In this document: in pieces, positions 1 to 64,000 of the stretch
Layout: each line of letters begins with the position of its first letter
Position numbering within the stretch: the first letter of the stretch is position 1
NCBI GenBank assembly: GCA_004565275.1
Contig: SDOX01000071.1
Location: 25,724 to 89,723, forward strand
Source of the DNA: Nannochloropsis salina CCMP1776
Taxonomy: Eukaryota; Sar; Eustigmatophyceae; Eustigmatales; Monodopsidaceae
Length of the DNA: 64,000 nt
Reading direction: 5' to 3'
Notes under the pieces: model-generated
What the model was told of the DNA's origin: nothing
Seen by the model: only the letters and a program-made list of their open reading frames with translations
Database searches by the model: none
Translations under genes and position numbers: made by a program

Positions 1-852
1 CTCCCTCCCTCCCTCCCGTCCTACCCATGTAGAAGGTCTCGCGGGAAATGGTGTACCCGCTGAGCATAGCGCCCAGGAGGAAGCAGAGGAAGGTGACGGC
101 GGGGACGTAGACGTAGTGCCAGTCGGCGTCGGCGAGGGCGATGGAGGTCTTGGCGACCTGAAAGGGAGGGAGGGACGGAGGGACGGAGGGACGGAGGGAC
201 GGAGGGACGGAGGGACGGAGGGACGGAGGGACGGAGGGACGGAGGGACGGAGGGAGGGAGGGACGGAGGGGAGCGGTGTCAGTCTCTTCCTCGTGGCTTG
301 GTAAGAGGCGGTACACGTAAAGGGTGTTCTCTCTTTGTGCTTTTATTATAATTGCCGCCTCTATTTCACCTCCCTTCCCCCACCTTCCCGTCCCCCCTGT
401 CTCTTTTCCTTACCAGGCCCGTCACGTGCGAGGTAGTCATGGCAAAATATGAGGACATCGTCACGGTATTGACGAATCCAGCGTTAAAACACAAGCAGAA
501 GGAGGCGAAAAGCAGGATGTGGAAGTCGTCGCGTTCATGAAACCTGATGAGGGGGGAAGAGGTTGGACCGGGGAAAAGCGTCAAATGTTCCGAAAGTTCC
601 AGTTGCCAAGTCATTGATACCACTGTTCTGGCACTTCTCAGATATTCTATTGGTATGCGTATATTTTGATCCATGTGTTGCCCTTTGGAGCGCTTACCCT
701 TTCACAGGTTTAAATAGCCGAGTAGAATGAGCTCGAAAAGACTTGGTGGCCTTCAGGAAAGGCGTCGGCGCTGCACGGTCCGCGCGATTAAGCATTTCGA
801 CAGAAACATTTGAGTCGATTTTCTCCAGGGGGGTTGGCCCCGAGGGCGGCAT
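1..852 (-). CDS. DUF1275/YoaK-family membrane protein, 5' part
   Basis: The gene enters from the left edge and is read on the minus strand. Three coding blocks are visible: about 852-705 (starts MPPSGPTPLEKIDSN, ends before GTGAAAG), about 540-418 (contains the segment FASFCLCFNAGFVNTVTMSS and ends at SHVTG with a GTAAGG donor), and about 148-22 (starts VAKTSIALADADW, then a hydrophobic helix with FLLGAMLSGYTI). The run AGFVN..SYFAMTTSHVTG followed by a helix with LLGA is the YoaK/DUF1275 pattern of small polytopic membrane proteins, whose biochemical role is unknown. The 3' end is outside the window. The junction of the first two blocks is not settled. The family call rests on motif recognition only. 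Confidence 0.6.
166..272. repeat. GGGACGGA minisatellite in an intron
   Basis: About ten near-perfect copies of an 8-bp unit (GGGACGGA), then GGGA units, lie just upstream (in transcript sense) of the third visible DUF1275 exon. In the transcript the array is pyrimidine-rich and sits next to the 3' splice site. Confidence 0.85.
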
Positions 853-2075
853 GATCTGAGGACAGGGATAGAAGGGGAAGGAGGTTCAATGCACGCTGTT
901 CCTCAATGGCCAAATTCGCAGTAGGAAGAACAAAGTAATTACATGCTCCAAAATCTACTTATAAAAGAGCCACAATATCATACAAGGACATGCGCTAGTC
1001 GTCGTTGCAAGCTTTGGCTTGTCAGCTCTGCGTCGGTAGAAAAGAAGTTAGGAACAGTCGAATCCGTTTTCTCGAGTAACGAGATCCCGCACAAAATACG
1101 ACATTAAGCATTACCAGACGCTTTAAAAAAGATCAACTGCAGCCTCACGGTCTAATTTAATAAGTTAAGGAAATAGTAAGCCCTAAAAGTCACGTGAGAT
1201 GCATGTCTCCGTGTTTATAATTGTGTCTAAGGCAAAGTGCATGAGATTCAATCGTCCGACGTGTCTATACGCCCGACCGAGGCATGTGTCGCAGTTTTTT
1301 GTCCATTTCCATGATCGAAACAACGCTTTCGTTTGTGGCTGTCTACACTAGGGCAAAAGAGCGGCTAGTCTGGCTTTCGCTTACTTTGGAAAAAGTCTCA
1401 AAGAAACAAGGAAGACAAGGCCATGGAGGCATTTATGACCGAGGCCAGCGGACGATTGGGATGTTGATACTAAAGCAGTGCTTTCTTTCCCTAGTATAAC
1501 CACCACTGATCTTGGTGAGCTTCACTCGAAAACACGACACTTATACCATTACTTGCAGATAGCTCTGATTTGAGCCGCTTTCAAAAAGAGACCTGTCTGC
1601 GAAAGCATACTAATTCCACCAGTGATATGCACATGAATATATTTGACCCCTTTTAATTCGATTCCCAGCGTTGATTTTTCCCTTTGACCTCTACTTCACA
1701 TTTGGGCACGAGCGTGGAGGCTGCAGGTGGCTTCGTACTTTTCATCAGCACTCTGTGTTTTTCACCTCTTTCATCAACCCATCACATCTGTCCCCATGTC
1801 TCACTATCTATCCCGCCCTTTTCAGACTTTTCCCCTGTCCCTTCCCTTTACCACCACCCAACAACCTTCCCGTATTGCTTTTTCACAAGCCAAAACCCCT
1901 TCGTTTGACATGCGTTGCGCCAATCTATTGTATCTGTCCTCGTGCAGCCTGTCATACCTTCCACGCAGTGGGGCCATCCGCCCTCCCTATCATCAAAGTC
2001 CACTGGCTTCCCTCCCCATCCCCTTCCCTCGACAAGTCTCCCTCTCCCCTTATAGTGGGGAAAAGACAGCCTCGT
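853..2075. other. Intergenic spacer, AT-richer
   Basis: Lies between the 3' end of the GH9 gene and the start of the DUF1275 gene, both on the minus strand. It should hold the DUF1275 promoter and the GH9 3' flank. Short open frames here have no recognisable motifs. A C/T-rich stretch fills about 1660-2060. I see no RNA gene or mobile element. Confidence 0.5.
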
Positions 2076-5000
2076 CTATTGCCTTGTAGGCACGTCGTCG
2101 TTCAAAAGGTTTTGCACACTGAGCTGCTTGAGGCCAGCCACTGCCCCTTGGAAACCTTTGCATGAGGGTGAAAGAGACGGAGTGAGGAACGCAGGAAGGA
2201 GAGACAGGGCATGACATGCATCATCATAATGAGGGAAGGGAGGGAGGGCCGACGCGTCGGGGAGGAAGTCAGACGGCAAGTCGGTCGTTCCGTACCACTA
2301 TTGTAGTCTAACGCCACTTCGTTGCTGTCGCGTGCCGGCCCGGAAGAGGTCAGATTAGGGTTAGGATTAGAGTTATCATGAGGGTGACACTCAAGGACAG
2401 GGCACGGATGTACGATAGAAACGCTGTCGGCTCCATGCACCCCACTCCCTTTCTCCCTCCGCCCCCCCCCCCCCGTCGCCTTTTCTGCCTCCCTCCCTGG
2501 CCTACGTGATGAAGTCGGGGCATTTGTCGTGGTGGGAGTCGTCTTCCCGAGGGCCCCCCACTATGGCCCCGTACAGGATGTGGTAGGAGCCTCGGTCGCT
2601 GCATTCGCATTCTCCTGGAGGGAAGGGGGGGGAAGGAGGAGTTTGGGTTTGAAGACGTGCCTGCGCTTGCGATCTCGCCGACGTTATGGGCCAAAGAAAG
2701 GTCTCTAAGAAGACCTTTCTCCTATCCTCCACGCGTCGCATCTGTTGCTATCCCCCTTAGCTTCAATAATCGCATTTTCGTGTGCCAGACTCCTTTCCCA
2801 CAAATTCCCTTCTCTATCTTCCACATTCCCTGAAGCACGGAATCGCCCCTCCCTCCCTTTTAAAATATCCCCGCCAGCACTAGCAGAACAAAATTGAGTA
2901 CACTTTTCAAGAGGATGGCCGGATCATTTCCCTTGGCTTCGTATGCCTCAAGACCCCCTCCCTCCTTCCCCTCCTCCCTCCCTCCCTCCCTCCCTCCCTC
3001 CTTCTTCCTCACCCTGAAGGTCGCAAGCTGTCGCCCGGTGGTGAGGATTGCGTGGATGCACGGGCCCGAACCCCATCTGATAGGTCTTCATGACTACGGA
3101 GGGAGGGAGGGAGGGAGGGAGGGAGGGAGGGAGGGAGGGAGGGAGGTCAAGGGCCGAGCTCCTCGATGCATACCGACCAGCACAGCGCACAGCGCCATTC
3201 AAGAAACGTTCAGAGGAGCGCACGGTGCAAAAGAGAAAATATAAGGAGGAAAAGACTAGGAGCAATGTGTAGGATTACAGAGGCGGAAGAAGAGGAAGAA
3301 AGAGAGCGTGGAAAGACCGAGGGAAAGAGGAATGGAAGGGAGGACAAGCAGGATCAGACCTTCGCCTGTGGTCGCGTTCCTGCAGCAGTCTCCTAGGATG
3401 TAGTAAATTTGACTCTTTGCGTAGCTGCGGTAGTCCTCCGGCCGCAGGCCCTCCTCCGCGGCGAGGAGGGCGAGAAAGGCTTGGTTCGCTGAGGGAGGGA
3501 GGGAGGGAGGGGGAGAGGGAGGATAGGAATGACGACGGATGTGACAAGATGTGGGAAGAGGGAAGCACCAGGGACTTTGGCAGGCGTCATTTTTCTATTC
3601 AGAGGCGTAGGGAACGAAATCGGGGAAAAGAGAGGAAAGGAGGGAAGGAGGGAAGGAGGGAGGGAGGGAAAGAGGGAAGGAGGGAAGGAGGGAGGGAGGG
3701 AGGGAGGGAAGGAGGGAGGGAGGGAAGGAGGGAGGGAGGGAAGGAGGGAAGGAGGGAAGGAGGGAAGGAGGGAAGGAGGGACGGCGGTTCTCACCTGCGA
3801 CACGCAGGCTGCCCCATTGAGAAACGTAGCTCAGACCCGCAGGGGTACGGGCGATAGGGTCGCCGTCCACCCATCCATTCAGGTGGTTTTTGAGGGCATA
3901 CGCGTAGGGCTCTTCCCGCGTGAGTTGGTAGAGGAGGAGGTTGACCCCGGCTTCTTTGTTGTCCCAGCCGAACTGCGTGTAGGCATTGAAGGGGTCGCGC
4001 TGCTGTAGAGTAAGGACAGAGGGGGAGGGCGGGAGGTCGAGGACAAAAAGGTGGATGGAAGGGAGTGGGCGTGCGGGGAGAGCGACCGTTGTGTGGATAG
4101 CATACCCAAAGTCTGAGCGATCAAAAAAAGACCACCCGCCCGCCTTCCCTCCCTCCCTCCCTCCCTCCCTCCCTCCTTTCTCACCTTGTACGGCGAGCAA
4201 CAGGTGTGGTAAGTGGACTTCGCATGCGCCAAGTACGCATCGTTCCCAGTGGCTTTGAACAGCCAGAGGGCAGCCCACGCTTCCTCGTCCCCCCAGGGGC
4301 CACCCCCATAGCAGCAGTCGGCGGGGACCTGGGAAGAAAGGACGGGAGGGAGGGAGTGAGGGAGGGAGGGAGGAGGAAAGGGAAAGAAGACGGGAGGGAG
4401 GGAGGGAGGGAGAGAGTTAGAGAGGGAGCAAGCGAGGGAGGGAGAAAGGGAGGGAGGAAAGGGAAAGAAGAAAGGAAGCACGTAAAAACCGATGAAAGGG
4501 GTACGAGCACATGTCCTAGCCACCTCAGGTTGCTGGCAGAACGCTCATATCAGCTCCCTCCCTCCCTCCCTCCCTCCCTTCCTCCCTCCCTCCCGACCTT
4601 TCCGTCCTCCACGTAGTGGCCCGGGCAGCGCACCGCAAAATCGAACAATTCCTCTGCGTGTTGAAGCAGGCTGGCCACGTAGGTCTCGTCGTAGTCGGGG
4701 ATCCGGTCCAAACCGTCCTCCCCCCCGCCCTCGCCCACATGCGCCTTGAAGAGCAAATGGCTGGCAGCGAGGGCAGCGGCGGACTCCAACACGGGCTGGG
4801 AACCGGGATTGGCGCACGTGACCTAAGGTGGGTGAAACGAATGCGGGCAAGGAAGCTTAAGGAGGCCCAAGGAACGTAGCGGGCTGCTTTCGGTACTTCG
4901 AATGACCAGGACCAATGAGTCGATCCAGTCCCTCCCTCCCTCCCTCCCTCCCTCCCTCCCTCCCTCCCTCCCTCCCTTTCTTCCTCCCTGCCCCTCCCCA

Positions 5001-7517
5001 TCGGCGCATCTACCTTGTAGGATCGACGCGTCTTGGTCATGTCCTCCGGACGCACGAAGACAAAGTGATCCGTGGGCTTATCGCTAATCTGCACGTACCT
5101 GTGTGCGCCGGGAGATTAGGAAGGAGGACGGGGGAAGTGATAGAGAAAAGGGGGGGTGAAACGTCCAGAAATTAAAAATAGAACCAGGGGACGAGCTAGG
5201 CTAAAAAGGTAGCCAAGCGCGAAGGAAGAATATGGCGAGGGATGTAAGCCGGAGGGTGAGGTAGAGGAGGGAGGGAGGGAGGGAGGGAGGGAGGGCCCGT
5301 ACATCTCGTCCTTGCCCGTGTGGAGCTTCATCAGGTAGTCTGTCGACCACTTCACGCAGTCCAAGAGGTTCCCCATCTCTTTTGCCCCCTTGTAGCCCTC
5401 CTCGAAGGCCACCCCCCCCCAGGCCAGGAGGGTGGTGGCGGCGGCGCCGGGGAAGATGAACTAGAGGGGAGGAGAGAAGGCAGAGGAAGGGGGTGAGAGG
5501 GGAGGAGGGAGGGGGGCAGAGCAAGCTCATGCAGGGGGGAATGGAGGGAGAGCCGCTACCTTGATGTGGTCTCCAGCGTCGTGATAGCCTAACGAAAAAC
5601 CGTGCGTGGGAAAGCGGACGATCCATGAGGGTCCTTCAGGCCTCCTTTTCCATTCTCCCTCTTTTCCTCCCTCCCTCCCTCCTCCTCCTCCTCCTCCCTC
5701 CTCCCTCCCTCCCTCCCTCCCTCCCTCCCTCCCTCCCTCCCTCCCTCCCTCCCTCCCTCCCTCCCTACCGCCTGTCAAGTCCAGTCCGACATCTTTCCCA
5801 TCGTCCAACCCGCTGTCAAAGCGCCACGAAACGCGTTTATTGCTGCCGACCGGGATTAAGAAGGAAAGGAAGGAAGAATATGGGTAGGGGGGACAAGAAT
5901 GGAAGAAGGGAAAAGCCAATGTCGAGACGGAAAGGGAGGATCAAAGTAGCGTGCAGGTCTATGGAAGGGTAGGGAGGGAAACCAGGACCTAGGCATGCGT
6001 CCACTCCGCTGTGCTTCGTAGAAGAGCATCGAGAACTGCAATGATTTCGCCAGGTTGAACTTCTCTCCCTCCACGGGCAAGTGCACCGTGACACCGGGAG
6101 GCTCCATGTGGAGGGGGCGGGGGGGAGGACGAGAGGGAGGAAGGGCGGTGGGATCGTAGGAGAGGTAGCTCTCCAAGACATGCAGGGGGGAGCCTGCACA
6201 CGAGCCTTGCCAAGCTTGCCATTGAAAGCCTGAGGGGGAAAGGGAGGGAGGGGGTGGAGTAAGAATGGAGAAGAGGGAGGAAGGGTAGAAAGCACGGGGG
6301 AGGAAAAGAGGAGCGCTTGGTACTGATATAATCTAGAGGGAATGACAGGTCTGAGACCGATTCCCCACCCTCCCAACAGCTTGCAGACTCCTCCCCCTTT
6401 ATCCTCCCTTTCCCCCCCTCCCCGGCGTCTCTGACCCGGTTTGAGGTCTTGATTCCACTCCTTGGGCCCGAAGACGAGGGTGGTGTTGTCCGCGTTGTGC
6501 TCGATCAGGTCCTGACAAAAGAGGGGGGAGGCGAGGAAAGAGAAGGCAGGAGCGAGGGAGAGAGGGAGGGAGGGAAGGAGGTGACTTACACACCTCTTCT
6601 CCCAGTATCATTGCAGAATGATACATTCAAAAAAACATGTTCCCGTCCACCTCCTCTTCCTTCCCTCCCTCCTCCCTTTCTCACCGCCTCCAGGTTCTGG
6701 ATCATGAAGATGGTCTTGTCAAATCGCAAGGTGATGTTCCAACCCTGAGTCGCAGTAGGTGACGGGACGCGTGGTGGGACAAGGAAAACTGTCCCTTTCT
6801 TCCCATCCTCTTTTCCCCCTGTGCATCAATTTCTTCGACTACATCTTTCCCCCGTCTTTCCCACGGTGGTTTCCTCCTTGGTGACCCCTCCCACCTAAAA
6901 GTCCCTCTTTAATGCACTATATCGTCCGCCCTAGGAGGTATTACCCACGTAGTCGACCTCAGCACGGCGCTCTCATCCTCTCCCTTGTCCTTCTCTCCAT
7001 CCTTTTCTTCCTCCTAACTTACATCATAGACAGGCTCTGGGAGGTCGATGGCGAATTGCATCAAGAAGAAATCTGTCCCGTTCGCCGCTATCGAAGGGCC
7101 TGAACCTCCACTCACACCCAAATCTATGTGTTTCACCTGAAGAAAGTTGCAGGTACATGAATAAAGAGGAGAGAATGTACACAGGGAGAGGAGAGGGGGA
7201 GCAGACGCGGAAGGCAAAGGTAAGAAGCACCCACCTCAGTGTTGACCTGCACTCGCCTGTTATGTGATGCAATCCACGCCGAGCGTGAAATAAAATCATT
7301 AGCTAAAAATTAAAAACCGTCCTTCATTTTCAGTACTTCCACACACACATGCACAAGCACCTGACTTTCTACTATTTATGTCCTTCTTGTTCCGTCCTCC
7401 CTCCCTCCTTCCCGCGGCCTACCTTAGTTTGGGAGGAGTCGCGCATTGCTCGGCAGCCACGACCGCAAAGGCTGTCCATGCCACAAGGGCAATTAGTGGC
7501 TTCAATATCATGTACAT
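2076..7517 (-). CDS. Secreted GH9 endo-beta-1,4-glucanase with N-terminal carbohydrate-binding-like region
   Basis: A many-exon glycosyl hydrolase family 9 gene, expected to cut beta-1,4-glucan in the cell wall. The first exon (from 7517, or Met at 7511) encodes a signal peptide, MYMILKPLIALVAWTAFAVV, ending A-A-E. Exons near 7136-7023, 6745-6680, 6510-6437 and 6230-5990 encode a CBM2-like beta-sandwich (WNITLRFDKTIF; FGPKEWNQDLKPG; FQWQAWQG). The catalytic domain follows: DVGLDLTGG then YHDAGDHIKV, with the GH9 DAGD motif holding the catalytic base; AWGGVAFEEGYKGAKEM; GSQPVLESAAALAAS; CCYGGGPWGDEEAWAALWL; QAFLALLAAEEGLRPEDYRS; the histidine signature GFGPVHPRNPHHR; LYGAIVGGP; and the C-terminal CPDFIT/NEVALDYNS/GFQGAVAGL, with the catalytic Glu in NEVALDYN. 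Both GH9 active-site signatures are intact. The stop is TAG at 2076-2078. Introns carry long CCCT/GGGA microsatellites. Exact exon ends are mostly approximate. Whether it remodels the alga's own cellulose wall is an inference. Confidence 0.88.
3095..3147. repeat. (GGGA)n microsatellite
   Basis: About 13 uninterrupted GGGA units on the plus strand inside the GH9 gene. In the transcript this is CCCT repeat, directly upstream of the exon carrying GFGPVHPRNPHHR. Confidence 0.9.
3640..3781. repeat. (GGGA/GGAA)n microsatellite
   Basis: A 140-bp mixed GGGA/GGAA array in the GH9 intron between the SYVSQWGSLRVA exon and the QAFLALLAAEEG exon. In the transcript it is pyrimidine-rich. Confidence 0.85.
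4928..4985. repeat. (CCCT)n microsatellite
   Basis: A run of about 14 CCCT units on the plus strand in a GH9 intron. It reads GGGA in the transcript, next to the donor of the exon with TKTRRSYKV. Confidence 0.85.
5664..5767. repeat. (CCCT)n with CTC run, purine-rich in the transcript
   Basis: A continuous CCCT/CCTC array on the plus strand that abuts the 5' splice site following DVGLDLTGG (donor GTAGGGAGG). In the transcript it is (GGGA)n, a sequence able to form RNA G-quadruplexes beside the donor. Confidence 0.85.
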
Positions 7518-9168
7518 ACAGAAGTGCCTGCTATGCCGTGCAAGCGTCGAAGGAGTCGTACTGTTAATATGTAATGACTAAATACATATGTATGATGAGA
7601 ACCTAACAGGATCACAGGAGACTTTTTGTGTACATCAAGAGAAGTAAGTCATACAAATTAGAATGTTACAACCCGTGCAGCGCTCGATTGAGGACAATTG
7701 CTTAATTGAAAAGGATGACAACAACTCTATCGCGTACAAATCGTGCGGATTTCCTTTCGCACGGCGTGTGTGAGGGATGGACTGTTCTTTATGGGCTGGT
7801 GACGGCCTCTACTACACAGGCAAGCAGTGAACGAGATTCAACCAGGCAGCACGGTCAAGTCCATAACAACAGATTAACTATGCCCAGATACATGGGGATC
7901 AGATTACATGTGGATCGGTGCAGTCATAAACGTCTCGGATTGACCCGTGGCATCATTATTGCAGTCGCTCGGACAGTGGGTCTTCCTAAGCTTCAAGCCT
8001 CGCTAAACTGAGCGACCTTGCTCCTAAATAAGCTGGGAAAAACAGGACGGCATTTTTGGAAGCAGTGATCCAGCCCACATCTTACCGGCAATCGAATGCA
8101 GCAGCATGAATTAGATCAATGCGTAGGATCCCTTCAACATTCGATCAGGTCAAAGGCATTGGAGCCAAGCAATGGTCCGACTCCCCAGTGAGTGCGAAAC
8201 TTGCGAGTGCGAGTGTGTTCGCACGAGTGCCCCGCTCGGATGGCCGAGTGCAGGACCCAAATCACGCTTCTTATATTGTACAGCCATTCACAGAGGCACA
8301 CGACGAATGAGAGCATGGCTCTCATCGGGATGCCTTGAGAGAGTAAGAGCGATAGAATGATGGTGTGAGTTAGGATTTGCGTGAGTATAAAGTGGTTGGG
8401 GGTGAATCAAGGATCGATTCGACGAGTCGCCGAAAGGGTCAGGGCTGCGGCAGGGTGGGGGTGAAGTGATCAGGTGGAAATAATGTGCCTTGCTCACGAT
8501 GGAGGGAGGGCATGAGCATACAGAATCGATTTTACAGCAACAATGAGTCAGAAGCCATGCCATATGCCATGTGACGGAAGTCACGGTAAACTACGTAAGT
8601 CAAGGCGCTCAGGCGCTCAGACACACGCCCTTTGAGCGACGGTTGTTCTGACCTCCCTGACTCCACGGGCCCCAGCCCAGCCCCAAGTCCTTGCTCATTT
8701 GGCCTCTGGGAACACACCAGGAGCGCTCTGTGGCCCTTACACGCCTTGAAAATGTTTATTTTCATCGTATTTTATCCTCACTGCGACACCCTCCTGTGTA
8801 TATTCAACTTTACACTGCCTTTGCGGAGTAACTCTACTAGTGGCAGTTACTCTGATGCCATGCCAAAAGCCGTTACATTGGCTAACCTTTGTGATGCGAT
8901 GATTTCTCCTTTATGGAGTCCAATGAATAAGAAGGCTAACAACTTTGATTAAAATCCTATGAGATCGCTTTCGTGGGGGCTTTTCTGAGGGTGTTCACGC
9001 CAACAGCTTAATGTTTTACGAAACCGGAAGTAGTAGAAAGGCGCCCATCTTACGCACGATTTGAGAACCCCATGTGAGCAGCACAGCAGTCTTATTGAGC
9101 ACACTCCCATCACCACATACTTTTAAACCAATAGAATGTGCTTCGTGTCTGGATAACGATATCCCTTC
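7518..9168. other. Divergent intergenic spacer
   Basis: Separates the GH9 start (minus) from the TylF-type gene start (plus), so it should contain both promoters. Composition drops to AT-richer sequence towards 9100. Open frames within it are short and motif-free. I see no repeats or RNA genes. Confidence 0.5.
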
Positions 9169-10317
9169 ATGGAAAAGACTCATCGCCGTCCGAGCAGTCG
9201 GCTTTTTGGACTTAAGTCGGCAGCTATTGCTGGTTTGACGCTCATGGCTTGCTATCGACTCTTCGTAAAGACGTCCTCAACAAACATCATAAAGGATCCA
9301 AAGCCTTTGGATGATATCGAGGAGTTCCCTTTTGACGAGAAGTCCTTCACCGAAGCTTATGGCGATAGCTTCGAGCTTTTTCGTCCTTGGTACGCTATTT
9401 CGTCCGGCATACATCAGGTCCCCAAGCTTTTGGCGCCACCAGAGTCTTGGATTGAGCAATTGACCCTCAGACTTAACTATTTGGACTCCAAAGTGAGCGC
9501 AAACACTGATCGATCCGTATTGACACGTGCCAGGGCTGCTTATCTTGAGTTTATGAAGCAATACGTGTCAGGACTAGCGTATGGGCGCGAAGAGCTAAGT
9601 GTGTCATATGGTGGTGTTTTGCGTCCGTTTCAGCCTGGTAAGAGGGCACAGGGTCTGGACTGGGCTTACCTCGGTGTGACCATGACCGGCGAGCTCCGCC
9701 TTGACAATGTCAGGCTCTTGCTGGAGGACGTGGTATCTAGAAACATCCCAGGGGACTATATAGAGACCGGGGTATGGCGGGGAGGATCATCCATTTTTGC
9801 GCGTGCTGTGCTGCGGAGTCTCAATGAGGGCGGTCGAATGTCAATTGTCTGCGACTCTTTTAAGGGTCTGCCACCCGGAGAAAAGAATTTAATTCCCTCT
9901 GATCGGAATTGGAATATGAGGCCCTATCTTGAGGTGGCAACCAAAGAGGTTGCCAAAAACTTTCGAGAAGCTGGAGTACTGGACCCGAACGTTGTATTTG
10001 CTAAGGGGTTTTTCAATGAGACGATGCCTCCCTTAGCCTCTCGGATCAAGAGACTTGCTGTCATGCGTCTGGATGGAGATATGTACGAGTCTACCGTGGA
10101 CGTGCTCTATCATCTCTACGACAAGCTCAGTGTGGGAGGCTATGTGATTCTTGATGACTGGACTGGCTTTCCAGCCAAGAAAGCTTGCGAGGACTTCTTC
10201 CGTGTGCACAACATAAAGCCAGAAATCAACGACATTGATAAATTGGCAGTGTATTGGAAAAAGACGGAGGACGTTGACATACAATACTGGCGGTACGAGC
10301 AAATGAAATTCACGTAA
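9169..10317 (+). CDS. TylF/MycF-type SAM-dependent O-methyltransferase, membrane-anchored, intronless
   Basis: A single-exon 382-aa protein. Residues about 15-33 (LKSAAIAGLTLMACYRLF) form one N-terminal hydrophobic helix after a basic stretch, as in a type II signal anchor, which would place the catalytic domain in the secretory lumen. The domain has the TylF layout: GDYIETGVWRGGSSIFARAV (SAM-binding glycine-rich loop, motif I), CDSFKGLPP, AVMRLDGDMYESTVDVLYHL, and LSVGGYVILDDWTGF. The Asp residues of DGDMYES and ILDDW are those that bind Mg2+ in family members. TylF/MycF enzymes methylate sugar hydroxyls of bacterial macrolides; in this alga a surface-glycan sugar is a more likely substrate (inference). 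The gene has no introns and is visibly AT-richer than its intron-dense neighbours, which may mean horizontal origin. The start ATG follows an AT-rich leader. Confidence 0.85.
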   Translation: MEKTHRRPSSRLFGLKSAAIAGLTLMACYRLFVKTSSTNIIKDPKPLDDIEEFPFDEKSFTEAYGDSFELFRPWYAISSGIHQVPKLLAPPESWIEQLTLRLNYLDSKVSANTDRSVLTRARAAYLEFMKQYVSGLAYGREELSVSYGGVLRPFQPGKRAQGLDWAYLGVTMTGELRLDNVRLLLEDVVSRNIPGDYIETGVWRGGSSIFARAVLRSLNEGGRMSIVCDSFKGLPPGEKNLIPSDRNWNMRPYLEVATKEVAKNFREAGVLDPNVVFAKGFFNETMPPLASRIKRLAVMRLDGDMYESTVDVLYHLYDKLSVGGYVILDDWTGFPAKKACEDFFRVHNIKPEINDIDKLAVYWKKTEDVDIQYWRYEQMKFT

Positions 10318-12548
10318 GGAGGAACACGAAGGATGGAAGTTGACACAGAACATGATTGTAAGGAGGCGATTTCTTTGCTTGGACCCAACGTGATCGGACA
10401 CGAGAAGAGAACCAGGAGATATAGCTGAAGATTGAAGAGGTGTCATTTCAATCTTGCAATAATACAAAGGGATTACATCAGGACGAAGATTGAAAACGGA
10501 GTAAGGCTTACGGAAACACGGGTGATCATCAGGGCAAGGGGCATCGTGGATGATGAATATAGCGGCAAAAAGAAAGACGTGGTCACTCAACAGTATCTCC
10601 ACATGAAGATGGTTTGCGCTCTGTTGTATTCAGCTAAATGCCATGTATGGTGATCGCATCATGCGTGGCAGAAGAAGTGTCATGGTCTTCCTCATGCTTA
10701 GACTAATAAATTCAAACTTCATCAGACTAGTCCTTTACGCTTCCACAGAACATGATTCTACCTCCGCCAGTGGGAGACGCATACACCGTCTTTATTTCAA
10801 GCGTTAGCAGAAAGTCAGAGTACATTTCGAATTTAATTGCATGGCGGGTGCGTTTGTTCTCACGCCGTCATCAGAATTGTTGAGGGTATGTGGATCTCCA
10901 TCTACAAGCCCACTTGGTTATCATGATGGATTCATCCAACCACTTAATCAAACATCGGCCATGAACTCGGAGCATATGATTCTGGTCCCTCGTCAAAGCA
11001 CGAGCTTTCTGAAAGGTGCTTGAACCAAAAGCCAGGGTCCTGACGTGGGCACTTCGATATGGTCAGTCGATATGAGTCATTATTGTGTTGCGTAGTGTCC
11101 GTTGCACAAGCAGACATCGTAAAATCACCGTTAGAAAGCTACACTTTAGTAATGACACTCATTCCTATTTCTCCTCTTTAGTGAGGTCCTTTGCCTTGCA
11201 TCGATCTCACCCCGTTTCACGATAGACTAGTGCTGGATACTACTAGAAGAGGTGTATCAAGCCCTCAAATAAGTCAGATCAAGCCTTTTGACTATGACAC
11301 AAGACTTCATCCATAAAAATCAGATGCCGTATCTTTTTGTCTTTCATATGGCTGCATTTTTTTTATGCTTTCATGTTTATTTTCGAAAGCCACATTGACT
11401 GCCACACCTGCTTCTGCTCTTCGAAACGATCTCCTGCGGACCTTCCCGTGCATTTAGTCATTTCTCGCTGTTTTTTTTGAAAACTTTTGTGTAGGCCTGT
11501 CCGACATTGATTGATAATAAGGTCTGATTGCTTTTCTATCGCCCAGTTGTTTCATATTTTATGTGTTGTGAAAATTGTTCGAGATCGAACCACAAGACCT
11601 GGCTTTACCGCGACATAAGGTTTTAAAATCGAGACTAACATCATCGCATGTTAATATTTGAGCTTTGAGCGCTAAGTCTTATCAAGCTTTCATTTTGCAT
11701 AGGACTTTCCCCCAAGGTAACGGAGGTTAAAGTCTCCTATTGTGTCTGCATGCTGGTTGAAAAGCACAGAAGTGCATGGCCGAAGTGAAGAAACGAACTC
11801 TTCTCAAGAATCGACCACTGTACTGGCCTTCTTCCCTATAACTTAAAATTGTTGGCCATTGATAGGATTCGTATAATCTTACGGTAATGAAGGCAGTTGT
11901 TTGCAGAGTCATTAGCTGCACCATTATTAGTCAAGAAAACGAGATCTGCTGACCATGATGAAAAACAGGACATATAAAGGAGTTGGTTTGTGCGGCTTGC
12001 AGACCTCTCAAAAGAGTAATTATCAGAAATGCTAAGCTCGAGCCGTCGATGTCCAATTTATTTTTAAGTGCACTTTTCATCTCGACCGGTTAAAATCTCT
12101 GATCAGACACGGAATAATAAGAGGTAAATTGTGTGGGATTGTTGAGACTTCGGCAACGGAATGCCGTCCCTATGTGTGTAGACGCTTCAAACTACGTATG
12201 TGTCCACTGGCAGACCACGGAGCGAAAAGGGAGAGGAAGGAGAGGGAAGACGTGATATTATCCGTGCAGAATCTCTTCAGTTGCTCTAAGACTCTTTGTC
12301 TCTACGGGGGGAGGTTAAGTCTAAAATGGACAATGGAAGGAACATAGTCGAGCAGTGAAGGCTCTTTCCCGATGCATTCTCTTGAATTTTTAACAACGCT
12401 AGTAGACTCATTTGCGATGTTGGAAGATGCGTGCAGCTCCTAACTTCCTCTCCCTTTTTGAACGTGTCCGTTACTACTTCGCTCTTATCCCGCCTTTCTA
12501 TCTCCCTCCCCCCCCACTCATGCCTGTAGTCTCAGCACAGCCCGGGTC
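10318..12548. other. AT-rich intergenic spacer
   Basis: About 2.2 kb between the TylF-type gene and the helicase gene, both on the plus strand. It should hold the 3' flank of the first and the promoter of the second. Frames are short and broken, and I recognise no domain, tRNA or repeat. Confidence 0.5.
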
Positions 12549-15500
12549 ATGGAGCGTCGAACTTGCCTGTATACAAGGAGACTTACTCAACGGCAAAAAA
12601 AATGGCAAGATGGCTTCCTCTTCCTGAATCGAAGTTCTGGTAAAGTGCACATCAAGAGCGAGAATGGGGTGAGTGCAACAGAGCCCAAACGCGTATGTCT
12701 GACGCATCGGGTTTTGCACGATGGTGCCTATGTGAGGTCCTTAAATGATGTAGAGGTGGTAAATGGTGTCTCTGACTTTCGATTTCCTTGACTTTACAAC
12801 GGGGTCGATCGCCCCGAACCTCCGCTGCCTTGAAATATCAGGAGGCGACAATTCACTCCGCGCTCCTGAAGCCGATCGAAGTCGCAGACTGGGCAGAGGG
12901 AGACGAAAAAACGGTGGAAGGCGTGCTCCTGATTTCCGTGGGGGAAGTTTTGGAAGACAATGGTGCGGCAAGACAGGGGCAATTCGGTGAACTTCCCGAC
13001 TCATGTCATTTTACTTCCACAAGGGTGCCGGTGCATGCCTTTGCAACGCACCACTCGTCCGCATCTCCTCTGCCCTCTGCCTCAATGTCTTCTCTCACGA
13101 GAATGCAGCGATGCTTTCTGAAGCCGCGGGACCCCCTGAGAGTATTTCCAGAACAGGGAAGCACAGGGACAACGCGGCCGCGCTTTGTCTCGCCGGTCGT
13201 GCAGAGACCCCCCCCTGGCGATGTGGTTATGCCCACGAGAGGTCTTCCCCAAGAAGAAAGAGCCATAGGAGGAAGCGAAGAAGGGGAAATGGGGGAGGGA
13301 ATAGAGACGGCAGGAGACAGAGCAAGGAGTGTCTTGGGAACCAGAAGTGTATTGCCCCACAGAATTCGGAGCAAGTTTGTTGGAAGGGGTTCGGGATGGA
13401 ACGTCGAAGGAGGAACGAAAGGAAGAAGAGGGAGAAAAACAGAAAAACAAGGGAACGGGAGATTGGAGAATGCTGACGGTAAACAGTCGCTCCCACCTCC
13501 TTCGCCGCCTCAAAGGCTGGCTGGCGGAGCTTATCCCTCAGCTGTCGCCTCAGGGACGAGGTCCCCGCCAAGCCCCAGAGTCCTGCAGCCAAACGTCCCC
13601 TCCTCCATCTCGACCCCTTCTCTCTTCTCCTTTCCTTTCTCCTCCTCGTGCGCCCGTCCCCTTCCTGCTTTCCCTCCTCCCTCCTCTGCTACTTCCTCCT
13701 CTTCCTCCTCTTCCTCCTTCTCCTCTCCGTCTTCGGTCTTATCTTCTTCCTCCTCCGCCTTTTTCCGAGCGAGTACCACCTGCCTGGAATTCATGACCCC
13801 CGCTGTGCGCGCCCGATGGCCGGTTTTACGGTGAGGAAGGGATGGAGGGAGGGCTCAAAGACAGGGAGGACGAGCCCGCAATATCGTCCGGGAGGGTCGA
13901 CTCCCTCCATCCACCCTCCGCTTCTCCGCCCCGCCCTTTCTTTATTCTTCTTCCTTCTCTACCTCCCTAGGCATGTCATCCTCCCCGCCTCCTACCCTTC
14001 TTCAGCGGACTATGTGAACGCCCTCCTCGCTGCCACTACGGAGGAAATCAATCTCTCCTTGGCCGAGCTGGCTTCTCGCTTCCTCATGGCATGGCAGGGA
14101 CGACAACGAGGGACCGGGGGAGGCAGGGGGGGAGGAGGGGGGGCAGCGGAAGGAGCCACGAGGTAGGAGGGTTGGGACGACAACCACCGAAGCAATTCCT
14201 GTCTCTCCTCGGAATGCTTCCCTCTCTTCCTTCTTTTCTCACTCTCGCTGTCCTAGCGTTCTGCTCCTCGAAATTTTTAATGAGCTTGCAAATCGAAAGT
14301 TGAAAAGAAGTTTTGGCTGTGCTTATCCCCTCCCATCCTCCCTCCCTCCCTCTCCCCCTCCCTTGTCTCCGACCGCCCTGGTCAGTATGGAGGCGTTGCG
14401 CCGAGCAGGGGGCGTTTGCTACTACTCGGATGTGGAGCTGATCGTCTCACGGAAGCGGAAGGAGGGAGACGAGTGAGGAGGAGGACGGAAGGAGAAGGGA
14501 TGGGAGGGAAGGAGGGAGGGAGGGAGGGAGAGAGGGAGGGAAGGAGGCCACTTACCATGAGGATCACATTATGTTCCTTGCGCGGGACGATTCACCTTGG
14601 GTCCTACAACACTTCCTTCCTTACCCCGTCGCTCCCTCCCTCCCTTTCTCCCGCTCCCCATACCTCCCTCCCTCCTTTCGTTTAGTGCATCAAGGCCCCG
14701 CTACTTTCTCAAATTCCACAAGATGCCATTAAACGTACGCCCACCCTCCCTCCCTCCCCCCCCTCCCTCCCTCCCTCCCTTCCTCCCTCTTTTCCCCTTT
14801 TTTTCCTCGTTCCCCTTCTCTTTCTCTCTCACCCCGCTCCTTCTGGTGCTATGCCCTCTCTCTTCTTCCTCTGTCTCGCTTCTAATACTTTCCTTTCTTT
14901 CCCCTCCCTTCGTTACCCCCTCCCCTTCTTTGGCCCCTCTCTCCCTTCCTTCCTCCTTCCCATCTATTTTCCCTTCCGCCTCCTTCCTCAGCCCTCCGCG
15001 GAAGGCTTTTTACGCGGCGACCTGTACGTGCTCTCTACTTCTTCTTCCTTCTCGGGGGGTGCCAAGGAGCAGTGGTTTTGCCAGTCGCTGTGGCACTCGC
15101 CCAGTAGTGCTGAGAACATGCTGCAGGTGGGGCGGGGAAGAGGACGGAGGAGGACTTAAGCCGGTGGAAAGAGAAGGAGGAAGCAAAGGGGGGCTATCAA
15201 GTTGATTTCATGTCACCAATAGTGTCACCCACAGTCGATCGGGCGATAATGTCTGGTCCGCACTCACCACGGCACCCCGATCCCATCCGTAGGTGGACTT
15301 CCTCGACGCACCTGCCTCGCCTCCCCCCGTCCTCAAGCCTTCCTATCCATCATCAGACGAGGATCTCCGTCGGGGAAGGGGAAGAGGAAGGGGGGGAGGA
15401 AGGGGGGGAGGAAGGGGGTGGGGCCAGCAGGAAAGGGGGGAATGGGAGGGGGGCGAAGCATGCGGTACTGCGCCATCAAGGTGGGCTCCGACCTCAGCCA

Positions 15501-18500
15501 GCTTCTTCACGCGCGGAGCCTCTTGTCTTGCTTCCTCCCGACCTCCCTCCCGCCCTCCCTCCCGCCCTCCCTCCGTTCCTCCTCCAATCATACCCGTGCG
15601 GAGTCCTCGTCTCTTACAGCACGCCTTGCCACCCTTTCCCTGCTTCCCCACCTCTTGGGGCGTCCTTCCCCCCCTCCCTCCCTCCCTTCAACCTCCCCTC
15701 CCTCCCTGACGTGTGCTCACCCGCAATTCGACGAGGATGGGCAAGGCGAGAAGGAGGATGGCGAGGACTGGGGTTGGGAAGACCCTTGCCCCGCTCCACG
15801 CCCTCCCTCCGCCCTGCCTCCTTCCGTCCGTCCCTCGGTCGGTCCCCCGCCGTTGCCACCTCTGTTTCCGAGCAGGCAGGGAGGGAAGGAGGGACCAAGA
15901 CTGACGCCGGAGGAAGTGACAGGGGCTCTGGCGGAGGTGGTGGAGGCGATGGGAGGCCTGAATGCGGACCAGTACACGGTAGGAGGTCGGGGGCAGGAAG
16001 GGGATCTGCCAGCGCATCCCGCATCCCGCCGACCCGCTCTATGCTTCCCTCTCTCCCTCCCTCCCTCCCTCCCTCCCTCCCTCCCTCCTTCCCTCCCTCA
16101 GGTCCTCCGCAACGTCTGTGAATGGGTTTGTCCCTCCCTCCCTCCCTCCACCGACACCGTCTACTCCTCCTCCCCCATCCTGCTCGTCCACGGGGTCTTT
16201 GGGAGCGGGAAGAGTCACATGCTGGTGGCCGTGTGCCTCCTCCTCGATCAACTCTCCAACCACCTCCGCCTGGGCCGAGGGGGGGAAGAGGAGGAGGAGG
16301 AGTTGGAAGGAGAGAGCCGGAAGGGGCTGATGAAGGGCTGGCGGCGGCGGGAAGAGGGAGGAAGGGACGGAGGGCGGGAGGGAGGGAGGGAGGGAAAAAA
16401 GAGTGACTTTCGGGTCCTCATTGCGAGCGCCACGAATGTCGCGGTGGACAATATCCTCGTGCAGCTTCTTGAGAAGGGGTACGTTTCCTTACTTCCCTTG
16501 CCTCCTCCCATTCCCACATCCCTCCCTCCCTCGTTCTTTCCCTCTCTTCCTCTTTGCACCCGCTCGGTCGGAAACACTTTTTTCCTTTCATTTTTGGCCC
16601 TTTCCCAACCTTAATCCCATTGTTACATCATTCCTCCAAGTCTATCTCTTTCTCTCTCGTTCTCTCTCATTCCCACTCCCTCTTTCTCTTTTAGTCTTCC
16701 TCCCTCTCACTCTTTCCCTCTCTCTCTCTCCTCTCTCATGGTTGTTTTTAATCCTCTAGCTCCCTATTCCGCTTTCTTGTGCTCACTTTCTCCCTTTTCT
16801 TAACCCCCCTGACAAGGTATACGAGCCTGACCCGCATCGGCTCTTCTCAGCGCTCGCACCCTGCCCTCCTTCCATACCTCTACGTGGCGTCAGACTCCAC
16901 CGCCTCCTCTATCTCCGCTACCGCTTCCTCCTCTGTCCTCTCTTCCCAACAGGTGCACTGATTGCTCACTGCTCTTTCCCTCCTTCCCTTCCCATGCGGT
17001 CCCTGCCCCTCCCGGCTCCGGGACGCATACAGACTGGCAAGCCCTTTGATGTGCATTCATGCCGGCGAGTCTTGGTCCTCCTCACGTCCCTCTTTCCCTC
17101 CCTCATTCCCTCTAGTCTCCTTCCCAGCAAAACCAACGCTTCGCCTCCGCAAGGATCGCCGGTGCCACCATAGCGTCTTGCTTTCCCACCCTCCACCAAG
17201 CTGTACTAGCCACAGGGGCAGGTGTGCCCCCCTCTTTCCCTTTCCCCCTCTTTCCCTCTGGTCCTCGCTTCCTTCTTCGCTCTCCTACCCCAATTTCTCT
17301 TTCTTGTCTTTCTTTATCCTGTGACCTTCTCTTCTGTGTGTTGCTTTTGCCACATTGCTACTCTCTCACCCCTCCTCCCGCCCTCCTGTGCTACATCCTC
17401 CACCAACATGAGCCCAACGCATTCTACCACTCCGTCCCTCGTTTCTCTCTCGTCTTCCTCTCCCTCCTTCCCTCCTTCCTTCGGGTGTACCTCCAGGTTT
17501 TCCTTTCGTCATCATTGACGAGGCCTCTCAGCTCACGGAGCCGTTGACCCTCCTCCCTCTTCTGGCGGCTGGCGGTGCCTCGCGCCTCATCCTGGTCGGT
17601 GTCTGAAAGAAAAACGAGGGAAATAGGAACGGTGTAGGCAGGGATTATAAACGGGAAAGAAAGGCGAGAGGGCGCAATGAGTTGGCAAATAATCTGTCGG
17701 GCCCGCCCTACCCTCTCCTCCCACAGGTCGGAGACCCCCAGCAGCTCCCTCCTCCGGTCAACATGCATGCCCGCGACGCCCCGCCTTCCTCGAACCCTTT
17801 CTCCGCCCCTCCCTCTCTCGGCGCACACCTCGTGCGTCCTCTCTTCCAGCGTTTGTCGTCCCTTTCGATGCCTCCAATAATGCTACGCACACAATACCGG
17901 TGTCACCCCACCCTGAGCAAACTTGCCTCCGACCTTTTCTACCATGGGCAGGTATTGGCCCGCCTTCTCCTCCTATCTCCCTGCCTCCCTTGATTCTTTT
18001 TTCGTTCGTTCTCATGTCGTCTTCCTCCTGAAGGTCGATCCTACCGAGCATATCCTGGACGCTCCCTGACCCAGGCACAACGTCTTTCTCCTTCCTCCCT
18101 GACCCTCTCTTCCTTTTCCTCCTTGTCCAGCTTCGCGACGGCATCACCCGGGAAGATCGGGGCCCCGTGGTCGGCCGCTTGCCTCCTTTGGTCTGGATTG
18201 ACGTGCCGCATGGCTCGGAGCAGCAGGTAGGGGAAATGGAGGGTGGGAGGGAAGGAAGGGGAAGGACAGTGCGAGCACGGGGAGTATGGGCCCGTGGGAC
18301 GTCGCGTCCTGTCATTCCCTTACCACGCTGTGAGACTTATGTCGTTTGATGAGGATTGACACTCTTCGAACCTAAGGGCTGCATTCCTCGCCATGCCTCC
18401 CTCCTCTCTCCCACTTGCGGTTTTAATTCCTACTCCTCACCCCTCATATTTTACTTTCCTCCTTTTCGCCCTCATCTTGCTATTTATAGGCTGGTGGTGA

Positions 18501-19667
18501 GAGTTACCAAAACATCGCAGAGGCCGCTATCGTTGTGCAGGCACTCCAATGGCTTCTCGCCGCAAAGACACGACCAGGGTGGGAGGAACAGCCGGACGGA
18601 GGACGTATGGATGGGGAAGGGGTGGGGAATGAAGAAAGGGAAGGCGTGCGGCAGCGGAAAGCCTTGGAACCAGATGACATTGGTGCGTGTCGTATCTCTC
18701 TACAGCGAGTGGCAATCAAGGCGCTTTTACTCGCTCCATGCCAGGACCAGAACTTTGTAGACGCCCAATATATGAGTTTGAGGGAGGTCGTTTTGTTTGT
18801 TTGTCTTATCTTGGCCATCAGATGTCTCCGACTCTTTCCCTTTCTTCCTGCTTTCCTCCAACAGGCATCATTGTTCCTTACAAAGCTCAAGCGACTCTAA
18901 TCATGCGAACGATGAAGGTGGGACATAAGTGAATGGGCAAAGTCGGGAAAAGGATTAGCTCTACCTTTCCTTCATTCCTAATCCGCTTCCTTTATACCCA
19001 AAAGAGCCTTCACTCGCCCCTTCTCCGTCCTCTTTATTTTCCCCTTCTTTCCTGACTTTCTGCACCCTACCCTCCCAGGAGAAAAACCTCCTGCCCCCCT
19101 CGAGGCGCGGTGCTCCTCCCAGCCATGTCAAGGTCTCGACCGTCGATGCTTTCCAAGGCGCCGAACGGGAGGTCATTCTCTACTCCTGCGTCCGCACCGG
19201 CGGCCTCGGTTTCCTTGACAGCCCCAATCGGTACCTCTCCTTCTTACCCCCATCCATCCCTTCTGGGTGCCTCCGACTCACGCACCCGTACCATCCGTAC
19301 TCCACCGTATTCTTCATTTCAGACTAAACGTTGCCATTACGCGTGCTCGACGTCACCTGGTGCTGGTTGGGAACGCGCAGGCTCTTGCCATGCTCTCTGT
19401 CCTGGGAAGGAAAGGGGGACCGGGAGGACAGGATCTTGGCGGTGGAGGGGGAGGAGGGGAAGGTGGAAGCAAACCTGGCATGTACGTACGAGAGACGCAT
19501 TCGAAACCGCTCGAGACGAGGTGCTTAAATTTTTTGTGGAATCCTCACTCGCTTTGGCCGTGTCCCTACATCCCTCATTCTCGTGTCTTCCCAGGTGGTC
19601 AGAAATTGTGCGGCGTGCGGTACCCTGCTCACACGTCCAGGAACTCGGGGACTGGCTGGTCGAATGA
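12549..19667 (+). CDS. ZGRF1: ZGRF1-like SF1 helicase with N-terminal DUF2439 domain
   Basis: A many-exon gene for a Upf1-like superfamily 1 helicase. Exon 1 (12549-12668) reads LYTRRLTQRQKKWQDGFLFL, the start of DUF2439. It joins in phase to exon 2 (12842-13830), which completes DUF2439 (GVLLISVGEVLED) and continues as a Ser/Pro-rich linker. Exon 3 (13971-14162) gives ILPASYPSSADYVNALLAAT then EEINLSLAELASRF, and an exon near 14993 gives GFLRGDLYVLSTSS. Helicase motifs: I LLVHGVFGSGKSHML (16177 on), Ia LIASATNVAVDNILV (16411), II FVIIDEASQLTEP (17500), III VGDPQQLPPP (17725), LRTQYRCHP (17883), IVPYKAQATLIMRTM (18868), V VSTVDAFQGAEREVILYS (19128), VI LNVAITRARRHLVLVGN (19324). The last exon ends ELGDWLVE. 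The phrases HGVFGSGKS, LRTQYRCHP and CVRTGGLGFLDS, together with DUF2439, are specific to ZGRF1, a DNA-repair helicase working on recombination and crosslink intermediates. Several middle exon borders are unresolved, and I did not see a clear GRF zinc finger. Confidence 0.87.
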
Positions 19668-19936
19668 GAAGAGAGTTTAGGGGGTCGTCAGCGGAGTAGG
19701 AGGAGGGAAGAAAGCATGTACAGCACAAGGAGACAGGTCCCTGCCCTTGTGGTTCAAATTTTTTGGCTTTGCCATGTGCCTCGATGGATTATTTCTTTAC
19801 CCTCTCGTTACTGTAACCATATTAATCCATGCATTCTTCACATTAGTGTTACCGCGTCTAGCTTAGCTATGCCTCAGCCACTTGCTACTTTATCAACCTA
19901 CAAATTCTTCCCTCCGCTCCCCTCCCTGTTCCGGTC
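19668..19936. other. Convergent 3' spacer
   Basis: 269 bp between the stops of the plus-strand helicase gene and the minus-strand PPR gene. It should hold both polyadenylation regions. No other feature is seen. Confidence 0.5.
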
Positions 19937-22900
19937 TCACGTCCGACTCCGCCCAATCGCCTCCTCAGGAGGCCGCCCTCTCCCTTTCCTTCCCTTCCGA
20001 TTGATAGCGGCTCCCCATTTCACCGCCCGCTCCACTATCTCTTCCTCCGCCCCAACCTCGATTCCGTGCAGCCGAAAAGCCTCCTCTCTGATGGGGAGGG
20101 AGGACACGGGAGAGAGGGATGGAGGGAGGGAGGGGGGGAAGTCTTGTCATGCTTGCTGAAAGAGACGGAATAAGAAAAGAAGAGGGGCTCTTTAAGGGGG
20201 CTTAAGGACTACGTGGTCGTGTATCACGAAGAAAACAAACAACAGGGTGCGAACAAGGGCCGCAAGACGTTTCGTGGGAACAGACAGAGCGCGTAGTCGG
20301 GCGAGATAAGTCTGACGAAAGGGCGTACTGGGGGCGGGAAATCCAGCCAGAGAGAAAGTGTTCATAAAGCACAACGATCCACTTAGCATTGCTCAATGTC
20401 ATCTTCCGTGCATTTCCCCCCCCCTCCCTCCCTTTCTCCCTCCCTCCTACCCTCCCTCTCTCCTCTCTCCACCACCACACCTGAGCCCTCTCCCCATCTC
20501 ATCGTCTCCTTCGCAGTAACATGCGGTCAAGGCCGCTTGATACAGACCCTTCTCCCCTCGCAACTTCCACCCCTTCGTCCGCAGCACTCTGAGCGTCTGG
20601 TACATTCCCTCAGCGTCCCCCCGCCGCCGGCAGGCGAGAAGGACCTGGGAGAGGGAGGGATGGAGGGGAGGAGACCGAAGAGGTAACACCACGTCAACCC
20701 CTCTCCTTCTTCATACCCAAAAAGTTTCTTCGCCTCTCTTTCTTCTTGCACCTCGTGCGTCTCTTCTTATATGACTGCTGGTCATGCTTGATCACGCCCT
20801 TTCTTCCCTCCCTCCTTCCCTCCCTCCTTCCCTCCCTCCTTCCCTCCCTCCCTCCCTCCCTTTCCTCCTAACCTGTGTCAGCGCGGAAGCACTAGGCTCC
20901 ACCCCCCGTCGCCGCATCCGCCGATGCAATTTGAGGACCCGTCCGGGATGGCCGCGCCTGAGAAGGGAGGGAGGGAGGGAGGGAGGGAGGGAGGGAGGGA
21001 GAAAGGCATCTCACCCTCGTCATGGAGCAAACGCAGCGCCTCTCCCCAGAGCCCCGCTTTGCCCATCCAGGTAATGATCAGCTCTAAGGCTTCTTTCCCC
21101 AAACGGGGGAGGGAGCGAAGGAGGGCCACAGCGTCCATGTAACGCCCAGCTCGACAGAAGGCTTCCAGTACTGGGAAGAGGGAGAAAAGGAGGGAGGTCG
21201 GGAGGTGAGGGTGGGGGAGGGAGGGAGGGAGGGAGGGAGGGGCACGTACCAAGGGTGTAGCAGACGGAGTCTGGTTCGTCGGCGAGGGGAGGAGACGTCT
21301 CTGACGGGAGGGGGGGGAGGGTGAGAATGGGCCGAAGGGAAGGGAACAGGGAGGAGGGGAGACCGGAGGAGATCAGGAGGGGAAGCAGAGAGGGGTTGGG
21401 GTCCAGAGAGAGGCCTACCGCTCTTCTCTTGCATCTCCCTCACGAGGGCCAAGGCCTCCGCAGCGTTTCCCTCCTTTGCCAGAGCCGAGAGCGCCGTGGT
21501 TTGGATCTTCAGGTCCAGGAAAGGAGGGGTGGACGTGCCTGGAAGGGAGGGAAGGGAGGGAGGGAGGGAGGAAGGGAGCGAAGGAGGGAGGGAGGGTCAA
21601 GAAGGAGTGGCGAGTAGTCCTCATGGACCCTTGTATCACAGGAGACACGGTGCAGCAGGAAAGCGAGAGAAAGAAAAAAGAAGGAAGGGAAGGGAGGGAG
21701 GGAGGGAGGGAGGGAGGGAGGGAGGGAGGGGGTAGTACTCGTGCNNNNNNNNNNNNNNNNNNNNNNNNNNNNNNNNNNNNNNNNNNNNNNNNNNNNNNNN
21801 NNNNNNNNNNNNNNNNNNNNNNNNNNNNNNNNNNNNNNNNNNNNGAAGGGGTTCTAAGGGACAAATCTCCGACGCCCTCGGTCTTCCTCAAGGGAGAAAC
21901 GGCGGAGGCCACCGACTCCTCCCTCCTCCCTGCTCCCTTCGCACACCCAAGGCCATACCCTGCCTCCCCCTTTGAACTCCCCGCCTGATCCTTCCTGTCC
22001 CCTTCCATCCTCTTCTCCCCCCCCGCCCCTCGCTCCCGCCCCACTCCCCTCTCCTCTCCCCGTCCCGTAGAGGAGGGCGAGGGGTGGGAGGCGCAAATGG
22101 CAGCGATGGTGGAGGTGAGGCAGTGGAGGGAGGGAGGGAGGGAGCGCTCTTCGGTCATGCGGCGAAGCAAGGCAATGGCAGTGTCTGGCTGGCCGGCTGG
22201 AGGGAGAGAGGGAGAGAGGGAGGGAGGGAGGGAGGGAGGGAGGGAGGGAGAGAGGGAGGGAGGATTGTGCGTGGCGCATTGACAGGACATCGAGCAAAGA
22301 CGATACCGCTCAGGAATGGAGAAAAAGAGGACAAAGAGGGAGAATGGGAGGGGGGGGGGGATACCTTGACCGGCGGCGATGATGGCCAGATTGAAGGAGA
22401 TGGAGTCCGGCGCCAGGTCGGGGCAGGGGCTCTGGAGGAGGGTATTCGATGAGGCCGAGGGCGAGGCGAGGCTGGGGAGGAGAGGCTTGGACCAGGGCCT
22501 GAGAGAGGGAGGGTGAAAGGAAGGGGAGAGAGGGGGGGAGGAAGGGGGGGAGGTTGATCGCTTGGCTCTCTGCTTCTCTCGCGTACCTCGGGAAATGCGT
22601 CCATCGCGGAACGCCAATTTTCCCACTTGACCTCCCCCTTCGTCCCCTTTCTCCCCTCTTCCCTGCCCTCCCCTCTTTCCCTCCCTCCCCACCTGCAGCA
22701 GGGTGTTGTAAGTGACAAGGGAGGGGAAAAGAGCGGCTACGGGGGGAGCGGGCGCCAGAGCCTAAGGTATAGGGGAGGGAGGACAAACGGAGGGCGTGAT
22801 TGAGGGCGGGAAGGAAAAAGAAGGGAGGGAAGGAGGGAGGGAAGGAGGGAGGACGAGCGAGACGATACCACAGAAAGGGAGAGCAAAGGTATCGAAAGTT

Positions 22901-25588
22901 GTCTTCCGGGATCTTGGTATCGCTTGGGTTTAAATCTTCCCTCCCTCCCCCCCTCCCTACCTCCCTACCTCCCTACCTCCCTTCTTCCCTCCACGTACCT
23001 GAACCAGGGGCACCGCCAGCGGGGAAGAGAGGGAGGTGGGGGAGGGAGGCAAGGAGGGGGAGAGGGATTGCCCGCGCAGGTTGTGCAAAATGGGGGTAGA
23101 GCAGGGGGGGGGGGAGGCAGGGGGGAGGACGAGGACGAGACAGAGGTCTGGGTGCTGCTGCCATTGACGTGGTGGAGCCGCTCCATAACGCGGACAAGGT
23201 CGAGGGCTGGCGGGAGGGAGAGAGGGAGGGAGGGCAAGGAGCACGCCTCTAGGGAAGGTTGATAGTCCAGCAACGACGGTCACGTCGTCCCCTCCTCCCT
23301 TTCTCCCTCCCTCCCTCCCTCCCTCCCTCCCTCCCCACCAAGCTTCCATTCGCCCGCCCGAGCACAGGCTAAGATGGCAGTATTGAAGGAAACGGCGTCG
23401 GGGGAAGGAGGGGGGAAGGGCGGGTCAGAGGGAGGGAGGGAGGACGAGGAGGAAGACGACAGAGGGGCGGTGGAGGAGGAGGAGGAGGAGGCAGAGGAGG
23501 AGGAAGGAGGGGCGGACGAGGGGGAGGAGAAGGCAAGCATGAAGGACAAGAGTTTGATCGTCTCCTCCACGCGCCCCACCAGGGCCCATGCCTGTGGAGG
23601 TGGAGGGGGGAGGGAGGGAGGGATGGATGGAGGAAAGGAGGGAGAAGAGGAGCAAGGTAATGAACAAAGCAGAGAGTTAAATACCGAGAGAGAAACCGAT
23701 TGCGCTTGCTTCTTGACGTGTCGAACAGTCCTTCCCCTATTACCCTCCCACCCACCCTCTTACCCTCCCTCCCTCCTTCCTTCCTTCCCTCGCACCTTCA
23801 AAGCTGCGTTGTAGCAGGCGAGGCCCGCCTCCCCCCCCAATTCTCCTCGCTGCAGCTGGCTCAAGATCTCCACAGCCTCCAACGGCCGGCCCGCGTTGGC
23901 GAGGGCGTCCATGACTGGAAGGAGGGCGGGAGGGAGGGAGGGAGGCGGAGTAAGAAATGGTGCCAAAGACACGTGAGGCGTTCTGCGGTAAGAAGGAAGA
24001 GAGGAACATTTTCCAAAGGGAAAGAGAGCGGGGACGAAAGGAAAGGGGAGGAGATAAGAGCGGCCGGAGCCGGCGAGCTGTTCACGCACCCAAGGCATGT
24101 TCGCGTTCACCGGGGACCAAGCCGCGCGCGCGCATGGAAAGGATGACGCTTTTGGCCTCCGAGCCTCGGGCGGCGACGGCGCAGGCGCGGAGCGTGTTTT
24201 GGTACATGGTCCGGGAGGGGGGGGTCGACTCTGATTGGAGGGGGGGGGGGGGGAAGGGGAGGGAGGGATGAGGATGGAGGCAGGCGGGATGGAGAGCGGG
24301 CGGGAGGAAGAAAGGAGGGAGGGAGGGAGGGAGGGAGGGAGGGAGGGAGGGAGGGGGGTGGCAGTGAGGGCGGGCCCCAGGAGGGAGCACGAGGCTCGGG
24401 ACGGTAGGGGATGGATGAAGGACAAGGGAGGGAGGACGGGGGCAGGTTTTACAAGAGTGAGGAATGTGGTAACAAGAGGGCACCGGCAGCGGACTTGCAG
24501 GGTAAGGGACGAGGGAGGGGGGGTGGGAGGGAGGGAGGGAGGGAGGGAGGGGGAAGAGCACGCACCTGGAGGCAGACCTCCCAGGCCCCTGTTTTGGCCA
24601 GGGTGTTCATGTAGACATTGAGGCAGAGGAGGTCGGGGGGGAGGGAGGGAGGGAGGAGGGCCTCCATCTGACCGAATACGTCCTGAGCTTCACGTGCGCC
24701 GTTGGGGAGGTGCTGAAAGAGGGAGGAAAGGGAGGGCGGGGGGGGCAAGAAGGGAGGGAGGGAAGGGAACGTCAAGAGAAAGAGAGGTGGAGTGGCACGC
24801 GCGGCTGAGGGGGGGAGGTGGAAAGGGAAGGCAGGATTGACGAAACGAAAGGAGGGGCCCGGGGCCCGAATACGACAGTCAATAGCGCTCACCTTGCATG
24901 CCTGCAGGCGCTTCGTGAAAGCGATCAGTGTCGCCTCTGCCTGGCTGGCCTTTTTCTTCCTCCCCGTGGAGGGTGGGGGAGAGGAAGCGGCTCGACGCGT
25001 GCCACCATGACCTGGTGTCCCATGATGAGGCAGGGGCCGGTGTGCGGCGCTGAGGTTGGGCACAGAGAGAGGCGAGGTGATGGGAGGGGAGAGAACTTGC
25101 GTTTGCGGGGGGGGGGAGGGCCTTGGGTGGGAGGAGAGGAGGAGGAGGAGGAGGAAGAGGAGGAAGAGGAGGAAGAGGAGGAAGAGGAGGAGGAGGAGGA
25201 GGAGGAGGAGGAGGAGGAGGAGGAGGGCGGCCGAGAGGGGGAGGGGAGGGTCTGTAGGGACGGTGACGCGGGATTTGGGGGGTAGGAGGTGAGGCTCAGC
25301 GTGATGCGGCGTTTCCAAGAGCTGCTTCGGCTGCCGGTTGTGACGCGGCTCGGTCGAGTGCGCCTGGCGATGGCAGCAACTTCCAGGACCTTCTCTCGGG
25401 CTGAGGAGAGGAGGGAGAAGGCGGGAGGGAAGGAGAAAGCATGCGTAGGGTGGAGGAGGAGGAGGAGGACGAGGAGAAGGCGGGTTGGAAGAAGGAAGAG
25501 GGAGGCCAAAGACTGCTTCTTCTTGGGGGCTCCAAGTGTCCAAAAGGCTAGGGGCAGTGGCGGTGGTAGTGGCGGTGATAAAACGCAC
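19937..25588 (-). CDS. Pentatricopeptide-repeat (PPR) protein, interrupted by an assembly gap
   Basis: A many-exon gene whose exons encode degenerate 35-residue helical-pair repeats. In transcript order: ATLIAFTKRLQACK; PDLLCLNVYMNTLAKTGAWE; SRTMYQNTLRACAVAARGSE; VMDALANAGRPLEAVEILSQ; ETIKLLSFMLAF; PDAVSFNTAILACARAGEWK; PDSISFNLAIIAAGQ; PDTAIALLRRMTEE; AEALALVREMQEKS; FCRAGRYMDAVALLRSLPR; ALELIITWMGKAGLWGEALR; DAEGMYQTLRVLRTKGW. PDxxxFNxxIxAxxxAG is the PPR consensus. PPR proteins bind organellar RNA in a sequence-specific way. The N-terminus (Met at 25588, MRFITATTTATAPSLLDTW) is Ser/Thr-rich and could be an organelle transit sequence; an earlier start near 25764 cannot be excluded. The last exon ends ...EEAIGRSRT with TGA at 19937-19939. 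A 100-N gap falls inside an intron or repeat region. The target RNA is unknown. Confidence 0.85.
20958..21014 (-). other. 57-bp intron made almost only of (CCCT)n
   Basis: Between exons ending ALRLLHDE and beginning near AAIPDG of the PPR gene. It starts GTGAGATGCC, runs through CCCT units and ends CTTCTCAG. It shows that the microsatellite can serve as almost the whole intron and its polypyrimidine tract. Confidence 0.75.
21745..21844. other. Assembly gap (100 N)
   Basis: Exactly 100 N bases, the usual placeholder for a gap of unknown size, directly after a (GGGA)n run. PPR exons of the same strand lie on both sides, which supports the join. Confidence 0.98.
22199..22263. repeat. (GGGA/GAGA)n microsatellite
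   Basis: A purine array on the plus strand in a PPR-gene intron, pyrimidine-rich in the transcript, directly upstream of the exon with PDTAIALLRRM. Confidence 0.85.
24310..24353. repeat. (GGGA)n microsatellite
   Basis: Eleven uninterrupted GGGA units on the plus strand inside a PPR-gene intron. Confidence 0.9.
25133..25227. repeat. (GAG/GAA)n trinucleotide array
   Basis: About 30 GAG/GAA triplets on the plus strand. If transcribed with the PPR gene it reads as CTC/TTC, coding a poly-Leu or poly-Ser run depending on frame, or lies in the first intron. It is not reliable evidence of protein. Confidence 0.85.
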
Positions 25589-26998
25589 GCCTCTTCCGTG
25601 TCTCTGTGTCTTCTTCTTGTCCTTCTTCTTCGCTCATCGCTTTCCACTGCATGGCAGGAGCGGGCGGCGCGAGGCATTCTGCCCGGTTGAAGCGCGCAAG
25701 GTGGGGAAATTAAAGAGTGCAAGCAGTCTTCATGAGCTATGTGTTCTGGAAGTGGTTCCGGCACACGTCCTGTACTAATGTCCCGAGCTGATAGAATCGC
25801 GAGACACTTATAGAGGATGATGCTGCCTGTTTAATGAGACAGCAATGTGGAGGCGAAGGACTCACGGGGCACTTGATTGAGAGCCAGCACCGAGGAGGTA
25901 TTCTGCCCCGTCAGGAAAATTTATCCTCAGAAGACTTTGCGTAGCCCTGTCAACGTGGTGATGAAAAAATGGTAATGTTGATGTTGATTAACATGAAAGA
26001 GCATTTTGACTCAGTTCTTTGCAGGTCCAAGGCAGCAGGTCTAAGTGAAAGTCGGACAGTCCTCGTGATAAAATGGAACCGTGTGTCACGAAGCCAGTAG
26101 TATCCTGAAGTGAAAATGTCATAATAAAATTGTATCCAGCATCGGCAGTGCAAATGAGCGACCCACAATCCCCGCCCTCCTCACGCCACGCTCGCATCAT
26201 GCACAACCCGATGACAAAGTGTGGCAATCGAGCAGGCATAACGCTAAGACTTGAGGTGGGATTCCGAAATGCTTCTCTCTGTGGATGCGCGTCACAGAAT
26301 GCGTTGTTAGACGAAGCCGAGGGCGGGGCGGAGGGCGGGGCGGAGGGCGGGGCGGAGGGCGGGAAGGAGGGCGGGCGAAGGGGCAATGACGAGTTGGACT
26401 CGCGCCGGCGCACTCTCCCCTGTAGCGATGAGATTTTAGGCTCGCCTAAGTGCATTACCGTGGCTGACGAGAGCGATTAGGACACCATGAGATCCAGCTG
26501 CGCAAGTTCTTCTGTAGCCATGGTGTGTTCATGAGGGTGCGCGGGTGTAATTTGATTCTAGGCCTTGCGAGAGTATCCTGGTGGTGGGGACTGTATCTTT
26601 TAGCTCGTACGTGGCGTGGTTGCAGTCTTGGAAAAGGCTTTATCTTTTCTCGATCGCCTTCTCACTGCCACATCCTCTGGTCACGATTGCGATCGTACGT
26701 CGGCTTCCGACGCCCGTGTCCTGCCTCCCCTGTCCAAGTCCACATTGTCACGTGCGTATTCCCCACAAACTTGCTATGTCGATGCTTTTGGTCGTAACGT
26801 GAACGGTGTCGACGCATGCACGTGTGACGACGTACGGCGGCACATGTCGTCTCCTCCCTGTAGAGCATGAGCATCCTCAGCAGAAGGGGGGCTGCTTTCC
26901 AATTTCTGAGTCGATTTGCCCATGTTTTTGACACAAGTAACCTCGTCCCCCCGCACATACACTGTCGTCTTTGCACCTTGACAGACATATATTCTCAG
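25589..26998. other. Divergent intergenic spacer
   Basis: Between the PPR start (minus) and the Thf1 start (plus), so it should contain both promoters and 5' leaders. A frame in phase with Thf1 stays open from 26867, but the Met at 26999 begins a proper signal peptide and is preferred. A GC-rich minisatellite sits at 26320. No other gene is recognised. Confidence 0.5.
26320..26376. repeat. 12-bp GC-rich minisatellite
   Basis: Four to five copies of AGGGCGGGGCGG, the last ones diverged, in the PPR/Thf1 spacer. Each unit contains a GC-box-like GGGCGG. This is noted as sequence only; no regulator is implied. Confidence 0.85.
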
Positions 26999-29916
26999 AT
27001 GGCTCCCTCAAGACCGATGGTGGTGGCGGCCACCCTACTCATCAGCGGGGCTTCCGCCTTCCTTGCTCCAGTTTCGACCCCTTCCTCCTCGAGGTAAGTA
27101 TCGCATGAACAGCGACTGAAGGCAATATATATAGCACGAATGGAATGGATTATGGATATAACGGGGGTGGTTGTGGCGAGTTTCGCTGTTCAAAAACCCT
27201 GAGTGCGCGCGGCTAGGAGGGAGAAATTTATTTCAATGATATCATTTTTACGTTCAGACACGGGTATCTGCATCATTTTAGTCTTTCGCTCCCCCTCTTC
27301 TTCACTGTTCGACCTTTGCTCACTCCATTGTGCCCACTTTTCGATTAACAACGCACAGATTGTACGCGTCTGATGGCATGGCTTTGACCACGGAGACCCG
27401 ACGGCCCTCGAGCCTCGACCTCAGCCAGATGACGGTACGCGCATGGCATGGTCCCACGGGCCCACTTTCCGCCTCATATCTTTCCTTATTTGTTTTGTAG
27501 CGCATGGGTGTCAATACTTATTGGCGTAGTCGTGTGGATTTGCTTAGGGACTTTTTGATCCATGCCTTGGGCCCCCATCTTGTCGCTTCACCTCCCCACA
27601 CCCCTCCTCACCCATCTTTCCCTCCTTCACGCCGCACAGGTCCACGCGGGACGCGATGCCTTGCTTCAGTTTCAAGACAAGCGCAAGACCAAGGGGGAAG
27701 CTTTCGGTAGGAGAGGAGGGAAAGAGGGAGGGAAGAAATAAGGGAGGGTTGACGAGGGAGTGTAGGAATAGCGGGGGCTCATCACTTACGTGATGGATAG
27801 TTTCCGGCCGACGAGGATCTAATAATCGAATATTTTTTCCCCGTCTTCTTCCTTAGACGCGGTCCACGAGCCTGTGGAGTCCACCATGAAGCGCTTTAAC
27901 AACCTCTACGGCCGCCCCGTCATCCCCTTCTATCGCACCACGCTCTATGAGCTTGTCCAGGTCAGTTTCTCCTCATTTCCCTCTCTATCTCTTTCTCACT
28001 CTCTCTCTTTTTCTCGCTCTGGTCTCTCTCCCTCCGCGCTTGCTCATTTCTAGACTTGACAGCGCGTCGGCGAGCCGTTCCTACCTCCCTCCCCCCTTCC
28101 ATCCCTCTTTCCCTCCTCTACCCTTTTCTTCCGCATGCCGTGTAACCTGCCATGCCGTCCTAGTCACGTTTTATATTTTGACCTGCGCGAAAGTTTATAT
28201 GACGAGCGATCAACTCGGCACAGCCCGCTTATTACCTCTCATCTCTTACCTTCCTCCCTCCCTCCCTTCCGCCCTCCCTCCCTCCCTCCCTCCCTTCCTC
28301 CCTGACCATTAGACGGGCCACCTCGCCGTCACGGACGCCACTTTCATGTACACACATTTTTTCGCCTACGGCTTCATCTTCGCCTTCCAGAATGTCTTCA
28401 AGGGATACCCGGTGGCCAACGAATGGGAGGCCCTCTTCGAGGCGGCGGTACGCCCTCCCTCCCTCCATCCTTCCCTCCCTCCCTCCCTCCCTCCCTCCCT
28501 TTTCCTTTTTAAATCCATGACTCCCCGCGGAAGTTCCTGCCAATGGCAAGCTAGAGTGGCATCTGCCCTCCATGTCTCCCTCTTTCCCCTCCGGCTCCCC
28601 TTGACTTCTTCCTCCCTCCCTCCCTCCCTCCCTCCCTCCCTTCCTCTCTCCTTAAGGCCAAGAGCGCAAAGCTGGACCCTGCTAAGCTTCGCACGGATGC
28701 AGCGGCTCTCCAGGCCTACATGGACAGTGGGAAGACTCAGGATGACTTCGTTCGCGCCATTTCTAGTCCCAACGAATGTAGGTGTGGGGACAGCCACGGG
28801 TGGAGAAAGGGATGCGCTACTTCGCACTCGATGGGAAAATGGTGCACAACGTCATGTGTCGGTTCCGAACAAGAGGCCTTACCTCCCTCCCTTCCTTCCT
28901 CCCTCCCTCCCTCTTCCCCTCCCTTCTCCACAGCGGACCCGGTGGAGAAGGAGATCGCGGCCATCGCCAAGGCCAGCTCCTTCCTCCCTGAGCGTTACTT
29001 CTCCTTCGGCCTCTGCAAGACGATGGAGGCGCTGGGTGTCGAGGTGCGTGCAGAGGGAGCCATCGACACGCGCCGCCCTGTCGCTGATTGTTGTCGTCAC
29101 GCGAGGTTCCTCTTTCCTCCCCTGTCCTTCTCACCTTCGTTCCCTTCCTCCCGTTCTCCCTTTCTCCTCCAGGTCAACTGGGATTCGATCAAGACGTGGT
29201 GCGAGAAGTTGAATATGGACGAGTCGCGAACACAGCTGGACTGGGACCTGCTGGATCGGTACGTCCTCTTCTCCTCCCTACCTCCCTCCCTTCCTTTCGT
29301 CCTCCCTCCCTCTTTCCCTCCCTTCCTTCCTGCCTTTCTTGCGTGCAAGGGTTCTTTGCTATCTCATCTTGTGGTGATGGCGACCAAAGTTTTATTCTAT
29401 ATCAGCCCACCCACTCCTACCTTTCCATCCACCCTCCCTCCCTCTCTCCCACCCTTCCTCCCTCCCTTCCCTTCTCCCTATCTATCCCTCAGATCGATGA
29501 AGAAGCTAGGTGACCTGGAACTGCTGATGAAGCAGGTGGAGATTCGCGAGAAGAAGCGCCTGGCCGAGCGATTGGAGGAGAAGGCGAAGAAGGTGGGTAT
29601 TCCCTTTTCCCTCATCGGTGGTCTTCAGGGCATCCCCCTTTCTCTTCTCGGTTCGCTTGTCTTTCCTACGTTTCTTTCTTCTTGTCTCGATGAGGATCGT
29701 CTTGACCCTTTGTACAGGATCCTTGCCGGTCGCTTGTTCTTCGACCCTCCCCTTCTCGCATACCCTCCTTTCCTCCTCTCAACGACTTACCTTGCCTCCA
29801 CCCCTCCTTCCTTTATTCTCTTTATCTAGACGGCAGAGATGGCCGCAGTCTCTCTGGCGGCGTCCTCCTCGATGTCAACACCTGTGGAGGGGAAGGAACC
29901 CGCCATGGCCAATTAA
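26999..29916 (+). CDS. THF1: Thylakoid formation protein Thf1/Psb29, plastid-targeted
   Basis: Ten exons: 26999-27093, 27359-27434, 27640-27706, 27857-27960, 28313-28447, 28657-28777, 28934-29043, 29173-29258, 29493-29592, 29830-29916. They total 981 nt, in phase throughout, giving 326 aa. The N-terminus MAPSRPMVVAATLLISGASA then FLAP is a signal peptide ending in the ASAF-type motif that directs heterokont proteins through the ER into the complex plastid; RRPSSLD follows as transit peptide. The mature part carries Thf1 features: FNNLYGRPVIPFYRTTLYEL, FAYGFIFAFQNVFKGYPV, and a C-terminal charged helix (IREKKRLAERLEEKAKK). In plants and cyanobacteria Thf1/Psb29 acts in photosystem II assembly and repair with FtsH proteases, and in thylakoid formation. 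One acceptor is AAG rather than CAG or TAG. Introns contain CCCT arrays before acceptors. Confidence 0.93.
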
Positions 29917-31260
29917 GCGCGCGGGCGGCATGTCGAGGGGGCGGAAAGGGGACACAAGCGACGGACGTGGTGGCGGACGACCCATGTACTAGATTAGACG
30001 ATGGTGACGCTGGGGAGGAAGACGATAACAGGGGGTTGGGGACAGGAAAACGAGTGAGGGAGGTGGGGGTGGAGGCCATACAGTACCCTGATGCCGAGGG
30101 AGGGGTGGGGGCTCCTGAAATTGAAATGGAGGAGGCGACAAAGGCTCGGGAGAGGAGACAGGAATCGGCGACAGGAATGGAAATGGAAGGAGAAGGGAAC
30201 GTTTAATTGTTTTTGTCATGCCTGTGTGCGCAGGGAAACGGAGGGAGGAGGGGGAAGGAGGCGAGCGGAGGAAAAGCTTTCCGCCCTTGAAAGTGCTCAT
30301 GCTAGTTGCACAAAGTTGACGGCAAGTAAAAAACTCAAAAAAGGACCGGTGGGAAAAGGGCGCGCGTGAAGGCGGGAAAGGCTTATAGTGGTGGGAAAGT
30401 GTGAGGCTGGGGGAAGTTAGCAGCGACCTGAGGAGCGACAGTAGGGCCCGAGCCAGAGATTCGGTGTCTCCCTCCTTAAACACACAAGGGCGCCCGTTCT
30501 ACACACAGAGAAAAGAGTCTTTAGCCCGCAGAGAGACTGCCAGCAGCTGTGTGAGTGGTGGGAGGGGGTGGCGTGTGTGGTGGGGATGGGAGGAGAGAGA
30601 GAGGAAGTTCAGGGACGAAGGACGCGTGTGGGAGAGGGAGGAAGCCGCAACAGCACGGGGTTTTAAAACAATGAATTGGACGACCACCTTCACGTTCGCT
30701 ATGTTGGATAACTTTTTCGTCGCTGTTTTGGACGCTTTCTCTTCTTCACTCCTTCAAGGGAAAGCGTCCTCTTATGGCAGCCCCAGGGGTCGCGTGCTTC
30801 CCACACTACCGTCATGCGCCGTGGTGTGGCTTCAGCAGCACTGACCTCCCTTACAATTATACTTGCATTGTACATTTCCACCGCTATCAAATCATTTAAT
30901 TGATCGGTAACCAGCCGGGGGGCGGCGGAGGCATGAGATCCTCTTATTGCATTCGTGACGCAGCACACGCTCATAACGAACCCCGACTCGCCCTAACACA
31001 CCTGACTGCAAGCGCATTAAGACATGTCATACCTCTAATCATGTTATAACTATTCCCGTTCCACGTCAACCCCCTTCAGTGTACACCCTCTATGCCCACC
31101 CTCCGCCTACCATGCGCATCGATCCGGAAATCCACACCTTCGGTCCTGTCTATCACTAGGCTCTCTGCACAAATAACTGAGTGGGCTACCAAGAATCCAC
31201 AAGCAAGGGCACACACAGGCAATCCTCATGGCAAAGACGAGGCTTGGTTTCCTATGGCCT
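29917..31260. other. Convergent intergenic spacer
   Basis: Between the 3' ends of Thf1 (plus) and the kinase-Nudix gene (minus). The first 700 bp are purine-rich on the plus strand, and the rest is mixed. I see no gene, repeat or RNA. Confidence 0.5.
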
Positions 31261-34200
31261 TCAACCGGCGTCCTCCGTCCCAAAGTAGAACCCGCCTTTT
31301 GATTCCCGACTTGGTTCGGCCATTTTTTTGTCGATGAAAGCCCCGCGGAGCAGGTGGCAGATCTCGATGTAGTGTTCGTGATCTGCGTCCACAGCGCCGT
31401 GTCGCACCGCGAAGTCGAGGACTGTGAGGGCCGCGTTGGGTTTCCAAAGGCTGAGCTCGTGCTCTGAGGGGGAAACGGGAGTGAAACAAGGAGGAAAAGA
31501 GGGTTTGAAGTGGAAAAAAGACTAATGAGGCAGGCGGAAGCACTCAGAGAGTGGGAAAATGATGCCATGGATGAGAGGATCGATGTGTGAGGCAATCTCG
31601 ATTATCATGAAATCAAGAAGCGCAAACCAATGGAGACACTACCAGACTACGCCCCATTCCCTCCCTTTTGCCTGCCGTGCCTTTCCCCCGACCGTCTTCC
31701 CACCCAGCCCTTTCCCCCTCCCTCCCGTTTGCATACCGAGGCTGTGCAACGCCTCTGACAGAGGCATCAGGTGAAACGACTCCACCTCCCCGTCGCCGTT
31801 GTAAGGGATGAAGGAGGGCGGGAGCTCGAGGTCGAAGACGTTGAGGAGCTTGGTGGAGAGGCCGTGTTTGGTCTGGTACCTACAGAAAGGAAGGGAGGGA
31901 GGGAGGGGGGAAGGGAGAACAAAGCGAGCATGCACGAATGAGGCTTTTAAAGCATTTTCTACCCACACGAGGAAAACAACATGACGAAATATTCTTCGCA
32001 GTTTTCCTTTCCTCCGTCTTTCCCGCTCCTACCTATAGGAGATCATGCCCCCAGGGCGCAGGTTTTGCAAGAGCCCCCTTGGGATGCTGGCCTCCTCCTC
32101 CGCTTCCTTGACCGCATTCTCGAGAAAGGTGAGGCCGGACGGTTGGCCCCCTGCCGCCAAGACGTCGCGAAGGCCGGGGTAGGTGGCCTTGGAGGGAGAG
32201 CGGATGCCGACCCAAATGTGGAGGGAGGAGGCGGGGAAGGGAGGGGCGGAGGTCGAGGAGGAGGGGGAGGAAGAGGGGGAGGAAGGGGCGGGGAGGCGGA
32301 CGTAGCCGTTGATGTGCACCCCGTGGGTGGGGACACCGAATTTGATCATCGCGCCGCTTTGTCAGTTTGAGAGAGGAAAAGGGCGAAGAAGTAGAGAGAA
32401 AAGGGAAGGAAGAGTCAAGGCAGGCAAGGTAGGAAGCCTAGACCTGTATCACAACTGTGTGTGTAAGGCAGGCGGGCATTCTATCCATGACTCTGCTCTC
32501 CATATGCCGCTCCTTCTTCCCTCCTCTCCAACCCCTCTCCCTTGCCCTCCTCGCCCCAGCCTTACCGCTCGATTTGAAAGAGCGGTGGTTCCTGGAAGTG
32601 GGGGGAGAGCATGGGCCGCACATCCATCAGCTCGTTCCGGATTTTTCCCTGTGGACGGACGGGAGGGGAATAAGCGGGGAGGGCGGGAGAGGGAGGAGCG
32701 AGGGACAGGGGAGGGACACAAAGGGAAAAGAGACAGGAGACGAGTCAAGGAGTGGAGGCGAGAGAAAATGAGCAAGCGTTCTTCAGATAGGAGAAAGGGA
32801 ACGCTTGGAGGAAGAACATGGACCATGTGGGCAAAAGAAATACGCTGCAATCCCTCCTTTCGCCCCTCCCTCATCCCCCTGCCCTCCTTCCTCCCCCTCC
32901 CCTCGCCTCACCTTGTGGATGACTTTGGCGGCGGTCAAGGCTTGGATCAAGTCGGCGATCGCTCTCGTGCGCTGGGAAGACGTCCGGGCCAGGGGTGCCA
33001 GCTCCACGTATCGGTCCAGTTCCACCTAGTCAGGGCCGAAGGCGGGAGTTGGTCTTTGCAATGCGAACAGGGCGCCGGTGAAGCCACAGGCAGGCATGCC
33101 CGTCTTGCTCTCCCTCATTCCTTCTGACCCTCCCTCCCTCCCTCCCTTCCTCCCCTCTAGTCCATATCCCTCGTAACGCACCTCGACGCCGCCACCCTGC
33201 TGGAGCAACGTCAGTTCAGAGGCAAATTCCCTGTGCGCGTACCCCACCAAGACGTCTTCCTCCTTCCCGTCCTTCCCTGCCGCTTCCCGTGGAAGGGAGA
33301 CGTAGACAGGCAGATAGTCGCCCAGGTTATACTGATTGCAGCTGAAAAGGGTGGGGGGAAAGAAAAGAGAGAGAGCGAAAAATAGGGTTCTGCTGAGCTT
33401 CAATGCACCTTCGCACCACCCCGACCACGGTTCGTCCCTCCCGCCCTTGTCCCTCGCCTACATTCTTCCCACCCACAGATTCTCCTTAACACTGCACGCC
33501 CGTGGGAAACCTCGTTTGCCCCATCGTACGGCTCCCACCAATTTTTTGCTCCCTCCCCTCCCTCCCTCCCGCCCTCCCTCCCTTCCTACCGTCGCACAAC
33601 CTCCAGCAGCCCTCCCCTCCCCTCCGCTTTGCTCTTCTCCTCCTCCTCCTTCGAAGGCGGCGGCACGTCGGGGATGAGATCCTCCGCATTGGGCTCATGG
33701 CGGGGTGCCACCTTGAGTGCATGTGAAACGAGGGAAACAGGGGGCAGGGACCGGAAGAAGAGGGAGCTCACTAAGGAGAGCTCGAGGGATCAGAGGAGAG
33801 AAGGAAAGAAAAGCCAACGAAGAGGAAATAGAAAGGGGGGGGAGCACACCTTGTGCGGATCACGGGCCAGACCCGCCGTGGTCAGAACCTCGCAAATGTC
33901 CGCAAGTACCTGGCACCAGAGGACGGAAGGGCGGGAGGGAACGGAAAGGGGGGGAGGAGACAAAGAGAACAGCGTCAGGTGTGCGAGCAGGTGTCTGCAT
34001 CGATGGACACAGGACAGGGTGCGTACTTCGAGCTCGTTCTTGGCCGAGTTGACCACGTGGTGGCGATCGGCATAGAGGCCGTAGATGGGCTGCGTCTGCT
34101 CCCTATAAATCTGGAGGCGACGTCTCTGAGGGGGAGGGGAGGGAGACAGGTGGGCAAGAAGAAGGGAGAGGGTGAAGGGGAAACAAAATGAAGGATAGGA

Positions 34201-36116
34201 GGAAGGAGGGACATACCAGGGTCTCGGGGGTGTCGTCGGTGCGCCAGATGAGGCGCGAGACGATCTCTGGAGGCGGGGGGTTGAACTTAGGGTGGTAGAT
34301 GACGCCTGAGGGAGGGCAGAGTGGGAGCGTCGCGGGAACAAAGGGGCGGGTAAAAGGGAGGGTGCATCGGTGATTGATAATGGGCAAGCGGGAGGAAAAG
34401 ACGCGTCGGGGAGCAAGAGAGGAGGGAGGATGAGGATACCTGTGGCGGCATCGTGGTACCGGCCCAGGCACCATTCTTCAACCAGCTCGTCAGGCCTGTC
34501 TAGCTCAATGACGGCGTCGGGGATGATGTCTGCTTTCTGCAGGGGAAAGAACGAGGACAGGGTGAAGCAGGAGAAATGGTCGAGGGAGCGTTAGGGGGGA
34601 GGTAGGGAGGGAGGAAGGGAAAGAGAGAGGGAGGAAAGGAAGGAAGGAGGGAGGGACCTGCATGAGCTTGGCTTGCCGGACCGTCCGAGGAAAGCCGTCC
34701 AGGATCCAGCCGTTGCGCCGACAGTCGTCAGCTGACACGCGTTTCTTGACCAGGGCGATCTGAGGGAGGGGGCAGACAGGGGACCGAGAGGCGTGAGGGG
34801 GCGGTCACCCGCAGCATGGAGCACTTGGGGAAGCCCCACATGCCCCTCACAACCTCCGAAGATGCGCCTCTCCCCGACCTTCCACCCTTTTTTCCTCTTC
34901 TTTCTCCCTCCCTCTTCACCATGAGCTCATCGGGCAGGAGTTCTCCTTTCTCGATTTGCTCTCGAGCTATAAGCCCCAGCTCGGTTTCAGCCTGGATCTC
35001 TGCGCGCAGCAGATTACCTGTGTGAGGGAGGGAGAAACAGGGGGAGGAGGTGATAGAACGGAGGGGGTATTCAGTAATTAGGCTAGCTATTTCACAACAA
35101 ACAAGAGCAATAGGAGAGGAGGGGGAGCGCATATGACAATGACTTTCTTAAGTTTTCCTGTGGATGAGGCCTTTTTTCCACAGAGGGTTAAGTAGTTGAG
35201 AGCAAATAAGGTAGGGGGAGCGAGAGGGAAGGAGGGGGGGGGGAGAGAGAGCCCTACCCGTGGCGATGTGGACCATTTTGTATTTGCGGCCCATCATAGG
35301 GGCCTGAGTTCCTTTCCCTGAGCACGGTTTCCCCATCAGAAGGACCTTGAGACCCTGCGGCTCGTCTACAGGGGTGGGGACGGGAGGACGCATGGGCGAA
35401 TAGATGCATCCGGGAGGCACGCATGGAAGGAAGGAGATGGAAGAACAACAAATTGCTGATCACACCAGGCAGAGAGATGCGCAGCACACATGCACTTTCA
35501 TCGCCTCTCTTTCCCTTGACTCTGACCGGTGCCTTCCTCCTTGCCTCCCACCCACCTCCAACAGGCTCTGAGGCCGCCCTCCTTTCCTCGGCGGTCGAGT
35601 AAGCGAATGCTGCGGCAGCATCGCACAAGACCGCGCCTTGACTTACGTCACGAGCAGCACCCGAAGTGATTTGCTGGGGGGGGCAGGGTAGAGGAGGAAA
35701 GTAAGAAGACCAGGAGGGCCTGAAGGGAGGGCAGAGGCCGGATCCAGAAGAGAAACGTGCTTTCATGTCATTACCTTTGTATTCGATGGCGCTTCGTCTA
35801 TTATCACATCCTGAGCTTTGCACAGGGTCAAAGAGGGTGGAAGAGAAGCTGTTAAGGGCGAAAAAGAAAGAGAAGAAGAGGAGGAGTTAGAATGGTCCTT
35901 AGTGACAGCGCTGGAATCAGCATCACCTCGGGAACCGGTGGAATGCATGCGACAACACCAACGGGCCGCGAAGCGAGCTAGGCTCCCGCCAAAGCAAAAG
36001 AATTCGAGTATATCATCCCCAGATAGTTCACTGACGAGAGTAAGAGGCGCATACGGTGCCTCTGCGCTCGGCAGAGCCTTGCATGCAAGAGACACAAGAT
36101 CGGATCGACCGATCAT
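31261..36116 (-). CDS. Adenylate kinase - DUF4743/Nudix fusion (candidate)
   Basis: Exons along one strand encode two enzymes. The first is a long-form adenylate kinase: P-loop [13 protein letters not shown] (35300), [20 protein letters not shown], then [27 protein letters not shown] (34700), [28 protein letters not shown] (LID), and [17 protein letters not shown], ending [16 protein letters not shown] at a GTGTGC donor (33850). The next exon (33715-33590) brings an acidic linker and VVRR, then [14 protein letters not shown] (DUF4743), [14 protein letters not shown]-type [19 protein letters not shown], the Nudix helix [12 protein letters not shown], and [20 protein letters not shown]. The last exon ends YFGTEDAG with TGA at 31261-31263. 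DUF4743-Nudix enzymes (relatives of fungal Tnr3 and plant NUDT20/24) act on thiamin diphosphate or its damaged forms. Upstream exons (36116-35560) are unrecognised and the start is uncertain. If the 33842-33716 intron is not real, these are two adjacent genes, the second starting near 33771. Confidence 0.7.
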
Positions 36117-37336
36117 AACTTACATGTCTTCGGACCAGTTAAAGAAAATGTGCTGCGTTCGCTCCGGCCATAAATATATTGTGAGAAAGGGCGTACAAAG
36201 GTTTTGTCGGTCAGAGGGACGAAAGCTTGGGAAATGAATGGTAAACAAGCAAGGAAAGTGAGGAGCACGCAGAGAGTCTCCGAGACCCGTGCTGCATGCT
36301 TCTGTCGCGGCTTTACTGGAGAAGGCAGATGTCGATGACTAATATTAAGCCCCGGAATGTCACAAGACATCCTCTTGATGTGAAGGAAATTCGTATTGGT
36401 GCTGTCAAGGTGCAGGAAGCTTGGGCACAGAGCCTCGGGTCCTGTAGAAGTGTCGAAATGGAAGGAGGGCGTCGAGAAGGCAGAAAAGGTCAAGCAAACG
36501 CAGTCCGTGAAGTCAGACGTAGCAAATATAAAAACATCATTCAATGCCTTAGACATGGTTGAAAACAAACATTCCTTTCCAACGTAACCCTCTTTTTGCA
36601 AGTTTGCCCGCACGTATTTGCAGTCGGGAAGGAGTACGGTCGGAAGTTGCGGCCATGTTGACGTTCATTCGGTGAAGTTATCCCAGAGGGGAAGGGAGGG
36701 TACAATCCCCGTTGGCACGTACATAGAAGCAATGCCGTCGGCAGGACACAAGCTTGCAACCCTCGCATGCTTATTTTCCAATTCAAATAAAGCTTTGGCT
36801 GTTTCCCTCCTTAACGCAATCTGCGCTTCTCTCACAGATTCTATGTTTTCCCTTCCTTTCTTCCTTCCTCCTCCTTCCTCCCTCATCCTCCTCCTCCTCC
36901 TTCTTCTTCTTCTTCTTTCCTTTTTTCTCCTCCTTGTACTTATTTCCATCACCTCGTATTTTAAATGAATGTATTTCATCCATATCTTTCAAATTATTAA
37001 TGGCTTGGTTATATCTCATAGTTTTCACCATACCCACTCCAACCTTTTTCCTTAGGAAATAAGTCCGGTTGCCCGTAACGATTCCTGACTTTCCAACACC
37101 TTTGAAACATTTGTCTCAGCTAAAGGACAGAAAAAGATGAAACTACATGTCAATTGGATTCTTGGAACACTGTACAACCTGACAGGGCAAACTTGAGGAA
37201 GAGTCCAGAGGGCAAGCCAACCTCCTCCAAAAGCCCTAATGAATTGGTATGCGAGCGGTAAGTCAAACTTGATAGCTTTAACAGTAAAATTAATGTCCAT
37301 GAGACTCAGGTCCTTTTCCATATTGTATTTCCATTT
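36117..37336. other. Intergenic spacer with one dispersed repeat
   Basis: AT-rich spacer between the kinase-Nudix start (minus) and the 831-codon frame (plus). It holds a dispersed repeat copy at 36463-36692 and a C/T-rich stretch at 36840-36930. No other feature is recognised. Confidence 0.5.
36463..36692 (+). repeat. Dispersed repeat R1, copy 1
   Basis: About 225 bp matching 51172-51396 in the same orientation at roughly 85-90% identity by eye (shared blocks include GTCAGACGTAGCAAATA and GGCCATGTTGACGTTCATTC). On the minus strand both copies keep the phrase ITSPNERQHGRNF. Origin unknown; it may be part of a mobile element. Confidence 0.75.
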
Positions 37337-39832
37337 ATGGTGATGATAGGAAAAAAGCGAATCAATAAAAAAGCCCAACAGCAGAAAAAATTCTTTCGCG
37401 GTACTAAAATGACCGGCCAGTCCTCCTTTGCCACCTATGACCGCCACCCGGTCTCCTTAAATAGGTCTCAAATATCCCTTCCCTCCGTATCCGGTGCCAG
37501 TACCTCCTCTCACGCAGCGACCAATCGAAATCCGTTACATCCCTCTTTATCCGCCTGCCCCACCTTCTCAGCTACTACTCCTCAGCCACCCGCAGAGTCC
37601 TCCCTCCTTTCCCCGCTATCCTTGAAAGATGGTCCCGACCGACCAAGCTTCCACACACCTTCAGCACTGGCCCGTGCCCTTCTCGTCGACCCCCCTCTCT
37701 CTTCCGCTTCCTCCTCATCCGCTGCGGACTCACGCCGTCTTTCGGACTCCTCTCCTCGGCCACCTCCCTGCAAGAAATTGCAGCAGCCCTCCACACTTCT
37801 CCATACTCGTCCCTCTGGTCGAAATAGCCAACATCATCGCCAACCACCCTCGAATGTCAGTGAAGACTTGATACGATTGCGAAAGCCCCCTGTGGCATGG
37901 AAAGATGAGGGAGAGGCTGACAGGAAGATGGGGAAGGAAAATATAGGCCAGGTACTAGAAGGAAGGAGAAGAGGAGTCGGTCGAGAAAGAGATGCAAAAG
38001 TTGACAGTAAGGAGCTAGCGAGTGTGTTCGGCGGGTTGTTCAGCGCGCAGATTGGAAGCTTGCATGACCGCTGTGCTCCTTCACCACCTCAAGGACTCGT
38101 ACGACAACAGCAGCAACAATGGCTCCAGTTACGCAAAGAACACCTCCAGCGGCTGCAGGGCAGAGAGAATGAAACAGCCGGCGCACAGCGTCGAAAGTGG
38201 GTACCTATGCAGAGTTCGACTCAAGATAGGGAAGGGCAAGGAAGCAGCAGCCATGGCAGGATAACGACACCTGGAGAGGCTGAGGAGCACCATAATAGCG
38301 GCTTTCGCTTGGACCGCTTGAATTATCCTGCTCCTTCGTTCGCCCGGTTTTCCGAAAATCGCTTATCCCTCCCCTCGAGTACCCCAGATCAACAGCGATA
38401 CCCTTCCTCTTCCCCCCTTGCTCCCTTTCCGCCCTCTCCCCCTTCTTTTCCTTCCCCCCCTCGACGACGCCGATTTGCTGAGTTCCTGAAAGACAGTCCT
38501 CTACCGCCCGACCCAGCCACGTTCCGTCGTCGCCTTGACCAGCAAGGCGCTACTCTGTCCAGCACTCCCTCCGTCAGCCCGTGCGCGGCTCCTCCTTTCT
38601 CCCTCGCTGCTTTACTCAATCCGCACGGGACTAGACGTAGCGGTCAAGCCGGCCCTACTCTCCTTCCTCCTTCTAAAGCACCTCCTTCAGACAATTCCAT
38701 GCAGCATTCTCCCCTTCCCTCGTCGGCGCCCCTCCAAGATAAAGGCACCTCTTACTCGCCTCCTTCACCTCCTTCCGTCTCTTCCCATGCTCTGGTCTCT
38801 CAATGGAAGCTGTTTGATGCTACAAAAAACGATAGCGCTCTCAAACGTCTTCTTCTACGAGAGGCTTGCGACGATGACGAGGCAGCGGAGGAAGAGGATA
38901 AAAAAAGCGTACAAAGTGGGGAACAGGAGAAACTAGGGCTCGATGACAACATAGAAGAAAAAGGGATGGACGGCGACATTGCATGCGGCGGATGTTGGGA
39001 GGAGAAGGAGCGTGAGGTTGAAAGCGGCCGAGAGACTCAAGAGGAGGGAGAGGTGAGACAGCAAGAGGAGACTTCCGGACGGGAGGGAGCCTTCGACGGA
39101 TTGACGACGCGACGTACAGACGAGTCCGATCAAATCATAAACCCTTTCCACTGTCAACAGCACGGACCACGAGAAGGGCATCAGCATCGGTCCGCAACGC
39201 AGAAACGGGGTGACTCGGAGGTAGCAGCCTCCACGAGCCCCAATCTGACCTCCCTTAATCCTGCTCATATCCCCTCCGCGCTTTGTTCGGATAAATCCGC
39301 TGCGATAGTGCGCCTCCCTATCTTTCCGCATTCCTCCCTCTCCCCTTCCTTGTCAACCCCCCCGGCCCCTCGTCTTCGACCCACGCCAACGAAGCTCACC
39401 CCGACAGCCTTGGAACTTATGCAAGACTCGCGGCGGAGTGGAGAGGGCGGGCAACAAGTGATGGGAGGGAAAGAGATGGAAGGGCAGCGAGACCTAAGGA
39501 CAGAGATGCAGAGACAGGCTCTCTTGTTGGCCGAGGCAAATAGGGAAATTGCGCGGTATAAAGAATTGATGAAAGATGTGATGCGACAAGGAAGGGCAAC
39601 AGACTTAACAGTGATAGCCACGGCAATGGAGATGAAGGAAACGGCGCCGGCGATTTGCCTTGCCTCCCCCATCGACTCCCCGTCTGTCAACGCCTCTCCC
39701 TCGGCTTCGTTTCTCCTGTCCCTACGAGCTCAGGCAGTGCGAGGACCAAGCCCAGAATGTGAGAAAAATATATGGTCAATGGATGAGGAGGAGTCTAGGC
39801 CTAAAAATGACGGGAGGCAGGAAAAAGAATAA
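37337..39832 (+). CDS. Hypothetical disordered protein, intronless, with a coding-like 3' extension
   Basis: An 831-codon uninterrupted frame. The start could be 37337 or the later Met in KMTGQSSFATYDRHP. The protein is rich in Ser, Pro, Gln and charged residues. Short structured patches are LASVFGGLFSAQIGSLHDRC, a Gln-rich helix (QQQQQWLQLRKEHLQRLQGR), an acidic stretch near 39010, and a likely coiled coil QALLLAEANREIARYKELM near 39505. I recognise no family. After the TAA at 39830 the same frame stays open, acidic and coding-like for 90 codons, then again after a second TAA at 40103 to a third at 40322. The true end may therefore be 40324 in another allele or transcript, or the extension may be decayed. 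The region is AT-richer and intron-free, unlike the genes to its left. The length of the frame favours a real gene; function is unknown. Confidence 0.55.
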   Translation: MVMIGKKRINKKAQQQKKFFRGTKMTGQSSFATYDRHPVSLNRSQISLPSVSGASTSSHAATNRNPLHPSLSACPTFSATTPQPPAESSLLSPLSLKDGPDRPSFHTPSALARALLVDPPLSSASSSSAADSRRLSDSSPRPPPCKKLQQPSTLLHTRPSGRNSQHHRQPPSNVSEDLIRLRKPPVAWKDEGEADRKMGKENIGQVLEGRRRGVGRERDAKVDSKELASVFGGLFSAQIGSLHDRCAPSPPQGLVRQQQQQWLQLRKEHLQRLQGRENETAGAQRRKWVPMQSSTQDREGQGSSSHGRITTPGEAEEHHNSGFRLDRLNYPAPSFARFSENRLSLPSSTPDQQRYPSSSPLAPFPPSPPSFPSPPRRRRFAEFLKDSPLPPDPATFRRRLDQQGATLSSTPSVSPCAAPPFSLAALLNPHGTRRSGQAGPTLLPPSKAPPSDNSMQHSPLPSSAPLQDKGTSYSPPSPPSVSSHALVSQWKLFDATKNDSALKRLLLREACDDDEAAEEEDKKSVQSGEQEKLGLDDNIEEKGMDGDIACGGCWEEKEREVESGRETQEEGEVRQQEETSGREGAFDGLTTRRTDESDQIINPFHCQQHGPREGHQHRSATQKRGDSEVAASTSPNLTSLNPAHIPSALCSDKSAAIVRLPIFPHSSLSPSLSTPPAPRLRPTPTKLTPTALELMQDSRRSGEGGQQVMGGKEMEGQRDLRTEMQRQALLLAEANREIARYKELMKDVMRQGRATDLTVIATAMEMKETAPAICLASPIDSPSVNASPSASFLLSLRAQAVRGPSPECEKNIWSMDEEESRPKNDGRQEKE

Positions 39833-40285
39833 AAGAGCAATCGTCTGCACGAAGAGCCGAAACAGGAGCAGCGTGTAAGAGAGCAAAGAGAGGCGGATAA
39901 GGTCGGGGGAGAAGATGAAGATGCAACTGATCGTCGGTGCGACCATATGAGGTACGGAGACGGGCTCGATGAAGGAGAGGGCGAGTGCGAGAATATCATG
40001 GACTTCGAAAGAGCATCTGAGACAAGCGAGGACGACTCTTCGTTTTACTACCATCTGTCTGCACTGCCAAAGGACTGCACTGACAACCATAAGAATGAAA
40101 GTTAATTGAAGGACGCAGATCGCTCGATATCGATGTTGACAGATCTTAATTTGTCTGAAAAGCCACAGAAGCAGCACCGAGCATCAAACGGCGCAGAGCA
40201 CAGTATCGAGGAGGACGAGGTGCAAGCCCTGGCATTTCTTGGCCAAAGTACTGCCGACCGCAGTGAACACGGGAACAAGGAGATA

Positions 40286-40994
40286 CTGATACTCGAGAGG
40301 CCAGAGGCAGCTGTAGAGATGTAAGGAGACGAAGGAGACAATCAAGGAGTGGAAGAGTGTGTGAGTAAATGATGGACACGGACCAATATGATATGATGAG
40401 GAGAATAGTGATAAGTGAGGCAAGTCCATGGCGACAAATGGATCCTGATTAACAGTTAAAGCGCAGCCCCAAGAACAAAGTCAGGCCTCAAGAATAAGGA
40501 ATGGAACCAATTCACATCCCACAATATATGTTTGACAGCACTGGTTGTGAAATGGGATAGCGACGTGATACTGAAGGCAAAGCCTTCCAGGCAACAGAAA
40601 GGCTGGTAGTAATATCGGAAATGGGAAGATAATCTATCACAGGTTTGTTGTTTAAGTCGGTCTTCTGCCTCATCCTTCGCTTCCAAACGTCTGAAAAAAA
40701 AGACTGAATAAGTCAGCAGTCAGTATCATCGTGTCCGCATGGCCATCGCCAGCTTTCTCTTTCCTTAATCTTCATGTCTTGTATGCCTCACGGTCGATTT
40801 TCAGGCGGCGGCTCAATCGGAACCCTTTCAGTTGCCCTCCTTATGGTGGATGTGAGCCGGACAATTAAACGACGGAGACACCATGAGAAGAGACACTCCC
40901 AACATCAAATCCACAACAGCAACAAAGGCGTGCTTCAACGACGCGGAGAGAAAAAGTAAGCCAAGGCCTCATCTCTTCATAGCCTCCCTCATAT
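40286..40994 (+). repeat. Segmental duplication D1, copy 1
   Basis: About 700 bp matching 53921-54617 in the same orientation at about 90% identity by eye. It begins within the last 13 codons of the extended hypothetical frame (ILERPEAAVEM) and continues as 3' flank. Confidence 0.85.
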
Positions 40995-41947
40995 AGAAGA
41001 CAGCTGTTCCTCTCACGGCCATACGAGAGCATCCAATAAAATGTGACATACTGTACGCTAGATTTCACAAGTTGAATATTATCCTTCATTTTCGACGGGG
41101 GAGGGGCATTGGAAAGATGAAAGCGTCAGGCAGGAATAAAGGTGCTACTTTTTCGACGGGGCCCCACGCTTTGAAAGGAAAGTAATAAAGCTAAACACGT
41201 TATTTAAGAAAATGATTTTCTCTTTACGAGGTCTCTGGCAGTATTGTTATTGAAGGATTTTTTATAACTGGAACTTTATTTCGCAAACATCGATGCCTCT
41301 TCCTTTCCTTCTTTATCAATGTCAACATGTTCTAGTTATTGTTGATATTGTGGGATTTTTGAGCACGCCATGTGTTCTCTCTTCCAAGCTATGTTGTATG
41401 GATTATCTTAAATAATTCTCGCATCAGCCATGATAATGGTACCTGAATACCCCATTTTAAAAAAAGAGAATCTTAAGAAAAGTGACCGATGAGATGTAAT
41501 TTGTTCTCATTGGTCTTATATGTAAGCAATTTTTGTGAACTTTTAGTAGAAATAAACCCTTAATCTGGAATTTTCCAAGAGAACCTTGCAATACCTGCTT
41601 TTTGGGTGCTTGATCCCCGTGGATAATATTTCTTATAAAAAGATCACAGCATACCGATAGTCAATTTGTGATGAATAGCTTCGAAGAAACCCACCAACAA
41701 AGCTATATCTTCCTTATTCGAAGTAAAAGCAAACCTAATGATGTGATTATTCCTTTGCATGCCAGCCTCGAGTTGACAATCAACGAAGATTAGGAAAGCT
41801 CATTCTTGTTATGAAAGAGCAGTAAGTGATTTACATCATGTGCTCTTGCGTCAAAATGAAGCGCTCTGCAGCAAACAACCATCCTGTCATTGTTGTGGAT
41901 GTTTGTTTTAAGTGCCTTTAAAGTGCGTTTTGTATGTGTGAGTATAA
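40995..41947. other. AT-rich intergenic spacer
   Basis: Low-GC sequence with no open frame of note and no repeat I can recognise. It separates duplication D1 from the truncated glycosyltransferase copy. Confidence 0.5.
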
Positions 41948-42650
41948 GTGTTTCACCCTCCTTCTTTTTCTTTTTTACCATCTTCTATCTGATGACTTTA
42001 CTAGCTCTATAAGAAGAGACCCTCTTGATTTGGTCGGGAAGCGAGTGATGTATTCTAAATTGCACTTCGACTTTAATAATCACATGGTGACCCTGGGTGT
42101 AGAACACCCAGAAGGATAAAATGTGTTTCGACGTGCTGAGATCTGTCTAATTCTGAGTTTCCAATGTGGTACCATTTTTTTTTTTTTCTCCAAACAGGCA
42201 AATTAGCAAACTGATTGACAATCGTAATGTGGTAAGGAATTTCATCAAGCCCCAGCCTCCGAAAGCTACTTTGACTTATTGGAGTCAGTTCTGGGCCTAT
42301 CACGTATTGACAATTCGGGCTCACGGTGGAAGGAAATTGATTCGTTACCAAGGTATGATACGAGTGGCCGCTTCCTTCGCCGTGCCAACCATCGGGCAAA
42401 TCGATGTCACGAAGAAGGCTTTTCCGCATTATCTCTTCTACATGTGCGCCGTGCTCGTCTTTGAGATAATAACAGGACTAGACTGCCACAAATACGGGAT
42501 AGAAGCCTTCATCGTGCACGACGCGTGCCAACATAGCAGCATCGGCGGGGTGGTGTGGAAATCTCTTGTACCGTGTCAAGATTTTGGCTGCGTTGAATGC
42601 AATAGACGAATGAACAGTATCGCATTGTTTGGGGAGAACAGTATGGGTCA
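41948..42650 (-). pseudogene. Truncated tandem copy of the glycosyltransferase tail and its 3' flank
   Basis: Matches about 42798-43477, that is, codons from about 780 to the stop of the 934-aa fusion gene plus about 220 bp of 3' flank. An open frame at 42429-42073 keeps KSLLRDIDLPDGWHGEGSG and RRLGLDEIPYHI but has a changed C-terminal end. Homology stops at about 42650, so the transporter, the methyltransferase and most of the glycosyltransferase are missing. It has no start of its own and is a relic of a tandem duplication of the neighbouring gene. Confidence 0.85.
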
Positions 42651-43016
42651 TATCCCATCCCTATCCCTACATTCCTATAACCAAAGATACCTAAAATCAT
42701 ATTGTACAAGCCGCTGAGATGACTTGCTGGGATTATCCTGCCATTCTTGTGCTTTTGTATTTGAATGCCTGTAAAGGGCATCTTGTAAGTGGGACTGAAA
42801 CTGTTTTATTCTTTTCTTTTCTCTTTCCCCCCCTTTCTCTATGTGATGACTTGACTGCCTCTGTAGGAAGAGGCCCTCATGATTTGGTCGTGAAGTGAGT
42901 GAAGCATTCCAAATTGCACTGCTACTTGAGTAAACGCGTTATGACTCTCGGTATGAAGTACCCAAAACGATTAAATGAGATCTGTCTAATGTTGAGTTTC
43001 CAATTTGGTGTCCTTT

Positions 43017-45821
43017 TTACGTTTTTGCCCAAACAGGCAAATTAGCAAACTCCTTGACAATCGAAATGTGGTAAGGAATTTCATCAAGCCCCAGTCTTCT
43101 AAAGCTAGGTTGACCCATTGGGGTCGTTTCAGGGCCTATGACGTATTGACAGTGCTGGCTCAGAGTGGAAGGGAATTCATTCGTTGCCAAGGTATGATAC
43201 GAATCGCCGCTTCCTTCGCCGTGCCAACCATCGGGCAGATCGATGTCGCGAAGAAGGCTTTTCCGCACAACACGTGCGTCGTTCTCGCGATAATAACAGG
43301 ACTTGACTGGCACAAATACGGGATAGAAGGCTTCATCGTACACGATGCGAGCCCACATAACAGCATCGGCGGGGTGGCCTGGAATTCTCTTGTACCGCGT
43401 CAAGATTTTCGCTGCATTGAATGCAATAGACGAATGAAAAGTATCGCATTGTTTGGGGGGGACAGTATGGCTCATACCTGTTAGGATGTCGTGTAAGACT
43501 GGCATTTCTTGATTCGAATGATTGATACACCATGTTGTTACAAACGTCGCTCCTGTTCGGATACCGTCGAGTATATTTTGAAGGTGATCAGTGTCCCATC
43601 CATCGTCATCATCCAAATGAACGATCCATTCAAATCCATCGCCAAGAGCACGATCAATTGCGTTATTCATAGCAATAGCACCAGCATTATACCAAAGTTC
43701 AGTCCCAGTAAGTTTTCCACGCTCCCCAGGCTCTGGGAGATTGTACATCTGAACGCGAGAATCGTCAAAGAAGGATAGTGACTTCCACTCCGTTTCATCA
43801 TCGTAATGATCCGCTGTCATGTAGAGCTTCCAGTTACGGTAAGACTGCTGCTGAAGCATCTTCCAGAGTCGCTCCAATATAGGCGGAGTGGATCCATCGG
43901 GGCGTCGATAAGTTGCGACTGCCACACACAGCACTGGCGTGGAGCGCTCCAATCCAGGAGTGAGTAGGGGAGAGAAACTGAACTTTCCCGGTTTTTGGAA
44001 AATGAACTCATTAATGAAAGAAGCATTGACTTGTGGGTGAATACCATGAATGTTCTGTGGACTCCCAATTGGGATGAGATCAGTAGATTTTGCAATGTTA
44101 TCCACTGCCCCTCTCACAGCTCCGCTGTACTGCCAATCCAAATAATCGTCAAACACCATAAAACCTCCTGGGCGTAAGAGATCGACTGTATTATCATAGT
44201 CAGCCCATACACCTTTTGCTGAATGATCTCCGTCGATGAAGATAATGTCGAATGTTTCTCCAACAGGGAGAGCTACCGGCGAGAAGCCGACATGAAGATC
44301 CCAGGGCCTAGTCAGGTTACAGAGGGAATTGGGCACTATGGAGGCAAGATTTTTCCGAATAGTAGACTCTTGATCCAAAGAACCCCCGAAATGCTCAGTC
44401 GAAAGGACACAAGGGTCAACGAGAGTTGCATACGTCGGGAAAGGATGACTCAGCATAAAGGCGGAGGAAATTCCGGTATAGCTGCCAATTTCAAGGTACT
44501 TTGCTGGACGGTTTCCGAGGTGAGATCGCAAGTCGTACAAAATGTGCGTTGCATCGTGAAAGCTTCGCTCCTGAATTCTCTCCTGAATAGATCTCAACAC
44601 AGAAAGGGCCGTTTCTGTTGAATTCCAATCCGACGGAAACAAGTCAGTCTCCACGGGCAAGGGCTTCAGACTCCCTTGCAAATCATTTTGCCTCTCCATT
44701 ATAGAGACGCGATAGAGCACTACCATGACACAGATCATAAAGTAGTAGTAAGAACGATGTGGCTCTGCAGGGCACCGCGGGAGCTGATTGGAAAAGAAGT
44801 AGACAGCAGCAACGGTAGCAAACGCGCACACATTGAACAGTGGGGTGATGGACGTCCCGAACAAAAACGTACTCGCAACCGTAGAGAGCAGCACGCTGAT
44901 ACCAATGGCAAGTCCTTTCAATACATTGTCAGCGTACTTGATGACAGCAGATACGAGAAGACCCCCGCCAGAGAAGAGTAAAACTTGACACCACACCAAA
45001 GGAGTAAATCCATACAAAAAAGGCGAATTTTTGCCTGATTCTTCACTTTTCTGGAAAAAAAAATCACCTCTACCAATCATTTGCAGAAGGAGGATGACAA
45101 CGGAGCAGAAGGCTAATTGAATGTTACGCATCCAAATGGTTGGCGAATCTTTGATTTCTGTCTTGAGAATTTTTTCGAAATAGACTCCTGCGAAAGCACT
45201 CATCAGGCAGGAAAGAGTCACAGCAATGAGACCGATGATTAATGGCTCGTTGCTTACCACGAAGAAAATGTGGGCATTACTTTTTGTTGGAGCATCGGTG
45301 ACTTTCTTTTCCTCGAGCGTGACGAGGGCTACGCTCATGAAAATAATGACCAGACATGCCCATTGTCGAGACGAATAATGACGCCCCAAAACCAATACGC
45401 TCACGACTGCCGTAACTATAAGCTTGGTTTGAACCATAACTTGGAATATCGGGACGGAGAGATTGGAAATGGCCACGTACAACAACGTGTTGGACGCCCA
45501 GTAGAATACGGCAGGAACCGATATCCTGAGCAGATCATGAGGACGACCGTAAAGCCGTTCCTTGAGAGTTTTGAAGCCCTTTCGGGTAATAGCGCGAGGT
45601 AGTGTTTGTGTTCGAAAACTTGCTGCGAATTCAAGAAGGACGCTTATCACGAGCTTCATAAGTTCGCTGACGAGAATGAATTGACCAATGTCATATAAGT
45701 TGTCCTTGTCGACGGCTTGGCGCGTGAAATGACCCAGTAACGCAGTCAAGGTGTTCTGAAGGACCAAAATAGTCAAGAGCATTACTTCAAATGAGAAGGG
45801 CATCTTTCTTGCTTCAAACAA
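43017..45821 (-). CDS. Three-domain fusion: nucleotide-sugar transporter - SAM methyltransferase - family 2-like glycosyltransferase
   Basis: One uninterrupted 934-codon frame. Residues 1-346 form an SLC35A-type Golgi nucleotide-sugar transporter with its signatures FAGVYFEKILK (210-220), MRNIQLAF (231-238) and GGLLVSAVIKYADNVLKGLA (286-305). An extra hydrophobic helix, YYYFMICVMVVLYRVSI (358-374), follows. Residues about 405-610 are a class I methyltransferase: KYLEIGSYTGISSAF (motif I, 441-455), FDIIFIDGDHSAKGVW (524-539), LLRPGGFMVFDDY (548-560). Residues about 627-860 are a GT-A glycosyltransferase: PVLCVAVATYRRPDG (629-643), GTELWYNAGAIAMNNAIDRA (706-725), and the DXD-type metal site IVHLDDDDGWDTDHL (733-747). 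SLC35A carriers exchange cytosolic UDP- or CMP-sugars into the Golgi; the fused enzymes could add and methylate the imported sugar. Ten carrier helices plus the eleventh would place both enzymes in the lumen (inference). The gene is intronless and AT-rich. The start may be Met1 or Met7. I know of no natural protein with this order. Confidence 0.88.
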   Translation of the reverse strand: MFEARKMPFSFEVMLLTILVLQNTLTALLGHFTRQAVDKDNLYDIGQFILVSELMKLVISVLLEFAASFRTQTLPRAITRKGFKTLKERLYGRPHDLLRISVPAVFYWASNTLLYVAISNLSVPIFQVMVQTKLIVTAVVSVLVLGRHYSSRQWACLVIIFMSVALVTLEEKKVTDAPTKSNAHIFFVVSNEPLIIGLIAVTLSCLMSAFAGVYFEKILKTEIKDSPTIWMRNIQLAFCSVVILLLQMIGRGDFFFQKSEESGKNSPFLYGFTPLVWCQVLLFSGGGLLVSAVIKYADNVLKGLAIGISVLLSTVASTFLFGTSITPLFNVCAFATVAAVYFFSNQLPRCPAEPHRSYYYFMICVMVVLYRVSIMERQNDLQGSLKPLPVETDLFPSDWNSTETALSVLRSIQERIQERSFHDATHILYDLRSHLGNRPAKYLEIGSYTGISSAFMLSHPFPTYATLVDPCVLSTEHFGGSLDQESTIRKNLASIVPNSLCNLTRPWDLHVGFSPVALPVGETFDIIFIDGDHSAKGVWADYDNTVDLLRPGGFMVFDDYLDWQYSGAVRGAVDNIAKSTDLIPIGSPQNIHGIHPQVNASFINEFIFQKPGKFSFSPLLTPGLERSTPVLCVAVATYRRPDGSTPPILERLWKMLQQQSYRNWKLYMTADHYDDETEWKSLSFFDDSRVQMYNLPEPGERGKLTGTELWYNAGAIAMNNAIDRALGDGFEWIVHLDDDDGWDTDHLQNILDGIRTGATFVTTWCINHSNQEMPVLHDILTGMSHTVPPKQCDTFHSSIAFNAAKILTRYKRIPGHPADAVMWARIVYDEAFYPVFVPVKSCYYRENDARVVRKSLLRDIDLPDGWHGEGSGDSYHTLATNEFPSTLSQHCQYVIGPETTPMGQPSFRRLGLDEIPYHISIVKEFANLPVWAKT

Positions 45822-46317
45822 CAGATAACAACAAGGACAGGATAGAGGTTGAACGATGTCAGCTCCCTCTTAGGACCCTGGATAAAATTTGTGGTGGGTT
45901 GTTTTCGATAAGATGATGATGTAGCCTGTGCACTTCGAATGGTCTCGAAGACTATGTCTTCTCGACAGGTGTTGCACTTCATTTTGTAAGTCACTTCATC
46001 ATGCCTAGAACATTGTTCATTCAAAAAAGGAACATTACGTCATTGTTGAGAAAACTTGCTCCTATTTAAGAGCAATTGCCCCAAAACCGATTTCTCTACA
46101 TGGTTATATTATCTTATCCTCAAATTTCTACTTTTCCAATAGCCTTCACAAATCGTAAGCAGATTCACAATTCACTTGTGCATCAATTTCATCACAAGGA
46201 AACTCACGAGCCGCTCTTTACCAGCTCCCAGAGAGCTTTGTATGGAGTACACACGGAGGCTTTTTCAATTCATTTTCTTTTTAATTTTCATGCCTGGTCA
46301 TTATAATTGATGTTAGT
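45822..46317. other. Promoter region of the fusion gene
   Basis: AT-rich spacer immediately upstream of the 934-aa fusion gene (minus). No gene or repeat is seen before the tandem repeat at 46318. Confidence 0.4.
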
Positions 46318-46822
46318 CACCGGCATGGTGACACATACCCCTATCACATTATGGGCATCAAAATAAGCTCGCCCCGGGTCACGGGGGGTCACCGACTTGC
46401 CCTCCCCGAGATTCACCGATACTCGGGAAAACACAAGGATCTTTCCCGTCCCCCACCCATCCCACTCCCTCCCTCCATCCAAACGGGATACGCCGGAACT
46501 TGGGCCATTGAAATAAATATAGATTATATTGATACATTCTCAAGTCCTCCTGAACTTCCAGGAGTACCGGCTGCGGCACCGGCATGGTGACACATACATA
46601 TATGACATTATGGGCACCAAAATAAGCCGGGTCACCCCTCCCCAGAGATCCGCCGATACTCGGGAAAACTCAAGGATTCTAGTGAAACTTCCGAATCTTT
46701 CCCGTCCCCGATCCATCCTACTCCCTCCCTTCATCCAAATGGGATACGCTGAAACTCGGGCCATTAAAATGAATATAGATTGTATTCATACATTCTCAAG
46801 TCCTTCTGAACTTCGAGGAGTG
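46318..46822 (+). repeat. Tandem duplication of a ~259-bp unit
   Basis: Unit 1 is about 46318-46565 and unit 2 about 46577-46822. Both begin CACCGGCATGGTGACACATA and end in TTCTCAAGTCCT(C/T)CTGAACTT. Identity is about 80% with small indels. It lies in the divergent spacer between the two fusion genes. Confidence 0.85.
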
Positions 46823-47034
46823 AAAGCAATGTTACTTACAGTTGGCATCAAGTGTGCTCCTACCTCGTATATAGTCCTCAAAGGGCTTGTAGTAGGCAGC
46901 GCGGGAGGTGTCACGCTAGATTGCCTTGAATCTGCCCGTATCGATATGATGGTCACTACGAACAATGTCCATGTAGGCAGTACATTTGATATAGGACTGG
47001 CACATGTAATCTGGACGTTATATGATCATATCAC

Positions 47035-47476
47035 CTCTCCATATTTGTTTTTAAAACACTTGGCCTTTTGGTCTACAACCTTTGCTCTTCATGAGCTAAC
47101 CTTTTGACAGACCGCAATAACAAATTCATTCCTGTAGATGTCTCTGCTTGTTATTCTATCTTGATAATTAAGAGAGGAGCTGCTTTGCATGTATGACCAA
47201 CTCCACGAAAACTAGATAGACGAGGAACCATACCTCAACAAAATTAAGAGTCAAGATTCTGCATATCAATTCATTTTGTCTCATCTGGTCTCTTTGTCGG
47301 CTTTCAAAGAGCAATTGAGGTTGTCATGGAAGATGTAGGTGGCTGTGTTCACTACATTCCGTCTCCGTTTTTTTTTCAGTCAAGGTAGTTGGGTTGGATC
47401 ATTTACTGGCTGTTTCAAAGAAAGCACAGCATCATCCGTGGCAAATGTATAAATTGTCGTAATTGAAGATGTGGAT
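47035..47476 (+). repeat. Direct repeat R2, left copy, containing a remnant of the aminotransferase gene tail
   Basis: About 440 bp that recur at 49720-50170 in the same orientation and almost identical. Near 47143 it contains a decayed version of the last codons of the 47889-49676 gene (compare GTCTCTGCTTG..CATTC, AAGAGAGGAGCTGCTT and ACCAACTCCACGAAAACTAG with the true gene end). Confidence 0.9.
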
Positions 47477-47888
47477 GGTCGTTTCTAGGCAGTAGGCTAT
47501 CAGCGCAAGTGTGTAGACAGTGTACTATTCCTATGTAGGTCATCATGCTATCCGTACAAAATAAGCTACCAGTGCAATACAGGCTATTCCCACAATGCAC
47601 CGATAACCTGTTTTGCGCTGAAAACAATAAGGATGAGGGACAAGTTCTATTACTTAGTGAGCGGTACTCCTATCATTATGTTGGCTTAATAAGAAGGGTG
47701 TGTTGTGTATTATACAATCAGTAATATATTCACAGCTCAATAATATAATATTCGTGTTCAAAAATCATAGCGATAAGATCCTGATCCTAATATATTAATG
47801 TCATGCGATCCATTCAGGTGCCGAGGTAGCTTACATTGCCGTAATAGCTTGTTTCGCCGAGATAGGACATCGCCGCATCGTCATTGTC
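47477..47888. other. Promoter region of the acyltransferase-aminotransferase gene
   Basis: AT-rich sequence between direct repeat R2 and the start of the 595-aa gene. No clear motif is seen. Confidence 0.4.
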
Positions 47889-49676
47889 ATGTCAAGGACT
47901 AATGCTACAAGTTTGATAATCCCACGGCCTACTTCAAGGGTGGCAGTCCTTCGCGGTGGCGGCCGTCATGCAGCTGTTGTTTGGGAGCAAATTGCAAGTG
48001 GATATGAGGACGTAAGAGTGTGGGATGATTCCAAGAACGATGCCGACCTGCACCCCCTCCTACGGGGTCTCCCCAGATTCGATCCAAACAGTTACAACAT
48101 TGACACAAATTATGGCCATAGCCTTTCTTCGATTGATTGTTTCGTCGCAGTAGGCTCTCCAAGTGTTCGCAAAAAGCTTGTCGAAAGTGTTGAGAACGCA
48201 TCGCTTCCATCAGTCTTTTTTCCAACAGTCATCCACAAGACAGCTGTCATTACAGACACTACTCAAATTGGAATCGGTTGTTTCATCGGACCTCAAGCCT
48301 TGGTGAATACCAGCGCAATCGTTGGTAAATTTTGCCTCATCAATTCGGCTGCGATTGTCGAGCACGATTGTCGGTTGGGAGACTATGCGACTCTCAATCC
48401 AGGTGCTATGCTCTTGGGAAGTGTTATCATGGAGAGTTTGGCCACACTGGGCGCAAATGCAGCAGTACGAGAGAATCGTACCATAATGACCGGAGCCACT
48501 GTCGGAATGGGTGCTGCCGTTGTGCGAGACGTTGACGGACCCCTTTACGGCTTCTGGGGTGGCGTACCCGCCAGGCCCATTACCAGAACGATTGTCAGCG
48601 ATGATGGGCACCGAATTCGATGGTGTGTTAAAAAGTTATTTTCAATGGACCGATATGCTCAGTATCTGCATCGCAGTCTTGTAAAGGGACATCTCACTAA
48701 CGATGGACCGCTGCAGTCCGTTTTACATTCCAAGGTCAAGAATTTAGTTCGATCCAATCGCGATGTATTACTGGCTTCAAATGGAACTTCAGCACTCCAT
48801 GCACTCGCGGCGGGACTTGAATTACGAAAGGGAAGACATCTAAGATGGGTGACACAGGCCTTCACCTTCCCTTCCTCAATTCAGGGACCACTATCAGATG
48901 CCTTCGTGTGTGACATCGACGCCAATCTATACGGGCCCTGCATTCAATTTCTCAATGAGAGAAAAGCAGATTTTGATGGAGTTATCGTCACAAATTGCTT
49001 TGGATATCAGACGGAGATTCTCGCGTATGAGAAATGGTGCATTCGGAATGACAAATTCCTGATTTTCGACAATGCCGCCACTCCTTTGGGATTTGTCGAA
49101 GATGGCCGTTGCATTCACGATGTTGGAGATGGTGCCTTTATCAGCTTTCACGAGACAAAACCATTTGGTCGCGGCGAGGGAGGGGCCATATTTACAGGGA
49201 AAGACATTGCCCCTTTTGTTCATCAAGCGATGAATTTTGGATATGATATACCCAATCAGGTTCGTATTCCAAACCGTTATTCAAGCAATTGGAGAATGTC
49301 CGATTTCGCTGCTGCGGCGATTTGTGATCACATTGATCAAATCATTTCTGAAAAGTGGGAAGATAAGCTCAATGCTCTTACCCGTTTTTCAGCTGAAGAG
49401 CTTGGAAAAAAAGGATACCGGATGGCATTTCAAGTGTGCTATCCAACCATACTGAGTTGCCTGTTTGTGGATTTAGGCAATCAATCTGGTGAAGCCACTT
49501 GTCGGCAGCTGAATTCTCATGGGACTGAGGCAAAGCATTATTATCGTCCTCTTATCGATAGAACTGCAGCTCCCCGAGCTTGGGGACTTTACGATAGAAG
49601 TCTCTGCTTGCCATTCCATATTGGGATATCAAGAGAGGAGCTGCTTCGCATGTTCGACCAACTCCCCAAAAACTAA
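47889..49676 (+). CDS. PglD-like sugar N-acyltransferase fused to a DegT/WecE-type nucleotide-sugar aminotransferase
   Basis: An intronless 595-aa protein. Residues about 15-235 match the PglD/NeuD acyltransferase type: a Rossmann-like start (SRVAVLRGGGRHAAVVWEQI), SIDCFVAVGSPSVRKKLVE, then a left-handed beta-helix (VIHKTAVITDTTQIGIGCFI). INSAAIVEHDCRLGDY carries the expected catalytic His159, and GFWGGVPARPI closes the helix. Residues about 280-595 are a DegT/DnrJ/EryC1 aminotransferase: LLASNGTSALHALAAGL (PLP phosphate loop), VTQAFTFPSS, LIFDNAATPLGF (Asp pairing with the PLP ring nitrogen), and SFHETKPFGRGEGGAIF with the Schiff-base Lys424. These activities together turn a keto-sugar nucleotide into an N-acylated amino-deoxy sugar, as in bacterial O-antigen, pilin or S-layer glycans. 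The fusion, bacterial flavour and lack of introns suggest horizontal origin. The gene lies between two R2 repeats and diverges from the transporter-glycosyltransferase fusion. Sugar position and acyl group cannot be read from sequence. Confidence 0.88.
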   Translation: MSRTNATSLIIPRPTSRVAVLRGGGRHAAVVWEQIASGYEDVRVWDDSKNDADLHPLLRGLPRFDPNSYNIDTNYGHSLSSIDCFVAVGSPSVRKKLVESVENASLPSVFFPTVIHKTAVITDTTQIGIGCFIGPQALVNTSAIVGKFCLINSAAIVEHDCRLGDYATLNPGAMLLGSVIMESLATLGANAAVRENRTIMTGATVGMGAAVVRDVDGPLYGFWGGVPARPITRTIVSDDGHRIRWCVKKLFSMDRYAQYLHRSLVKGHLTNDGPLQSVLHSKVKNLVRSNRDVLLASNGTSALHALAAGLELRKGRHLRWVTQAFTFPSSIQGPLSDAFVCDIDANLYGPCIQFLNERKADFDGVIVTNCFGYQTEILAYEKWCIRNDKFLIFDNAATPLGFVEDGRCIHDVGDGAFISFHETKPFGRGEGGAIFTGKDIAPFVHQAMNFGYDIPNQVRIPNRYSSNWRMSDFAAAAICDHIDQIISEKWEDKLNALTRFSAEELGKKGYRMAFQVCYPTILSCLFVDLGNQSGEATCRQLNSHGTEAKHYYRPLIDRTAAPRAWGLYDRSLCLPFHIGISREELLRMFDQLPKN

Positions 49677-49719
49677 AGCTCCAAGATTGTCCAGACATAT
49701 ATTATTTATGATTGCACAC

Positions 49720-50170
49720 ATCTCCATATTTGTTTTTAAAACACTTGGCCTTTTGGTCTACAACCTTTGCTCTTGAGCTACACTTATGACAGACCGCAAT
49801 AAAAAAATCATTCCTGTAGATGTCTCTGCTTGCCATTCTATCTAAGATTCAAGATGAAATTAAGAGAGGAGCTGCTTTGCATGTATGACCAACTCCACGA
49901 AAACTAGATAGACGAGGAACCATACCTCAACAAAATTAAGAGTCAAGATTCTGCATATCAATTCATTTTGTCTCATCAGGTCTCTTTGTCGGCTTTCAAA
50001 GAGCAATTGAGGTTGTCATGGAAGATGTAGGTGGCTGTGTTCACTACATTCCGTCTCCGTTTTTTTTTCAGTCAAGGTAGTTGGGTTGGATCATTTACTG
50101 GCTGTTTCAAAGAAAGCACAGCATCATCCGTGGCAAATAGTATAAATTGTCGTGATTGAAGATGTGGGTG
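49720..50170 (+). repeat. Direct repeat R2, right copy
   Basis: Second copy of the 440-bp repeat, beginning 44 bp after the aminotransferase stop codon. Like the left copy it contains a decayed gene-tail remnant (near 49820), so the true gene end is followed by a second relic end. Confidence 0.9.
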
Positions 50171-50297
50171 TGGCACGGAGTCAGAGCATTTATACAGTTG
50201 TTTGGACATAAGCGTAGCGATCTTATTGGATGAAGGGGTGTGAAAAAATATTTTCATAGCCGAACTTTAAAGAATATCTATAGTACGACTTCTTACG

Positions 50298-50640
50298 CTA
50301 AGATGGTAGGGTGTAGGTGGATGCCATGCCGTGACAAGGGCAACAAGTCAACGTGTCAGAAGACTGAAGGCCTGCCAGGCCCTCAGCGCAGAGAGGCTGG
50401 ACGCTGTAGGCAGATAGAGAGCACTCAGGGGAAGAGAGGGAGAGTAGGGGGCACAGCCTCAACTGGTTGTGGCAACCAGCAATCTCTGCTGCTCGCACTG
50501 CTTTAATCCAATAGCGCAGGCGCTCCATGTCCATGGACTGCACCTGTGTGAAAGTAATCTTTAAGAGAAAGTGGTTACGCAAGGGCACATCGGCTGGGGA
50601 GAGAGACGAGAGTAAGTCAACCTCTTGAAGTATTGCCTCC
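50298..50640 (-). pseudogene. Possible exon pair of an unrecognised gene
   Basis: Minus-strand sequence reads like two short exons: PLRNHFLLKITFTQ, which may begin at a CAG acceptor and end at a GTGCAG donor, or run straight into VQSMDMERLRYWIKAVRAAE. No family is recognised. It may be a fragment carried by duplication beside the solo LTR. Weak evidence. Confidence 0.25.
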
Positions 50641-50659
50641 CGTTTTCAGATTCACTTAT

Positions 50660-51063
50660 TGACGCGAATATAGGAATGACATGATTATGACGCTAAAGGA
50701 ACAAGGGATCAGCGATAGGAGGTAACGAGAGCCGTTCAAGCCGTTCTACAGGATTACATCCGTTACAGCCGCTATACATGATTATATCCATTGTGGGCTC
50801 TACGGTCTGTACTACGATGTGCTGATCGCTTTTGTATCATGTCCTGGTTTGCGTCCACCTAATCATTTTGTAAGTCATATTATTATACGACATCAGGACT
50901 GGAGTCGACCAGTGTCTTTGGTTGTCTTTCGTATTGGTTATCTTAGTACAAGATTCTTGGATGAATCGTTTAGTATCTATTCTCAGGGAGAATATTAGTT
51001 CTACTGAAGAATTGAATTGGATATTGGGTTATCCGCAGCGTTTTGTTTGGTTCATTCGCATCA
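50660..51063 (+). mobile_element. Solo LTR of a Ty1/copia-type element (fossil)
   Basis: A 404-bp unit beginning TG and ending CA, flanked on both sides by the same 5 bp (CTTAT, at 50655-50659 and 51064-51068), as expected of an integrase-made target-site duplication. Its sequence matches the LTR at 51946-52308 at about 80% by eye. It holds no internal coding part, so it is the scar left by LTR-LTR recombination. The intact flanking duplication argues against great age; divergence from the other LTR shows they are from different insertions. Confidence 0.85.
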
Positions 51064-51171
51064 CTTATCCCTACTGCCATTGTCATTTATAAGACAACAA
51101 TGCAGAATATCCACTGCAAGGAGTGGGTAACATGGAGGAGCTGGCGGAGAACTCTCACTGTCCGGTCATGG

Positions 51172-51396
51172 CCGTTGGCGTCGAGAAGACAGAAAAGGTA
51201 AAGTCAGGCAAACGCAGTCCATGAAGTCAGACGTAGCAAATAGAAAAAACCATTCAATGCCTTAGACATAGCTGGAAACAATCATTCTTTTCGAATATAG
51301 TCCTCATTTTGCAAGTTTGCCCACGTACTTGCAGCCGTGAAGGAGTACGGTCCGAAGTTGCGGCCATGTTGACGTTCATTCGGTGAAGTTATCCCG
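51172..51396 (+). repeat. Dispersed repeat R1, copy 2
   Basis: Second copy of the repeat at 36463-36692, same orientation. Sequences on either side differ, which sets the borders of the shared segment. Confidence 0.75.
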
Positions 51397-51538
51397 GTGC
51401 TTTTCAACGGCTGATTGAGCCTTCCGTATGAAATGCTGTCGGAGTGGTCAACCAGTGGGGTCAAATGATGGATGAAAATGTTTTCGATGAGCTGTAGCGT
51501 GACCCCGTCAAGATTCGGCATGGATCAATTCTACTACA

Positions 51539-51656
51539 GCATGGACCGAGCACACCCCAGCATAGACCGATCACACCCCAGCAAAGACCGATCACACCCC
51601 AGCATGGATGGGTCACAATAAAGCAAGTATCGATCACATTCAAGCAAGTATTAAGC
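51539..51656 (+). repeat. 20/21-bp minisatellite
   Basis: Five to six units of the type GCATAGACCGATCACACCCC, the first three well conserved and later ones increasingly changed. Confidence 0.85.
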
Positions 51657-51945
51657 AAATTCTCTGGATCATTGCTGTAGGCAGCTTATACTGCTTTGCT
51701 CTTACCATTTTGTTGTTGCTGCTGCTGTCAAGACACTCGCATACGTCTTCAAAAGCCATCCAGGAATATAGTACAAATCAACTGACAGGGTGGGCCCTCC
51801 TCCCGCTCTCATATCTGCACAGATACAGACACGCAAAGACACATATATAGACACACGCACCACGTCCTTTTAAACCTCCACCTCTTACCCCCTTTCCCAC
51901 TTTCCAATGATGCGAATAAACAAACCAAAAAGTTGCGGGTAACCC

Positions 51946-52739
51946 TGACGCGAATATGAGGATGACATGATGATGATGCTAAGGGAGCATGAGATCAGCA
52001 ATAGGAGGTTAAGCGAGTCATTTTACAGTGGTGCACCTATATCCTTTATGGATCCTACAGCCTGTATCACGATGTGCTGTTCGCTATTGTGTCATGTCAT
52101 GGTTTGCGTCCACCTAATCATTTTGTATGATATATTATTGTAAAACAACAGGACTGGCGTCGACCAGTGTCTTTGGTTGTCTTAATTATCTTAGTGCGAG
52201 ATCCTTGGGTGAATCGTTGGTATACATTCTCAGGGAGAATAGTGGTCGTACTGAAGAAATAATTAGGTATTGGGTTACCTGTGGCATTTGGTTTGTTTAT
52301 TCGCATCAGGTTATGGGCCCCGATCGACCTAACCTTTGAGTTGAATAAGAAATCTGGATAAAGACACTGACCGACGACATATTTCTGGTGCAATTGTAAT
52401 TTGCAGAGATAGTGGTCTGATTTACTGAATCTCTCTGGTGCAATTGGATTTGCAGAGAGTAAGGGCTGTTTTAATTAGAAATTTATTCTTAGATTTAAGA
52501 CAGCATTTAATTCGATCTAATTTAAGACAGCACTTAATTCGATCTGGAGGCTGAATATTCGGCTGGCCAGGATCACAACTGCAAAGTCATGGGAGATAAT
52601 GATGACTACAGGATGGCAATCTTCAGTGGAAGATTGGAAGATTGGGCTGCGTGGAAACACGATATAGAAAGCTTTCTCTCTGTCACGTTTTATGGCCATT
52701 CCAAGAATCCAATCAAGTTCTTCAAGTCTTTCATACTAA
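51946..52739 (+). mobile_element. 5' part of a Ty1/copia element: LTR, primer-binding site, start of gag (fossil)
   Basis: LTR at 51946-52308 (TG...CA). It is followed at once by GGTTATGGGCCCC (52309-52321), complementary to the internal part of initiator-Met tRNA, the half-tRNA primer known for Drosophila copia. A gag-like start follows near 52589 (FSGRLEDWAAWKHDIESFL, a copia gag N-terminal pattern). The element does not continue: at about 52740 it meets an inverted copia pol piece. Broken; only the first ~0.8 kb is present. Confidence 0.75.
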
Positions 52740-53915
52740 ATTTCTTTGAAATTGCTTCTTAGAAATCATCGATCATAGGTCTGGAATTACTAGCGATTAT
52801 TAAGTCGTCTACGTATAAGACGATTACCAGTATTTCATCATTAAATCCAAACTTTACATGTAAGCATGGATCCGCAGAAGAAGGGTGGAACCATATCCCC
52901 GAAACCATCCATCAATCTTCTTGTGCCAGTTTCGTCCAGATTGCTTCAGGCCATATAATGACTTATGCAATCGAAAAACTAGCTCTTCCGCATTTGGTCC
53001 ATGCTGCTCGTATCCAGGTGGCTGCTTGGTGTATATCTTTTCTTCAAGGTCTGATTGAAGATAAGCTGTGTCTACATCCATATTATCCAGTTTTCAGTCC
53101 AGAATGCTTGCTAAAGCCAATATTAAACGAATCATGGTCATCGATGCAACCGGTGCATAAGTGTGAATGTAGTCATACCCAAACTCCTGACTATAGCCTT
53201 TGGCAATAAATCTTGCCTTTCTTCTCACGATAAAGCCATTTTGATCTCGTTTATCCGTTTCAACCCAGCCACTCGAGATGCATCGTTCTCCTTTTGGTAA
53301 CGGAGTTAATTCCCAGGTACCGTTCTTCATGTGGGCCTGGTACTCTGCATCTTTGGCTTTCTTCCTTTCAGCTTGCACCTCACTCTCATCTTCCGTGTGA
53401 TGAAAGTCCTCATTGACAATTTCTGAGGCTGCAGCGAAGGCTAAATTACCTCCCGTAGTTGCAAACTCATCATCCATTTGATGACGTTCACGTGCTTTCG
53501 TCTTGCTACGTGTACGTCCCATATTATTCATATTTCGATTAATCTCATCCGTGTCTTTCCATCCTGTTGCCCCCACTTGCGGCTGATCCTCCCTGACATG
53601 ATCAATCCTGCGATCATCAGGTCGATCATCTTGATGTACCCCATCTTCGATATCATCATCATCCTCACTTGTATCGGTAGGTGGTACCTCATCCTCCTGA
53701 TGAGCCCCCACTGTCTTCATATAATCCCTATCATTTTCTTCTTCATTATGATAAGGATCACTTCTAGTGATCGGTTGCCTCTGCTTCGTTGGGAATATCT
53801 CCTCATCAAACGTAACGTGACCAGATTTGACGTATTTCTCAATAGAAGGCATATAAATTCGATATCATTTAGAATTGTTCCCTACGTCATCATATCCAAT
53901 CATGATTACTTCTAG
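52740..53915 (-). mobile_element. Ty1/copia pol fragment, inverted (fossil)
   Basis: Minus-strand remains of a copia polyprotein: the end of integrase with a hydrophilic linker, then reverse transcriptase (ARFIAKGYSQEFGYDYIHTY, MDVDTAYLQSDLEEKIY, RLHKSLYGLKQSGRNWHKKI, and the YVDD box region). Protease, most of integrase, RNase H and a matching LTR are absent. Broken, with several breaks; its right end abuts duplication D1. Confidence 0.85.
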
Positions 53916-53920
53916 TGAAA

Positions 53921-54617
53921 CTGATACTCGAGGGGCCAGAGGCAGCGGCAGAGATGGAAGGAGACTAAGGAGACAATCAAGGAGTGGAAGAGTGTGTGAG
54001 TAAATGATGGACACAGACCAATATGATGTGATGAGGAGAATAGTGATAAGTGAGGCAAGTCCATGGCGACAGATGTCCTGATTAATAGCTAAAGCGCTGC
54101 GCTAAGAATAAAGTCAGCCCTCAAGAGGAATGAATGGAACCAATTCACATCCCACAATATATGTTTGACAGCACTGGTTGTGAACGATAGCGACGTGATA
54201 CTGAAGGGAAAGCATTATAAGCAACAGAAAGGCTGAGAGTAATACCGGAAATGGAAAGATGATCTATCACAGATTTGTTGGTTGACTCGGTCTTCTGCCT
54301 CTTCCTCCGCTTCCAAACGTCCGACAAAAAAGACTGAATAAGTCAACACCATCGTGACTGCATGGCCATCACCAACCTTCCTTCACCTTAATCTTCAAGT
54401 CTTGTATGCCTCACGGTCGATTTTCAGGTGGAGGCTCAATCGGCACCCCTTTCAATTGCCCCCCTAAAGGTGGATGGAAGCCGGAAAATTAAAGGACGGA
54501 GACACCATGAGAAGAGACACTCCTAACATCAAATCCACAACAGCAACAAAGGCGTGATTCAACGACGCGGAGAGAAAAAGTAAGCCAAGGCCTCATCTCT
54601 TCACGGCCTTTCTCATA
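53921..54617 (+). repeat. Segmental duplication D1, copy 2
   Basis: About 697 bp matching 40286-40994. It starts within the C-terminal codons of the hypothetical gene and ends 24 bp from the sulfurtransferase stop codon. It lies directly beside the copia pol fragment. Confidence 0.85.
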
Positions 54618-54640
54618 CTGCTCTGCCCTACTCTCGTATG

Positions 54641-56177
54641 CTATCTCCCTCCCTCACTTCTTCTCCCCCTCCACGTACACGCCGCCCAGGATGCATCGAA
54701 GACAGGAACGGCTGCCACATCCGCCCCCGCCAGGACCATGGCGAAGGAAAGCGCCGCCGCGGTCACACCCGATCCACAGGTTGTGATCACTTTCCGCTCC
54801 TTCGACAACGCCCTCACATCCACGCCTTGGGCCACGAAGACCTTGACCACGTCGGCCGGACGCCGGAAGCGAGTCCAGTCTCCCTCCTCGAACACTCGGT
54901 CGAAAGGCACGTTGACGGATCCGGGGATGTGCCCTCTCGCAAGACCAGGGCGAGGTTCATCCACTTCTGCGTTGAACCGGGGGGGCCCGCGCGCGTCCGC
55001 GATCCAGTGGTGCTTCTGCCCCTCTGCTTCCTCTCCCTCCACCACCTTCAAGACCTGTTGCCAGGAGTACACCAGGTCTGCCTGGAGCTTCGCTTGGAAT
55101 CCCTGCTTCTGCAACAGCCAAGCATTACCACCTTGCTCTACCAGGCCACGCGGTGGCCGACTTGGACGTGCCTGCGCAGGGCCTGTCTCCGTCTTGCCGC
55201 CCGCAGCTTGCCAAGCCGGCAAGCCCCCCTGCAGGATGTAAACCTTCTCATGCCCAAAAGCCCTGAAAGTCCACCAACAGCGTGCCGCACTGAAGCATTT
55301 CTGGGTGGTGTATACAACGATCTCATCCTTATTCTCGAGGCCTAGGGCGGAGACTGCCTCCGAGAAGGCGGTGGCCGACGGAAGCATGTGGGGGAAGGGT
55401 GAGGAGGTGTCGCTGATGGCATCAATGTCGAAAAATTGAGCGCCCGGTAGATGCTCCCCTGCGAATTAAGAGGAAAGAGAAGGCAGGTAGGGGGAACATT
55501 CGGGTGCATGGGCACTCAATGTGGATTGAAGGGGATTTCGGAAAGATGTTCTAGGGTGGTGATTAGTAAGGTTAGAGCAAATCCTGTATGATCGTAAAAG
55601 CAGGTGCCAAGAAAGCCTTTCAAGGAAACGAGTTGGTGCTCTTTAACCATTCGTCATTAAAGACTCATTACCTAAAAATTCCTTCTTGGCGTCCCGCGAT
55701 TTGTCCAAATGCCACGAGGAGTCTAAGAATTTAATGCTGCGCCCTTTTGAGTCTCCACCCTTATTACTTTCAGCTAGGGAAGACTTCACCTGAAAAACAT
55801 TGAAAACAAAAAGAATGTCATATCAGCCTGACCGTGTTGACTTCAGGGGACAGGCGCAAGGTTGTATTCGCAAGTCTCCAGTATACGATTGATCTCCCTT
55901 ACCCTTCATAAATTTTACCTACCTGCTCCGCAGTAACTAGAGGGGACTGGAACATTAATGGTGACAAAGGAGGACTTTGGTGGCCGGAATTCCTTGACGA
56001 TCCGATATTGACGTTTGTACGAGCCGCGCTGGCGGTGACACCAAACCACATCACACTTGTCATTGTGAGACACTTGAGCAGCATGGCAGCTAGAGGGGAG
56101 GTCGGGGGCGTCAAGGTAGGGCTGCGTGGAAGGCGAGCTATTAACCCGTTCGTCCGGTGCAGAAAGCGACGTTTCAT
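54641..56177 (-). CDS. 3-mercaptopyruvate sulfurtransferase (two rhodanese domains)
   Basis: Three exons: 56177-55923, 55789-55672, 55458-54641, in phase, 396 aa. The order is the MST/TST one: SPLVTAEQ/VKSSL, IKFLDSSWHLDKSRDAKKEF, then GEHLPGAQFFDIDAISDTSS, SPFPHMLPSATAFSEAV, the first rhodanese core VVYTTQKCFSAARCWWTFRA, a linker with WLLQKQGFQ, then RGHIPGSVNVPFDRVFEEG and the second-domain active-site loop ITTCGSGVTAAALSFAMVLA. CGSGVTA, rather than CRKGVT, marks the mercaptopyruvate type. These enzymes move sulfane sulfur from 3-mercaptopyruvate to thiols or cyanide. The start MKRRFLHRTNGLIARLPRSP is mitochondrion-like, but an upstream Met (56216) and a later one (56084, more like a signal peptide) are possible. 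The C-terminal tail after VFDASWAA is unusually basic. Confidence 0.9.
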
Positions 56178-56216
56178 TCCTGTACCAACACCGTTATAAT
56201 ACATTGTGAAACGCAC

Positions 56217-56448
56217 GTGGGAGCACGGAATAACAATGTTGCCGTGGGTTCAGTGCCAGCTAAAATAAGACGCAAGATCATCGCCAACTACAACCTGCGA
56301 CCCAGGGCACCATTCCCCCACGGCTTGTGTGCCTTTTCAACAAGGGTGGCGTGGGCACGCGGTATGAAGCATGCAAGATGGACGTCATGATTGATCTCAC
56401 TTTTCTTCGATCAAGCCATAGCCCGTTGTCTGTTCGCTGGTCAACCCC
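56217..56448. promoter_or_regulatory. Short divergent promoter region
   Basis: About 230-270 bp separate the sulfurtransferase start (minus) from the SMP-30 start (plus), so both promoters must fit here or overlap the leaders. No motif is assigned. Confidence 0.45.
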
Positions 56449-57621
56449 ATGGCGAACCATCCCAGCTCTTCACCTCGGCTCGTCCTGGTAGGTCTCTGAA
56501 ATCACACACATGCAGTTTATGCGAGAGGCATACACCAACTCGATACCGTGTAAAGAACATGATATAAGCGAGAGTTGTTTGCTGACATGAATCTATGCCA
56601 ATTGCGCTCGTTTCCGGCGAATGCATGTCTTCCTTTCTCCTCACAATACCCTCTAGCCCTAAGATTCGGTTTTTTTAATTTCTCCCTCCATTTGTAGGAT
56701 TTGAAAAACATACTCGGCGAAAGCCCGGTATGGGATGTGCAGGCACAGGTATTGCTCTGGATTGACATCGAAGGGAAGACACTCCACACATACTCGCCCG
56801 CCGACGAGCGCTCAGCCTCTTTCTCGCTTCCTAAACGGGCGGGCTCTATCGCCCTAAGGGAAGCAGATGACGGGTTGCTTTTTGCGTTTGAAGATGGTTT
56901 TGCCATATTCAACCCCTTTGTGACCGAAACGAATGCTGCAAAGCCTCCGAAGTACATCCCAGACGAGGCATACATTGAGACTGAACCTTACCGTCAGCAC
57001 GCCTTGGTGCGTCTGAACGACGGGCGCTGCGACCGACGGGGTCGCTTTATTGCTGGTGGCTACAATGGGGACGAGGGCGACACCTCGATGAATCGGGATT
57101 GGGAGGCTGACTGTGGTGTGTACGCGGTCGAGGCAGGGAAGGGGGATGCGAGCTTTGCCGCCAGGGAGTTACTCCCATTCAAGGTACGCTGCGCGAACTC
57201 GATCTGTTTCAGCCCAGACGGGTCTCATCTCTATTTCACAGACTCCCCGCATCGGGAGATATGGGTGTTCGACTACGACCAGGCTACCGGCCGGGTGGTA
57301 GTAGACAGCCGTCGAGTCTTTGCCACCGTCCCCCCGCCAGGGGTACCCGATGGCTCCTGTGTGGACAGCGCGGGCTACCTCTGGAACGCGGAGTTCTTCT
57401 CCGGCCGTGTCGTCCGATATTCACCGGAGGGAGAAGTGGATCGGGTCGTTCAGCTCTCGGTCAGCAGGGTGACTTGCCCGTGTCTGGGGGGTCGGGATCT
57501 GAAGACGCTGTTCCTGACGTCAGCGTCGTTGGGGGTGGAGGGCAAGGAGGAAGGGGCAGGCGGGCTGTGGGCAATGGAAGTGGAGACGCCGGGCTTGCCA
57601 GAAGGGCGGTTTATGGGATGA
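56449..57621 (+). CDS. SMP-30/gluconolactonase/regucalcin-like protein
   Basis: Two exons, 56449-56487 and 56698-57621, phase 0, 320 aa. Exon 1 (MANHPSSSPRLVL) joins exon 2 (DLKNILGESPVWD), rebuilding the family's opening with its metal-binding Glu. Further six-bladed beta-propeller landmarks are LLWIDIEGKTLHTYSP, LNDGRCDRRGRFIAGGYN, NSICFSPDGSHLYFTDSPH with metal-binding Asn, and VPDGSCVDSAGYLWNAEFFS with catalytic or metal Asp. Members hydrolyse sugar or other lactones with a divalent metal. No targeting peptide is seen, so cytosolic location is likely. The gene is divergent from the sulfurtransferase; no functional link is evident. Confidence 0.9.
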
Positions 57622-58197
57622 AGAGGCAGGATTGGCTCAAGGGAGGGTGGAAAATACGGGGTGGCTGTGGATGGAAGACGCGCTCTGTGTGCAACACTGA
57701 CCGTGACATCATGAGCTTTATTTATGAGATATAAAAATCAAAGAATGTTTTAACAAGCAAAATCGTAACGCTTAAAACTCGTGTGACCCTTTCAGATCGA
57801 CCCTTCGGGCGTGCACTTTACAGCTATCGCGCCACTCACGCAGGGCCATGTCTTCTCAACCTCATTCCTCTGCTTCCCATTCACACATGATGTGCCATCC
57901 GTTTAAATGAGCAGAACGACCTCTGAGCGTACGACTCTACCCTGCAACGTGCTTCTGCCAGGCTCAAGGACAAGTACAGCGGACAAAAGCTTCAAGAGCT
58001 CGGCCTCAGCTCTTGCAGGCCCCCATCAGGTCCTTCTCCTCTTTATCCTTCCCGCATGACTTCTATCGTGGCACGCTCCCAGGGACATGGTGAAATGCTA
58101 CATTGTTCTATCCCCCATACAAACGGGACTCAAATCTGGACAACTATCGTCTTTCCTACACTCTAGCCCCGGTCACTTGTCCTCGCCTGCACACATC
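57622..58197. other. Convergent 3' spacer
   Basis: Between the stops of the SMP-30 gene (plus) and the 298-aa gene (minus). No feature is recognised beyond expected 3' flanks. Confidence 0.5.
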
Positions 58198-59094
58198 TCA
58201 CCTCTTGCGCGGCAATTTGGCGAGGCGAGCGTGGGCCTCTTGCGCCACTTTCTTCGCCAAGCCCCTGTCCCCCGTACAGTTATAGACGTAAGCAAGCACC
58301 GGGAGCTCCCATATCGGCTTTTTCTCCCAATCTTCCTCTTCGAAACTCTCCCGCATCCTCTCCCACTTTGCGCGCAACGACGGCACCTTAGAACCCTCTT
58401 GCTCGCCAAGTGATGAAGCATTTGCTGTGCCATCTCCTTCTTGGGAGACGGCAGACGCTGCTGCTGACAGGAACTCCTCTTCCAAGGCGACGCACACCTC
58501 CCAGGCCGAGTCCAGCTCCACGGGCTGAACCGGTCGGTACGGCGAGAGGTCGACCACCACCTCATCGACAGCATCCGTCCCAAGACCTCGGTGTACCTCG
58601 ATGCAGGGCCTGCCGAGGGCATCGCAGAGCTGCCTGTGTATATTAGCCAGCGGGCTCCCTTTCCGTTCCCTTCGGTAGCCCGTGCCCCGTAGCTGGACGA
58701 ACCCCATCTTCTTGGCCAGGTCAAACTCTTTGCGCTCCATCTCATTGAGACGATGACAAATATTTCGGGAGCCTGTGCCGCGCTTTTTTGCCGCCTGACC
58801 GTGCGAGAGTCGTTCCACGTCGTCGAGGCTAGGTCGCCCTTTCGCGTAAGCATGCCGGCGGAGCAAGTCAGAGCGTGCATGCTGAGAAGGAAGATGGAAC
58901 GGAGAAGAATGGAGATGGGCGTTCTTAATACATCTAGGCAATGCATGGAGAGGACTTGTGAAGGCCAACGATGCTCGGGCCATGGTACGCACTGGAGGCG
59001 ATGCTGTCGCCGTCGTTGAAAGCAGGATGGTCGTGGCAGTGGTGGCTAAGGTACTCAGGGACGGCTGACGGCGACGGGAAGAAGATGGAGGCAT
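58198..59094 (-). CDS. Protein of unknown function with possible signal peptide, 298 aa
   Basis: A single-exon frame. The N-terminus has a basic start, a Thr/Leu/Ala-rich hydrophobic stretch (STLATTATTILLSTTATA) and then SPPVRTMARASLAF, consistent with a signal peptide plus basic transit peptide, although no clear ASAF motif is present. The conserved-looking core (residues about 85-185) has RPSLDDVERLSHGQAAKKRG, FDLAKKMGFVQLRGTGYRRE, RKGSPLANIHRQLCDALGRP and VDEVVVDLSPYRPV. The last third ends in a helix, WELPVLAYVYNCTGDRGLAK. I believe similar sequences occur in other stramenopiles, but from memory only. Function unknown. Confidence 0.75.
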   Translation of the reverse strand: MPPSSSRRRQPSLSTLATTATTILLSTTATASPPVRTMARASLAFTSPLHALPRCIKNAHLHSSPFHLPSQHARSDLLRRHAYAKGRPSLDDVERLSHGQAAKKRGTGSRNICHRLNEMERKEFDLAKKMGFVQLRGTGYRRERKGSPLANIHRQLCDALGRPCIEVHRGLGTDAVDEVVVDLSPYRPVQPVELDSAWEVCVALEEEFLSAAASAVSQEGDGTANASSLGEQEGSKVPSLRAKWERMRESFEEEDWEKKPIWELPVLAYVYNCTGDRGLAKKVAQEAHARLAKLPRKR

Positions 59095-59826
59095 CTGTGA
59101 AGAATACTACGTACGCGAGAAAAATCATGGGAAGCTACTCGGCAAGATCTGATGTCTATCAAGACGCATGTCCGAGACTTGCACCTTAGTGATCGTACCG
59201 GGGTTTGAGTGAAAAATGCCACACGTTTCCCTCTATTTCTCACACACCCGACACTCTAATATCTGACATGAAATATAAAGAGGGCTTGTCGGCTCCAGAA
59301 TGGCGCAACCTCGTAGACACGAGGATCGAATATAACAACATCATCACATCTACCACGCACGCATCGCTGGAGCCGTCGGAGGCTTATCCCATCCACTTCT
59401 AGTAGTCCCCTACTTTCCTGATTTACGTTCCTACTGGTCCTGGATCCAATGATAGGGTATGGAAGGGAGGAAGTTGGTGAACTTCACCTTTTACAAATGC
59501 TACGCATACTGTTCTTTCCTTAATAAACTGCGAAAGATGCTGCAAGCTTGCCTGTGCGCGAGATCCCCTCAAAAAGAAGGACAGAACGTGAAGTAATAGG
59601 ACAAAAGTCATGGAACTCACGTCGAAAGTTTGGTGCGCCCTATCTCTTTGCATTTCTTCGCCCGCTATGCCTGTCTCGTTTTTTTGCTTAAATGGGATAA
59701 CTAAAGCGAAAAAAATCAGAAGGAAGTTTAAATAGCCTGTTGTCAGATCGTCGGGTGGGAACGTACTTACGATGGAACTCATTTGAATATGCAAATCGCC
59801 TTTCGGATCTAAATTATAACGGTTTG
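59095..59826. other. Spacer between two minus-strand genes
   Basis: Holds the 3' flank of the RCC1-type gene and the promoter of the 298-aa gene. A 123-codon minus frame at 59794-59423 has no recognisable motif and looks incidental. Confidence 0.5.
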
Positions 59827-61753
59827 TTACTTTGTTTCATCTTCCTCTTTCATCAGCGCAAGTCGATGTATCAATCCCTCCCCGTACCGGAGCATTCTTC
59901 TTTGCCTCCGCGGCTTCCTCCCTTTCTCGCTGTCCTCGTCAGCTCCTCCTCCTCCCACCTCTTCGCCCTCGCCCTTCGCCTCCCATTGAGAGCACACCGG
60001 CACAAATTGCGTCCATTCCCCCTGAAATTCCGCCTTGTACACGCCTAGGACCCCTTCGTCATCTACGCATTCCAAGAGCGTGTGCGCCATCCCTCCCCCC
60101 GTCCCAAACCGCCATCGCACTTCACCGCTTCCCTTCAAATTTACCTCCGGCAAAGACACGGGTGTCGGCTTGGGCTCCATCGATCGGATATTCGACCACA
60201 TTCCAAACATGAACAGCCGCCAGGCCCCTGCCCCCGTCCCCTCGCCTCGCAGCAACACGCTCGTGTGGAAATGCCCGCACCCCACGTCCTCCACTGATCC
60301 TTTGACCCCTCCCGGCAGCTCCACCTCCCGCGGCAGCAGCTGGTCCTCATAGAGCTCGGACCCCTTCCCGGTGCCCTCGCTCCGACGCCCCAGGCCTTGC
60401 CACTTGCCCCAGATCCACACCATCCCCCCCTCCGCCAGAGCCGCCGCGTGGTTGAAGCCCGACGCCACCTTGACCACCCTGGTTCCCTCCGGAAGGTCCA
60501 CGCGACAAGCCGCATTGTGATTGACGGCCACGCCATTGCCTAATTGTCCTCTCTCCCCCTTGCCCCAGGCGAAGGCCCTCCCCGAGGCGGTGCAGCACAC
60601 CGCATGCTGAAAGCCTAGGGCTATGTCCACCACCGGATCTCTAACGCGCCGCATGCCCTTCTCCCCACTCTCTCCAACCTCTGACTCCTTTAATTCCTCT
60701 TCGTCCAGTCCCTGCACAGGCACCATCGCGGTCCACACGTTCGCTACGTCGGCCGCTGCCATCTTCTGCGGCGTTGGACGCTCTCCCTCCCGCCCTCCCT
60801 CCCCCCCGATCCCCGGGATCAGCACAGTCCCTCCCACACCACACTGGCCAAAAGTGTTCTGGCCCATGCAGTAGACTCGCCCGCTGGCCACGATAATCGC
60901 CGTGAGGGCGCCCGAACAGGCGACTCTCAATGGGCGCTCTCCCTCGGGCAGGGGAAAGACGCGGGGAGAGAGCAGTACGTCTTCTCGGAGGAAGGCGGCC
61001 GAGCCCTGCCTGGGGCTGTCAAACAACCGCTTCATCGCCTGGTGAATTCGGACGAGGAAGGGGAGGGACTGCCACATGTGTCGGAGGCTGAGGGCCTTGC
61101 GTACGTCGTGGGGGCGTCCGAAGAGGAGGAGGCGCCCGCAGCTGCTGACGACCGCCGTGTGCGCCCATCCCGCGGCGAAATCCTTGATTTGGTAAGGAGC
61201 AAGGGCGTCGATAGGCGTCCAGGTGGTTCTGTCTTGGAAATCACCATGGCCCAAGGTCCCCATGTAGCCCTGAACCGAGTGGTGGGGAGGATCCACAGTG
61301 AGAGAGAGTCGGCATGATGGGAGTGGCGGGGGACACGTACAACCCGCATAGGCTACGTGTGTCGATCTCCAGGAGTCGTTAGAGGGAGAGCATGGTTGAT
61401 TGAGCAAGGGTGCTGCGAGTTCACGACAAAGAGGGGGATGGGGATGAGGTGAACGCACAAAGGACCTGGTCTACCGGGACTTCTGTGAAGCGAGAAAAAC
61501 ATGCACACACCTCGCCCATGGAGTACAGGGTCGTATGGGTGGAAATTCTCCTTGACGAAAATGCGATGCATATTCTCAATTTCCCCGCACACGGAAACCG
61601 TACAGCGACTTGATAACCCCTGAGCGGGCGGGCTGGAAGAGTAGAGTGATGAAGGCATGATGAAGGCCCGAGGCAAAAGAATGATGAAATTCTCACAGGC
61701 ACCATCGAAGTTGCTGCGAGCATGTCCTTCTGTCTGATTCTGAGTGCAATCAT
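59827..61753 (-). CDS. RCC1-repeat beta-propeller protein
   Basis: Two exons, 61753-61511 and 61269-59827, joined in phase 0 so that TTLYSMGE meets GYMGTLGHGDF, rebuilding the first blade; 561 aa in all. Repeats: IKDFAAGWAHTAVVSSCGRL, VACSGALTAIIVASGRVYCM with GQNTFGQCG, VDIALGFQHAVCCTASGRAF with WGKGERGQLGNG, KVASGFNHAAALAEGGMVWI, and VEDVGCGHFHTSVLL. The blade signature is GxxHTxxL...G.V..WG...GQLG. The N-terminus (MIALRIRQKDMLAATSMVPV) is basic and amphipathic, possibly a mitochondrial presequence. A long Gly/Glu-rich tail with a basic cluster (GRKPRRQRRMLRYGEG) follows the propeller. RCC1-like proteins range from Ran exchange factors to mitochondrial RNA or assembly factors; the irregular blades and presequence argue against the nuclear Ran GEF. 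Confidence 0.82.
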
Positions 61754-62323
61754 CGCTGTACGTCGATAAAGCCTGTCGACGTGCGAAATAAGTAGACACG
61801 ACCAAAACTGAGGGTGGGGAGGTCATGGGCAAAGGAAACATTGCAATAAAAAAGCATTCAATTCCGGTAATTTGACACGACGACAATCATAAGTTGTCGG
61901 AGGATATCGGTGCGCATGATCTCATATTGAGACGAATGCGATGGGCGAAGAAAGTGCTCATCTTTTTTTGTAAAACAACCCAAGACAGTCGTTCGTGTCC
62001 GGCGGCGCCTCCGTCCTCGATCGGATGCCTTCTGTTCTTATTGCATGTTGTCTGGCTTCAACCCACCGCTAGCATGTACATATGCGGTCCCACTCCTACG
62101 TATAAATTACCGGTCCATGTATGAATCGCATCAATGGACCAAATCATTGCCTCTGCCGAAAGGTGAAGAATCAACGAGTGGCGTGATTGCCCAGACTTCA
62201 CCTCCCAAGGAGATGTCCGAGCAATCATTAATCCTTCACCCTATGCTCGTACACAGACAGGAACGCTTCCATAGGGGGAACATCTTCTGTTTGCTGTCGT
62301 TTGGCTTGCGAAAGCGCTTTATC
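61754..62323. other. Divergent intergenic spacer
   Basis: Between the RCC1-type start (minus) and the copper-ATPase start (plus), so it should hold both promoters. No repeat or RNA gene is seen. Confidence 0.45.
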
Positions 62324-64000
62324 ATGTCATTGGCGGCAACACACACAACACCAAAAGCGTCTCCCAGGAACGGGAATGGAAAATCGGGGAGTACCGTACG
62401 TTTGCATGTAGTGGGTTTGCTGTGCATGGACTATTGCGGAAGAAATGTAGAGCGGGCCATATCTGCTTTGCCGTTTGTGGAGGAAGCTACCGTTGATTTT
62501 CCCAACGAAGTAGTCATAGTTAGCTTGAGGAATTCCGGGCCCCCACCTCCCGAGACTTTGAGTGCAATTTGCAAGGCCGTCAAGGACATCGGCTACGACA
62601 TCCAGCGAGTGATTGACGTAGAGGACACTCAAAAGGGACAAGGCGACTCTGGTAAAGGGACTGTCGTGAAGGGGGGCGATAAAACAGGACCTAGCCACGG
62701 CGAAGGGAAGGGCCGGGACGGACGACAATTGGGAGCTACTGACCAAGCAGCCAGGGCTTACCCCTACAGCACCGAAGTGGAGATATCGGTGGGAGGGATG
62801 ACATGCCAGTCCTGCGTGCGTAAGCTGAGCCGGGCTTTGGAGCCATTGCGGGCCGTGGAAGCCGGGTCTGTGGATGTGGACTTGGAAGCTGGTGTGGTGA
62901 GCGTGCGGGTCAAGGGGGGAGGGGGGACTGAGGACGAGGAAGGACGACAAAGGAAGGGCAGCATGGTCGACGAGTTGAAAAGAGCCGTGGAGAGCGTGGG
63001 GTTGGAGTGGCGGGGGCACTACTTGACTTTGATGGGGCATAAGGGCTCTCTGGGCGGGAGCACGAAGGACCTGGCGGCGGTCCGGGAGGGGACGGGCATC
63101 GCCGACGGGGACAAGGGCAGTGGAGCCACGAAGGGAGCGAAAAGGTGTTGCCAAAAGGCCATGGGTAAAGAAGGTAGGGTGAAGGAGGAGGAGGAGGAGG
63201 AGGAGGAGGCGGAGGCACGCGCGATCACCGCGAAGTCCTTGCTGGCAGAGCTTGAGCGGCAGCTGGAGGCGTCTCGTCGAGCCAGGGACAGCTCGGAGCC
63301 GACAGTGGTGGAGGTGGGCCTTGAGGTGTGGCCCACGCAGCGGCAAGGACAGGGAGGGGAAGGGGAGGGGGATGGATGGAGGGACGAACGGGCGAGCCGA
63401 AACAGGGCTCGAAACGCCTTGCGAGGTGCGGAGGGCGTGGTCTGTGCCCGTGTGGTGGAGGAGGATAGGCGCAGCCACTTGATGCTCGCGAGAGTACGCG
63501 TTCGCTGTAGGGGATCGGAAACGCGAGGGAGGGAAAGTGAAAGAGCGCGAGAAGGAAGCGCTGTGGGAGGATGCGAGGGGGGGAAGGCCCCGGCCTTGGT
63601 GACGGCCGTGGGGAAAGCAGGTTTCGCGGCGAGGGAGATCCCCGCCAAGGAGGCGAGAGAGCGGATCCAAGCCCTGGAATGCCCCTCGAGGTCCTCATCG
63701 GTACCCTCGTCGTCCCCTTCCTCCCCCCGCCGGCGCCAGCAGCAGCCCCTACTCCCCCCCACCGCCCACACGTCCACCGCCCTCGGCCCTGCTCTCACGG
63801 CCCCTTCCCTGGGAAAGGCCTTGCCGCGCCCGCCCGGCCCCCGTCCTCGGGAGGTGGGGCACCTGGGGGACGCCACGGCGGTCTTCGACGTGAGGGGCAT
63901 GACCTGCGGCGCCTGCGTTTCCACGCTGGAGACCGCCCTGGCCCGCGTCCCGGGAGTGGTGACTGCCAAAGTGGCCCTTCTGTCCGAGCGCGCCGAGGTC
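62324..64000 (+). CDS. Copper-type P1B ATPase, N-terminal metal-binding array (partial)
   Basis: An open frame of 559 codons without a stop, running off the right edge. Met at 62324 is preferred (MSLAATHTTPKASPRNG). It contains four HMA-like domains. HMA1: VRLHVVGLLCMDYCGRNVER, with the pair spaced CxxxC. HMA2: VEISVGGMTCQSCVRKLSRA (62778). HMA3 near 63310: no Cys pair, but the tail ALVTAVGKAGFAAREI is typical. HMA4: AVFDVRGMTCGACVSTLETA (63880), then LARVPGVVTAKVALLSERAE. Long charged, Gly- and Glu-rich spacers separate them. GMTCxxC domains in series are typical of the N-termini of Cu(+)-exporting P1B ATPases (CopA/ATP7/RAN1), which pump copper into the Golgi or plastid; the membrane and ATPase domains must lie beyond the edge. 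It has no introns so far. Soluble multi-HMA proteins are a less likely alternative. Confidence 0.8.
   Translation, partial: MSLAATHTTPKASPRNGNGKSGSTVRLHVVGLLCMDYCGRNVERAISALPFVEEATVDFPNEVVIVSLRNSGPPPPETLSAICKAVKDIGYDIQRVIDVEDTQKGQGDSGKGTVVKGGDKTGPSHGEGKGRDGRQLGATDQAARAYPYSTEVEISVGGMTCQSCVRKLSRALEPLRAVEAGSVDVDLEAGVVSVRVKGGGGTEDEEGRQRKGSMVDELKRAVESVGLEWRGHYLTLMGHKGSLGGSTKDLAAVREGTGIADGDKGSGATKGAKRCCQKAMGKEGRVKEEEEEEEEAEARAITAKSLLAELERQLEASRRARDSSEPTVVEVGLEVWPTQRQGQGGEGEGDGWRDERASRNRARNALRGAEGVVCARVVEEDRRSHLMLARVRVRCRGSETRGRESERAREGSAVGGCEGGKAPALVTAVGKAGFAAREIPAKEARERIQALECPSRSSSVPSSSPSSPRRRQQQPLLPPTAHTSTALGPALTAPSLGKALPRPPGPRPREVGHLGDATAVFDVRGMTCGACVSTLETALARVPGVVTAKVALLSERAEV

Follow-up and report, generated by a model that had tools for sequence, protein, structure and literature searches.

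A single reading frame for a nucleotide-sugar transporter, a methyltransferase and a glycosyltransferase, beside a candidate amino-sugar gene, in Nannochloropsis salina

The fusion gene and its three genomic copies

We analyzed a 64,000-nucleotide stretch of DNA from Nannochloropsis salina CCMP1776 (hereafter, the window). The region of interest forms an island of low GC content in which retroelement-like frames occur. The following features were assigned, with positions given along the window.

43017..45803, minus strand: fusion gene for an SLC35A-type transporter, a methyltransferase (MT) and a GT2 glycosyltransferase (GT), 928 aa plus stop (Pfam, frame)
44775..45803, minus strand: nucleotide-sugar transporter, PF04142, residues 1-343 (Pfam; 6oh2 alignment)
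44622..44774, minus strand: linker, residues 344-394, with an extra hydrophobic segment at ~351-369, a possible eleventh membrane helix (hydropathy, weak)
43959..44621, minus strand: class I SAM methyltransferase (Methyltransf_24), residues 395-615, with D524, H527 and D553 (Pfam; MycE spacing)
43275..43958, minus strand: GT2 glycosyltransferase, residues 616-843, with the acidic run D731-D734 (Pfam; alignment)
43020..43274, minus strand: C-terminal extension past the GT, residues 844-928 (alignment with two phage GTs)
42184..42654, minus strand: remnant of a duplication of the fusion gene's 3' end, covering the GT C-terminus, with one stop, 78% identical
47889..49676, plus strand: divergent partner gene, 595 aa, a second fusion, head-to-head with the fusion gene
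47889-48593, plus strand: N-terminal part of the partner, VioB/PglD-like N-acetyltransferase
48594-49673, plus strand: C-terminal part of the partner, L136-type sugar aminotransferase

The first-pass annotation had described one intronless frame of 934 codons. The frame is indeed single and intronless, and the count of 934 starts from a TTG at 45821; counted from the ATG at 45803, the protein has 928 aa. The motifs quoted in that annotation were found in the fusion protein, and the domain search that it proposed placed all three parts above the Pfam gathering scores: PF04142 at residues 4-337 (E 6e-74; 249 bits vs 27; profile positions 4-314 of 315 covered), Methyltransf_24 (PF13578) at residues 437-554 (E 3e-14; 54 bits vs 26), and Glycos_transf_2 (PF00535) at residues 627-764 (E 8e-7; 29.5 bits vs 23.3). 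As read from the sequence, the three-domain architecture is near certain.

Each part retained recognizable signatures. The best solved relative of the transporter part was the CMP-sialic acid transporter 6oh2 (E 3e-41), and alignment with 6oh2 and SLC35A genes of the same genome showed that the 6oh2 motifs FAGVYFEK and K-Y-x-D-x-x-x-K are kept. In the MT part, D524, H527 (+3) and D553 (+29) match, by spacing alone, D275, H278 and D304 of MycE (PMC10117803), as for a metal-dependent sugar O-methyltransferase, and their columns were invariant in 19 aligned rows. An 11-row alignment of the acidic, metal-binding GT motif showed D112 and D115 (first-row numbering) to be invariant and D114 nearly so. 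The C-terminal extension could not be clearly matched to any part of the two phage GTs in its alignment.

Full-length copies were detected on two other contigs (C74:11807-14599 and C76:47338-50133), with open frames 962 and 948 aa long, 89% identity to the window copy (C80) and no stops; in the C76 copy, an in-frame stop and the start ATG are only two codons apart. A local assembly error had been named in advance as an observation that would undo the fusion. Such an error is unlikely, since the frame occurs three times in the genome, and the two further unbroken copies on other contigs led us to reject a chance frame as well. The window copy differs from the C74 and C76 copies by 196 and 202 bases. 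When these differences were placed at random, the frame stayed stop-free in 0.3% of 1000 trials for each pair, and in 5.1% of trials for the closer C74-C76 pair. The highest simulated protein identities of the three pairs (0.874, 0.871 and 0.940) were below those observed (0.890, 0.888 and 0.950). Every gap in the three-way DNA alignment was a multiple of three, and one of 39 bases probably reflects differing gene ends. The dN/dS of the whole gene was 0.35-0.40, and the point estimates by part were all below 1 (MT, 0.19-0.21; GT, 0.14-0.35; transporter, 0.38-0.47). The neutral simulation was rejected for the whole fusion gene, which shows purifying selection on it.

It is very improbable that the frame is something other than one functional protein, that is, a decaying or chimeric gene or one from which internal initiation or cleavage yields separate parts. 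The GT-end remnant next to the fusion gene, the stops and large insertion in one partner copy, the retroelement-like surroundings and a merely moderate overall dN/dS would fit such a reading, but three unbroken frames, gaps that are in-frame only and the rejection of neutrality for the whole gene argue against it.

The divergent partner gene and the donor sugar

The partner gene, which the first-pass annotation had not taken into account, sits divergently beside all three fusion copies; it is intact in two and broken in one by stops and a large insertion. Its aminotransferase half matched mimivirus L136 with an E of 6e-45, the next aminotransferase chain being at 3e-11. In a profile search, L136 (E 4e-79, profile positions 7-357) supplied the sole solved chains below the limit of 1e-20. 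This half looks able to act as the L136-type enzyme of mimivirus viosamine synthesis, with UDP-4-amino-4,6-dideoxyglucose as the predicted product. The acetyltransferase half was closest to VioB (1e-21), and its other nearest solved relatives were pilin/PglD-type acetyltransferases. It scored 144.2 bits against the NeuD/PglB/VioB family TIGR03570, below the NCBIfam cut-off of 160.8, and is accordingly filed as an enzyme that may work like this family and not as a member. A 446-base direct repeat flanks the partner gene. It was set aside as an LTR pair: part of it resembles the partner 3' end (repeat positions 104-183 match 49595-49675 at 83%), and no wide repetition of it was found.

For the preceding step, a host 4,6-dehydratase exon (C70:484191-484898) had mimivirus R141 as its second-best solved relative (6vlo, 2e-41). 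When scored exon by exon, no dehydratase candidate in the genome reached the TIGR01181 cut-off of 365 bits, the best exon, that on C70, scoring 179.5.

Mimivirus makes 2-O-methyl-Vio4NAc with R141, L136, L142 and the proposed R132 (PMC9614988, PMC10117803). The N. salina locus resembles that pathway, as set out in the passages cited, in its L136-type aminotransferase and VioB/PglD-like acetyltransferase, in the fusion of the acetyltransferase to another pathway enzyme, and in the proposal of an MT and a GT2 for the same sugar. It differs in how the parts are joined. Mimivirus L142 combines the acetyltransferase with a putative GT, whereas here the acetyltransferase is joined to the aminotransferase and the MT-GT pair to a membrane transporter; the passages cited describe the mimivirus pathway without a transporter.

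A viosamine-type donor is suggested by the neighboring gene. An unlikely alternative keeps the architecture and topology preferred below and assigns a sugar other than viosamine: an ordinary UDP-sugar, or some different amino or deoxy sugar carried on UDP or dTDP. The partner would then belong to another pathway. Relatedness alone cannot give substrate choice, and L136 accepts both UDP and dTDP sugars (PMC9614988). The NCBIfam matches of the aminotransferase half were scattered among numerous kinds of sugar aminotransferase, and no score came close to the respective cut-off. The transporter part shares 33% and 38% identity with two SLC35A genes of the same genome, so its substrate is not fixed by relatedness, which counts against the viosamine reading. 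Several points speak against another sugar. L136 is far ahead of other solved aminotransferases, and VioB leads the acetyltransferases. In viral contigs, relatives of the two partner enzymes accompany this GT subfamily and, in part, the MT, and each of the three fusion copies has the partner at its side.

Viral and prokaryotic relatives

Judged by its sequence relatives, the GT subfamily is found mainly in viral contigs and is nearly absent from the prokaryote genomes scanned. One GT relative was found among 116 pattern matches in prokaryote genome contigs vs 89 in viral contigs; the two scans used slightly different second patterns and a pattern pre-filter, and their counts do not give a rate. 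From the 89 relatives, 80 loci were kept. Neighborhoods were tallied as raw counts over 83 loci, all picked by a GT match, which fell into 51 clusters at ungapped identity >90%; L122 among them is bacterial, and L016 and L017 are named phage records. An MT lay within 60 bases upstream of the GT in 15 clusters and downstream in 6, and was fused to it in 1 (IMG/VR locus L146). A DegT gene was adjacent in 6, and neither an MT nor a DegT gene in 23. At least 186 relatives of the MT family were found in viral contigs; MT-GT adjacency is perhaps less telling because this family is so widespread among viruses. The 20 records searched for a terminase were our own choice.

Relatives of the four enzyme parts co-occur in IMG/VR viral contigs (for example, loci L146, L139, L142, L034 and L042) and in the phage record LR756501, two or three at once and occasionally fused, and no examined locus had all four. 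The MT-GT fusion at L146 has the same order as the window gene. These viral loci differ from the window in that no transporter relative was found there, and their MT and GT are ~25-38% identical to the window protein. In the viral contigs, the full fusion protein had no relative among 2 pattern matches and the transporter alignment none among 46. A viral origin of the whole fusion was set aside on these grounds. In a GT tree (quick method, 64 rows), the three copies formed a long branch without a close viral sister. A search of the N. salina genome for a giant-virus capsid family gave no match, nor did its control, which makes this negative uninformative.

A prokaryote donor was not supported either, as scans of genome contigs and plasmids gave few or low-identity relatives. 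The aminotransferase had no relative among 52 pattern matches in prokaryote genome contigs. On plasmids, the MT-GT half matched only methyltransferases, in 12 Rhizobium records, and the partner matched 99 records at low identity. One of these covered 93% of the partner at 26% identity, the match spanning adjacent acetyltransferase and aminotransferase genes. Gene pairs of this kind, at 26-27% identity, were likewise seen in bacteria and archaea.

Membrane topology and the proposed pathway

Whether the MT and GT face the lumen or the cytosol would depend on the extra hydrophobic segment of the linker, which is weak. In the C80 region, its hydropathy was reached by 49% (KD) and 74% (GES) of 2000 shuffles, and on the GES scale it was not the most hydrophobic stretch past the transporter in two of the three copies. 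The CMP-sialic acid transporter of the mouse is a ten-helix protein with both ends in the cytosol (PMC9368800); without an eleventh helix, the MT and GT would therefore be cytosolic. The same fusion and sugar, with a ten-helix transporter that serves as an anchor or nucleotide carrier and an MT and GT that act in the cytosol on a nucleotide sugar or a lipid-linked acceptor, is quite unlikely in our estimate. Besides the marginal segment and the mouse precedent, SAM supply speaks for it: SAM is present in the cytosol, its luminal supply is unproven, and the need of a luminal MT for SAM import counts against the preferred reading. MFS_5 genes, which we take to be linked to Golgi SAM transport, are present in the genome. 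Against a cytosolic location, an aromatic/aliphatic stretch of the linker is kept in all three copies, K/R residues on its transporter-proximal flank outnumber those on the other in two of them (2:3, 3:1 and 3:1), and N-x-S/T sequons are common to the three at residues 394, 496 and 593 (raw occurrence). Nor is there an obvious gain for a Golgi transporter in being coupled to a GT that works in the cytosol. We infer a luminal placement of the MT and GT.

SLC35A transporters associate with GTs in the Golgi (PMC9368800, PMC6453868). The fusion protein resembles these complexes in its PF04142 domain and in the partnering of transporter and GT. The complexes are described in the passages cited as non-covalent and made of separate proteins, whereas here one frame also carries a methyltransferase, with a GT2 of bacterial/viral type. 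Among the literature matches listed, there was no report of a natural transporter-MT-GT fusion. The first-pass annotation likewise knew of no natural single chain of this kind. The enzyme half is not unique, as MT-GT neighbors and one MT-GT fusion occur in viral contigs. Another single chain that pairs these enzyme types is PBCV-1 A064R, whose GT families differ from that of the window protein. A064R has two GT domains using UDP-rhamnose and an O-methyltransferase (PMC9614988). It likewise combines GT and SAM methyltransferase within a single polypeptide, and the terminal sugar is methylated there. The gene is viral, its MT is the third, C-terminal domain, and no transporter is among the three domains described in the passage cited.

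Donor import, transfer and methylation would be the most economical reading of the fusion, and the neighboring gene and the fusion together suggest that an exotic decoration of the cell surface is made by a two-gene route. In our preferred explanation, a eukaryotic Golgi/ER nucleotide-sugar transporter became joined to an MT-GT pair of a type now mainly viral. UDP-4-keto-6-deoxyglucose would be supplied by a host 4,6-dehydratase, and the partner protein would aminate and N-acetylate it in the cytosol to UDP-4-acetamido-4,6-dideoxyglucose (Vio4NAc) or a close isomer. The fusion protein would then move this donor across the Golgi/ER membrane, its GT domain would attach the sugar to a luminal glycan, and the MT domain would O-methylate the sugar before or after transfer. 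We give about an even chance to a two-gene pathway that makes, imports, transfers and O-methylates UDP-4-acetamido-4,6-dideoxyglucose, in which the sugar identity and the order and coupling of the steps are deduced. Several of the results above count against it: the acetyltransferase and dehydratase scores below their cut-offs, the viral loci with at most three of the four enzyme parts, the abundance of the MT family in viruses, the long GT branch, and the acetyltransferase-aminotransferase neighbors of bacteria and archaea. A bolder version is a tentative possibility: a eukaryote may reuse virus-type amino-sugar genes as a two-gene capping machine, one fusion making UDP-Vio4NAc in the cytosol and the other importing it, passing it on within the Golgi lumen from the transporter to the GT of the same chain and methylating it, so that 2-O-methyl-Vio4NAc, the sugar on mimivirus fibrils, would stand on the cell surface.

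A natural covalent transporter-GT pair would make substrate hand-over testable within one protein, the known Golgi pairings being described, in the passages cited, as non-covalent. If the sugar is of the viosamine type, a eukaryote would make, with genes related mainly to viral ones, a decoration that the passages cited assign to bacteria and giant viruses. This would matter for questions of virus-protist gene exchange and of how surface sugars come to be shared between host and virus.

A transporter, a methyltransferase and a glycosyltransferase in one frame

We examined the minus-strand frame at window 43017-45821, which the first-pass annotation had described as a natural fusion of a nucleotide-sugar transporter, a methyltransferase (MT) and a glycosyltransferase (GT). 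The frame and its motifs were present as described, and all three claimed domains were found by domain search, each above the Pfam gathering score. The listed start is TTG; an ATG six codons further gives a protein of 928 aa. The domains and the further full-length copies in the same genome (G000; 26.5 Mb, 103 contigs, in which genes match exon by exon) are as follows.

Fusion gene: domains and additional copies
Residues 4-337, nucleotide-sugar transporter (PF04142, 249 bits)
Residues 437-554, MT (Methyltransf_24, 54 bits)
Residues 627-764, GT (Glycos_transf_2, 29.5 bits)
C74:11807-14599, second full-length copy, 89% identical to the window copy, no stops
C76:47338-50133, third full-length copy, 89% identical to the window copy, no stops

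The nearest solved structure to the transporter part was a CMP-sialic acid transporter (6oh2, E 3e-41). D524, H527 and D553 of the MT domain have the Asp-His-Asp spacing given for MycE, and these three columns were invariant across 19 aligned rows. The predicted three-domain architecture is well supported. No natural transporter-GT fusion was reported in titles or abstract openings among the matches listed from the open-licence literature.

A GT-end fragment with one stop adjoins the window copy (on C80). Three other SLC35A genes (on C56, C55 and C6) matched the fusion query in the transporter part only, and the two that were aligned showed 33% and 38% identity to its transporter; the SLC35A family had no match in any of 14 prokaryote control genomes. 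The size of the genome, the exon-by-exon matches and the SLC35A genes mark the host as a eukaryote, and the first-pass annotation places it among the algae as a eustigmatophyte. Among the three fusion copies, point estimates of dN/dS were 0.35-0.40 for the whole gene, 0.38-0.47 for the transporter, 0.19-0.21 for MT, 0.14-0.35 for GT, 0.40-0.59 for the C-terminal part and 0.18-0.63 for the linker. When the changes observed between each copy pair were scattered randomly (1000 trials per pair), the mean number of stops was ~6 in the two wider pairs and ~3 in the closest pair; trials free of stops made up 0.3%, 0.3% and 5.1%, respectively, and the observed protein identity was reached in no trial of any pair. 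Every gap in the alignment of the copies was a multiple of three. Together, these results indicate that selection keeps the whole frame, which by itself does not prove one single protein. The three-domain gene, with its three copies kept by selection, is real.

The partner gene and the genomic setting

The fusion gene is arranged head to head with a second composite gene.

47889-49676 (+), partner gene, 595 aa, hexapeptide N-acetyltransferase joined to a DegT-type aminotransferase

Against PDB, the aminotransferase half matched mimivirus L136 at E 6e-45 (next aminotransferase, 3e-11) and the acetyltransferase half matched VioB at 1e-21. A profile of the aminotransferase half and a phage relative matched L136 at 4e-79 and nothing else below the 1e-20 limit set. 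The acetyltransferase scored 144 bits, below the NCBIfam NeuD/PglB/VioB cut-off of 161, and is therefore termed VioB-like rather than a VioB. All three fusion copies have the partner alongside. The C80 and C74 partners are intact and 95% identical, and the C76 one is fragmented, with stops and a gap of ~5.7 kb. The partner is informative, and a two-gene amino-sugar module is a well-supported reading of the paired sequences.

GC was 37-48% in all 13 one-kilobase windows at 41-54 kb and at least 50% in 41 of the 51 remaining ones. GC3 was 0.49-0.51 in the three fusion copies. Of eight comparison sequences, five had 0.65-0.80 and three, namely two multi-domain glycan genes and the TylF-type gene of the window, had 0.40-0.54. 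The following were also observed (retroelement-like frames judged by eye).

Further features of the window and genome
41000-54000, low-GC island in which both fusion genes lie along with remnants of genes and retroelement-like frames
53094-53852 (-), Ty1/copia-polyprotein-like frame
41881-42652 and 42735-43476, direct repeat pair in which the 3' end of the fusion gene recurs in degraded form
47032-47477 and 49717-50170, direct repeat pair, in part like the partner gene's 3' end
L012:1424-5434 (+), copia-retroelement-like frames in the gap of the C76 partner
9169-10317 (+), TylF-type O-methyltransferase (Pfam E 7e-69)
C80:94792-96612 and C80:97678-99438 (L205), GT2- and GT92-family genes (Pfam), right of the window
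L204:843-4058 (-) on C65, 1072 aa, NAD-dependent epimerase joined to exostosin GT47; a stretch at the N-terminus looks hydrophobic by eye
C72:5991-6944, epimerase match in a frame similar in length to that of L204
L019:1240-3375 (C3), epimerase joined to a TOD1/MUCI70 glycosyltransferase-like domain; C3 carries three further epimerase-matching frames (592-728 aa)

The direct repeats next to the two fusion genes are perhaps leftovers of unequal recombination. By its domain matches, the C65 frame likewise combines a sugar-nucleotide enzyme with a glycosyltransferase.

Viral relatives and the mimivirus viosamine route

A GT-alignment scan gave 89 relatives from 213 pattern matches in viral contigs, of which 80 loci were taken further, and one from 116 in prokaryote genomes. 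Viruses commonly carry members of the MT family (at least 186 relatives among 599 pattern matches), and none of 46 pattern matches in viral contigs was a transporter relative. A Terminase_6N match, indicating tailed phages, occurred in 9 of 20 hand-chosen viral records, 8 over the cut-off; several of the others were short fragments. When 83 GT-bearing loci were grouped into 51 clusters, MT lay within 60 bases upstream of GT in 15, downstream in 6 and fused in 1; an aminotransferase adjoined GT in 6, and neither was adjacent in 23. GT, an L136-type aminotransferase and MT are consecutive in a 735-kb phage record, whose aminotransferase is 35% identical to the partner's, compared with 26-27% for adjacent acetyltransferase and aminotransferase genes on bacterial and archaeal plasmids. 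Pfam shows MT and GT fused in viral frame L146:7386-8717, in the domain order of the fusion gene, and the acetyltransferase is joined to MT in viral locus L139 and to GT in viral locus L142. Viral frames of 759, 772 and 1054 aa (L142, 7371-9650; L147, 8004-10322; L191, 6450-9614) contain a GT of the same subfamily. All four enzyme parts together were found at no locus among those searched. In the GT tree, the GTs of the fusion copies sit on a long branch. In the simplest history, a virus-type set of these enzymes would have entered this genome and then been rebuilt as two fusions, one of which acquired a eukaryotic transporter.

In mimivirus, R141 is described as dehydrating UDP-glucose before amination by L136; the N-terminal domain of the L142 protein acetylates the product to UDP-Vio4NAc (Vio4NAc, 4-acetamido-4,6-dideoxyglucose), a putative GT forms its C-terminal domain, and R132 has been proposed as the enzyme that methylates O-2 (PMC9614988, PMC10117803). 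The best solved relatives of a dehydratase exon in the host genome (C70:484191-484898) were 6bi4 (2e-42) and R141 (6vlo, 2e-41); with each exon scored singly, none of the dehydratase candidates in this genome reached the NCBIfam cut-off. Among the matches listed from the open-licence literature, those on Nannochloropsis glycans included, no title or abstract opening reported viosamine or a transporter-GT fusion protein in an alga.

Membrane side of the enzyme domains

The mouse CMP-sialic acid transporter is described as having ten helices with both termini cytosolic (PMC9368800). The fusion protein has an extra aromatic and aliphatic stretch at residues 351-369, a weak candidate for an eleventh helix that could take MT and GT into the lumen. 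Its best KD means were 1.54 (C80), 1.65 (C74) and 1.47 (C76), and when the part of the C80 sequence that follows the transporter was shuffled 2000 times, an equally hydrophobic stretch arose in 984 (KD) and 1471 (GES) of the shuffles. By GES, a stretch within the MT domain outscored it in two of the three copies. K/R ratios around it, transporter side to enzyme side, were 2:3, 3:1 and 3:1. Sequons at 394, 496 and 593 are common to all three copies, a count made without a null. The lumen is favored mainly as the side on which joining a transporter to GT is most plausible. SAM would be required there by a luminal MT. MFS_5 genes exist in this genome, and we take MFS_5 to be the MOT2/GoSAMT family. 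In plants, that family is described as a putative Golgi SAM importer (PMC10397214). The identity of the sugar, the membrane side of MT and GT (the lumen being preferred) and the hand-over of the donor from transporter to GT are hypotheses within reach of ordinary assays.
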